Below are positions 1 through 38,867 of a DNA stretch of 38,867 bases, piece after piece. Source of the stretch: an uncultured Pseudomonadota bacterium (GTDB lineage Bacteria; Pseudomonadota; Alphaproteobacteria; Rs-D84). The position numbers and the translations under genes are program-made. The stretch spans positions 1 through 38,867 of the forward strand of contig CACYHY010000007.1 of assembly GCA_902774305.1 (NCBI GenBank). Reading direction: 5' to 3'. Within the stretch, counting starts at the first letter, position 1, and every line of letters starts with the position of its first letter. Under the pieces are notes generated by a model that saw only the letters and a list, made by a program, of their open reading frames with translations, was not told the DNA's origin and searched no databases.

Positions 1-46
1 AAAAATAAATTCCTTTTTAGTTGTTATATAATAAAAAACTTGCATT

Positions 47-76
47 TTGACGTGAAAAATGCTCTGATGGTAGTAT
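47..76 (+). promoter_or_regulatory. putative ssb promoter
   Basis: A TTGACG box at 47-52 and a TAGTAT box at 71-76 are separated by 18 bp, about 25 bp before the ssb start. A second reading of the -10 (TATGAT at 74-79) gives poorer spacing. This is a match to the general sigma-70 pattern only. Confidence 0.35.
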
Positions 77-100
77 GATTATATAACAAAAGGAAGAAAC

Positions 101-547
101 ATGGCAGGCAGTATAAATAAAGTTATCTTGGTTGGTAATGTTGGCCAAGAACCACAAGTACGTCAAATGCAGAGTGGACAAAAGGTTGCAAGTTTTTCAC
201 TCGCAACAAGTGACCGCTGGCGTGATCGTAATAGTGGTGAACAAAAAGAACAAACAGAATGGCATCGTGTCGTTGTTTTTCAGCCGGGTTTGGTTGATGT
301 TGTTGAACGTATGGTACAAAAAGGAACTAAATTGTATATCGAAGGTTCTTTGCGTACACGTAAATGGCAAAATCAACAAGGGACAGACCAATACACTACC
401 GAAGTTACATTGAATCCTTTTGGTGGTCAGATGGTCATTTTAAGCGGTGCCAAGGCCGTTGATGGCACAATGGGTGATTCTGCACCAGCACCAAAGACAG
501 AAGAAATTTCTGTAGGTGATTTGGCTGGGGATGAAATTCCATTCTAA
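101..547 (+). CDS. ssb: single-stranded DNA-binding protein
   Basis: SSB coats single-stranded DNA during replication, repair and recombination and recruits partner proteins through its C-terminal tip. The 148-aa product starts with the typical family opening (MAGSINKVILVGNVG), carries an OB-fold over about residues 5-110 with the conserved EWHRVVVF segment, and ends in the acidic tip GDEIPF, the form expected for the partner-binding peptide. The linker between fold and tip is short. The start is supported by the purine-rich AGGAAG a few bases upstream. A strong intrinsic terminator follows, so the gene looks monocistronic. Identification is secure. Confidence 0.97.
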   Translation: MAGSINKVILVGNVGQEPQVRQMQSGQKVASFSLATSDRWRDRNSGEQKEQTEWHRVVVFQPGLVDVVERMVQKGTKLYIEGSLRTRKWQNQQGTDQYTTEVTLNPFGGQMVILSGAKAVDGTMGDSAPAPKTEEISVGDLAGDEIPF

Positions 548-563
548 AACAAACTAAAATTTT

Positions 564-593
564 AAGCCCCACGGGTTTTGTGGGGCTTTTTTT
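564..593 (+). terminator. intrinsic terminator of ssb
   Basis: A perfect 9-bp stem (AAGCCCCAC at 564-572 and GTGGGGCTT at 580-588) with a 7-nt loop is followed by a T run to 593. Confidence 0.9.
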
Positions 594-627
594 ATGAAAG
601 ACATGAAACAGTTAAACGATACAGATA

Positions 628-831
628 TTGCCAGAACAGGAAGCTTGGGAAATGATTATGGATGTGGCACAATCAGGTGCGCGAACAGCAACAATTATTA
701 CCGGTGCCAGTGGAATACTTAAAATCAAATTTCAACAATGGGCACGCGACAGTTTATTGACACCATATATCATTCAATGGGAACCGATAAATAACGGCAG
801 TTTTTCCGTCAAATTTAGAAAAAACAAATAA
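628..831 (+). pseudogene. Smr-domain remnant or truncated Smr protein
   Basis: A 67-codon frame opened by a TTG resembles the C-terminal two thirds of an Smr (small MutS-related) domain. It has an amphipathic helix, then TIITGASGILK, which corresponds to the usual ITGKG-type segment, a QQW helix, and a final GSFSVKFRK strand. Smr domains act as nicking nucleases or nucleic-acid-binding modules. The diagnostic N-terminal DLHG motif is absent, because a stop codon lies just upstream in frame (613-615). The G in ITGKG is replaced by GAS. No ribosome-binding site precedes the TTG and the frame sits directly behind the ssb terminator. I read it as a decayed or truncated gene. A short functional protein remains possible. 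Confidence 0.45.
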
Positions 832-1983
832 CTATTTTTCGTCAGGCAATTTATCACTGGGGGTAACCATACAATGTTGGGCCTCGATACGCCATGGCTC
901 TGCATTTTTTCTTGTTTGTTTTGAAGCAAATGAATAGTAATCATATCTGTTAAATGAGCTATGTTTTGGTTGGGACATAGCGCCGTATTCTGATATATTA
1001 GCATTATTTTCAGATCTGACCGATACTTCTTTGTGCTGTCTGACATCTTGGGACATTTTTGTACCACGCCATGGACACAAGACATCAATATATACATCAC
1101 GACCAGATTTTATTGTGGAAATACTATAATGTAAATGGGCACCGGAACATCTTTTACAATCGCCTGTTGCACCACCACTTTTACCAAGGTATGTTCCCCT
1201 GCTAACAACCATACCCTTTTTTAATTCCGCTGGTATATACGATAAGTGCAAATACGAAGAATAAAATCCAGTGTTTCCATGTTTAACTTTAACATACGGT
1301 CCATTATACGTCAGTCCACCTTTTGAATCGCGACCACTTCTATCTATGGCCTCTATTGTGCCACCACCAGTTGCATATATATCCGTTCCAGAAGGGACAC
1401 CAATATCCACACCATTGTGAAAACCGTAGGGGTTTTTGCGAAAATAGAAATCACTGGTTATAATAATACTATTATGTTTTACAGGAGAGCCCAACGGCAT
1501 TAAATCATTAACACTGCCACCGACAAATCCCCCACCCCCGAGTGGTGGTGTCGGTTGAGATGGTGGTGTTGGTTGAGATGGTGGTGTTGGATTAAACGGT
1601 TCATATGGCGTGACAGGAATATTATTACCAGGATTATTGACGTTTACATTTTTATTTTCCACCGGTGGTGTGTTATTGTTTGTGTTGTTTGGATTCTCGC
1701 TTAATGCCATCATCTGCGCAAAACGCTCTGTGGCCTCATCCACATCTTCTTTATCCTGTTGAATAGTAATCCCAACATATGGACAACCGACCACACAATT
1801 ACCATTTTCATCATATAATCTGTCAAATTCAGCATATGCTTCGGCCATTACTGCCCATCTATCAACAAAATCTACGTCATTAAATGTTTTTGGAAATGAT
1901 GTTGCCTGTAATAAACTTTCACTGTATGCTGGGACAATAGCACACGCAGCCACTACAGCAAAAAGATATTTTCTGTTTTTCAT
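832..1983 (-). CDS. secreted M23-family (LytM-type) peptidase
   Basis: This is a predicted exported peptidoglycan endopeptidase or an EnvC/NlpD-like activator. Residues 1-21 are a signal peptide (MKNRKY followed by a hydrophobic stretch ending in AYS). An Asn/Pro-rich linker with repeated TPPSQP units covers about residues 95-150. The M23 domain spans about residues 165-300. It contains HNGVDIG near residue 190, which supplies the first His and Asp zinc ligands, and HLHY near residue 283, the second His motif. The core zinc ligands are therefore present, so catalysis is plausible. A tail of about 90 residues beyond the domain is unrecognised. The gene is divergent from the HtpX-like gene and ends one base from the Smr remnant. 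Confidence 0.88.
   Translation of the reverse strand: MKNRKYLFAVVAACAIVPAYSESLLQATSFPKTFNDVDFVDRWAVMAEAYAEFDRLYDENGNCVVGCPYVGITIQQDKEDVDEATERFAQMMALSENPNNTNNNTPPVENKNVNVNNPGNNIPVTPYEPFNPTPPSQPTPPSQPTPPLGGGGFVGGSVNDLMPLGSPVKHNSIIITSDFYFRKNPYGFHNGVDIGVPSGTDIYATGGGTIEAIDRSGRDSKGGLTYNGPYVKVKHGNTGFYSSYLHLSYIPAELKKGMVVSRGTYLGKSGGATGDCKRCSGAHLHYSISTIKSGRDVYIDVLCPWRGTKMSQDVRQHKEVSVRSENNANISEYGAMSQPKHSSFNRYDYYSFASKQTRKNAEPWRIEAQHCMVTPSDKLPDEK
1543..1596. repeat. three 18-bp tandem repeats in the M23 gene
   Basis: Units at 1543-1560, 1561-1578 and a diverged third at 1579-1596 share TGGTGGTGTYGG and encode the repeated Pro/Ser/Gln linker (TPPSQP). The unit length is a multiple of three, so copy-number change would alter linker length without a frameshift. 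Confidence 0.8.
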
Positions 1984-2069
1984 TATGTATTTATTATATC
2001 ATAAAATTAAACTTGATTGAAATTTATATTTATGTTCATTATAATGTAATCAAAGTAAGGATTGTATTC

Positions 2070-2996
2070 ATGATAAAACCAAAAACAGTATATGACCACA
2101 TTCGTTCAAACAATATAAAAACCGCTATTTTGGTTGCGATGTTCCCAATTTCTTTTATTGCGCTGATATTTTTATTCTGTTGGATAATTATGCCTGCAAA
2201 CGATGCGTTAAATACGACAATCCAAGTTGCAATTCCAACATTTATTGTTTGCGCTATATGGATGCTGATATCATGGGCTTTTGGTGATTCTATGATGTTA
2301 TCTGGCGCTGGTGCCACCCAGATTCATGACAACAACCCACAATACAAGAAAGTGTTTCGCGCAGTTGAAAATGTTGCACTGGCCGCAGGATTACCAACAC
2401 CACGCGTTTATATTATCGAAGATGACGGATTAAATGCATTTGCCACAGGACGCAGTCCAAAAGACGCGTCTGTTGCGTTGACACGCGGAATTATAAACAA
2501 ATTGGACGACTTGGAATTACAGGGTGTTATCGCACACGAAATGTCACATATTGGCAACCGTGATATTCGACTGGATATGTTGTTGATTACAGGTGTTGGT
2601 GTTACAGTGTTTGCCGCGGATGTGCTGGCGCGGACAATAGTATATGGCAATCACGATCGTGATGATAATGGTAAAAATAATACAGCAGCCGTTTTAATGA
2701 TGGTATGGTTAGCATTTACTGTATTTAACTGCATTGTGTCACCTTTGTTACAGTTGGCTGTTTCGCGCAAACGCGAATTTGCAGCCGATGCATGTGGTGC
2801 GCAAATTACACGCAATCCACAAGGTTTGGCAAATGCACTACGCAAAATTAGCGAAGCACCTGTTGTAAAGTCATTATCAAAGTCTAAATCTATGGCAATT
2901 GCGTGCATTGCAGAGCCACGCAAAGCATTTATGGGCGATTTGTTTTCAACGCATCCAAATACAAAAGAACGTATTAAAAGATTGGAATCTATGTAA
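2070..2996 (+). CDS. htpX: HtpX-like M48 membrane metalloprotease
   Basis: HtpX is an inner-membrane zinc protease that degrades misfolded membrane proteins. The 308-aa protein has two N-terminal membrane segments (about residues 20-45 and 50-70), then the M48 catalytic motif AHEMSH near residue 155. Two more hydrophobic stretches follow, then the conserved KREFAADACGA segment, which supplies the third zinc ligand Glu, and a C-terminal FSTHPNTKERIKRL typical of HtpX. I chose the ATG at 2070 rather than an in-frame ATG at 2013 because TAAGG lies about 10 bases before it and the length then matches the family. It is divergent from the M23 peptidase. Confidence 0.92.
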   Translation: MIKPKTVYDHIRSNNIKTAILVAMFPISFIALIFLFCWIIMPANDALNTTIQVAIPTFIVCAIWMLISWAFGDSMMLSGAGATQIHDNNPQYKKVFRAVENVALAAGLPTPRVYIIEDDGLNAFATGRSPKDASVALTRGIINKLDDLELQGVIAHEMSHIGNRDIRLDMLLITGVGVTVFAADVLARTIVYGNHDRDDNGKNNTAAVLMMVWLAFTVFNCIVSPLLQLAVSRKREFAADACGAQITRNPQGLANALRKISEAPVVKSLSKSKSMAIACIAEPRKAFMGDLFSTHPNTKERIKRLESM

Positions 2997-3087
2997 AAAA
3001 TGCAAAAAAATAGAATTTTTGCTTGCTTTTTTGTTTTTTTTGTGTCAGAATTAGCCGCGAACTACTTAAAAAAGTGATGTTCATTGT

Positions 3088-3163
3088 GGAGGCATAGCTC
3101 AGTTGGTAGAGCAAATGACTTTTAATCATTGGGTCCAGAGTTCGAGTCTCTGTGCCTCCACCA
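3088..3163 (+). tRNA. tRNA-Lys (anticodon TTT)
   Basis: A complete cloverleaf has acceptor GGAGGCA pairing with TGCCTCC, a D arm with AGCTCAGTTGGTAGAGC, anticodon stem AATGA/TCATT around loop CTTTTAA (anticodon TTT), and T arm CAGAG-TTCGAGT-CTCTG. Discriminator A is followed by an encoded CCA at 3161-3163. Confidence 0.97.
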
Positions 3164-3172
3164 AAGTTTAAG

Positions 3173-3197
3173 TCCACCGTTATGGTGGTATTTTTTT
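3173..3197 (+). terminator. terminator after tRNA-Lys
   Basis: CCACC at 3174-3178 and GGTGG at 3184-3188 form a short stem around GTTAT, followed by TA and seven Ts. Confidence 0.75.
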
Positions 3198-3312
3198 ATC
3201 ACAAAATAAAAATCTAAATTTTACTTGCCACCACTTGATTTTTTGTCAAAAAAATACTATAATTACATGATGTGGTGAGTGTGTTAGCACATCCAACACA
3301 AGGGAGGCTTGT

Positions 3313-5766
3313 ATGGCAAAGATAGTTCAAAAATATCAGGATTTTATCTTTGAATTTGTCAAAACTGCGCATTTGCAGCAGATGCCAGCCGATGTAAAAA
3401 AACGTTTTGATAAATATTCTCAAAATGCCGATTTTGTCGGTAATATGAAAAACTGGAACGCAGAAAAAGACAGAGAAATTGAATTCGATGCTGCTGTCGC
3501 TGATGCAGAATATAAAAAAGCATACAAAGCATTCTTGGCCGTTTTCGAAAGTATGAGAGAAAACGAAAGTTCCTTGGATAAAAAGGTCAAGGAAGAGATT
3601 CTGGATAAAGTATTCGGTACCAATAAAGTTTTTGATAATCCGAAACCAATTCTGGGTGTAGAAAATGAATTAGATAATTTCAGAACAAAAGTTTTAGATG
3701 CCCCAGGTAATGAAACCCGTTTAACAAACCTTTTCAAAGATTATACCTATGGCGGATATGTATCCCAATTCTTTGATGATGGAAAATTTGATTTCAAAAC
3801 TTTCCGAGACGGTATTGCAAATAAAAAATACGAAAGCGACCCAAAACTGCGTAAACAAGTTTTGGCCGTTATGGACTTTTTTAGAAGTTATGAAAGCGAC
3901 CCAATATTACAACCTATTCTAAACGGATATAAATTTAACACCAATGGATTACCAGATAACACTGCGGAATGGTTTCAATCTGCTTATAATCCTGGGTTCA
4001 AGGCATTATTGCCACAATTATTAACTTCTTTGGTAACAAATAAAAAATTCCGCGAAGAATTCTCAAAATATGATTCTGGCGGTAGTGGCGCTATCAGCAA
4101 AAATGTTACCAAAGGTTTAGAAAAAACTGCCTATGACGATTCAAAAAGCGATGATTTTATTCCTCCGCTTCATCAAGATCAGAAAAGTCTGGGCGAAAGG
4201 TTCAAAGATCAACTCAACAATATCTGGGATAGCAATTTACGTCAATGGACTGATATTTTGCGTGGAACACGCAGATATTTTTCGCCGTATTCTACAGCAA
4301 TTATACAAGCGCTGGATAAAGTTAAAACCAAAGATGGCAAACGTATCAAGCCAACAGATGGTATCAAGGGAATTCTTGAAAATAAAGAAGCTATTCTGAA
4401 ACAGCTTGATGGGACATCTCCCAAAGCAAAAAAGCATTTTGAGTGGTTTACAAAACAAATGGAAACCTACTCTAAAACTATGCCAAAGGCATACGATGGT
4501 GCGTTACGTAATCCGTATAAAATGCGTCGCTTGGTTTCTCAAATGATTGCCGATGCAATCCAAGATGGCAAGAAAGACGAAGCGAAAACTGCTATGGAAA
4601 TTTTATCAACCATGAAATATGGTATTATGCATAGCAGAACAGTCGATGCATTACGCGAAGCCGATTTCACAGTATTGTCTGACAAAGAATTATCTTGGAA
4701 TAAATACGAAGGTATCCAGTTTGTAACCAAGGCTTTGGATAAAACAGCAAAATTTGCTTTGGTTGCCACAGGACGCATTGTCGCAGCAATTCATAATAAA
4801 TGGATGCGTGACCATACTAAATTAAAGGGTAAATTGCGCGATTCTGGTGGTGCACATAAACAATGGAAAAGAAATAATGATCCAAATAGTTTAAATCAAC
4901 CAATTAGCGATATTGATAATTCTTTGGTTACGGCAAATGGTCAATTGTCTGCTGCAGAAACAGCAATGCATAACAACCATTTCGCGGATAGAGCATCACT
5001 GGAAAGTTTTATCAACAACACTATAAATTACAGAGACAATACTCTGATACCAGATTTAGATGCCAAAAGAGCCAATTTAGAAACAGAAAATAATAAATTG
5101 ACCGCAGAAAACCAGAAATTTAACGACCTTAAAACAAAACAGGCAGATTTAAAACAAAAACGCACAGCACAAAGAGCGGATTTGGCTAATTTAAATAAAA
5201 CATTAACACGTCTGAATACAAAGTTAGTGGCAACAACAGATCCTGATGACCAAAAACGCTATAAAGATGCTATATTCCAAAAGCAACAGGAAATTGACGA
5301 TCTTAGGGAGGCAATGAAAGATGTTGCGTCTGAATCGTTCAGAGTTAACAGAAGTTTTACAACACAGAAACAAGCCGTAGCTAACCAACAAAAGGTCGTT
5401 GATAACATACAAAGAACAGTTGATAGACGGCAGAATTCACTTGATCGTGTGAATGACAGAATTCATGATCGTCAGGGCTTATTAAAAGACTATGATGATG
5501 CAGCACAAACTGTTCAATCTTTGAACGATCAGAAAAATGATTTATTAAATCAACAAACTAACTGGAAAGACAATCATCCAGATGAATATGTGGAATTGAT
5601 GGGTTATTGGGATATGTTGGAATCATTCGGCAAATCACACCAGTTTACATTAGCATCACATCGTATGCGCAAAAAATTCTTGAAAGATTATAATAATAAC
5701 AATTCAAAAGCCCAGCATACAGAGGCATTATTCATAGATAAATACGAAAGAAGATATGCGGCTTAA
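3313..5766 (+). CDS. uncharacterised 817-aa cytoplasmic coiled-coil protein
   Basis: I do not recognise this protein. It has no signal peptide or membrane segment. Residues 1-500 are mixed alpha-helical, rich in Lys, Asp and Phe, with repeated FF/F-rich stretches such as VSQFFDDGKFDFKTFRDG. Residues about 535-770 have long heptad-like stretches of Gln, Asn, Lys, Leu and Ala (for example ADLKQKRTAQRADLANLNK) that should form an extended coiled coil. The start is firm, with GGGAGG about 6 bases before the ATG. It stands alone between tRNA-Lys and a shared terminator. Size, coiled coil and lack of catalytic motifs suggest a structural or scaffold role. This is inference only. Confidence 0.85.
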   Translation: MAKIVQKYQDFIFEFVKTAHLQQMPADVKKRFDKYSQNADFVGNMKNWNAEKDREIEFDAAVADAEYKKAYKAFLAVFESMRENESSLDKKVKEEILDKVFGTNKVFDNPKPILGVENELDNFRTKVLDAPGNETRLTNLFKDYTYGGYVSQFFDDGKFDFKTFRDGIANKKYESDPKLRKQVLAVMDFFRSYESDPILQPILNGYKFNTNGLPDNTAEWFQSAYNPGFKALLPQLLTSLVTNKKFREEFSKYDSGGSGAISKNVTKGLEKTAYDDSKSDDFIPPLHQDQKSLGERFKDQLNNIWDSNLRQWTDILRGTRRYFSPYSTAIIQALDKVKTKDGKRIKPTDGIKGILENKEAILKQLDGTSPKAKKHFEWFTKQMETYSKTMPKAYDGALRNPYKMRRLVSQMIADAIQDGKKDEAKTAMEILSTMKYGIMHSRTVDALREADFTVLSDKELSWNKYEGIQFVTKALDKTAKFALVATGRIVAAIHNKWMRDHTKLKGKLRDSGGAHKQWKRNNDPNSLNQPISDIDNSLVTANGQLSAAETAMHNNHFADRASLESFINNTINYRDNTLIPDLDAKRANLETENNKLTAENQKFNDLKTKQADLKQKRTAQRADLANLNKTLTRLNTKLVATTDPDDQKRYKDAIFQKQQEIDDLREAMKDVASESFRVNRSFTTQKQAVANQQKVVDNIQRTVDRRQNSLDRVNDRIHDRQGLLKDYDDAAQTVQSLNDQKNDLLNQQTNWKDNHPDEYVELMGYWDMLESFGKSHQFTLASHRMRKKFLKDYNNNNSKAQHTEALFIDKYERRYAA

Positions 5767-5770
5767 AAAA

Positions 5771-5793
5771 AGAGGCATTTGCCTCTTTTTTAT
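5771..5793. terminator. bidirectional terminator between convergent genes
   Basis: A perfect 7-bp stem (AGAGGCA at 5771-5777 and TGCCTCT at 5780-5786) is flanked by an A run on the left and a T run on the right. It can stop transcription of both the 817-aa gene and the opposing membrane-protein gene. Confidence 0.88.
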
Positions 5794-6866
5794 TATTTCT
5801 TATGTTTCTTATGTTTTTTATGGTGAACCTTTTGAACAACATTATCTTTGACGTTTTTTGTTACGGTTTTAATTTTTTCAACAACCTCAACCCGTTTTTC
5901 ATGAGCCTCAGCCAACCAACGTTTCATACGAGCGCGCAACCAACGTTCATAAATAACAAATAAACCACCAACACCAACCAATGGTAAAACATAGTAAATT
6001 ATACGATACGCCAGTAATGCGCCAAATACGGTTGCCTTGTCCACAGAATCTGGCAACGCAAGCAAAAATATCGTTTCAAAAACACCAATTCCGCCAGGGA
6101 CCTGACTGAATACACCTGTGGTTTGGGCAACAACAAACAATCCAATATATGTTCCAAATGATATATGCCAAAATGGTATCAAACAAAAATACAATACCAT
6201 ACCAGCCAGAACACTGTCTGTTATTCCCAACACAGTTTGCAAGAATGCTGTTTTAGTCTGGGGCACCCTAAATACTATTTGCCCTATTTTGATTTGCTTG
6301 TCATGAAAGAATACAGTCATCCCAAAATATGCCAATAATACCCCCAGACAGAATACAAATAACGCGCCTAATCCCATACTGGCACCAGACGATTGTTCCA
6401 ATATATCTGCTGGAATTAAAAAGAAACCAATTATAACAATGGCGGCGCAACCCAAGAAATATGTAAATCCAGAAAAGGTCAACATTTTTAATATATCGCC
6501 ACCTGTAACGCGCCAACGAGTGTATAAACGATAGCGAATTGCGCCACCACTGACCACAGCATGGCCTGCATTATTACTGATTGCGAACCCCAGCATACCC
6601 GCCAGCATCCATTTCCACCATGAAACACGTCCGCCCACATAATTTAATGCTAAATAATCATACAAGGATAAAGCCAAATACCCAGCAAAACACGCAAGGC
6701 ATGCAGCAACCAGATTACGCTTTGGAATTGCAAATATGGCATTTATAATATCGGTAAAACTGTAATTACGCAGTTGCCACCACAACATAAATGCAGCCAG
6801 AATAAAGAAAAATATACCGGCATAACTGATTATTTTCTTAAAAATTCTTTTCGTCTTGGCAGACAT
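5793..6866 (-). CDS. YbhN/MprF-type lysylphosphatidylglycerol synthase transmembrane-region protein
   Basis: A 357-aa multi-pass inner-membrane protein of the family formed by the flippase half of MprF (UPF0104/YbhN). About eight hydrophobic segments span residues 12-310. The family signature is clear around residues 95-120 (AISNNAGHAVVSGGAIRYR) and in QVPGGIGVFETIFL near residue 255. The cytoplasmic aminoacyl-transfer domain of full MprF is absent, so a lipid-transport or lipid-handling role is more likely than lipid aminoacylation. The C-terminus is a charged tail ending in repeated HKKHKKHKK, probably cytoplasmic and possibly lipid- or nucleic-acid-binding. It is divergent from recG. Confidence 0.88.
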   Translation of the reverse strand: MSAKTKRIFKKIISYAGIFFFILAAFMLWWQLRNYSFTDIINAIFAIPKRNLVAACLACFAGYLALSLYDYLALNYVGGRVSWWKWMLAGMLGFAISNNAGHAVVSGGAIRYRLYTRWRVTGGDILKMLTFSGFTYFLGCAAIVIIGFFLIPADILEQSSGASMGLGALFVFCLGVLLAYFGMTVFFHDKQIKIGQIVFRVPQTKTAFLQTVLGITDSVLAGMVLYFCLIPFWHISFGTYIGLFVVAQTTGVFSQVPGGIGVFETIFLLALPDSVDKATVFGALLAYRIIYYVLPLVGVGGLFVIYERWLRARMKRWLAEAHEKRVEVVEKIKTVTKNVKDNVVQKVHHKKHKKHKK

Positions 6867-6998
6867 CTTTTTCCCTTATACATATGCGTAACTGTTAGCA
6901 TAACAATTTATAAATAAAAAAGCAAACTTTTAATTTTTGCCGTGAAAACACTGCGTTTTCCCTTGCTAAAAATTTATAATTTAGGTAATTTTATTGGT

Positions 6999-9059
6999 AT
7001 GAGAAGCGAAGTTGCTGATTTTTTAAATACTGATTTGCAGTTTATTAAAGGGGTTGGACCTGTTTTGGCGGCGCGCTTTGCCGATGTTTTGGGTGGACGA
7101 CGCGTGTTAGACTTTTTATTGCATAAACCTGCATATGTACAGAATCGCGATTTAACAGAATCTGTGGCAGGTGTTAATGCCGGCGACACAATTACAATCC
7201 CACTACTAATCAAATCACACAAGGCCCCCGGCAAGGCGGCCCCATGGTTAAAACGCGCACGCGCCATGCGGGTTATGTGTGCTGACAAAATGGGGAATCC
7301 TGTTGTTATCCAGTTTTTTAATTCTAAATATCTGGATTATTGGATGAATAAATTGCCAGTCGGTCAATGGCGTATGATTAGTGGTAAAATAGAGGCTGGA
7401 AATCCGCCGGTCATAAACCATCCTGAATTCATAGAATCCATGGATACCGCAAATAAAATTCCCACTGCTCAGGCGATTTATCCCAGTGGCGAAGGATTGA
7501 CACAAAAAGTTTTCGCATCTGTTCGCGACCAGATTTTTAATAAATTAAATTCCCTGTTGGGCGAATACGATGATGAAACATTGCGTGAATTTTTTGATGC
7601 TCTGCAACATGTCCATTTTGCAAAAACATCCGATGATTTATTGCCAAATAATACCTATATTGCAAAGCTAGCATACTGCGAATTGCTGGCACATCAAAGT
7701 GCAATCGCAATCAGTCGCCGGGCACGAACAACACAAAAGAATAAAAAAGCAAAACGAATTAAAAAATATGATTATCTTGATAAATTCTGGAACACATTGC
7801 CATATAGTTTAACTGGTGCACAGCAACGTGTTGTGGACGAAATATTCAAAGATATGGATTCTGATATACCAATGATGCGACTGGTTCAGGGTGACGTTGG
7901 ATCGGGCAAAACTATCGTTGCTTTGATTGCTGCATTAAAGATGGCAGAAAGTGGTGGACAAACTGCCCTGTTGGCTCCGACAGATACTTTGGCACAACAA
8001 CACTTTGCAAAAATCAAACCAATGTGTGAAAAATTGGGTATTGTTGTTGATGTTCTGACGGGTCGTGATAAAGGTGCGGGGCGGCGCGAAAAACTGACTT
8101 CAATTCGTTCTGGCCGCACAAAGATTGTTATTGGGACACATGCCCTATTTTCCGAAGATGTTGAATATAAAGATTTAGGTTTAGTTATTGTTGATGAACA
8201 ACACCGTTTCGGCGTGAATCAACGTGAATCTCTGCGAGCAAAAGGTAATTCTGTCGATTTGTTGGCTTTATCAGCAACACCAATTCCACGAACATTGTCA
8301 ATGACTATGTATGGCGATATGGATATTTCGATTATAAACGAAAAACCAGCGGGTCGATTGCCAATTCGCACAACCAAACTGCCTATTGCAAAAACTAATG
8401 ATTTGATTTTACGCATAAAACAACAAATTGATAGTGGTGCCAAAGTATTTTGGATATGTCCATTGGTTCAAGATGAAAACGGTATTGGCACAGCGGCGGC
8501 AATTGCACGTCATGAAATGTTGAAACAAATTTTTCCAACTGCGGGTTTGGTTCATGGTCAAATGCCCAAAGATGCTCGCGATAAAGTGATGGCTGAATTT
8601 GCAGATAACAATTCCGATATGTCTTTATTGGTTGCAACAACAGTTATCGAAGTTGGAATTGATGTGCCACGCGCTTCTATCATTGTTATTGAAAATGCGG
8701 AACAATTCGGATTAGCTGCCCTGCACCAATTACGCGGACGCGTGGGACGTGGCAAAATTCAATCTTATTGTGTATTATTATATGGATTAAATATCAGCCC
8801 TGACGGATTGAAACGATTGGATGTATTGTGCGAAACAGACGATGGTTTTGTAATTGCTGAACAAGATTTAATGATGCGTGGTGTCGGGGAATTATTGGGC
8901 ACCCGCCAAAGCGGTTGGATTCAATATCACTTTGCCGATTGGCGTGAACACAGGGATTTATTCAAATTGGCTGCGCGGGTAGCATGTGATAACCCAGTTA
9001 CCAGTTGGACACGTGATTTAATGAATATATTTAACTGTGGAGAGAACATCAGTGCGTAG
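6999..9059 (+). CDS. recG: ATP-dependent DNA helicase RecG
   Basis: RecG reverses stalled replication forks and branch-migrates Holliday junctions. The N-terminal wedge/OB region begins with a helix-hairpin-like FIKGVGPVLAARFADVLG. The SF2 motor follows, with GDVGSGKT (Walker A) near residue 297, VDEQHRFG (DEAH-box equivalent) near residue 395, SATPIPRTLS (motif III) and QLRGRVGRG (motif VI). The RecG C-terminal signature GVGELLGTRQSG is present. Length is 686 aa from the ATG at 6999, close to the E. coli protein. An in-frame GTG at 6942 is possible but adds residues not seen in homologues. Its stop overlaps the start of the M48 gene by 8 bp. Confidence 0.95.
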   Translation: MRSEVADFLNTDLQFIKGVGPVLAARFADVLGGRRVLDFLLHKPAYVQNRDLTESVAGVNAGDTITIPLLIKSHKAPGKAAPWLKRARAMRVMCADKMGNPVVIQFFNSKYLDYWMNKLPVGQWRMISGKIEAGNPPVINHPEFIESMDTANKIPTAQAIYPSGEGLTQKVFASVRDQIFNKLNSLLGEYDDETLREFFDALQHVHFAKTSDDLLPNNTYIAKLAYCELLAHQSAIAISRRARTTQKNKKAKRIKKYDYLDKFWNTLPYSLTGAQQRVVDEIFKDMDSDIPMMRLVQGDVGSGKTIVALIAALKMAESGGQTALLAPTDTLAQQHFAKIKPMCEKLGIVVDVLTGRDKGAGRREKLTSIRSGRTKIVIGTHALFSEDVEYKDLGLVIVDEQHRFGVNQRESLRAKGNSVDLLALSATPIPRTLSMTMYGDMDISIINEKPAGRLPIRTTKLPIAKTNDLILRIKQQIDSGAKVFWICPLVQDENGIGTAAAIARHEMLKQIFPTAGLVHGQMPKDARDKVMAEFADNNSDMSLLVATTVIEVGIDVPRASIIVIENAEQFGLAALHQLRGRVGRGKIQSYCVLLYGLNISPDGLKRLDVLCETDDGFVIAEQDLMMRGVGELLGTRQSGWIQYHFADWREHRDLFKLAARVACDNPVTSWTRDLMNIFNCGENISA

Positions 9060-10357
9060 GATTTTATTTGCATTTTTTGCTTTATTTTTAACATTGCCAG
9101 CGCATGCGCTGTCAGTTATAAATGATACCCAAACCGAAAAGTTATTATATAAACTGATTACCCCTGTGGCGACAGCGGCCAATATACCAGAAAATAGATT
9201 AAAAATCCATATTGTGAATAATGATGACTTTAATGCTTTTGTAAATGGACTTTAATGCTTTTGTAAATGGCGGCGAAGATGTGTTCATATATACAGGATT
9301 ATTAACACGTGTTAAAAATCCAAATGCATTACAGGCGGTGGTTGCACACGAACTGGGACATATGGTTGGCGGTCACATGGCACAAATGTCTGCACGAATG
9401 GAAGCGGAAATGAAACGCACACTTATCATCCAAGCATTAGGTGTCGGTTTAATGGTGGCGGGCGGAAATCCTTCACTGGGCGCAGGTGTTATGGCGGGTG
9501 CTGGTGGTGTGGCACAGCAATCTATGTTATCTTTTTCACGCGATGAAGAGCGCATCGCCGATGATATCGCTGTTGATTTATTAGTAAAGGCAAATATAAA
9601 TCCAAATGGACTGGTTACTGTATTTGAACAAATGCAAGATATGACCGGGGCAGCAGAGGCAAAAATAAATAAAAATAAAACAAATCACCCATTGACCGCA
9701 GAACGACTGAATAACGCACGAGAAAAAATATCAAAAATTGAACATTCTGGAAAATATACAGGCTATTCAGACAAAGAATTCGAATTGGTGCGTGCAAAAC
9801 TAATTGGCTATTTATATCAAGAACGTCAGATTTTAGATAAATATCCATATAAACATACAGAAGATGCAGCGATTTATGCGCGTTCGATTGGTAATATGCG
9901 TGGTGGCGCACTGGATTCTGCGAAAATGGGTGTCGAAACACTGATAAAGCGTGATGGCGATAATCCGTATTATTATGAATTACTGGGTGATATCGAATAT
10001 CAACTGGGACATTATGATGACAGTGTGGCGGCATATGAACATGCCTTGAAATTGGACGAGGATGCACCACAAATTCAAACTGCATTGGCTTTGGTTTTAT
10101 CAGAACGTCAAAAACCTGACGATACTGAACGCGGTGTCAGTTTATGCAAAGCTTCTTTATTGGCAGAACCTGCCCCGCTAACTTATTGGGTGTTGGCAAA
10201 ATTGTATAAAGATGGACGGTCTTATTGGGCAATGGCAGAGTTCTATAATATGAACGGGGATAAGAAAAAAGCCAAAAAATTTGCTAAACAGGCGCAGAAA
10301 AATCTGAACCCCGATACCCCAGAATATATCAAGGCTGGCGATATTTTGAATATGTAA
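9052..10357 (+). pseudogene. BepA-like M48 metalloprotease with TPR repeats, frameshifted by a 22-bp duplication
   Basis: BepA-type proteases are periplasmic and monitor outer-membrane protein assembly. The GTG start at 9052 (GGAGAG eight bases upstream) begins a signal peptide ending PAHA. The frame stops at 9253-9255 because a 22-bp segment is duplicated at 9226-9269. Removing one copy restores a continuous 427-codon gene through DDFNAFVNGGEDVFIYTG. The catalytic HELGHMVGGH lies after the break, with the third ligand in SRDEERIADD, then TPR-type helices (YYELLGDIEYQLGHYDDSVAAYEHAL). The duplication creates an ATG at 9245 in the downstream frame, so a leaderless cytoplasmic fragment could be made. 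This may be a real mutation, a phase-variable site or an assembly error. Confidence 0.8.
9226..9269. repeat. perfect 22-bp tandem duplication
   Basis: GACTTTAATGCTTTTGTAAA plus TG occurs at 9226-9247 and again at 9248-9269 without mismatch. Because 22 is not a multiple of three, it shifts the reading frame of the M48 protease gene. Confidence 0.97.
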
Positions 10358-10369
10358 AAGGAGAAGTCT

Positions 10370-10930
10370 ATGAATGCTGTTTTTTGTCATGGTGTTATGG
10401 ATCCTGAATATGACTGGAATACCCGCGAATATAATCCATCCAAGGGGTGGAAATATTGGTTACAATTCCAACTTGAAAAAGATCGCGATATTGTAATGCA
10501 AATGCCTGCGTTTCCACATGCACATGTAAATATTATGAAATATGATGAATGGGAACGCATTATGGATAGACAGGATATAAATTCTGATACCATTTTAATC
10601 GGACATTCTGCGGGTGGCGGATTTATATTAAAGTATATGGCGCGTCATCCAGAATTAAAAGTTCGCCAAATTGTCTTGGTTGCACCATGGTTAGACACCG
10701 AAGCTTTTCAACCATTTGGATTTTACAAAGATTTTGATTTAACTAATGATATTGTGGCGCGTTGTGCCATGGGCGCAGATATATTAATTTCTGATGATGA
10801 TGATTTTTATATTTTGAACAGTTTTGATAAAATCATAAAGAATGTGCCAGATATTCGTATTCATAAATTCACTGGGCGCGGACATTTTATATGCGACAAA
10901 TTCCCAGAAATTTTAGATATTATAAAGTAA
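10370..10930 (+). CDS. RBBP9/YdeN-type serine hydrolase
   Basis: A 186-aa cytoplasmic alpha/beta hydrolase of the RBBP9/YdeN type. The N-terminus has the short strand AVFCHGV. The nucleophile elbow is GHSAGGGF near residue 80, with the catalytic Ser in GHSAG. The predicted catalytic His is in GRGHFICDKFPEIL near the C-terminus, the usual position in this family. A strong AAAGGAG sits before the ATG at 10370. It starts 12 bp after the M48 gene and is probably co-transcribed with recG and that gene. Its substrate cannot be told from sequence. Confidence 0.88.
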   Translation: MNAVFCHGVMDPEYDWNTREYNPSKGWKYWLQFQLEKDRDIVMQMPAFPHAHVNIMKYDEWERIMDRQDINSDTILIGHSAGGGFILKYMARHPELKVRQIVLVAPWLDTEAFQPFGFYKDFDLTNDIVARCAMGADILISDDDDFYILNSFDKIIKNVPDIRIHKFTGRGHFICDKFPEILDIIK

Positions 10931-10936
10931 TAAAAA

Positions 10937-10961
10937 ACCGCCCGGATGGGCGGTATTTTTA
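10937..10961. terminator. terminator between convergent genes
   Basis: A perfect 7-bp stem (ACCGCCC at 10937-10943 and GGGCGGT at 10948-10954) with a GGAT loop has an A run before and Ts after, and serves the hydrolase gene and possibly the opposing small gene. Confidence 0.85.
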
Positions 10962-11243
10962 TTTTGCATATTTTCTGGCATTATATATATTGTTTACCAA
11001 ATTTTGCACCCCAACACTAACCGCATGGGAAGTTACAGGCACACCATTAATGCGTACATTATTATCATCAATTTCGCACAATGTATCGTCGCCTTGGGAA
11101 ACTATACACAAACTGTCACCTGGACCTAAATCTGACAGAAAAGAATCACGTTGTTGATAAAACTTATCAATACGAACATTTTTGTCTTTTGCTAATGTTG
11201 CAACCAAGTGTCTGTATTCTTGTTGTTCTGAAATTATCGACAT
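10959..11243 (-). CDS. small uncharacterised protein
   Basis: A 94-aa soluble protein that I do not recognise. It has an N-terminal helix (ISEQQEYRHLVATLAKDK), a central beta-rich part with DSLCIVSQGDDTLCEIDDNNVRINGVPVT, and a C-terminal helix (VGVQNLVNNIYNARKYA). There is no signal peptide or membrane span. The start is supported by AAAGGTGA about 7 bases upstream. It stands alone, convergent to the hydrolase and divergent from the RNase E/G gene. Frame integrity and the ribosome-binding site make it likely to be real. Confidence 0.7.
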   Translation of the reverse strand: MSIISEQQEYRHLVATLAKDKNVRIDKFYQQRDSFLSDLGPGDSLCIVSQGDDTLCEIDDNNVRINGVPVTSHAVSVGVQNLVNNIYNARKYAK

Positions 11244-11386
11244 TTAATATCACCTTTGTTTTTATTTGCACAGAATATAACGCAAATATTTTATTTGTCA
11301 AGTTTAATTCAGCTAAAATTCAAGACATTCTGTTTTGACTTGCTTTTATAAAATCTGTTTGATAACCTGATAACCGTCGCATAACA

Positions 11387-11626
11387 ATGGGGTTAGTTTT
11401 AGTGTTTATATTATCACTGATTTCTACAATTTGCATGGCACTGATGTTTATCGTGGTTGCTTCCCTTGGCATGGGCGTGGATGCCCCATGGGGACAGGTT
11501 GTATCCAATGTTTGCGGTTCTAAAACCAAAGGATTATTAAATGTCAAAAAAAATATATGTGGATGCAGTCCACCCGGAAGAAACACGCGTTGTTGTCGTG
11601 GATTCTTTGACGGATCGTGTGTCTGA
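11387..11626 (+). CDS. possible small membrane protein overlapping the RNase E/G start
   Basis: A 79-codon frame begins with about 27 strongly hydrophobic residues (MGLVLVFILSLISTICMALM), a convincing membrane segment, followed by a Cys-rich tail that overlaps the first 86 bases of the RNase gene in another frame. A TTGACT box at 11335-11340 and a weak TTTGAT box at 11358-11363 would fit a promoter, but no ribosome-binding site is seen before the ATG. Alternatively this is simply the 5' leader of the RNase gene. Confidence is low. Confidence 0.25.
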   Translation: MGLVLVFILSLISTICMALMFIVVASLGMGVDAPWGQVVSNVCGSKTKGLLNVKKNICGCSPPGRNTRCCRGFFDGSCV

Positions 11627-13334
11627 TTTTGACGTAGAAACAACCACTAAACCTCAGATAAAAGGGAACATTTATCTGGCCAAGGTTATCAGGGTTGAAC
11701 CGTCATTACAGGCTGCGTTTGTCGATTATGGAACTGGGAAAAATGGATTTTTGCCTTTTTCTGAAATTCACCCAGATTACTATCAGATTAATGCTGAACA
11801 AAAAAAGAAATTGCTGGAATTGGCACATGCCAATATCGTTGATGACGATACTGACCCAGACGATGAAACAGACGAAGTCGCCGATTACGATGATCAAAAT
11901 GCAGGTGAAGATAATAAAGAATTCTTGAAACGCGCACGCGAATTCAAAATCCAAGATGTTATCAAACCAAAGCAAATTTTGTTAATCCAAGGTGTCAAAG
12001 AAGAACGCGGTTGCAAAGGCGCGTCTATGACAACATATTTGTCTTTGGCGGGTCGTTTTGCCGTTTTGATGCCAAATTCCAGAAAACGCAACAGTTATGG
12101 TATTTCCAAGAAAATATCTGACAAGGCTGAACGCGCTAGATTGCGTGAAATTTTGCACAGTTTGAAAATACCACGCGGTATGACTGTGGTTTTGCGTACC
12201 GCTGCTGCGGGTGCCACACCAGATGATATTGCCAAAGATTATGATTACTTGGTCAATTTGTGGAACGATATTCGTAAGACAACTCTGGAATCTGTTGCAC
12301 CAGTTATCATTCATGCCGAAGATTCCTTACTCCGCCGCGTTGTTCGTGACTTTATTTCTGACAAAACAGATACTATGGTTATCCAAGGCGAAGAAGCATA
12401 TGAAGCGGCAAAAACTTGCTATCAACAATTATATGGTCGCGCACCACGCAAACAAATCACCTTGTATAAAGATGCTGCCCTGCCATTGATGGTCAAGGCT
12501 GGTGTTGAAAAACAATTAGAAGGTTTACATGGTCCATATGTCGTATTGCCATCTGGTGGTTCTATTGTTATTAACCAAACCGAAGCAATGGTGACAATTG
12601 ACGTGAATTCTTCACGCGCGATTAAGGAAAAAGATATTGAACAAACCGCATTAAATACTAATTTGGAAGCAGCCGAAGAAATCGCATTACAATTGCGTTT
12701 GCGTGATTTGGCTGGGATTGTTGCAATCGACTTTATCGATATGGAAGAAGAACGCAATAACCGTAAATTAGAAATGAAAATGCGCGAAATTATGAAACAC
12801 GACCGCGCACGTACACAGGTTGCAAAAATTAACGCTTTCGGTGTTATGATGTTGTCACGTCAACGTATGCGCAGTAGTTTCATTGAATCTTCGTATGTAC
12901 CATGTCCACACTGTATGGGTGCGGGTGTTGTGCCAAGCATTCAAACTGCGTCAATTATATTGTTCCGTCATTTACAAGAAAAACTGTTGGCTAAATCTGC
13001 CCAGAAAATCATTATGACGGTTCCAACCGATGTTGCGATTTATTTGTTGAATCAAAAACGTGCTGAATTGGCAGCAATGGAAAACGAATTCGAAACAGAA
13101 ATCGTGATTATTGGTGACGACAGTTTGATGAATATTGATCAATATTCTATTCAACGCGTGGCACCAGAACAGGTTAAAACCGAAGAAATGTTGTCTGCAT
13201 ATTCGCCATCGACTGATGCAAAAAAGAAAAACGCACAACATATCGAAGCAAAGCGCATCACGTCAACTGCGCCACGCAGACACCCAAAAAAGAAACAACA
13301 AAAGAAATCAATTTGGAAAAAATTGGTTGGTTAA
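11541..13334 (+). CDS. rne: ribonuclease E/G family endoribonuclease
   Basis: The family cuts single-stranded RNA for mRNA decay and rRNA/tRNA maturation. The S1 domain (about residues 35-120, IYLAKVIRVEPSLQAAFVDYG) contains an acidic insertion (DDDTDPDDETDEVADYDD), as often seen in alphaproteobacterial enzymes. The DNase I-like catalytic core has VTIDVNSSR and GIVAIDFIDM, which supply the metal-binding Asp residues. CPHCMGAG near residue 455 is the zinc-link motif. The protein is only 597 aa and ends in a Lys/Arg-rich tail (RRHPKKKQQKKSIWKK), so it lacks the long degradosome scaffold of E. coli RNase E and could equally be called RNase G. AAAGGA precedes the ATG. Confidence 0.93.
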   Translation: MSKKIYVDAVHPEETRVVVVDSLTDRVSDFDVETTTKPQIKGNIYLAKVIRVEPSLQAAFVDYGTGKNGFLPFSEIHPDYYQINAEQKKKLLELAHANIVDDDTDPDDETDEVADYDDQNAGEDNKEFLKRAREFKIQDVIKPKQILLIQGVKEERGCKGASMTTYLSLAGRFAVLMPNSRKRNSYGISKKISDKAERARLREILHSLKIPRGMTVVLRTAAAGATPDDIAKDYDYLVNLWNDIRKTTLESVAPVIIHAEDSLLRRVVRDFISDKTDTMVIQGEEAYEAAKTCYQQLYGRAPRKQITLYKDAALPLMVKAGVEKQLEGLHGPYVVLPSGGSIVINQTEAMVTIDVNSSRAIKEKDIEQTALNTNLEAAEEIALQLRLRDLAGIVAIDFIDMEEERNNRKLEMKMREIMKHDRARTQVAKINAFGVMMLSRQRMRSSFIESSYVPCPHCMGAGVVPSIQTASIILFRHLQEKLLAKSAQKIIMTVPTDVAIYLLNQKRAELAAMENEFETEIVIIGDDSLMNIDQYSIQRVAPEQVKTEEMLSAYSPSTDAKKKNAQHIEAKRITSTAPRRHPKKKQQKKSIWKKLVG

Positions 13335-13340
13335 AGAAAA

Positions 13341-13368
13341 AACACCCGATAAATCGGGTGTTTTTTTA
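13341..13368 (+). terminator. terminator of the RNase E/G gene
   Basis: A perfect 10-bp stem (AACACCCGAT at 13341-13350 and ATCGGGTGTT at 13353-13362) is followed by a T run. Confidence 0.9.
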
Positions 13369-13438
13369 CTATTTTAACCATTGATTTTTCTTTTTGTTTA
13401 ATGCTAACATTTACTATAGATAAATAAAAGGAGCAAAA

Positions 13439-14236
13439 ATGAAAAAGTTTTTCGACAAAGGATTAAATATCTTTAAGAACGATAAATTGGTCGGTTTTTT
13501 CAAGCATGCCGAAACATGGTCAGAAAAAATCGGTTTAATTTGTTTGTATGTGTGTATGCCTATTGTTGGCATTGGTTTCTGCTATAACTATGGCGCAGCA
13601 CTGAATAAAGTGGTTGCCCACCCTGCCTTGCTTGCTGTTGGTTTTATCATTGCATGCTTTTTATTTGGTTATATTGCTGAGAAAATGTTGGAATATGTGC
13701 GCCCTTCTATCGACCAAGCCAAAACAAATATCGTCAATGGTTCATTCTTTGATGTGTTGGCATTTTTGTTTGGTATTATAACTTTAATCAGCGGCATTGT
13801 GGCTATCGTACTGTTGTGCAGTGGCGAATTCCAAGATTTTGTTGGTACTGTGGCAGTATGCATATTGACACTGTATTTTGTAACAATTTTGACATCACCA
13901 GAAAAAATGTTGAATGTGCAAATCAAAGATTCCGCAACACCAGCACAAAGCCTGATTTCATTAGTGTCATTTTTAGTTAAGGCTGCATATCGTATGGTTC
14001 CAGTCGCATTTGGTGTAGCCTTGGTCTTTGCTGTGGTTAACGGTATTGATTTTGCATTTATCATGAAATCTGTTAGCCCATTAAAATTAATAAGTTATCT
14101 TGAAAGCTTTGGTTTTTATGCATTGTTACCACTTATCGGTTATTTTGCTTTCTTGACATATTATTTTGTTTTGGATTTGTGCATGTCTTTGTTCCGTATC
14201 GCTGATGCAGTCGAAGGCAAAAACAAAGCAAAATAA
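13439..14236 (+). CDS. uncharacterised multi-pass membrane protein
   Basis: A 265-aa integral membrane protein that I cannot assign to a family. About six hydrophobic segments are visible, at roughly residues 30-50, 60-80, 98-125, 130-150, 178-200 and 225-250. Between them is a basic and polar cytoplasmic N-terminus (MKKFFDKGLNIFKNDK). There is no signal peptide. AAAGGAG lies before the ATG. It is framed by terminators on both sides, so it is transcribed alone. Nothing nearby suggests a substrate. A transporter-like or structural role is possible but not supported. Confidence 0.82.
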   Translation: MKKFFDKGLNIFKNDKLVGFFKHAETWSEKIGLICLYVCMPIVGIGFCYNYGAALNKVVAHPALLAVGFIIACFLFGYIAEKMLEYVRPSIDQAKTNIVNGSFFDVLAFLFGIITLISGIVAIVLLCSGEFQDFVGTVAVCILTLYFVTILTSPEKMLNVQIKDSATPAQSLISLVSFLVKAAYRMVPVAFGVALVFAVVNGIDFAFIMKSVSPLKLISYLESFGFYALLPLIGYFAFLTYYFVLDLCMSLFRIADAVEGKNKAK

Positions 14237-14260
14237 AAATATTACATTCTTGAAAAAAAT

Positions 14261-14287
14261 GCCCGAGGAAATCGGGCGTTTTTTTTT
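14261..14287 (+). terminator. terminator of the membrane-protein gene
   Basis: GCCCGA at 14261-14266 and TCGGGC at 14272-14277 form a 6-bp stem, followed by G and a long T run. Confidence 0.85.
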
Positions 14288-14299
14288 ATTTTACATGAA

Positions 14300-14327
14300 T
14301 TGACAAATAAAAAAACAATAGTACACT
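14300..14327 (+). promoter_or_regulatory. promoter of the GNAT gene, predicting a leaderless mRNA
   Basis: A perfect TTGACA (14300-14305) and TACACT (14322-14327) are spaced 16 bp. Transcription should start about 7 bases later, at 14334-14335, which is the A of the start codon. No ribosome-binding site lies upstream of that ATG. Confidence 0.55.
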
Positions 14328-14334
14328 GTGCCGC

Positions 14335-15060
14335 ATGGCAAAACAGAAATTAGATTTTAATATTGTACCTATATTTAATCAGACTGCACCTGGTGTGTGG
14401 AATGATTTTATACGCATCGAGGCCGTATGTGATACAGAATTATATAAATTATCATATCCAACCGAACCTATAATCCAAAGCCGTCTTCGTGCTTATAAGG
14501 GTGCATGCCACGAAAATAAACATAATTTTGCGTTTGGTGCGTACAGCAATGGGCAAATGATTGGTTTTTCACAGGGGCGTTTGTACCAAGAAAACGAAAT
14601 GTATTTAGACCGGTTATATGTTTTACCAAAATATCATCGTTGTGGTGTAGGTACACAATTATTAAAAGCTGTAGAACAAACATCTGCATTGATAGCAACA
14701 AAAATAAAATTCATAGCATTAGAAGAAGCAGCTAGTTTTTACGAACAAAAACATGGCTATCAACAATTTGCATATATGGAGAAAAACCTGTCCCCAACTG
14801 CAAATAGTATTGTGCCGATATTTCAATGGATAAAAAAAGATTTCAATATTAAAATCGATATTCATGTGAACACAATGGCTTTGAAACAAAGCAAATATCA
14901 ACCTATTTTTGTGCATATAAACGAAAACCGCGAAATAGATGCCGTTACAACACGTACAAAAGACGGCACAAACAAAATATGGGCAAACTATAATATTCCA
15001 TTAAGTCAGTCAAAACCATATCGTGATGAATTGTTAAAAACATTAGAAAAAATCAAATAA
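14335..15060 (+). CDS. GNAT-family N-acetyltransferase
   Basis: A 241-aa protein with a GNAT acetyltransferase domain over about residues 5-150. The acetyl-CoA motif A is LYVLPKYHRCGVGTQLLKAVE near residue 95-110, with the R/Q-x-x-G-x-G pattern as HRCGVG. The later ASFYEQKHGYQQF segment matches the C-terminal helix-strand of the fold. About 90 further residues follow that I cannot assign, so it is longer than a minimal GNAT enzyme. The acceptor substrate is unknown. The start codon sits where transcription is predicted to begin, so the message may be leaderless. Confidence 0.88.
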   Translation: MAKQKLDFNIVPIFNQTAPGVWNDFIRIEAVCDTELYKLSYPTEPIIQSRLRAYKGACHENKHNFAFGAYSNGQMIGFSQGRLYQENEMYLDRLYVLPKYHRCGVGTQLLKAVEQTSALIATKIKFIALEEAASFYEQKHGYQQFAYMEKNLSPTANSIVPIFQWIKKDFNIKIDIHVNTMALKQSKYQPIFVHINENREIDAVTTRTKDGTNKIWANYNIPLSQSKPYRDELLKTLEKIK

Positions 15061-15130
15061 AAAATTCCTTTTTATTAACTTGCAAAAGTTACGCGCATTC
15101 TGTATGCTTTTCATACGAAAGGAGTCAAAA

Positions 15131-16150
15131 ATGAAATGGACAATTATATTAGCAATCATCGTACTTGGAATTGCTGGATACTTTATGTTTTCTGGCAACA
15201 AATGGGATAATGTGTTTCCAAAAAATCCAAATGTTATCACACAAAAAGTACATTTTCACAACAGATATGGAATAGAACTTACTGGCGATTTATATATGCC
15301 TAAAAATAAAACTGCTGATAAAATGCCCGCGATTGCGGTGTCTGGACCTTTTGGTGCAGTTAAAGAACAATCGTCTGGTTTGTATGCTCAAGAAATGGCG
15401 GCGCGCGGTTTTATTACATTGGCATTTGATCCATCGTTTACTGGCGAAAGTGGTGGCAATGTTCGTTATGTTGCGTCCCCAGATATAAACACTGAAGATT
15501 TTTCTGCGGCGGTCGATTATTTAAGCAACCGCGCTGATGTTGATGCTGATAAAATCGGTATAATCGGTATTTGTGGTTGGGGCGGTATGGCAATAAATGC
15601 AGCCGCAATGGATACACGTATCAAGGCAACTGTTGCATCAACAATGTATGATATGACACGTGTAAATGCAAACGGATATTTTGATGCTGATGATAATGCA
15701 GATGCTCGTTTCGCAAACAAAAAAGCATTAAACGAACAACGTACAATAGATTACAAAAACGGTAAATATGATTTGGCTGGTGGTGTAGTTGACCCATTAC
15801 CAGAAGACGCGCCACAATTTGTAAAAGATTATTATGCATATTACAAAACACCACGCGGTTATCATAAACGTTCTTTGAATTCGAATGGCGGATGGAATAA
15901 AACGAGTTCTTTATCGTTTATTAATATGCCATTATTACAGTATGCACATGAAATTCGCACACCTGTGTTGTTGATTCATGGTGAAAAAGCACACAGCCGT
16001 TATTTCAGCGAAGGTGCTTTTGCAAAATTGACCGGTGACAACAAAGAATTGATGATTATTCCAGGTGCAAATCATGTTGATTTGTATGACAATATGGAAG
16101 TAATACCATTTGATAAACTGGAACAATTCTTTAAGACTAATTTGCAATAA
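15131..16150 (+). CDS. membrane-anchored alpha/beta hydrolase
   Basis: A 339-aa alpha/beta hydrolase related to the dienelactone hydrolase/YcjY group. Residues 1-20 form a hydrophobic N-terminal anchor or uncleaved signal (WTIILAIIVLGIAGYFMF). The nucleophile elbow near residue 155 reads GICGWGG, placing Cys where most relatives have Ser, as in dienelactone-type enzymes. The acid/base residues are likely in PVLLIHGEKAHSRYF and the final GANHVDLYDN. I chose the ATG at 15131 because AAAGGAG lies just before it. An upstream in-frame ATG at 15080 lacks one. The next gene overlaps the stop by one base, so the two are coupled. Confidence 0.87.
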   Translation: MKWTIILAIIVLGIAGYFMFSGNKWDNVFPKNPNVITQKVHFHNRYGIELTGDLYMPKNKTADKMPAIAVSGPFGAVKEQSSGLYAQEMAARGFITLAFDPSFTGESGGNVRYVASPDINTEDFSAAVDYLSNRADVDADKIGIIGICGWGGMAINAAAMDTRIKATVASTMYDMTRVNANGYFDADDNADARFANKKALNEQRTIDYKNGKYDLAGGVVDPLPEDAPQFVKDYYAYYKTPRGYHKRSLNSNGGWNKTSSLSFINMPLLQYAHEIRTPVLLIHGEKAHSRYFSEGAFAKLTGDNKELMIIPGANHVDLYDNMEVIPFDKLEQFFKTNLQ

Positions 16151-16494
16151 TGAAACAAAAAATTATAAAATTTATAAATAACAAATATAACGCTTCCCCA
16201 GAATATCTGTGGAAGCGTTATCCAACATATTGTATTTTTCGGCATCACGACAATAATAAATGGTTTGCGTTAATAGGAACTGTTCCGCGCAGTATATTAA
16301 AACTGTCTGGTGATGGCGATATTGATATTATAAATTTGAAAACAAATGATGCGGAATTCTTTCGTGGTGTAAAAGGCGTTTTACCAGCATATCATATGAA
16401 TAAAAATCATTGGATTACCGTATTATTGGACGGAACAATACCGTTAAAAAACATACAAAACCTGATAGAAACATCATATGAATTAACCAAATAA
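16150..16494 (+). CDS. MmcQ/YjbR family protein
   Basis: A 114-aa small soluble protein of the MmcQ/YjbR family (a fold originally described as a double-wing DNA-binding module, function not established). Typical features are visible: KRYPTYCIFRHHDNNKWFALI at the N-terminal part, IDIINLKT in the middle, and PAYHMNKNHWITVLLDG near the end, which is the most conserved family stretch. Translation is coupled to the hydrolase gene through TAATG overlap. A terminator follows directly, closing the two-gene operon. Confidence 0.88.
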   Translation: MKQKIIKFINNKYNASPEYLWKRYPTYCIFRHHDNNKWFALIGTVPRSILKLSGDGDIDIINLKTNDAEFFRGVKGVLPAYHMNKNHWITVLLDGTIPLKNIQNLIETSYELTK

Positions 16495-16495
16495 A

Positions 16496-16518
16496 AAATG
16501 CCCATTTGGGCATTTTTT
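16496..16518 (+). terminator. terminator of the hydrolase-yjbR operon
   Basis: An 8-bp stem (AAATGCCC at 16496-16503 and GGGCATTT at 16508-16515) with an ATTT loop and T run. Confidence 0.85.
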
Positions 16519-16523
16519 ATTTA

Positions 16524-16625
16524 TGGGGCACAGGATTTGGTACAGTTCTACCAGAAAATGTTCAGCAAGTCATTGATTTATCGGGATTGTTGGATGAGAT
16601 TATGATTAATATTCGGAATTCACAA
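16524..16625 (+). other. short coding-like remnant between terminators
   Basis: A 33-codon stretch without a usable start reads WGTGFGTVLPENVQQVIDLSGLLD and ends at TAA (16623-16625). Its composition is protein-like, but there is no start codon or ribosome-binding site. It may be the 3' tail of a deleted gene. It begins inside an ATGGGGC motif that recurs downstream near tRNA-His. Confidence 0.25.
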
Positions 16626-16650
16626 TAAAAAACCGGTCATAACGACCGGT
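16626..16650 (-). terminator. terminator of the small membrane-protein genes
   Basis: A 7-bp stem (ACCGGTC at 16632-16638 and GACCGGT at 16644-16650) has its T run on the minus strand (16631 down to 16626). Confidence 0.85.
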
Positions 16651-16655
16651 ATTGT

Positions 16656-16898
16656 TTATCTGCAAAGATTATTCGTACTGTGGTAAACAATAGTATCCTG
16701 GGAAATAACCTTAGGATTTTGTTTCACAGATTCAACCTTTGACTGAGTATTATTGTTTTGGATTTGTTCTGTTTGTTTATGTGATAAAGATATAAGTGCA
16801 ACAATTATCACCACACCACCAATCAAAGACAAACTTTCAACAAAACAACCACCTGCATTACCAAAAGAACTCGGTTGTTCAATTCCCCATTCTGACAT
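16656..16898 (-). CDS. small single-span membrane protein
   Basis: An 80-aa protein with one hydrophobic segment (about residues 22-42, SLSLIGGVVIIVALISL) between a short polar N-terminus (MSEWGIEQPSSFGNAGG) and a hydrophilic Gln/Asn/Lys-rich tail. I do not recognise it. AAAGGAT sits about 6 bases before the ATG. It follows the 127-aa protein by 30 bp and is probably co-transcribed with it, ending at the terminator just downstream. The pair has no recognisable homology and may be an accessory module. Confidence 0.65.
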   Translation of the reverse strand: MSEWGIEQPSSFGNAGGCFVESLSLIGGVVIIVALISLSHKQTEQIQNNNTQSKVESVKQNPKVISQDTIVYHSTNNLCR

Positions 16899-16928
16899 TT
16901 TTTATCCTTTTATTTTATTGTTTTATCT

Positions 16929-17312
16929 TTAATAAGTGGCATCAGCTAACGCTCTGTTCTTCCAAAATTGGATACTTTCTTCCCAAAAACGCATATTTTC
17001 TGCCTGTTGTTGTATTCTTTCTTTCCAATATTGCATACGTTCTTTATTTCTTTTTTTATCAAAGGGAGAAAGTATATACTTTTTTCTATATATGTAGTAT
17101 GCTTCACGAGCATATTTATGTTCTACACGGGCATATTCAAGGTGATGTTCGCGTTCTGGCACTTCTCTTAATGGAAAATTCCAGGAAAGGTAACCATGAT
17201 AGTGCCATGGGTGACTAAGTTCACTAGTACTAACCGGTTGGTACCCATACCCACTGCCGACAATACAATCATGAAAACTATAAGCTTCTATAATACAACC
17301 TAAAAGCCCCAT
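16929..17312 (-). CDS. uncharacterised 127-aa aromatic-rich protein
   Basis: I do not recognise this protein. The N-terminal half is rich in Tyr, His, Gly and Trp (HPWHYHGYLSWNF). The C-terminal half is a highly charged helix with spaced aromatic and Arg/Gln residues (MQYWKERIQQQAENMRFWEE), likely an amphipathic or coiled helix. I chose the ATG at 17312 because AAGGAG lies 6 bases before it. A TTG two codons upstream is worse. A strong promoter (TTGACA, 17 bp, TATATT) precedes it, and the small membrane protein follows in the same direction. Regular MRFWEE/QFWKNR spacing suggests an internal repeat. Confidence 0.65.
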   Translation of the reverse strand: MGLLGCIIEAYSFHDCIVGSGYGYQPVSTSELSHPWHYHGYLSWNFPLREVPEREHHLEYARVEHKYAREAYYIYRKKYILSPFDKKRNKERMQYWKERIQQQAENMRFWEESIQFWKNRALADATY

Positions 17313-17342
17313 ATACAACTCCTTTTATTTGTTATCTACTAC

Positions 17343-17371
17343 AATATAATACTTATAATATTTTTTGTCAA
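17343..17371 (-). promoter_or_regulatory. promoter of the two small genes
   Basis: On the minus strand TTGACA (17371-17366) and TATATT (17348-17343) are spaced exactly 17 bp, and the ribosome-binding site of the 127-aa gene lies shortly downstream. Confidence 0.7.
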
Positions 17372-17448
17372 GCATTTTGTAAAAAAATCTGGGCGATTAA
17401 CAAGCGGGTCAACTGGCTTTCTTGCCATTTATCACCTGCACTAACCTG

Positions 17449-17480
17449 ATAAATAAAAAAAACATCGCAAGATGGGTTTT
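17449..17480. repeat. left copy of an inverted repeat flanking the toxin-antitoxin genes
   Basis: The core CATCGCAAGATGGG (17463-17476) is the exact reverse complement of 18737-18750. The flanking ATAAATAAAAAA also matches in inverted form. Confidence 0.7.
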
Positions 17481-17619
17481 GAATTTTAGGTCCGCCTTCG
17501 CTAGTGCTTAATTTCTTCGTTTATAATTTTTGGAAAATTTTTAGTTTTTTATAAAAAACGCCGTTGCTACGGCGCGACATTCACTTTTCAGCCCTCAGCT
17601 AGCGCTTCGGTGAAAATTG

Positions 17620-17637
17620 ATGGGGCGCCTTACTGGG
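17620..17637. repeat. degenerate copy of the tRNA-His 3'-end motif
   Basis: ATGGGGCGCCTTACTGGG matches the tRNA-His terminal sequence (19132-19149) at 13 of 18 positions, and TTCGAACC follows five bases later than in the tRNA. It lies in the same orientation. Confidence 0.35.
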
Positions 17638-17648
17638 CAATATTCGAA

Positions 17649-17714
17649 CCACCAAAGCAGCAGAAATCCGGAAAATTCAATTTGCAAATTGGAATTTTGA
17701 TATGCTTTTGGTGG
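17649..17714. repeat. 66-bp imperfect palindrome
   Basis: Outer arms CCACCAAAGCA and TGCTTTTGGTGG (one bulge) enclose AAAATTC/GAATTTT and a perfect central CAATTTGCAAATTG (17678-17691). RNA or single-stranded DNA from it would fold into one long hairpin. Confidence 0.7.
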
Positions 17715-17715
17715 C

Positions 17716-17741
17716 ATAAAAAACCGTCCTTTCGGACGGCT
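17716..17741 (-). terminator. terminator of the toxin-antitoxin operon
   Basis: ACCGTCC (17723-17729) and GGACGGC (17734-17740) form a stem with one G-T pair and a four-base loop. The T run lies on the minus strand directly after it. Confidence 0.85.
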
Positions 17742-17761
17742 AATTAATTTAACAATTTGTA

Positions 17762-18211
17762 CTATGCTATTTTTTCTTGCCATTTATTATTATCCATTTG
17801 TAACATAACTTTATGATTTTGTGCATCTGTCTGAAAATTTATTTCATCTATGAGCACAGCGATTTCTGAACGCTTTTTACAAATAATTTCGTTTGCATAT
17901 GCCCGGAACAAAGCCTCATAAGGCACATCGGGGCTTGTCTCCCCTTTTTCTATACGTGCCACTGTCTGAGATGTAACTCCAAACATACCGGATAACATCC
18001 CTTGTGTTAATTTCATTTCTTTTCGTAAAAATCTAAATTCATCTGGCGACAAACGCGTTGGTTTGTTAATAAGCGTTTGTGCTATCATTTTATGCAAACC
18101 ATCAATATCCATAATTGACACCGCATCACCATAATCGGTATGCGTAATTGCGTAACCGTTTAATAGATAAATATTATCTAAGCCGGACAAAGTGTATTTG
18201 TATTTAGTCAT
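17762..18211 (-). CDS. helix-turn-helix antitoxin (XRE/MqsA type)
   Basis: A 149-aa DNA-binding protein, predicted antitoxin and autorepressor. An N-terminal part of about 50 residues (YTLSGLDNIYLLNGYAI) resembles the extra domain seen in such antitoxins. The helix-turn-helix lies at about residues 54-90 (FRFLRKEMKLTQGMLSGMFG then VTSQTVARIEKG). It overlaps the end of the toxin frame by 8 bp, so the two are translationally coupled. The terminator sits 21 bp downstream. Regulation is likely through the palindrome over the toxin promoter. The partner assignment follows from position and family. It is not shown by sequence alone. Confidence 0.85.
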   Translation of the reverse strand: MTKYKYTLSGLDNIYLLNGYAITHTDYGDAVSIMDIDGLHKMIAQTLINKPTRLSPDEFRFLRKEMKLTQGMLSGMFGVTSQTVARIEKGETSPDVPYEALFRAYANEIICKKRSEIAVLIDEINFQTDAQNHKVMLQMDNNKWQEKIA

Positions 18212-18536
18212 TGTATATTTTCCACATAACTGTTATTACTAGCAACCGACAATTATCTATGATAACTGTTATGGCGGCTGCGGTTCGTGTATCAACAATT
18301 CTTGCTATTTTATATTTGTATTCTTGAGTTTTTGCATTATATTGTGCCTTATCGTCAACATAGCCATTACGCAACAACTCTAACAAATCGCGCATCGTAA
18401 AACCGCGAGATTCCATCTGTTCTATCGCATGAGTGGTTACGCTAACATTCCCAGATTCAGCGGCAATTTCTCGAATCTTATTTGTCGCTTCTTCGGGCAA
18501 TAATGGTTTTTCAAATTTTATCACTTGACTTTTCAT
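18204..18536 (-). CDS. DUF4258-type putative toxin
   Basis: A 110-aa protein of the DUF4258 type, commonly found as the first gene of toxin-antitoxin pairs and related in fold to RelE/BrnT-like RNases. Features are VTTHAIEQMESRGFTMRDLLELL (the His and Arg of the usual H-x5-R segment) and a C-terminal IDTRTAAAITVII...LLVITVMWK stretch. Start choice: ATG at 18536 is about 4 bases after the predicted transcription start, whereas the ATG at 18545 would lie upstream of it. No ribosome-binding site is visible for either. It precedes and overlaps the antitoxin gene. Confidence 0.8.
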   Translation of the reverse strand: MKSQVIKFEKPLLPEEATNKIREIAAESGNVSVTTHAIEQMESRGFTMRDLLELLRNGYVDDKAQYNAKTQEYKYKIARIVDTRTAAAITVIIDNCRLLVITVMWKIYND

Positions 18537-18538
18537 AT

Positions 18539-18575
18539 CTATCATAATGATAGTTTATAAATTACTATAAGTCAA
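18539..18575 (-). promoter_or_regulatory. toxin-antitoxin promoter with overlapping palindromic operator
   Basis: On the minus strand TTGACT (18575-18570) and TATCAT (18552-18547) are 17 bp apart. A perfect palindrome, CTATCAT-A-ATGATAG (18539-18553), covers the -10 box, the expected position for autorepression by the antitoxin. Confidence 0.65.
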
Positions 18576-18730
18576 GTGCGCCCCTCTTTTTTTTTGAACT
18601 AAATGCATTTTGTATTTCCACCTGCGTTTGGGCCTCTTTCCAAATCGCAACGGCTTGAACTTCGTTTCACTCGTTCTCGCCTGCTATTTTGTCGAACTTC
18701 CAGTTCTCATCTGACCCATCCAGATGAATA
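18576..18730. other. gap without a recognised gene
   Basis: This stretch between the toxin promoter and the downstream hairpin shows no credible frame. It contains a C-rich and T-rich segment and a TTCGTTTCACTCGTTC stretch similar in style to the arms of the GC-rich repeat near tRNA-His. Confidence 0.4.
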
Positions 18731-18731
18731 A

Positions 18732-18765
18732 AAAAGCCCATCTTGCGATGGACTTTTTTATTTAT
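18732..18765. repeat. right copy of the inverted repeat, itself a terminator-like hairpin
   Basis: AGCCCATC-TTGC-GATGGACT followed by TTTTTT is an intrinsic-terminator shape on the plus strand. Its core CCCATCTTGCGATG (18737-18750) is the inverted copy of 17463-17476. Confidence 0.7.
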
Positions 18766-18783
18766 GGGGCGGATGACAGGGTT
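18764..18783. repeat. degenerate direct copy of the tRNA-His 3' end
   Basis: ATGGGGCGGATGACAGGGTT matches 19132-19151 (tRNA-His 3' end including CCA complement) at 17 of 20 positions, in the same orientation. It could be an attachment-site copy left by insertion at the tRNA gene. It overlaps the stop codon of the GIY-YIG gene. Confidence 0.5.
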
Positions 18784-19021
18784 AAAAATGTTTTTTTATA
18801 AATTCACGTCCTGATTGAGATTTAAGATAATTTTCAAAATCACGCGCCTTGTTTTCATCATTTATTGCAAAATATGCTTTCACAGCCCACGGTTGATATT
18901 TTCCTGTATATCCATCATGATTGGAATTATGTTTTTGTAATCTTTCTTTCAAATCATGCGTATACCCAATGTAAAATCTATCTGGGAAAGTTTGACTTTG
19001 TAAAATATAAACATAAAACAT
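18782..19021 (-). CDS. GIY-YIG domain endonuclease
   Basis: A 79-aa stand-alone GIY-YIG nuclease-fold protein of the small UPF0213/YhbQ-like group. It opens with MFYVYILQS (the GIY equivalent is VYIL), then FYIGYTHDLKERLQKHN (YIG motif and catalytic Arg), and GYTGKYQPWAVKAY with ARDFENYLKS, where the family Glu sits. The start at 19021 is the conserved N-terminus. A longer frame into the tRNA gene is not credible. GGAG lies about 12 bases before it. It sits between a GC-rich inverted repeat and a degenerate tRNA-His 3'-end copy, so it may travel with that repeat. Confidence 0.85.
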   Translation of the reverse strand: MFYVYILQSQTFPDRFYIGYTHDLKERLQKHNSNHDGYTGKYQPWAVKAYFAINDENKARDFENYLKSQSGREFIKKHF

Positions 19022-19027
19022 ATTCGC

Positions 19028-19131
19028 CCGTCTCCGTTCGCTATGCTCTCTCCGTCGCGGCATCCGCTTCGCGTGATTCAAATCACATCGCTCCGCCCGA
19101 TAAAAATCGCGACGGAGCGAAGCGAAGACGG
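19028..19131. repeat. GC-rich imperfect inverted repeat abutting tRNA-His
   Basis: The left arm (19028-19059) begins CCGTCT and ends CCGTCGCG. The right arm (19108-19131) is CGCGACGGAGCGAAGCGAAG followed by ACGG. The left arm has an insertion of about 8 bp. GC content is far above the surroundings, and the right arm ends one base before the tRNA-His CCA complement. Confidence 0.75.
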
Positions 19132-19132
19132 A

Positions 19133-19209
19133 TGGGGCGGGCGACCGGGTTCGAACCGGCGACACTCGGTACCACAAACCGATGCTCTACCAACTGAGCT
19201 ACGCCCGCC
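19133..19209 (-). tRNA. tRNA-His (anticodon GTG)
   Basis: The minus strand gives acceptor GCGGGCG pairing with CGCCCGC, anticodon stem TCGGT/ACCGA around TTGTGGT (anticodon GTG), and T arm CCGG-TTCGAAC-CCGG. G at 19209 can serve as the extra G-1 opposite discriminator C73, the canonical histidine identity pair. CCA is encoded at 19135-19133. Confidence 0.96.
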
Positions 19210-19222
19210 ATAAACTTTCAAG

Positions 19223-19298
19223 TGGTGGAGCTGATCAGACTCGAACTGACGACCCCTTGCATGCCATGCAAGTGCTCTACCAACTGAGCTACAACCCC
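19223..19298 (-). tRNA. tRNA-Ala (anticodon GGC)
   Basis: Acceptor GGGGTTG pairs with CAGCTCC, including the G3-U70 wobble that identifies tRNA-Ala. The anticodon stem CTTGC/GCAAG encloses ATGGCAT (anticodon GGC). Discriminator A and CCA are encoded. It lies 13 bp upstream of tRNA-His in the same direction. Confidence 0.97.
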
Positions 19299-19381
19299 AC
19301 AAAGCAAAACATATTTTATATTTCTTCTTGCCAAATGTCAAATAATTTTGCTAACCTGATTTTATATATAAGGAGATGTTT

Positions 19382-19942
19382 ATGGATTATCAAATTTTAA
19401 AGGCCGAGGTTGAACAAAAAACCGCACAAACTCTGGATGTTTTACGCGATGAATTCGCAGGTCTGCGCACAGGTCGTGCGTCTGTCCATCTATTAGATGG
19501 TGTTCGCGTACCTGTTTATGGCTCTGACATGCCATTGAATCAGGTTGCAACGGTATCTGCACCAGATACACAAACATTAAATGTGACCGTATGGGATATG
19601 AATAATGTTGGTTCTGTGGAAAAGGCTATTCGTGATTCTGGATTGGGTGTAAATCCAATGACTGCGGGCGCGGTTATTCGTGTGAACATGCCACCACTTA
19701 CCGAAGAACGTCGTAAAGAATTGACCAAGGTTGCCGGTAAATATGCCGAAGAAGCCAAGATTTCTATGCGCAATATTCGCCAAGATGCAATGGGCAAAAT
19801 TAAACGCGCTGTGACTGATAAAGAAATTTCCGAAGATGATCAACACAGATTTGAGGAAGATATCCAGAAAGTCTTTGATGGTCGCACAGCTGAGGTTGAT
19901 GCAATGGCAAAACAAAAAGAAGCAGATATTATGTCCGTATAA
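19382..19942 (+). CDS. frr: ribosome recycling factor
   Basis: RRF splits post-termination ribosomes together with EF-G. The 186-aa protein has the whole family length and signatures: LRDEFAGLRTGRASVHLLDGV at the N-terminus, VNMPPLTEERRKELTKVAGKYAEEAK in the middle, and RNIRQDAMGKIKR before the last helix. I chose the ATG at 19382 because AAGGAG is about 7 bases upstream. An ATG at 19376 is too close to it. It heads the envelope run, in the common order frr-uppS-cdsA. Confidence 0.97.
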   Translation: MDYQILKAEVEQKTAQTLDVLRDEFAGLRTGRASVHLLDGVRVPVYGSDMPLNQVATVSAPDTQTLNVTVWDMNNVGSVEKAIRDSGLGVNPMTAGAVIRVNMPPLTEERRKELTKVAGKYAEEAKISMRNIRQDAMGKIKRAVTDKEISEDDQHRFEEDIQKVFDGRTAEVDAMAKQKEADIMSV

Positions 19943-19989
19943 CCAAATCAATATTATAAAACTTAACATTTTATAAAAAGGTGGCAAAC

Positions 19990-20757
19990 ATGTTCAAATT
20001 TTTCAAAAAAAATAAACAAACAAACGAAGTAATTCCTCAGAAAATTCCGCAGCACATTGCGTTCATTTGTGATGGCAATCGCAGATGGGCCGAAAACCGC
20101 GGATTACCACCTCTTGCTGGACACCAAGCCGGTATTGCCAATTTCGAAAATATGGTTGATTGGTATATCAAAAAAGGTGTAACAACTATCACTTTCTTTA
20201 TTTTCTCGACAGAAAATTGGGATCGCAGCGAAGAAGAAGTAAATTTCTTGATGGATTTATTCTATACAGAATTAAACAAAAATTTGAAACATGCTTTGGA
20301 ACACAACATCCGCTATCGTGTTATTGGTTCACGCGACAGATTACCAAAAAAGCTGGCAAATCTGTGTGACAAATTGGAAAAAGAATCTGCAGAAAACACC
20401 GATGGAACAGTTGTTTTTGCATTGAATTATGGCGGACAAGATGAAATTGTTCGCGCCGTAAATGCGGCAATAGACAACGGGGAACACGTTACAAAAGAGA
20501 CTTTCGAAACATTTATGGACACTGGCGATTTATTACCTGTTGATTTGATGGTTCGCACCAGTAATGAATGCAGAATTTCTAATTTCTTGTTGTGGAAATT
20601 GGCGTATGCTGAATTATTATTCATACCTGAACATTGGCCTGATTTAGTGAAAGATGAAAAATTATGGCAACGGGTATTGGATGAATTTTCAAAACGCAAT
20701 CGCAGATTTGGTGGCGGAAAAAAGAAGGACTATTCTGGGAAAAATAAAGGTAAATAA
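19990..20757 (+). CDS. uppS: undecaprenyl (polyprenyl) diphosphate synthase
   Basis: UppS condenses isopentenyl units onto farnesyl diphosphate to make the C55 lipid carrier for cell-wall and surface-polymer synthesis. The 255-aa protein shows HIAFICDGNRRWAENRG, with the essential Asp, then GHQAGIANFENMVDW, ITFFIFSTENWDRS, and SNFLLWKLAYAELLFIPEHWPD. The usual RTGGE segment reads RTSNE here. ATG at 19990 fits AAGGTGG eight bases upstream. A GTG at 19981 is inside that site. The C-terminus is Lys/Gly-rich. cdsA follows after 2 bp. Confidence 0.96.
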   Translation: MFKFFKKNKQTNEVIPQKIPQHIAFICDGNRRWAENRGLPPLAGHQAGIANFENMVDWYIKKGVTTITFFIFSTENWDRSEEEVNFLMDLFYTELNKNLKHALEHNIRYRVIGSRDRLPKKLANLCDKLEKESAENTDGTVVFALNYGGQDEIVRAVNAAIDNGEHVTKETFETFMDTGDLLPVDLMVRTSNECRISNFLLWKLAYAELLFIPEHWPDLVKDEKLWQRVLDEFSKRNRRFGGGKKKDYSGKNKGK

Positions 20758-20759
20758 TT

Positions 20760-21401
20760 ATGTCTGAAACATTAAAACGCGTATTGGTTGCAGTTGGTAT
20801 ATTGATTGTTGTATGTGTAGCCGGTATTTTGGAACACCTTGGAATTCAGGCTATTCGTTGGCTGGGGGTGTTTGTTGGAATCGGTATGATTTATGAAATG
20901 TTAAATTGCCTATTTCATGCAAAACACACAGATGTTATGAAAAACCTGTTTTGGTTTATGATGTTCTTGGCGTTATTGGTGTTGCTGGTTGTATCTGTTT
21001 ACTTTGTCGGAACCAGAGTGCGTAATATGCTGTTGTTGTTCGTTATTATTTGTTCTGCAGATGTTGGTGCGTGGTTTTTTGGAAAACTGTTTGGCAGTGA
21101 TAAAATGTGGAAAAGTATTTCGGAACATAAAACTTGGGTTGGTCAAATTGCTGGAATTATTTGCGGTGCGTTGGTGGCTGTGGCTTTTGGACCATTGGTT
21201 GTTGGCGATTATCGACCTGAATTATTGTGGGTTGGTATTTCGGTCGCCCTGCTCTCGCAATATGGCGATTTGACAGCCAGTTCGGTAAAACGTAAATTGG
21301 GCATCAAAGATTTCGGAACAATTTTGCCAGGACATGGTGGATTGCTGGATAGATTTGATGGTTGGATTTATGTATTACCTGCCGTATGGATGATGATGTA
21401 A
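20760..21401 (+). CDS. cdsA: phosphatidate cytidylyltransferase
   Basis: CdsA makes CDP-diacylglycerol from phosphatidic acid and CTP, the branch point of phospholipid synthesis. The protein is 213 aa, shorter than E. coli CdsA, with about six membrane spans. The C-terminal family signature is complete: SSVKRKLGIKDFGTILPGHG then GLLDRFDG, which holds the metal-binding acidic residues. CSADVGAWFFGKLFG upstream matches the conserved loop. Start is just after uppS with AAAGGT upstream. dxr, which often follows in proteobacteria, is absent and rseP comes next. Confidence 0.95.
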   Translation: MSETLKRVLVAVGILIVVCVAGILEHLGIQAIRWLGVFVGIGMIYEMLNCLFHAKHTDVMKNLFWFMMFLALLVLLVVSVYFVGTRVRNMLLLFVIICSADVGAWFFGKLFGSDKMWKSISEHKTWVGQIAGIICGALVAVAFGPLVVGDYRPELLWVGISVALLSQYGDLTASSVKRKLGIKDFGTILPGHGGLLDRFDGWIYVLPAVWMMM

Positions 21402-21424
21402 GGTGCCTAGGGGGAGAATTAAAC

Positions 21425-22483
21425 ATGCATATTCTGATGACTATTATTGCGTTGATGATTGTTTTAGGTGTGGTTGTATTCGTCCACGAATTAGGACATT
21501 TTATGGCTGCACGTTGGGCGGGTGTGCGTGTTGATAGATTTTCCATTGGTTTTGGACCTGCATTAGTTAAATGGCACGACAAACATGGGACACAATGGCA
21601 GTTGGCATGTTTGCCTTTGGGTGGTTATGTATCAATTTATGGTCAAGAAGATATGTTTGACCGTAAAAAATACGATGAATTACCAAAAGAAAAAAAACAA
21701 GGACATTATTTATCTGCACCAAAATGGAAACAATTCATTATTATTTCTGCTGGTGTGATTATGAATTTTGTTTTGGCTTGGTTTATTTATTCTGCGGCGT
21801 TTATGTTTCATCCACGCGAAGTTCAATTACCAGTTGTTGGTCAAGTTATCCAACAAAGTGTCGCATTTAATGCTGGTGTAAAACCTGGTGATGTTATTGT
21901 TAAAATCGATGGCAAAAAAATATCTAACTGGGGTGAAATTATTTTGGCAAAAGAATTGGCTGCAAAACACAGCGCTGATGTTGAATTGTTACGTGGCAAA
22001 AAGACTTTAATGGTTGCTTTGACACCTGCTGAACGTTGGGGGTTGGTTGCAGACGGCAGCAAAACAGAATTACGCAAGAAAGGTTTTGTTGATGGTATGT
22101 ATTGGGGGGCACGCGAAACATACAACCAATCTAAAACTTTATTGGTTGTGTTAAAACAAATTATAACAGGCGAACGTTCTTCAAAACAATTAGGGTCGTT
22201 CATTACAATTGCACAAGTTTCTGGTCAGGCATTGTCGATTGGATTCTGGGCATTCTTGTCTATTATTGCATTATTATCTGTGAATTTGGGTGTTGTGAAT
22301 TTATTACCTTTGCCGGTTTTGGATGGCGGGTTCTTGCTGATTTTAATTATAGAATTTATCACACGCAAAAAATTGCAAGGCAAGGCAATGGAAATCGCTT
22401 TTGCCTGTGGATGGATTTTGATTATCGGTTTAATGATTTTAACTATGTGGAATGATATAGCGCGGGTGTTTGGGTTAAACTGA
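21425..22483 (+). CDS. rseP: site-2 protease RseP/MmpA
   Basis: This intramembrane zinc protease cleaves membrane-anchored regulators and leftover signal peptides. The 352-aa protein has HELGH near residue 20 inside the first membrane span. A PDZ domain covers about residues 130-210 (VGQVIQQSVAFNAGVKPGDV). The second active-site motif NLLPLPVLDGG lies near residue 300, with the third zinc ligand Asp. I chose the ATG at 21425 because GGGGGAG lies upstream and the family begins just before the first span. The 21362 frame start lies inside cdsA. It is followed by bamA after one base. Confidence 0.95.
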   Translation: MHILMTIIALMIVLGVVVFVHELGHFMAARWAGVRVDRFSIGFGPALVKWHDKHGTQWQLACLPLGGYVSIYGQEDMFDRKKYDELPKEKKQGHYLSAPKWKQFIIISAGVIMNFVLAWFIYSAAFMFHPREVQLPVVGQVIQQSVAFNAGVKPGDVIVKIDGKKISNWGEIILAKELAAKHSADVELLRGKKTLMVALTPAERWGLVADGSKTELRKKGFVDGMYWGARETYNQSKTLLVVLKQIITGERSSKQLGSFITIAQVSGQALSIGFWAFLSIIALLSVNLGVVNLLPLPVLDGGFLLILIIEFITRKKLQGKAMEIAFACGWILIIGLMILTMWNDIARVFGLN

Positions 22484-22484
22484 A

Positions 22485-24755
22485 ATGAAAATTAGAAATT
22501 GTATTTTACCAACTGTTGTCTTTGCTGGATTTGTTATGCCTGCTGTGGGGGCGAACGTTTCACGCATAGATGTTAGTGGCACAAAACGTATGGATGCAGA
22601 ATCTGTGCGTATTTTAACAGGTGTAAAAGCTGGTGATAATGTCACTTCTGGTCAAATAAATGACATTACAAAAAAACTGCAAGACAGTGGATATTTTTCA
22701 AATATAAATGTGTCGTTATCTGGTAATGTATTAAAAATAAATGTTACCGAGGCACCAGTGGTGTCTGTTGTAACTGTCGAAGGTAATGACGAGGTTTCAA
22801 CAGATGATTTGAAAAAAGAAATAAGATTAAAAGAACGTTCTAATTATGATGAAACGGTTATCGGTGCCGATGTGCAAAGAATTCTTACTATATACCAGCG
22901 CAAAGGTTTTTTTGGAACAAAAGTCGATCCTAAAAGAATTGAATTAGAAGATAATCGCGTTAATGTAGTATATGAAATTACCGAGGGACATCCAACCTAT
23001 ATTTCTGATATTGATTTTACTGGTAACAAACACTTCAGCAACCGTACCCTGCGTGGCGAGATTTTATCACGCGAACATGCGTGGTGGCGTTTTATGACTC
23101 AGTTTGATGTGTTTGATGAAGACAGAATTCAATATGATGCACAAATGTTGCGTCAGTTTTATATGCGTAATGGATATGTTGATGCAAATGTTGTCAGCAC
23201 CAAAGGACGTTTTACGCCTAATCGTGAATATTATTCGGTAACATTTGATATCAAAGAAGGTGAAAAATACGATTTTGGCAAATTAACCATAGATAATCCG
23301 TTCCCTGATGTGCCTGATGAAAAATTGTATGACGTTATCAAGATGGACGAAGGCGATACTTACAACATAGATAAAGTTGATGAAACTTTGTCTGCTTTGC
23401 GTGGCGCTGTGGCAGATTACGGTTATGCGTTTATTACGGTTGAACCAATTCCTGTAAAAGACGATGCAAATCGCACTGTTTCTTTGCAATTCAAAATAGA
23501 AAAAACTAATCGTATTTATTTGAACTCTATTAATATCTTGGGTAATGTCCGCACTTTTGATAGTGTTATTGAACAATCATTACCTATGCGCGCAGGTGAT
23601 CCTTTTTCACTGCAAACTATTGAAGAAGGTCGTCAGAATTTAATGCATACCCGATATTTCAAAAATGTGCAAATGGTACCGTCCAGAATTTCCGATGCTA
23701 ATATGATGAATTTGGATATCAAGTTAGAAGAACAACCAACTGGTGAATTATCTGGGGGTATTGGCTGGTCAAATATCAATGGTTTTATGGTCGATGCAGG
23801 AATTACTGAAAATAACTTTATGGGTCGTGGACAAATTGTTCAAATCAAGGGTTCAATTGCACAATATCAAAAACAGGCTTTATTTAGTTTCACAGAACCT
23901 TATTTATTTGGACGCGCGTTATCAGGTGGATTTGATGTCGCATATACTATGTATGACTATAAAGGGTTAACAGGATATGATTACGATCGTGATTCTTTAA
24001 CCGTTTCTGGTCGATTGGGCTGGAAATTGACAGATCACTGGTCCCAAACGATGCGTTTGTCTGCGGCATTCGATCAAAACAGCGACCCACAACAAGGTTC
24101 TGGAATGGTGCATGCGCGTTTATATTCTTTGGGAACAAATTTCCGCTATTATAATCTGGATACTAACTTTGAACAAAATACTCATACTGGTTTGGTTGGG
24201 AACTTGGGCACAACATATACCGGTTTTGGTGGCACAACCACGTATATGCGTTATTATGGTGATTTAACCGCAATGGTTAAATTCTTGGATGACAGATGGC
24301 AATTAAAGACAGTTATCGAAGGCGGATATATACAATCTTTGGATGACAATTATATTCCACGTGTTTATCGTTACTTCTTGGGCGGTGAATCACTGCGTGG
24401 ATTTGATGTCGCAGGTGTTAGACGTATAAATAAAAATTCTTATTCATTGGGTGGATTGTGGAAAGTAAATGGATCAACCCAGTTGAATTTCCCTGTATTT
24501 ATACCTGATGAATACCAAGTTAAAGGATTCGTGTTTACAGATTACGGTATTTTAGGCGAACCTGATATTCCCGCTAATCACCCAGAGCAAGATTATCTGA
24601 AAGATATGGGTGCGGGTTGGCGTACATCTGCTGGGTTTGGTATATACTGGAATACGCCAATGGGACCAATGAACTTTTCGTGGGGTTGGCCATTAAAGAT
24701 TGACAAGAATGATAGAGAAAGACGTTTCTTGTTATCTTTTGAAACACAATTCTAA
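22485..24755 (+). CDS. bamA: outer-membrane protein assembly factor BamA
   Basis: BamA is the central pore protein of the machine that inserts beta-barrels into the outer membrane. The 756-aa precursor has a signal peptide (ending PAVGA near residue 23), five POTRA repeats over about residues 25-400 (each with patterns such as VEGNDEVSTDDLKKEI), and a 16-strand barrel over the rest. The conserved loop motif appears as GGESLRGFDVAG near residue 640. The C-terminus ends in Phe (LLSFETQF), the expected signal for barrel recognition. It is coupled closely to rseP and leads into the small lipoprotein gene. Confidence 0.97.
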   Translation: MKIRNCILPTVVFAGFVMPAVGANVSRIDVSGTKRMDAESVRILTGVKAGDNVTSGQINDITKKLQDSGYFSNINVSLSGNVLKINVTEAPVVSVVTVEGNDEVSTDDLKKEIRLKERSNYDETVIGADVQRILTIYQRKGFFGTKVDPKRIELEDNRVNVVYEITEGHPTYISDIDFTGNKHFSNRTLRGEILSREHAWWRFMTQFDVFDEDRIQYDAQMLRQFYMRNGYVDANVVSTKGRFTPNREYYSVTFDIKEGEKYDFGKLTIDNPFPDVPDEKLYDVIKMDEGDTYNIDKVDETLSALRGAVADYGYAFITVEPIPVKDDANRTVSLQFKIEKTNRIYLNSINILGNVRTFDSVIEQSLPMRAGDPFSLQTIEEGRQNLMHTRYFKNVQMVPSRISDANMMNLDIKLEEQPTGELSGGIGWSNINGFMVDAGITENNFMGRGQIVQIKGSIAQYQKQALFSFTEPYLFGRALSGGFDVAYTMYDYKGLTGYDYDRDSLTVSGRLGWKLTDHWSQTMRLSAAFDQNSDPQQGSGMVHARLYSLGTNFRYYNLDTNFEQNTHTGLVGNLGTTYTGFGGTTTYMRYYGDLTAMVKFLDDRWQLKTVIEGGYIQSLDDNYIPRVYRYFLGGESLRGFDVAGVRRINKNSYSLGGLWKVNGSTQLNFPVFIPDEYQVKGFVFTDYGILGEPDIPANHPEQDYLKDMGAGWRTSAGFGIYWNTPMGPMNFSWGWPLKIDKNDRERRFLLSFETQF

Positions 24756-24822
24756 AATATAAGTCTTGACGGCATATACAAATTTTTTTAATAATAAAAT
24801 ATATGAAATGGGGGAAAATATT

Positions 24823-24969
24823 ATGAGAAAGATTTTACTTGGATTTTTCGTTGCTGTGGCGCTGGCTGGTTGTGGTCAGGTATATGATCGCGAACCAGTG
24901 GGTGTTGGTTATGACAACAACGAATTAAAGTTGAGTCCTTGCGCCTGTATCATGGTTTATCAAGCCTAA
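24823..24969 (+). CDS. small lipoprotein
   Basis: A 48-aa precursor with a textbook lipoprotein signal: MRKILLGFFVAVALAGC, lipobox LAGC, leaving a mature peptide of about 32 residues (GQVYDREPVGVGYDNNELKL and a Cys-containing end). I do not recognise the family. The ATG at 24823 is preceded by a G-rich ribosome-binding site (GGGGGAAA). An earlier in-frame ATG would spoil the signal peptide. It lies between bamA and the first membrane protein of the unknown cluster, so it may be a small outer-membrane partner. Confidence 0.7.
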   Translation: MRKILLGFFVAVALAGCGQVYDREPVGVGYDNNELKLSPCACIMVYQA

Positions 24970-25002
24970 GGGCTCGCCACATACAATAACGGGGGGACGA
25001 CA

Positions 25003-25701
25003 TTGAAATATCCAGACGATTTTAATACGCCTGCTTTCCCCGCGGGGAAGTTTGTTGCAGTGTCCAGATTTATGGCCACGGCCGTGATGGTTATATTCTT
25101 TGCGATTATTTGTGTATGTGGAATTATATTATGGGTCAAAAAAACACAAGATATCAGCCCCTTTTTAGTATCTTTGAATCCAAATGGCGAACGTTGGACA
25201 TTGGTTGAATATAATAATCATAAAACAGAAATTCCTGTGTATTATGTTTTGCAAGAATCTTTCTTGAACAAGTTTGCTCGTGATTGGTTTACTATTTCTG
25301 ATGACATCAGGGTAAATCAGGCTAATTGGGCTACATCTTGTTCTCGCACAGGTCCAGAATGCACAACCAGTAATGGCGATGTTTTCGAAGTGTGTTCTAT
25401 TTATTGTTCTACTGATGATGTTGTTTTTGATAATTTTAAAGATGTGGTTTTACCTGTATATTCTGCATTGGAAACAGAAAAGGCTGCTGTGTGGACCGTT
25501 AAAGATATTTATATAAAACCGCTGGATTCTATGGATTCAATTACCGAAACCGGTGGTATGTGGCGGTTAAATATCATTGTAGAAACAGATAATGGTCTGG
25601 CAGGCTTTATAGCTTTTGCTTTGGTTGGGTACGATCCAGAGCAATATAAGAAAACAATGGGGTATTATGTCGCCGATTTTAACGCGTACAGGATTAATTA
25701 A
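25003..25701 (+). CDS. uncharacterised type II membrane protein, possibly VirB8-like
   Basis: A 232-aa protein starting at TTG, with a strong G-rich ribosome-binding site six bases upstream. Residues about 22-46 form one membrane anchor (MATAVMVIFFAIICVCGIIL). The rest is a periplasmic domain containing four Cys residues (ATSCSRTGPECTTSNGDVF and CSIYC) that may form disulphides. The arrangement of anchor, a helix LQESFLNKFARDWF and late strands (GMWRLNIIVETDNG) resembles the NTF2-like fold of VirB8, but I see no diagnostic motif. The next gene overlaps its stop by one base and has a similar plan, suggesting two related subunits. Confidence 0.75.
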   Translation: MKYPDDFNTPAFPAGKFVAVSRFMATAVMVIFFAIICVCGIILWVKKTQDISPFLVSLNPNGERWTLVEYNNHKTEIPVYYVLQESFLNKFARDWFTISDDIRVNQANWATSCSRTGPECTTSNGDVFEVCSIYCSTDDVVFDNFKDVVLPVYSALETEKAAVWTVKDIYIKPLDSMDSITETGGMWRLNIIVETDNGLAGFIAFALVGYDPEQYKKTMGYYVADFNAYRIN

Positions 25702-26348
25702 TGAGAAGAATAACTTTAATCTTTGCTGGTCTTTTGATGCTAATCGCCATGTTGGGATTGTTGTTCTTTTCTGGCGCCATTTATGATGCCGAAAACAAAT
25801 ATAATGTCGAAGCCTTTTTCTTTGAAACAAATCCACGCGCATCACAACGGATACAAGCGCCGGTGTCCGTGAATGATATACCTGATAAAGTTTTGCGTGA
25901 TATGATAATTGAACGTTTTGTTAATGAATATTTTTATGTAATTCCGTATGAACAAAATGCTGTTAATAGACAGGAATTAAAAAACGCAGATGGTAAAAAA
26001 ACTGCATTACGTGGATTATCGCGTCCAAAGGTTTATGAAACATGGCAAGAAACAGTTGCCCCAGAAATTGTGGATTTGGCTGAACAAAAGGTATTAAGAA
26101 CTGTCCAAGTGTCCAGCATCACAGAATCTGAAAGTGGACATTTGATAGTTGAATATGTATTAAAAACTTGGGATGAACCAAACAATCCTCTGGTTGGCCC
26201 ACAAATTTCCACTGGCAGTTTGTATTTAGAAGTAACAAAAAATCCTATTCGTGTTGAACAAACCGAAGAAGCATTAAAAAGACTGCAACGTGGTGAAGAT
26301 CCGGTATCTGCATTTACATTCAAAATACTTGGGGTTGTACAAAACTAG
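25701..26348 (+). CDS. uncharacterised membrane-anchored protein, possible partner of the previous gene
   Basis: A 215-aa protein whose start overlaps the previous stop (TAATG). One N-terminal membrane span (ITLIFAGLLMLIAMLGLLFF) is followed by a periplasmic domain. A helix with IIERFVNEYF occupies the place of LNKFARDWF in the upstream protein, and the C-terminal strands (HLIVEYVLKTWDE...GSLYLEVT) again suggest a VirB8-like or NTF2-like fold. No Cys pairs are present. Coupled translation with the preceding gene suggests a hetero-complex in the cell envelope. Function is unknown. Confidence 0.75.
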   Translation: MRRITLIFAGLLMLIAMLGLLFFSGAIYDAENKYNVEAFFFETNPRASQRIQAPVSVNDIPDKVLRDMIIERFVNEYFYVIPYEQNAVNRQELKNADGKKTALRGLSRPKVYETWQETVAPEIVDLAEQKVLRTVQVSSITESESGHLIVEYVLKTWDEPNNPLVGPQISTGSLYLEVTKNPIRVEQTEEALKRLQRGEDPVSAFTFKILGVVQN

Positions 26349-26357
26349 GAATAAAAA

Positions 26358-27215
26358 ATGTCGTTAAAATCTTGGTATATCTTTATAGCATGTTTGATAT
26401 CGTTTGGAACACCAATCTCGTTTCAACCTGCGTTTGCAGCAGATGATGGTTTTGATATTCTGGGTGATGATGAAGAAATTTATGACGAAGACGATGGATT
26501 TGTTAATGCAGGTGACGAAATTGGTTTTTCTGATTCAGGTTCAGACGATGCACTGATTGGGGCTAGTAACTTAACATTAAACGAAGGTTCCGGATTGGTT
26601 AACGTTGGCGGATTTGACATTGCTGGAATTATGTTAGGAATGTCTTTTGATGATGTTCATAATTTATATTATGATAATGCGTCTTTATATACCCCCAGAA
26701 AACGCAATAGTTTGGTTTATACAATTCCACAAGATTGGAAATATAATTTGGATTACGAATGCCGTCAGGCTGGCATTGTACAACCAAATAAATTAGATAA
26801 ATGTATTCGTGGATTAGCCAGAAAACGCGGATTATTGTATGTATCTGAAATACATCTGGAACGTGTCAAAACTGGCGAAACAGTTGATGTATATTTAACA
26901 AGTAATGCGACCGATAATGTTGTATATCGTGTTGTGTACACTAATGATGCAGATAAAAAAGAAGGAACAAATCCAAAGTTTGATGATCAACGCGAAAAGA
27001 AAATTTTGTCGTTTTGGAAAACTGTTATCAAAAAATACGGTGCCCCTAATTCTGGTCAGGATACTTGGATAACATCTACAAATTCATACGACCCAAAGAT
27101 GACCGCTTATTTCGGTGCTTTGGAATTGGTGGACGAAGGGCGACATGCAATGGATGCAGCAACGGCTGCCAAACAATCACGTGAAAATTTCCGTGCTAAA
27201 CCTTATGCTTTTTAA
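26358..27215 (+). CDS. uncharacterised secreted protein
   Basis: A 285-aa exported protein with a signal peptide cleaved near residue 28 (PAFAAD). A very acidic, Asp/Glu/Gly-rich region follows (DDGFDILGDDEEIYDEDDGF) and then a folded domain from about residue 85 (FDIAGIMLGMSFDDVHNLYY). That opening (I-x-G-I-x-L-G-M-S-x-D-D-V) resembles the short repeat-like unit of several envelope proteins that sense or bind ligands, but I cannot name a family. It lies between the paired membrane proteins and yraN in the same operon, with AGGAATAAA before the ATG. The acidic region could bind cations. Confidence 0.75.
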   Translation: MSLKSWYIFIACLISFGTPISFQPAFAADDGFDILGDDEEIYDEDDGFVNAGDEIGFSDSGSDDALIGASNLTLNEGSGLVNVGGFDIAGIMLGMSFDDVHNLYYDNASLYTPRKRNSLVYTIPQDWKYNLDYECRQAGIVQPNKLDKCIRGLARKRGLLYVSEIHLERVKTGETVDVYLTSNATDNVVYRVVYTNDADKKEGTNPKFDDQREKKILSFWKTVIKKYGAPNSGQDTWITSTNSYDPKMTAYFGALELVDEGRHAMDAATAAKQSRENFRAKPYAF

Positions 27216-27556
27216 TGAATACATATCATACAGGAATTTTGTCGGAATGGATGGCAAAGATGTTTTTGCGCCTGCATGGGTACAGAATTTTGCGGTCTCG
27301 TTATATTACTGGAAAAAATACTAATCGCGCAGAAATTGACATTATTGCTAAACACAAAAATGTAATAGTATTTGTCGAGGTTAAATATAGACCAGATTTA
27401 CGTACAGCATGGGATGCGATTACCCCCAATCAAATTCAACGTTTGCGAAATGCAGCAAATACTTATTTGGCGAACATACATTGGTCAGGTGATGCACGAT
27501 TTGATGTTATTGCGATTTGTGGATGGAAAATTTATTGGGCAAAAAACGCGTTATAA
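27215..27556 (+). CDS. yraN: YraN family PD-(D/E)XK nuclease-like protein
   Basis: A 113-aa protein of the UPF0102/YraN family, related in fold to Holliday-junction resolvases. The catalytic-type pattern is visible: RAEIDIIAKHK (the E-x-D part) followed by VIVFVEVKYR (E-x-K). Length matches the family. The start overlaps the previous stop (TAATG), so it is the last member of the envelope operon. The family's cellular role is not settled and is often linked to natural transformation or DNA handling. Confidence 0.93.
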   Translation: MNTYHTGILSEWMAKMFLRLHGYRILRSRYITGKNTNRAEIDIIAKHKNVIVFVEVKYRPDLRTAWDAITPNQIQRLRNAANTYLANIHWSGDARFDVIAICGWKIYWAKNAL

Positions 27557-27639
27557 TTCATATTTTCTTTTCAATAAAAAGTGCTTGTCATTAATGACAA
27601 AAATATCTATATTGAAATTGTACCAAAAAAGGAGAATAC

Positions 27640-27789
27640 ATGAAAAAAGTAATTTTGGCATTGTTTGCTGTTTTGACTTTGGCAGCTTGCACAGGGTCTT
27701 ATAAATCTGGAAATTGCGAATACGATTTCTTGTTACACAAAGATATTTCTATTTCTAAAATTATCGGCAATGCTACTGGCGGTTGCTAA
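27640..27789 (+). CDS. tiny lipoprotein
   Basis: A 49-aa precursor with a lipoprotein signal (MKKVILALFAVLTLAAC, lipobox LAAC) and a mature peptide of about 33 residues with two more Cys (CEYDF and the terminal GGC). AAAAGGAG lies six bases before the ATG, and a strong terminator follows the stop, which supports a real gene despite its size. I do not recognise it. A similar tiny lipoprotein follows bamA, but the mature sequences are not alike. Confidence 0.75.
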   Translation: MKKVILALFAVLTLAACTGSYKSGNCEYDFLLHKDISISKIIGNATGGC

Positions 27790-27801
27790 TTTAATTAAAT
27801 A

Positions 27802-27829
27802 CCCCGGGATTTTTCCCGGGGATTTTTTT
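27802..27829. terminator. terminator of the tiny lipoprotein gene
   Basis: A perfect 7-bp GC stem (CCCCGGG at 27802-27808 and CCCGGGG at 27815-27821) with a T run after it. It may also serve grpE from the opposite strand, though the T run there is weak. Confidence 0.9.
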
Positions 27830-27841
27830 ACATATTATTTT

Positions 27842-28372
27842 TTATTTACTAACAATAACCATCGCAGGACGCAAAACTGTATCGCCATACATATAACCAG
27901 TTTGCATTTCTTCGGTAATTGTATTAGCAGGATGAGCGTCATCTGCTGGGACAACAGATATCGCATTATGAAACTGAGGATTTAATTGTTGACCAACACT
28001 TTCTATTTTTACAATTCCAATTTGTGCAAAAGCAGATTCCAACGCCAATGACAATGACTTTATACCCGCGTCATCTGGTGTATGTTTCAAAGCCTGTTCA
28101 CACGCATCCATAACCGGCAAGAATTTTTTTGCAACCCCCATACCACATGTACGTGCAGCAGATTCTGCATCACGTTGACTGCGTTTACGAGTATTGTCCA
28201 ATTCAGCCGCAACACGCATATATTTATCTGTTATATCAGCAACCTTGTCTTGTAATTCTTTCACTAATTTATCAGTTTCAGATTCAACAGCCTTATCTTC
28301 TGATATTGATACTGTTTCAACAGGAACTTCTTTTGTATCTGTTTCAACTGTATTTTCTTGTTTGTTTTCCAT
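27842..28372 (-). CDS. grpE: nucleotide exchange factor GrpE
   Basis: GrpE releases ADP from DnaK in the Hsp70 cycle. The 176-aa protein has an acidic, disordered N-terminus (TVETDTKEVPVETVSIS), a long helix (DKLVKELQDKVADITDKYMR then VAAELDNTRKRSQRD), and the C-terminal beta domain with IGIVKIESVGQQLNPQFHNA and GYMYGDTVLRPAMVIVS, the family signature. Start ATG has AGG upstream. It follows tpiA by 28 bp on the same strand. No heat-shock promoter is evident here. Confidence 0.95.
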   Translation of the reverse strand: MENKQENTVETDTKEVPVETVSISEDKAVESETDKLVKELQDKVADITDKYMRVAAELDNTRKRSQRDAESAARTCGMGVAKKFLPVMDACEQALKHTPDDAGIKSLSLALESAFAQIGIVKIESVGQQLNPQFHNAISVVPADDAHPANTITEEMQTGYMYGDTVLRPAMVIVSK

Positions 28373-28400
28373 ATTTTACCTGCCATTTATATTATAGTTT

Positions 28401-29108
28401 TTATTTAACACTTTGTATTATAGGTATGAAATCGTCTTTTTTCAAGGATGCACCACCAACCAAAACGCCATCTACATTTTCTATCCCCATTATATCAGCA
28501 GAATTAGCCGCCGTAACAGATGCGCCATATAAAATTGGTGTTTCTTCGAAACCCATTTCATTCAATACATCACGAATTATTTTGTGAGCTTCGGCAATTT
28601 GTTCTTTTGTTGGGGTTATGCCTGCGCCAATAGCCCAACGCGGTTCATATGCAATAATAAAACCACCATTACTGGCATTTGCCGGCACAGATTCACGAAC
28701 GCCCTGCTCTATTATTTTGTATGTCAATCCTGCATCACGTTCTTCTGCGGTTTCACCAACGCAAATAATAGGTAACAAATTATTTTTGATGGCTAATCCC
28801 GCCCTTTTAGCAACATCAGCATTTGTATCTTGTTGTTCTTTACGACATTCACTGTGCCCAACAAGTGTCACCGATGCACCCGCAGCAGCCACCATTTCAG
28901 CAGAAATTTCCCCAGTATGCGCACCAGAATCATATTTACTGACGTTTTGAGCGCCAATCATAACAGCCACATTTCCTGAACGCAACATAGTGTATGGCAC
29001 GCATAAAAACACCCTATTTTCAGTGTGTAATTCGCCCAATGCCCCAATCATTTCATCCAATAATTCTGGGGTTCCATTCATTTTCCAGTTACCTACAATT
29101 ATTTTCAT
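28401..29108 (-). CDS. tpiA: triosephosphate isomerase
   Basis: TpiA interconverts dihydroxyacetone phosphate and glyceraldehyde 3-phosphate in glycolysis. The 235-aa protein is slightly shorter than usual (about 250). Catalytic residues are all present: Lys in GNWKMNG, His in LVGHSECR (usually GHSERR), and Glu in AYEPRWAIGAG. The phosphate-binding GASV and GVLVGGASL follow. The ribosome-binding site is AGAGG. It is divergent from ppiD, an arrangement found in many alphaproteobacteria, and probably co-transcribed with grpE. Confidence 0.96.
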   Translation of the reverse strand: MKIIVGNWKMNGTPELLDEMIGALGELHTENRVFLCVPYTMLRSGNVAVMIGAQNVSKYDSGAHTGEISAEMVAAAGASVTLVGHSECRKEQQDTNADVAKRAGLAIKNNLLPIICVGETAEERDAGLTYKIIEQGVRESVPANASNGGFIIAYEPRWAIGAGITPTKEQIAEAHKIIRDVLNEMGFEETPILYGASVTAANSADIMGIENVDGVLVGGASLKKDDFIPIIQSVK

Positions 29109-29174
29109 AAAAAAACCTCTTTTTTCGTTGCGTTAAATTATCACATTTGCTAGGATACTGCAAAAGGAAAAAAA

Positions 29175-30587
29175 ATGCTAGAATATTTACGTAATGCTTC
29201 AGAAAAACCATTAGCTAAATTTTTAATTGCTATATTGGCGTTTTCGTTTATTGGTTGGGGTGTCGCTGAATGGATTTTTGGCGGCGGTGTTAGTGAAACA
29301 AACTTGGTTCGCGTTGGCGATGCAGATGTTACTGTTAATCAGTTTAACAACCAAAAATCTCAGAGTTTGGCTGCTATGACACGTGAACAACAACGTGCAA
29401 TTTACACAGATGCCGCAACAATGAAGAATTTTAATAACCGTGTTATGAATTCTGTAACAGGTCAACAGAAAATACAAAATCGCGCACGTGATTTAGGTTT
29501 CGTTGTATCAGATCACCGCGTTGCTCGTGAAATCCGCCAGGTTTCAGCATTCCAAGAAAACGGTCAATTTTCCGAAGAACGTTTTGATTCTGTTTTATCA
29601 TCAAACGGTTGGTCCGAGGCTGCTTTTGCCGCTATGTTGCGTGATGAAATTGCTCGCTCAATGGTATCTGTGCCAATGGCTGAACAGGTAAAGGTTCCTG
29701 AATTTGCAGTTGATGCATCATACAATGCACGTTATGCCACACGCGAAATAGATTATAAAGTAATCAAATTCGATGATTTTAAGGTAAATGCCCCAACTGA
29801 TGATATGTTGCAAACTTATTATGCACAACATCCACAAACTTTACCTGAGACACGTCGTGTATCTTATGTGTTCGTATCTGCAGATATGTCAAAACCTGAT
29901 AGTTATGACGAAGGTATGGAACGTATGCAAAAAGTCGAAGATGAAATCATTGGTGGTGATACTTTGGAAAATGCTGCAAAAAAGCATGGTGCAAAATTCG
30001 TGCAGTTGAAAGATTTTGCACGCAACGGCGCGACAAATGATGCAAATATCACACCTGCGATTGTTGCACAAATCTTTGGTATGGAAGAAGGCGCCGACAG
30101 TGAAACTATCGAAGGTGCCAAAGGTTTTATAATCATGCATTTGGACAAAATAAATCCTGCACATAGTGCTGAATTTAATTCTGTGAAATCAACTTTGGTG
30201 CCAGAATGGACCAAGGCTGAAAAACGCAAACAAGCATATGAAAAAGCAAATTCAATTTTGGTTGATTTGAACAAAGATAAAAAATGGACTGGGGCTACGA
30301 CAAAATCTGTAACACGCACAGAAGGCGCACCAGTAGCAGTGTTAAGCGATGCGTTTAACAACCCTGTGGGTACGAACAAAATTGTTGAAACCCCAGATGC
30401 ATTTTATGTTCTGTCTGTTAAATCTGTGAAAGCGCCAAATGTTGATAAAGAAAAGAAAGACAAATTGCGTAAAGAAATGGAAGGTACAGTTATGTATCAA
30501 ATCCAAGCAGATTACGACAAGTTCTTGGAACGTGAATATCCAGTAAAGGTAAATCAAAAAGTTTATAATCGTTTCATTGAAAAATAA
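29175..30587 (+). CDS. ppiD: PpiD-like membrane-anchored periplasmic chaperone
   Basis: PpiD-type proteins help outer-membrane and periplasmic proteins fold as they leave the Sec translocon. The 470-aa protein has one N-terminal membrane span (residues 13-33, KFLIAILAFSFIGWGVAEWI), a SurA-like N-domain over about residues 40-180 (FNNRVMNSVTGQQKIQNRAR and the FQENGQFSEERFDSVL motif), and a parvulin-like region about 200-350. The parvulin part lacks an obvious complete catalytic signature, so chaperone rather than isomerase activity is more likely. AAAGGA lies before the ATG. Confidence 0.9.
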   Translation: MLEYLRNASEKPLAKFLIAILAFSFIGWGVAEWIFGGGVSETNLVRVGDADVTVNQFNNQKSQSLAAMTREQQRAIYTDAATMKNFNNRVMNSVTGQQKIQNRARDLGFVVSDHRVAREIRQVSAFQENGQFSEERFDSVLSSNGWSEAAFAAMLRDEIARSMVSVPMAEQVKVPEFAVDASYNARYATREIDYKVIKFDDFKVNAPTDDMLQTYYAQHPQTLPETRRVSYVFVSADMSKPDSYDEGMERMQKVEDEIIGGDTLENAAKKHGAKFVQLKDFARNGATNDANITPAIVAQIFGMEEGADSETIEGAKGFIIMHLDKINPAHSAEFNSVKSTLVPEWTKAEKRKQAYEKANSILVDLNKDKKWTGATTKSVTRTEGAPVAVLSDAFNNPVGTNKIVETPDAFYVLSVKSVKAPNVDKEKKDKLRKEMEGTVMYQIQADYDKFLEREYPVKVNQKVYNRFIEK

Positions 30588-30591
30588 TAAA

Positions 30592-30616
30592 AAACTCCCA
30601 ATTGGGAGTTTTTTTA
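30592..30616. terminator. bidirectional terminator between convergent genes
   Basis: AAACTCCC (30592-30599), AATT loop and GGGAGTTT (30604-30611) give a perfect 8-bp stem with an A run before and T run after. Confidence 0.88.
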
Positions 30617-31336
30617 TTTAGATATACCGGATTGTTTGGCTAATTGCATTGCCCTGTAATCAGCCATCATTTTTGCAACAGCCCCAGGTAAATCTTTTTT
30701 TATCGCATCTGGTGTTATATAGGCATTTGCAAAAGATTTTTCAAACATAAGTTGAACTGGCTTTTTAATAAATTCATAACAAATCAAATCCACAATACGT
30801 TCTTTTAAGTCTTGGGGAACATCATATTTTAAGATGATTGGTTCTTGTATTAACATATGAACAAATTCATGAAACATAACATTAAGAATTTTTGTCGGAT
30901 CATCTGGATAACGCGACATACGAAATGGCATTACTGCTAAATCGTCACTTTTTCGCAAATAATTTGAACCGCATCCAAAACTGCACCAAATTTGCAATTC
31001 TTTTGGCATAATTGCATTCCATGATGGTATCAAAGGAACCAAATATTTATTTACAACTTGTTCAAATTCTGGCTTTACTTGGTTTTCCACAATATTGTCC
31101 AGACGCTGTAATTTTTTTACATCATAAATTTTCGTAGCAAAAATATTTTTATAATGTTCTATATCTTGTTGAGTCAGATTTTCTTTTTCAAACATTTCTT
31201 TAAAATCGTCAGTCAATGGTATAAAAGCATTATAACCATATTTATAATGTTTTAATTTTTTATGATACATAGAGTGATTGTTCATTAACAAATTCCAAGC
31301 TTCCTCTATAGTCATTGGTCGTATTGTGATTTTCAT
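30614..31336 (-). CDS. uncharacterised protein with an HExxH zinc-binding motif
   Basis: A 240-aa cytoplasmic protein of unknown family. MFHEFVHMLIQ near residue 158 fits the HExxH pattern of zinc metallopeptidases. A downstream acidic helix (LKERIVDLICYEFIKKP) offers Glu or Asp residues that could be the third ligand. No signal peptide is seen, so any substrate is cytoplasmic. The N-terminal half is rich in Lys, Asn and aromatic residues. AAAGGC lies about 10 bases before the ATG. It lies downstream of the ABC-F gene and a small helical protein on the same strand. Confidence 0.75.
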   Translation of the reverse strand: MKITIRPMTIEEAWNLLMNNHSMYHKKLKHYKYGYNAFIPLTDDFKEMFEKENLTQQDIEHYKNIFATKIYDVKKLQRLDNIVENQVKPEFEQVVNKYLVPLIPSWNAIMPKELQIWCSFGCGSNYLRKSDDLAVMPFRMSRYPDDPTKILNVMFHEFVHMLIQEPIILKYDVPQDLKERIVDLICYEFIKKPVQLMFEKSFANAYITPDAIKKDLPGAVAKMMADYRAMQLAKQSGISK

Positions 31337-31354
31337 ATAACATAGCCTTTGGTT

Positions 31355-31594
31355 TTATAAATGATTTTTCTGTTTCATGTCATCGGGAATAAATTTCAAA
31401 GCAATATCTGTCTTTTGTTTAATGTGCGACAAATAATTCTCTGCTTGGGATAGCTGATTTACAGCAAATTCTACTTCTTTTTTTATTTCACCAGAAAGAT
31501 TCTGCATACAGTTAAGCGTATGTTTTGAAATTGCAATAACATCTTGTGCTTCTGCGATAGTCTGAGAAATACTTAGTTCTTTTGTAGTTATCAT
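31355..31594 (-). CDS. small helical uncharacterised protein
   Basis: A 79-aa, wholly helical soluble protein (TIAEAQDVIAISKHTLNCMQ then LSGEIKKEVEFAVNQLSQAE) that I do not recognise. I chose the ATG at 31594 because AGAGGA lies six bases upstream. An in-frame ATG at 31642 overlaps the end of the ABC-F gene and lacks a site. It sits 44 bp after the ABC-F stop and 18 bp before the HExxH-protein start, so the three could form one operon. Confidence 0.65.
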   Translation of the reverse strand: MITTKELSISQTIAEAQDVIAISKHTLNCMQNLSGEIKKEVEFAVNQLSQAENYLSHIKQKTDIALKFIPDDMKQKNHL

Positions 31595-31638
31595 TATTAT
31601 CCTCTTATTCTGTATTATATCAGGATTATGTGTTTTGT

Positions 31639-33024
31639 TCAAAGGTGTATTTGTTTATCTATCTTTATATTTTTAGCAAATATTTCATCGTGCGACACCA
31701 ATAATATTGCACCACGATATTGATTTAATGCATCTTCTAATATAGATATACTTTTGATTTCCAAGTTATTTGTTGGCTCATCCAAAATTAATAAATCTGG
31801 CTGAGTATCACTGCCCAGTACTGCTGCAAGTGTTGCTTTTAATAATTCTCCGCCTGATAACACGCCTGCCTTTTTATTTGACATATCACCACGAAAACCA
31901 AAATTCGCAGCAATTACATGCGCATCGTGTTTCAATACACCGGTGATATCCATTATGTTTTCAATAATACTTTTGTTTCTGGCCAGCAATGATAAATCTT
32001 GATTTAAGTATGCAATTTTACCAAAAGTTTTTATTATTCCAGACTTGGGTTGTAAATCACCACAAATCAATTTTAATAAGGTTGATTTACCAGAACCATT
32101 TTTTCCAACTATGCGAATTCTGTCGCCGCCATACATTGCAAAATTAAAACCCGTAAATATTGCCCCTGCCCCGTAATCAAAACATAAATCCGATATTTGA
32201 ATCAATTCTTTACTATAAAAAGGTTTATTTGGAACAGGTATTTTTATTTTGTCGTCATGCATTTGCGCAGATAGCATTTGTTGCGTATCAATTTGCTGGT
32301 TTAATTTTTTTTGAATAATTGCACGTTTTTTTGCCTCGGTCTCAATGCTTTTTCCTTTCAAAGAATTTGCTTCTAGGCGGCTGCGTTTAGAATTATTGAT
32401 ATCTTTGGCCTGTTTTGCTTCGTGATGTTGACGAGTGTTTTGCGCAATATTTAATGTGTTATTCAGATGAGCAATTTCTTTTTTAGTATTAACATATTGT
32501 GAGTATATATTATTTTGCTCTGCCTGTTTTGTTGCCACATAAAAATCATAATTACCGCCATATATTTTTATTTTTCCATTTTGGATTTCGATAATTTTGT
32601 CCATTTTTTGTAACAGTTCTCTATCATGAGATACAATTACTGCACCAAATGGATAAGACATTAAATCATAGAAAAAATTTTTCTTGGCATCACTGTCCAA
32701 ATTATTTGTAGGTTCATCCAACAATAATATCTGGGCATTGGTATCGAATGCGTGTCTTAATTCTGTGCTTTGGCGTTCACCACCACTTTTAGAATCCAGC
32801 ACATTTATTTGATTTAACAGGTAAACACTCGTATTTCTGACAATAGTACCTTTATCTGGCACAATAATACCAGCCAACAACTTTAACAAAGTTGTTTTTC
32901 CAGAACCATTATCGCCAACAATTGCAACTTTGTCTGAGTCATTAAAAACAACAGACACATCGTCAAAAATGACATTTTGGTAATCATATTCAAAAAACAC
33001 ATGTGATAAAGAAATTACAGACAT
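31639..33024 (-). CDS. ABC-F ATPase, possible ribosome-protection (antibiotic resistance) type
   Basis: ABC-F proteins have two fused ATPase domains and no membrane part. They act on the ribosome, and several confer resistance by displacing antibiotics. The first domain has [13 protein letters not shown] near residue 38, SGGERQ and [13 protein letters not shown] charged linker (about residues 175-265) separates it from the second, with [13 protein letters not shown] near residue 306, LSGGELLKA and [11 protein letters not shown]. The protein is 461 aa from the ATG at 33024 (AAAGG nine bases upstream). The opening [19 protein letters not shown] resembles Lsa/Vga-type proteins. The structured leader with a three-codon ORF supports drug-inducible expression, but the antibiotic is unknown. 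Confidence 0.9.
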
Positions 33025-33025
33025 A

Positions 33026-33118
33026 ACAAAAACCTTTAATATTGCAATCAAAACAAGCACATATTTCTATGTACGATTTATATAAAAATCACAATATTAC
33101 ATACGCATCGGTTTTTGT
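33026..33118 (-). promoter_or_regulatory. putative translation-attenuation leader of the ABC-F gene
   Basis: The transcript leader can form a long hairpin. ACAAAAACC (RNA from 33118-33110, between the upstream-ORF ribosome site and its start) pairs perfectly with GGTTTTTGT (33034-33026, between the ABC-F ribosome site and its start). TAATATTG (33099-33092) pairs with CAATATTA (33044-33037). The ABC-F AAAGG would be buried, and the codons of the upstream ORF would lie in the bulge. An inner 5-bp hairpin (GATTT/AAATC, 33075-33090) and an alternative ACATA-TTTC-TATGT (33059-33072) are also possible. Confidence 0.65.
33097..33108 (-). CDS. three-codon leader ORF (Met-Arg-Met)
   Basis: ATG CGT ATG TAA follows a good ribosome-binding site (AAAGGA, 33123-33118) with nine bases of spacing. 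Short leader peptides with Arg after Met are known to stall ribosomes in the presence of macrolide-type drugs in other resistance leaders. Whether this one does is inference. Confidence 0.5.
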   Translation of the reverse strand: MRM

Positions 33119-33141
33119 CCTTTCGTTTTATATTCCTGTTT

Positions 33142-33169
33142 ATTTTAACACTATTTCTATAAAAGTCAA
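33142..33169 (-). promoter_or_regulatory. promoter of the ABC-F gene
   Basis: Minus-strand TTGACT (33169-33164) and TAAAAT (33147-33142) are 16 bp apart. Transcription would begin near 33135, about 25 bases before the leader ORF. Confidence 0.65.
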
Positions 33170-33398
33170 CCTATTGTTAAACAACACGTTTTAGACACAA
33201 TAACATCACGAATCGGAATAATGAATTTTATCTGTATTTTTATGGTAAAATACACCGATGACGGTTATTTTAGGAATATTTCCCGCAAAGGTTTAGACAG
33301 CCTGATTATCGTTTAGGTTTATTACATATCTTGATTTTCAAGAATATTTACACAAAGTTGTAAAATATAGGAAGATTATCGTATACCGCTATAACATA
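33170..33398. other. gap without a gene, upstream of the small repressor-like gene
   Basis: No credible coding frame. It holds a 12-bp direct repeat with one mismatch, GATTATCGTTTA (33304-33315) and GATTATCGTATA (33374-33385), that could be regulatory sites for the downstream gene. Confidence 0.45.
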
Positions 33399-33426
33399 TT
33401 GAATAATATGGTAATTATGTTATAAT
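33399..33426 (+). promoter_or_regulatory. promoter of the repressor-like gene
   Basis: TTGAAT (33399-33404) and a perfect TATAAT (33421-33426) are 16 bp apart. The start codon at 33468 is preceded by AAGAGG. Confidence 0.6.
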
Positions 33427-33467
33427 ATAGTTTAAGAATAAATACTTATCAAGAGGTTATTATAACA

Positions 33468-33701
33468 ATGATTACACATCAAACTTTATGGTCTGGCATA
33501 GATAAATTAGCCTTGGCAAATCATTTAAGTTGCAGCGGACTGGCGCGACTAGCAGGTTTAGATCCAACTATATTTAATCCTTCAAAACGCGTATCTAAAT
33601 ATGGTCAACCCAGATGGGTATCTATTGAAACATTAGCAAAAGTTCTGAATAAAACACACACATCTTTACATGAATTTGCTAAATATGTAGAAGAAGAATA
33701 A
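33468..33701 (+). CDS. short helix-turn-helix protein (repressor N-domain)
   Basis: A 77-aa protein corresponding to the DNA-binding half of a phage-type S24 repressor of the kind common in alphaproteobacteria. HLSCSGLARLAGLDPTIFNP is the helix-turn-helix, followed by SKRVSKYGQPRWVSIETLAK and a last helix HTSLHEFAKYVEEE. The peptidase half that would allow self-cleavage is absent, so it may be a constitutive regulator or antagonist. AAGAGG lies upstream at a rather long distance (11 bases). It is convergent with the SAM synthetase homologue. Confidence 0.8.
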   Translation: MITHQTLWSGIDKLALANHLSCSGLARLAGLDPTIFNPSKRVSKYGQPRWVSIETLAKVLNKTHTSLHEFAKYVEEE

Positions 33702-33730
33702 TCCGTAATGGAACAAACATATTTTATAAA

Positions 33731-33752
33731 AAGGTGCCAAACGGCACCTTTT
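33731..33752. terminator. bidirectional terminator
   Basis: AAGGTGCC (33731-33738) and GGCACCTT (33743-33750) with loop AAAC, A-rich before and T run after. It differs by one loop base from the hairpin at 37754-37773. Confidence 0.88.
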
Positions 33753-34720
33753 TACCTGTCATAGTCAAAATTTGGCAAAATACCTGATATACTTTTGTTG
33801 CATAATTTTGCAAAGATTGGTTTATCCAGACCATATGCTTTTATCAGGGTACTTGGTTTCTGATTACACCATAAATCATTGTATGTAACAACGCCGTTTT
33901 TGATTGTTTTAATCAGGCCACTTGGCAATTCGGCACGCCCGATACACGAAGACAGATAAACAAAACATTCATCGTTGTCGGCCAGATTTTCGCAGGCTAA
34001 GATACGTGCGTATACATTTAGGGTTAAATCTGCCTTGCTAGCATCCTTTGTCCATGGAGACCCACCACCAATCGGCGCAGCAGTAGAATAAAAGTCACAT
34101 GCTAATTTTCGACCTGTAATACCACAATCTGCAACCGAGCCATGATATGTATAACGCCCTGTGCCGTTTACAATAATTTGCGTTGGCTTTTCACCCAATG
34201 TTTCAATGATAAAGTCCGTTAAATCTTCATCTCGCAGCATTGGAATTGCAACAATAGCGGTTTCTATCCGCTCATCATTCAATGTGATTTGCGTTTTAAT
34301 ATCCAGCCCCAAATTATCAGATTGACGTGCCTTTTCATACAGGGCTTTGCCAACAAATACACCTTGGTCACCCCAACCGTCATTATCAACCCCATTGGCG
34401 ATATCAGCAGACTGCACACCAATCATGTTGATAACTTTGATTTCTGTCGGATCAATAGCATACTTGCCCCATATAGATGCATATCGTTCATCATATCCGA
34501 TTTCAGCTAACGCATCTTTCACATATTGATTCAGTTCATTTAAGTTTGCCGTTGTGGTAATTTCGCCACCAAGGACAACTGTATTATCTTTTATCATAAC
34601 CTCAACGGCATATCTGGCGTTTTTGTCTTGTGTGATTATACGGTCAAGTATATAACAGGAAATATAATCAGCTGTTTTATCTGGATGTCCAAGCGACACC
34701 GCTTCTGCTGTTCTTTGCAT
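33752..34720 (-). CDS. metK: shortened S-adenosylmethionine synthetase homologue
   Basis: SAM synthetase makes S-adenosylmethionine from methionine and ATP. Recognisable motifs are VSLGHPDKTADYIS (ATP and Mg binding His/Asp; E. coli has SEGHPDK), VVLGGEITT, NDGWGDQGVF (GDQG), NGTGRYTYHGSVADCGITGR (E. coli NPTGRF...DCGLTGRK), and GGGSPWTKDASKAD with the Lys-Asp of the active site. The protein is 322 aa against about 384 usually, missing segments in the middle and end. The core residues remain, so it may work, or be a specialised paralogue. AAAGGAG precedes the ATG but is buried in a predicted hairpin. It is a single gene with its own leader. Confidence 0.85.
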   Translation of the reverse strand: MQRTAEAVSLGHPDKTADYISCYILDRIITQDKNARYAVEVMIKDNTVVLGGEITTTANLNELNQYVKDALAEIGYDERYASIWGKYAIDPTEIKVINMIGVQSADIANGVDNDGWGDQGVFVGKALYEKARQSDNLGLDIKTQITLNDERIETAIVAIPMLRDEDLTDFIIETLGEKPTQIIVNGTGRYTYHGSVADCGITGRKLACDFYSTAAPIGGGSPWTKDASKADLTLNVYARILACENLADNDECFVYLSSCIGRAELPSGLIKTIKNGVVTYNDLWCNQKPSTLIKAYGLDKPIFAKLCNKSISGILPNFDYDR

Positions 34721-34726
34721 AATTTA

Positions 34727-34814
34727 CTCCTTTGGTTTTTGCAAATTGAACCAAAGGTGGATTGCAGTGTTGCACCACGCATAATAATCGTTAAAAAACG
34801 GGAAAATCCACCTT
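34727..34814 (-). promoter_or_regulatory. structured leader of the SAM synthetase homologue (riboswitch candidate)
   Basis: In the transcript a perfect 10-bp stem, AAGGTGGATT (34814-34805) with AATCCACCTT (34763-34754), encloses a 41-nt loop. A second perfect 9-bp stem, CCTTTGGTT (RNA from 34757-34749) with AACCAAAGG (34737-34729), contains the ribosome-binding site AAAGGAG. The two stems share four bases (34754-34757), so they compete and may switch translation. Whether it binds SAM is not known, and I do not see a clear match to a named SAM class. Confidence 0.55.
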
Positions 34815-34818
34815 GATT

Positions 34819-34853
34819 AGTGTGTATTATAACACACTACATAAACACTTCAA
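34819..34853 (-). promoter_or_regulatory. promoter and palindromic operator of the SAM synthetase homologue
   Basis: Minus-strand TTGAAG (34853-34848) and perfect TATAAT (34831-34826) are 16 bp apart. The -10 box is the exact centre of a palindrome, AGTGTGT-N6-ACACACT (34819-34838), the arrangement of a repressor operator that blocks the promoter. Confidence 0.65.
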
Positions 34854-34903
34854 TAAAAATTATATAGTTCGAGTCCAGTTATCCCTATTTTATTTAAAAT
34901 GTA

Positions 34904-34933
34904 TTGATAATCTACTTTGTATTTTGGTATTAT
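34904..34933 (+). promoter_or_regulatory. promoter of the helicase-nuclease gene, predicting a leaderless mRNA
   Basis: TTGATA (34904-34909) and TATTAT (34928-34933) are 18 bp apart. Transcription would begin at about 34940-34941, the start codon. No ribosome-binding site precedes the ATG. Confidence 0.45.
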
Positions 34934-34940
34934 ATTCATA

Positions 34941-37460
34941 ATGGATATAGAGGAATATAACATTTTTATTAAAGATAAAGATGTCACACAGGATGTCTTT
35001 TTAGTTGAACCAGACGGTCAACAGATAAATGTTATGTTCAAAAATGGTCGTTCTTATTCGTACAACAGAAACAACGTCAGATTTGTTCCTAAAAATCAAG
35101 ATGAGATAGATGCCAAGAATAACTTTAAGTATCTACAAAGTCTGGCCGAAGCAGTTGGCTTAAGTAATGAACATGGTCAAAATATATTGTTAAAGAACCT
35201 TAATCGCATTGATGCATCAAACAAGGAATCTGTTTTGTACGATTTTTTATCAGGTACAGCAACAGAAAACGATAATTATATAGAAGATAATCCTGTATAC
35301 CCATTCGGATTTAATTTGAGTCAAAGACAAGCTGTGGATAACGCGATATCCAACAGATTATCCATTATTCAAGGTCCGCCAGGAACAGGAAAAACACAAA
35401 CTATTTTGAATATAATTGCAAATATTGTAATGGCAGGTAAGACAGTCGCTGTCGTTTCAGCTAATAATTCTGCAACTGCCAATGTATTAGAAAAATTACA
35501 GAAATATCAATTGGATTTTTTGGCTGCTTTTTTAGGAAGCAACGCTAATATCGAAGCTTTTAATTCAAGTGATCATAAATTACCAGATATGTCAAAATGG
35601 CATAAAGATAACAGATGGTTAAAAACAACTAATAAAAAGATCGCTGATTTACATAAAAATTTGTTAATAATGTTAGAAGAGCAAAATCGTCTGGCACAAA
35701 ACAAAGCAGAAAACGACAGTCTAAATACAGAATACCAACATTTTGCTCTTGAACACCCTAATGTCGATACAGGTATTATATCGCATTTGTCTGCGGAAAA
35801 AGCTATAGGATTGTGGTTAAAATATGAACAATATTTATCTGCTAACCGTAAGCCTAACTTTATAGAAAGAATTGTGATGTACTTTAAGTACAAAATTAAA
35901 GATAAGGCATTTTTATTTAACAAACCAGAAGAAATCATAACTATTTGTCAGGCACATTGGTATAAGCAAAAATTATATCAGTTAAAACAAGATATAACCA
36001 GAGCAGAACATAAGTTATCTAAGTTTAATTTTGAAAATAAAATTAAAACATATACAGATTTATCCATGCAGTTGGTAAAATCTAAATTAGCAACAAAGTA
36101 TGGCAAAACAACCAGAGAAAATAATATCGTATTAAATAAAGATTTTCTTAAATCTTATCCTGTAATTTTAAGTACAACTTATTCTTTAACAAATTGTTTG
36201 TTTGATGGTCTTTATGATTATGTTATTATAGACGAAGCCTCACAAGTGGATTTGGTTACCGGTGCACTAGCTCTTGGTTGTGCAACCAATGCTGTAATTG
36301 TTGGGGATTTAAAACAATTACCAAATGTTGTAGACGAACAATCTGCAAATATAACAGATGCTATTTTCGATAAATTTAATATTAATGAAATTTATAGATA
36401 TAAAAATCACAGCATATTATCGGCTATCTCTAAAATGTTTCCAGAAGCACCATCTGTTATGTTGCGAGAACATTATAGATGCCACCCAAAAATTATTGAA
36501 TTTTGCAATCAACGTTTTTATAAAGGTCAACTTATCACTTTAAGTAATAACAAATCTAAACGAGAACCATTGATTGTTTACAAAACCAAACCAGGTAACC
36601 ACGCTAGGAATCACGTAAACAACCGTCAAATAGATGTAATAATTGACGAAGTAATTCCACAACAAAAACTTGATGTAAATAAAGATTCCATTGGTATTGT
36701 TACCCCATATAGGAATCAGGTCGCTGCTTTGCAAAAAATGTTCAACGATACAGCAGTTCAAGCGGATACAGTAGATAAATTTCAAGGACGAGAGAAAGAC
36801 ATTATTATTTTATCTATGGTTGACAATAATATCTCGGATTTTGCAGACCAGCCAAACAGATTGAATGTTGCTGTATCTCGTGCGATTAATCAGTTAATAA
36901 TTGTTACAAATGGTAATGAAGAAAAAACAGATACGAATATTCAATCTTTAATAGATTATATAAATTACAATAATTTAACTATTGTAAATAGTGATATTGG
37001 TTCCATATTCGACTGTTTGTATAAGTGTTATGAGGAAAACAGACAAAAAATGATAAAATCACATGTGTCTGAATTTGATAGCGAAAACCTGATGTATGAT
37101 TTAATAAAATCTGTACTGAACGGTGAACGTTTCAACGTTTTTGATGTTGCCTTACATGTACCATTAAAAACAATATTTAAGAATTTAACTCGATTATCAG
37201 GTGAAGAATACGAATATGCTAACAATATAATGACTCATTGCGATTTTATAATATATGATCGAGTTACAAAGAAACCAGTTTTGGGTATAGAGGTAGACGG
37301 TACAAAATATCATGGTGAAAATTCAAAACAACATGAACGAGATGTTATGAAAAATAATATATTTGCTACCTATAATATGCCTCTCATTCGTTTTAGAACC
37401 GATGGCAGTCAAGAAAAAGCAAAGTTGATTAAAGCATTATCAACTATTCTTGAAACCTAA
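34941..37460 (+). CDS. UPF1/DNA2-type superfamily 1 helicase with C-terminal nuclease domain
   Basis: An 839-aa fusion. The helicase has GPPGTGKTQTI (Walker A) near residue 145, VIIDEASQVD (motif II) near 430, VGDLKQLPNV (motif III), LREHYRCHP (motif IV region), DKFQGREKDI (motif V) near 615 and NVAVSRA (motif VI) near 645. A long helical insertion covers about residues 210-390. The C-terminal part (about 760-835, CDFIIYDRVTKKPVLGIEVD followed by GTKYHGENSKQHERDVMKN) is a PD-(D/E)XK-like nuclease of the DUF2726/DUF559 sort. Such stand-alone fusions occur in phage defence and DNA repair. It is a lone gene with its own promoter in an accessory region. ATG 34941 is preferred over a TTG at 34917. 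Confidence 0.87.
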   Translation: MDIEEYNIFIKDKDVTQDVFLVEPDGQQINVMFKNGRSYSYNRNNVRFVPKNQDEIDAKNNFKYLQSLAEAVGLSNEHGQNILLKNLNRIDASNKESVLYDFLSGTATENDNYIEDNPVYPFGFNLSQRQAVDNAISNRLSIIQGPPGTGKTQTILNIIANIVMAGKTVAVVSANNSATANVLEKLQKYQLDFLAAFLGSNANIEAFNSSDHKLPDMSKWHKDNRWLKTTNKKIADLHKNLLIMLEEQNRLAQNKAENDSLNTEYQHFALEHPNVDTGIISHLSAEKAIGLWLKYEQYLSANRKPNFIERIVMYFKYKIKDKAFLFNKPEEIITICQAHWYKQKLYQLKQDITRAEHKLSKFNFENKIKTYTDLSMQLVKSKLATKYGKTTRENNIVLNKDFLKSYPVILSTTYSLTNCLFDGLYDYVIIDEASQVDLVTGALALGCATNAVIVGDLKQLPNVVDEQSANITDAIFDKFNINEIYRYKNHSILSAISKMFPEAPSVMLREHYRCHPKIIEFCNQRFYKGQLITLSNNKSKREPLIVYKTKPGNHARNHVNNRQIDVIIDEVIPQQKLDVNKDSIGIVTPYRNQVAALQKMFNDTAVQADTVDKFQGREKDIIILSMVDNNISDFADQPNRLNVAVSRAINQLIIVTNGNEEKTDTNIQSLIDYINYNNLTIVNSDIGSIFDCLYKCYEENRQKMIKSHVSEFDSENLMYDLIKSVLNGERFNVFDVALHVPLKTIFKNLTRLSGEEYEYANNIMTHCDFIIYDRVTKKPVLGIEVDGTKYHGENSKQHERDVMKNNIFATYNMPLIRFRTDGSQEKAKLIKALSTILET

Positions 37461-37711
37461 TATACACTATAAATCATTACGTGTTGTCTGACCATTGGTT
37501 CAAATACAGCTCACAGATTCTGGATAAGTGTTCAAAATCTTCCTTGTTTTCTGCCAGATATGTGCGAGTTATGTCGAGCCACATTTTACAAGGCTGCCTT
37601 TTAAGACAGTTTTTTGTTTAGAATTCTAGGATTTTCTTGGTTCGATAACCCAATTTTAAAATTCTACCATCTTTCTATGGATAAATATTATACAATTGAA
37701 CAAATTTTTTC
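37461..37711. other. gap without a firm gene
   Basis: A 24-codon frame (37677-37751, MDKYYTIEQIFSTNNWTSDE then RLCQ) starts here but has no ribosome-binding site, and its end lies in the repeat below. The rest shows no coding signal. A short CTGCCTTTTAAGACAG-like hairpin lies around 37592-37607. Confidence 0.4.
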
Positions 37712-37746
37712 AACAAACAACTGGACAAGTGACGAAAGATTATGCC
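37712..37746. repeat. 35-bp direct repeat, left copy
   Basis: AACAAACAACTGGACAAGTG and the following 15 bases to 37746 match 38625-38659 at 31 of 35 positions in the same orientation. The two copies flank the cupin and HxlR genes. Confidence 0.8.
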
Positions 37747-37753
37747 AATAAAA

Positions 37754-37773
37754 AAGGTGCCAAATGGCACCTT
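37754..37773 (-). terminator. terminator of the cupin gene
   Basis: AAGGTGCC (37754-37761) and GGCACCTT (37766-37773) form an 8-bp stem. On the minus strand a T run follows (37756-37750). Confidence 0.85.
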
Positions 37774-37787
37774 GGTTTTAATACACC

Positions 37788-38165
37788 TTAACAAACCTCG
37801 GCATCAGCAAATGCAAATTGTGTTAATGAATTTTCTTTTGCCTGGACACAGATATATTGCATTTCAGTTGCGCCAGTATTTTCCATCGCGCGTTTCGCAC
37901 CGGTTGCAACACGAATAGCTGTTCCTGGTTTAATCTCAATTTTTTCATCATCAACCGTAAATGTACCATTGCCAGTTAAAAAGATATAAATTTCTTCGTT
38001 TTGTTTATGAATATGATTAAATGGTGATTTTGCCCCAGCCGGCATAACACTAACCGAAATTTCTGCAGATGTTAAGCCAAGTGCATCGTGCAGGAAAGCC
38101 TTACCATATTCTGTTTTTGCGACATCCGCCATTGTTCCAATATTTGTTGATGAATATTTATTCAT
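37788..38165 (-). CDS. cupin-domain protein
   Basis: A 125-aa small cupin. The two metal-binding motifs are recognisable: PFNHIHKQNEEIYIFLTGNG, with His, His, Glu and Gly in the usual order, and the later KPGTAIRVATGAKRAMENTG, in which the usual second-motif His is not clear. Such proteins bind metals or small reactive compounds and are often controlled by neighbouring regulators. AAAGGAG lies before the ATG. It is divergent from the HxlR gene with shared operators, so it is the likely target of that regulator. Confidence 0.88.
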   Translation of the reverse strand: MNKYSSTNIGTMADVAKTEYGKAFLHDALGLTSAEISVSVMPAGAKSPFNHIHKQNEEIYIFLTGNGTFTVDDEKIEIKPGTAIRVATGAKRAMENTGATEMQYICVQAKENSLTQFAFADAEVC

Positions 38166-38190
38166 AATGTTTCTCCTTTATTTTTGTACA

Positions 38191-38224
38191 AGTATAATAT
38201 ATACTATTGAGAGATATTTGTAAA
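38191..38224 (-). promoter_or_regulatory. cupin promoter with operator over its -10 box
   Basis: On the minus strand TTTACA (38224-38219) and TATATT (38201-38196) are 17 bp apart. The palindrome AGTATA-ATA-TATACT (38191-38205) covers the -10 box. Confidence 0.6.
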
Positions 38225-38244
38225 GTAGGCACAATTTTATAACA

Positions 38245-38264
38245 TAGTATCATAAAAGATACTA
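38245..38264. promoter_or_regulatory. second operator in the cupin-HxlR intergenic region
   Basis: TAGTATC-N6-GATACTA is a perfect 7-bp inverted repeat, 26 bp before the HxlR start. It shares AGTAT...ATACT with the first operator, and both are followed by ATTGASAGA, so the two sites look like duplicated HxlR binding sites. Confidence 0.6.
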
Positions 38265-38289
38265 TTGACAGAAAACAAAGGAAAATAAG

Positions 38290-38610
38290 ATGAAAAAAAG
38301 TGAATTACCAGAATGCCCGGTGGCAACTTTGTTGATGTTAATTGGCACAAAGTGGAAGGTTTTGATAATTCGTGATTTACTAACTGGCACAAAAAGGTTC
38401 AAAGAATTACAACGCAGTGTTGGATGCAGCCAAAAAGTTCTGACCGATAATTTGCGTGAATTAGAAGACAATGGTTTGGTATCAAGAAAGGTTTATGCTG
38501 AAGTTCCACCACGTGTTGAATACAGTATGACAAAGTTGGGTGCAACATTATCGCCCGTATTAAACGCTATGGCAACATGGGGCAATGAATACAAGAAAAA
38601 TCTTAAATAG
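38290..38610 (+). CDS. HxlR-family transcription regulator
   Basis: A 106-aa winged-helix regulator of the HxlR/YodB type. The family opening is exact: ECPVATLLMLIGTKWKVLII, with the N-terminal Cys that senses electrophiles or oxidants in several relatives, then RFKELQRSVGCSQKVLTDNLRELEDNGLVSRKVYAEVPPRVEYSMTKLG. A second Cys occurs in VGCSQ. It is divergent from the cupin gene and likely represses it and itself through two palindromes in the 124-bp gap. Confidence 0.93.
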   Translation: MKKSELPECPVATLLMLIGTKWKVLIIRDLLTGTKRFKELQRSVGCSQKVLTDNLRELEDNGLVSRKVYAEVPPRVEYSMTKLGATLSPVLNAMATWGNEYKKNLK

Positions 38611-38624
38611 TACCGATTCTTCCG

Positions 38625-38659
38625 AACAAATGACTGGACAAGTGGTGAAAGATTATGCC
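38625..38659. repeat. 35-bp direct repeat, right copy
   Basis: AACAAATGACTGGACAAGTG and the following bases to 38659 match 37712-37746 at 31 of 35 positions. Confidence 0.8.
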
Positions 38660-38668
38660 TAAACTTTA

Positions 38669-38867
38669 TCAACAATGTTTTTTGAATAATACCGATGGAC
38701 GATGTCCGGATCCGGAACGCATTTTATCGGTTGGCACAACTTTGTTTGCTATTGTCCTGCGAAATGCGGCAGGAATCATTTTACGGCCCAAAATTATTTC
38801 ATAAACCTGTTGTAATTCGCCCAATGTGAATTCACTTGGCATCATATCAAACACTATGTCTGTGTAT
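38669..38867 (-). CDS. Nudix/NrtR-type protein, C-terminal part only
   Basis: The gene runs off the right edge of the window. The visible 65 codons encode the winged-helix domain that follows the Nudix domain in NrtR-like regulators and related ADP-ribose hydrolases: MMPSEFTLGELQQVYEIILG then RKMIPAAFRRTI and, near the end, SGSGHRPSVLFKK. NrtR proteins control NAD synthesis, but without the N-terminal domain it is unclear whether this one is an enzyme or a regulator. It ends close to the right copy of the direct repeat. Confidence 0.85.
   Translation of the reverse strand, partial: YTDIVFDMMPSEFTLGELQQVYEIILGRKMIPAAFRRTIANKVVPTDKMRSGSGHRPSVLFKKHC

Follow-up and report, generated by a model that had tools for sequence, protein, structure and literature searches.

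Does the leader of a phage-type SAM synthetase gene (metK) in an uncultured alphaproteobacterium form a riboswitch and, if so, which part of it would sense the ligand? The gene lies in the window, the whole 38,867-nt stretch of contig CACYHY010000007.1 analysed here, which belongs to a 943-kb MAG in 66 contigs. A preliminary description of this DNA had claimed two competing helices in the leader, read them as a translational riboswitch with a 41-nt loop as possible sensor and a variant or new class as its type, and proposed an Rfam search with the SAM models and a collection of homologous leaders. The elements concerned are listed below (SD, Shine-Dalgarno sequence; L013, a related locus in genome G128).

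33752-34720, minus strand: phage-type MetK homologue, 322 aa (Pfam N and C domains, phrog_1569)
34636-34782, minus strand: leader-ORF remnant with an internal ATG and no SD, in the same frame as in L013 (sequence)
34727-34733, minus strand: metK SD (SD2), AAAGGAG (sequence)
34729-34737, minus strand: 3' arm of the sequestor hairpin, AACCAAAGG (sequence, ViennaRNA, conservation)
34749-34757, minus strand: anti-SD, which is the 5' arm of the sequestor hairpin, CCTTTGGTT (sequence, ViennaRNA, conservation)
34754-34763, minus strand: 3' arm of the antisequestor, AATCCACCTT (sequence, ViennaRNA, conservation)
34804-34805, minus strand: deletion junction, 58 nt of L013 missing, ATTT on both sides (L013 alignment)
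34805-34814, minus strand: 5' arm of the antisequestor, AAGGTGGATT (sequence, conservation)
34826-34831, minus strand: -10 box, TATAAT (sequence)
34848-34853, minus strand: -35-like box, TTGAAG, with a 16-nt spacer to the -10 box (sequence)
34868-34880, plus strand: 13-nt fragment of the tRNA-Asn 3' end (T arm), TTCGAGTCCAGTT (sequence)

Two competing helices over the metK ribosome-binding site

The gene proved to be a SAM synthetase homologue, as first described, carrying both the N and C Pfam domains of MetK. Its product matched phrog_1569 at 1.9e-71 (phage type) and was 65% identical to a SAM synthetase on a faecal phage contig and, among the matches listed, about 33-37% identical to those of Streptococcus and Helicobacter phages. 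Both claimed helices were found exactly where they had been placed. On the minus strand, 34814-34805 pair with 34763-34754 in a perfect 10-bp stem closing a 41-nt loop, and 34757-34749 pair with 34737-34729 in a perfect 9-bp hairpin with an 11-nt loop, inside which the metK SD sits. The four bases 34754-34757 are common to both, so the helices are mutually exclusive. From the position of the -10 box, the RNA would start about 5 nt ahead of the first arm. According to ViennaRNA, which ignores pseudoknots, the two alternative folds of the window leader differ by 0.5 kcal/mol (-29.8 vs -29.3), a gap that ranged from 0.3 to 2.2 kcal/mol across five leaders including this one, and the antisequestor was slightly dominant, with a pair probability of 0.83 vs 0.20 for the sequestor.

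Perfect 10-bp inverted repeats are common in the window (33 vs 6.8 in shuffles), and chance stems were therefore ruled out by the conservation of the helices in relatives and not by the rarity of such a repeat. In 38 long leaders of related metK genes, pairing was retained in 377 of 380 cells for the 10-bp arm and in 341 of 342 for the 9-bp hairpin, counts which overstate independence because the leaders share ancestry. The three changes in the 10-bp arm were all wobble-compatible and the arm was otherwise nearly invariant, so that the support for it is that of conservation plus these three changes rather than of strong covariation. Among 183 family genomes (species representatives), 52 encoded a MetK of the window type and 33 contained the exact sequestor pattern, which when read backwards occurred in 0/183. 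Those relatives that have names are MAGs of Alphaproteobacteria from the gut and rumen, one being Candidatus Enterousia excrementavium.

The window leader and its intact relatives

Across the leader and the initial part of metK, L013 and the window have nearly identical sequences, save for gaps. One of these is a 58-nt block, missing from the window, which in L013 comprises the aptamer core, the SD of the aptamer (SD1) and the start codon (AUG1) of a leader ORF; other relatives likewise carry a GGAUUUAACCUGACUUGUCCUACCUCUAAAUGGACUAAACAAGGAG-like sequence between the arms, followed by an AUG. R1, a model built from 37 aptamers, had no match anywhere in the window (E up to 1), and elsewhere in the same genome it matched only contig C34, which carries an intact second metK copy. 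Since L013 keeps the block and the C34 copy is intact, the window leader is very probably what a deletion of the sensor has left of a SAM-II/SAM-V-like translational switch, namely its expression platform. The link to a translational switch thus stands, in the sense of a remnant platform whose intact relatives keep the aptamer, and the proposed role of the 41-nt loop falls: the L013 comparison identifies the loop as the junction left by the deletion. That the leader is instead complete, a switch of a new class in which this loop is the sensor, would accord with two mutually exclusive helices over the metK ribosome-binding site, but we consider it scarcely credible given the origin of the loop and the other, longer sequence, including a recognisable aptamer, that relatives have in its place.

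The deletion was seen in one MAG contig, and as the MAG is split into 66 contigs and includes another metK copy, an artefact of assembly, binning or strain mixture might be suspected, the true genome having an intact leader. However, the corresponding leader of that copy differs (81% identity where alignable), short repeats of the kind frequent in natural deletions flank the gap, and the same gene holds a second, in-frame deletion, which together make an artefact distinctly improbable. This second gap, of 60 nt, removes from the window MetK the 20 residues YACQGECKINRELYLARKLN that follow GDQGVFVG in L013, and the enzyme may be impaired by it. Up to this gap the two metK genes are near-identical, and beyond it their identity falls, as after recombination.

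The aptamer and its relation to SAM-V and SAM-II

The aptamers of the intact relatives form an H-type pseudoknot of two helices, P1 and P2. There, AAGGTGGATT also supplies the 5' strand of P1 and the beginning of the third strand of the aptamer. P1 covaries, with G-C, U-A and C-G variants, and in three sequences U-A replaces C-G at one P2 pair; variation in P2 is under-sampled in the metK set because the search pattern required GUCC/GGAC. Pair counts, with two-sided changes in P1 and in one P2 pair, exceeded those of all slid versions of the structure. R1 matched 59 of the 183 family genomes. Apart from aptamers of its own kind, it scored best on the SAM-V aptamer of L207, in register and weakly (13 bits), and the next two matches, also in register, were to SAM-II-like sequences that closely precede the SAM-V sites in L212 and L207; all of these cross-class matches are weak, from 13 to 6 bits. 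The UUU, UUG and CUAAA motifs conserved in the A2 aptamers aligned in register with L207, and the stretch from UUU to P2 had the same length as there. In the SAM-V structure 6FZ0, UUU, UUG and U47-A48-A49 contact or frame SAM (PMC6061858), and the positions so numbered are retained in the intact aptamers.

The proposed Rfam search yielded no strong match to a known class. At gathering and permissive thresholds only tRNAs and chance matches were returned; the SAM-II and SAM-V models matched none of 20 loci (E up to 0.5) and nothing in the leader stretches of L075 and L002 (E up to 10). In class-wide searches, SAM-II (RF00521) was matched in 65 of 142 class genomes and the genome of the window had no match to either SAM-II or SAM-V (RF01826). 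Moreover, the P3 stem-loop that follows P1 is absent from the aptamers of A2 and A3, in which the linker is too short for it. Despite the missing P3 and the silence of Rfam, the in-register R1 matches and the retained contacts suggest that the aptamer belongs to the SAM-II/SAM-V superfamily, being neither family itself. The earlier alternative of a variant or a new class is thereby narrowed: a variant outside the Rfam models stands, and a wholly new class does not, as the aptamer aligns with SAM-V and, more weakly, with SAM-II. SAM is probably the ligand of the intact switch.

With SAM-V (RF01826; 6FZ0, PMC6061858) the aptamer shares the H-type pseudoknot, a third strand with UUU, UUG before P2, the U47-A48-A49 equivalent after P2 and an SD directly behind the aptamer, and differs from it in lacking P3, in having GUCC/GGAC rather than GUGC/GCAC as P2, in standing ahead of metK and in going unscored by the Rfam model. 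With SAM-II (RF00521) it has in common the fold type, GAUUU, CUUG, CUAAA..GG and an unpaired linker after P1; unlike SAM-II, it is without the further 3' pairing element, the SAM-II sequence signature and an Rfam match. In the literature, within a coverage that mostly left out subscription papers, no report was found of this aptamer on phage metK.

The aptamer also precedes an uncharacterised protein family of about 145-193 aa with a G-[ST]-x-LSG motif (L243, L244, L246-L249, L251-L253 and L257-L260), for which there was no Pfam or NCBIfam match and one weak PHROG match, and which was not found in viral contigs. In L256, a variant (556-609) lies upstream of a 394-aa protein with a sub-threshold Pfam match to S-AdoMet lyase (E 0.04). 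Weak variants with a longer insert occur at L197:2343-2406 and L203:2341-2405, followed by an SD and a short ORF before metK, and an apparently decayed copy at L255:2071-2124 has no gene of the known kinds directly behind it. Related metK genes without the aptamer (L186, L187, L189, L193, L199-L202, L268 and L271) have another kind of leader upstream, in which terminator-like hairpins separate a TATAAT box from the SD.

Leader ORF, proposed mechanism and phage setting

Intact aptamers carry their own SD (SD1, AAGGAG), and two layouts were found. In the compact one, this SD lies 8-13 nt from the metK start; in the long one, it lies 76-131 nt away and would serve a leader ORF whose AUG is about 7-11 nt past the aptamer (L005, whose ORF begins at GUG, was assigned manually). 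The leader ORF was open to the metK SD region in 36 of 36 distinct long leaders, of which 29 and 27 contained stops in the other two frames. Shuffling of nine dissimilar representatives gave a product of about 8e-5 for this openness, a value that shared ancestry makes a guide rather than a probability. Relative to metK, the leader ORF occupies all three frames (19, 15 and 4 leaders), a spread that agrees better with ribosomes passing through the hairpin than with conservation of a peptide. In L056 (G099) it is in frame and fused to metK, and AUG1 would there yield an N-terminally extended MetK. Most of the 36 intact long leaders have a -10-like hexamer 10-12 nt before the first arm, and transcripts starting from it would carry the aptamer at their 5' end.

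We propose that in intact leaders the aptamer stands at the start of the RNA. When SAM is bound, the P1 helix and the P2 pseudoknot would form and cover SD1, leaving AAUCCACCUUUGGUU available as the anti-SD to mask SD2. Without SAM, AAGGUGGAUU would pair with AAUCCACCUU as the antisequestor, dismantling the aptamer, opening SD1, occupying the anti-SD and opening SD2; ribosomes on the leader ORF would also traverse the metK SD region. A simpler scheme would confine regulation to direct occlusion of SD1 and translation of the leader ORF, the 10-bp arm being no regulatory antisequestor. The openness of the ORF in every distinct leader is consistent with it, as are the compact relatives, which use only the aptamer and the SD close to metK, but the 10-bp complement is present in 38/38 long leaders despite three leader-ORF frames, and we hold this scheme to be rather unlikely, though a serious contender. 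Under the two-stage scheme, the helices of the window copy would compete without ligand input because the aptamer core, SD1 and AUG1 are lost, and as no aptamer remains and the antisequestor is slightly dominant in the calculation, the window metK is probably expressed without SAM control.

Two published systems offer parallels. The SAM-II switch of S. meliloti metA needs its own SD for a start 74 nt downstream (PMC9373788), a dependence of downstream translation on the aptamer SD that is also predicted here. In metA, however, AUG1 and AUG2 share a reading frame and a terminator separates them, whereas here most leader ORFs overrun the metK start out of frame and a hairpin with the ribosome-binding site precedes metK. 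In M. tuberculosis, translation of a uORF in the ppe2 B12 riboswitch is essential for its gene (PMC11260477); a riboswitch-controlled leader ORF ahead of the regulated gene is common to both, while the ligand and aptamer differ and the coupling, experimental there, is inferred here.

The compact aptamer and metK were found together on three viral contigs (L263, L264 and L265). By Pfam, the other genes of L265 include those for a terminase, a lambda-type portal and a ParB-like DNA methyltransferase, and L264 has terminase and methyltransferase proteins similar to these. Contig C34 has a DNA methylase gene near metK, and a methyltransferase relative was present in 14 of the 80 cellular loci fetched. 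Beside the window metK, the tRNA-Asn fragment at 34868-34880 is possibly an attachment-site scar; longer fragments lie beside L013 and L032, and L003 has a full tRNA-Asn. In L131, L157 and L274, metK is flanked on one side by tRNA-Asn and on the other by a repeat of the 22-nt 3' end of this tRNA, an arrangement resembling a small integrated cassette (repeats at L131:315-336 and 3720-3741, and at L157:2032-2053 and 4667-4688). The divergent neighbour in the window (34944-37460) is a helicase with AAA_11/AAA_12 and DUF2726 domains, which resembles antiphage helicase models in part and below the cutoff.

Taken as a whole, the picture that we somewhat favour is that of a SAM-II/SAM-V-superfamily variant, absent from Rfam, on a mobile phage-type metK of gut Alphaproteobacteria and their phages, two-stage in one lineage (aptamer SD, leader ORF, and antisequestor and sequestor over the metK SD), of which the window would be a natural aptamer-loss mutant. 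It would widen the superfamily by a form without P3, undetected by current models, and would place this form on phage-type SAM synthetase genes which, on phage contigs, lie near a SAM-requiring DNA methyltransferase. The natural pair of intact L013 or L002 and the window would offer a test of how the signal passes to the downstream start, and would probe how leader-ORF translation and the antisequestor relay it from the ligand.
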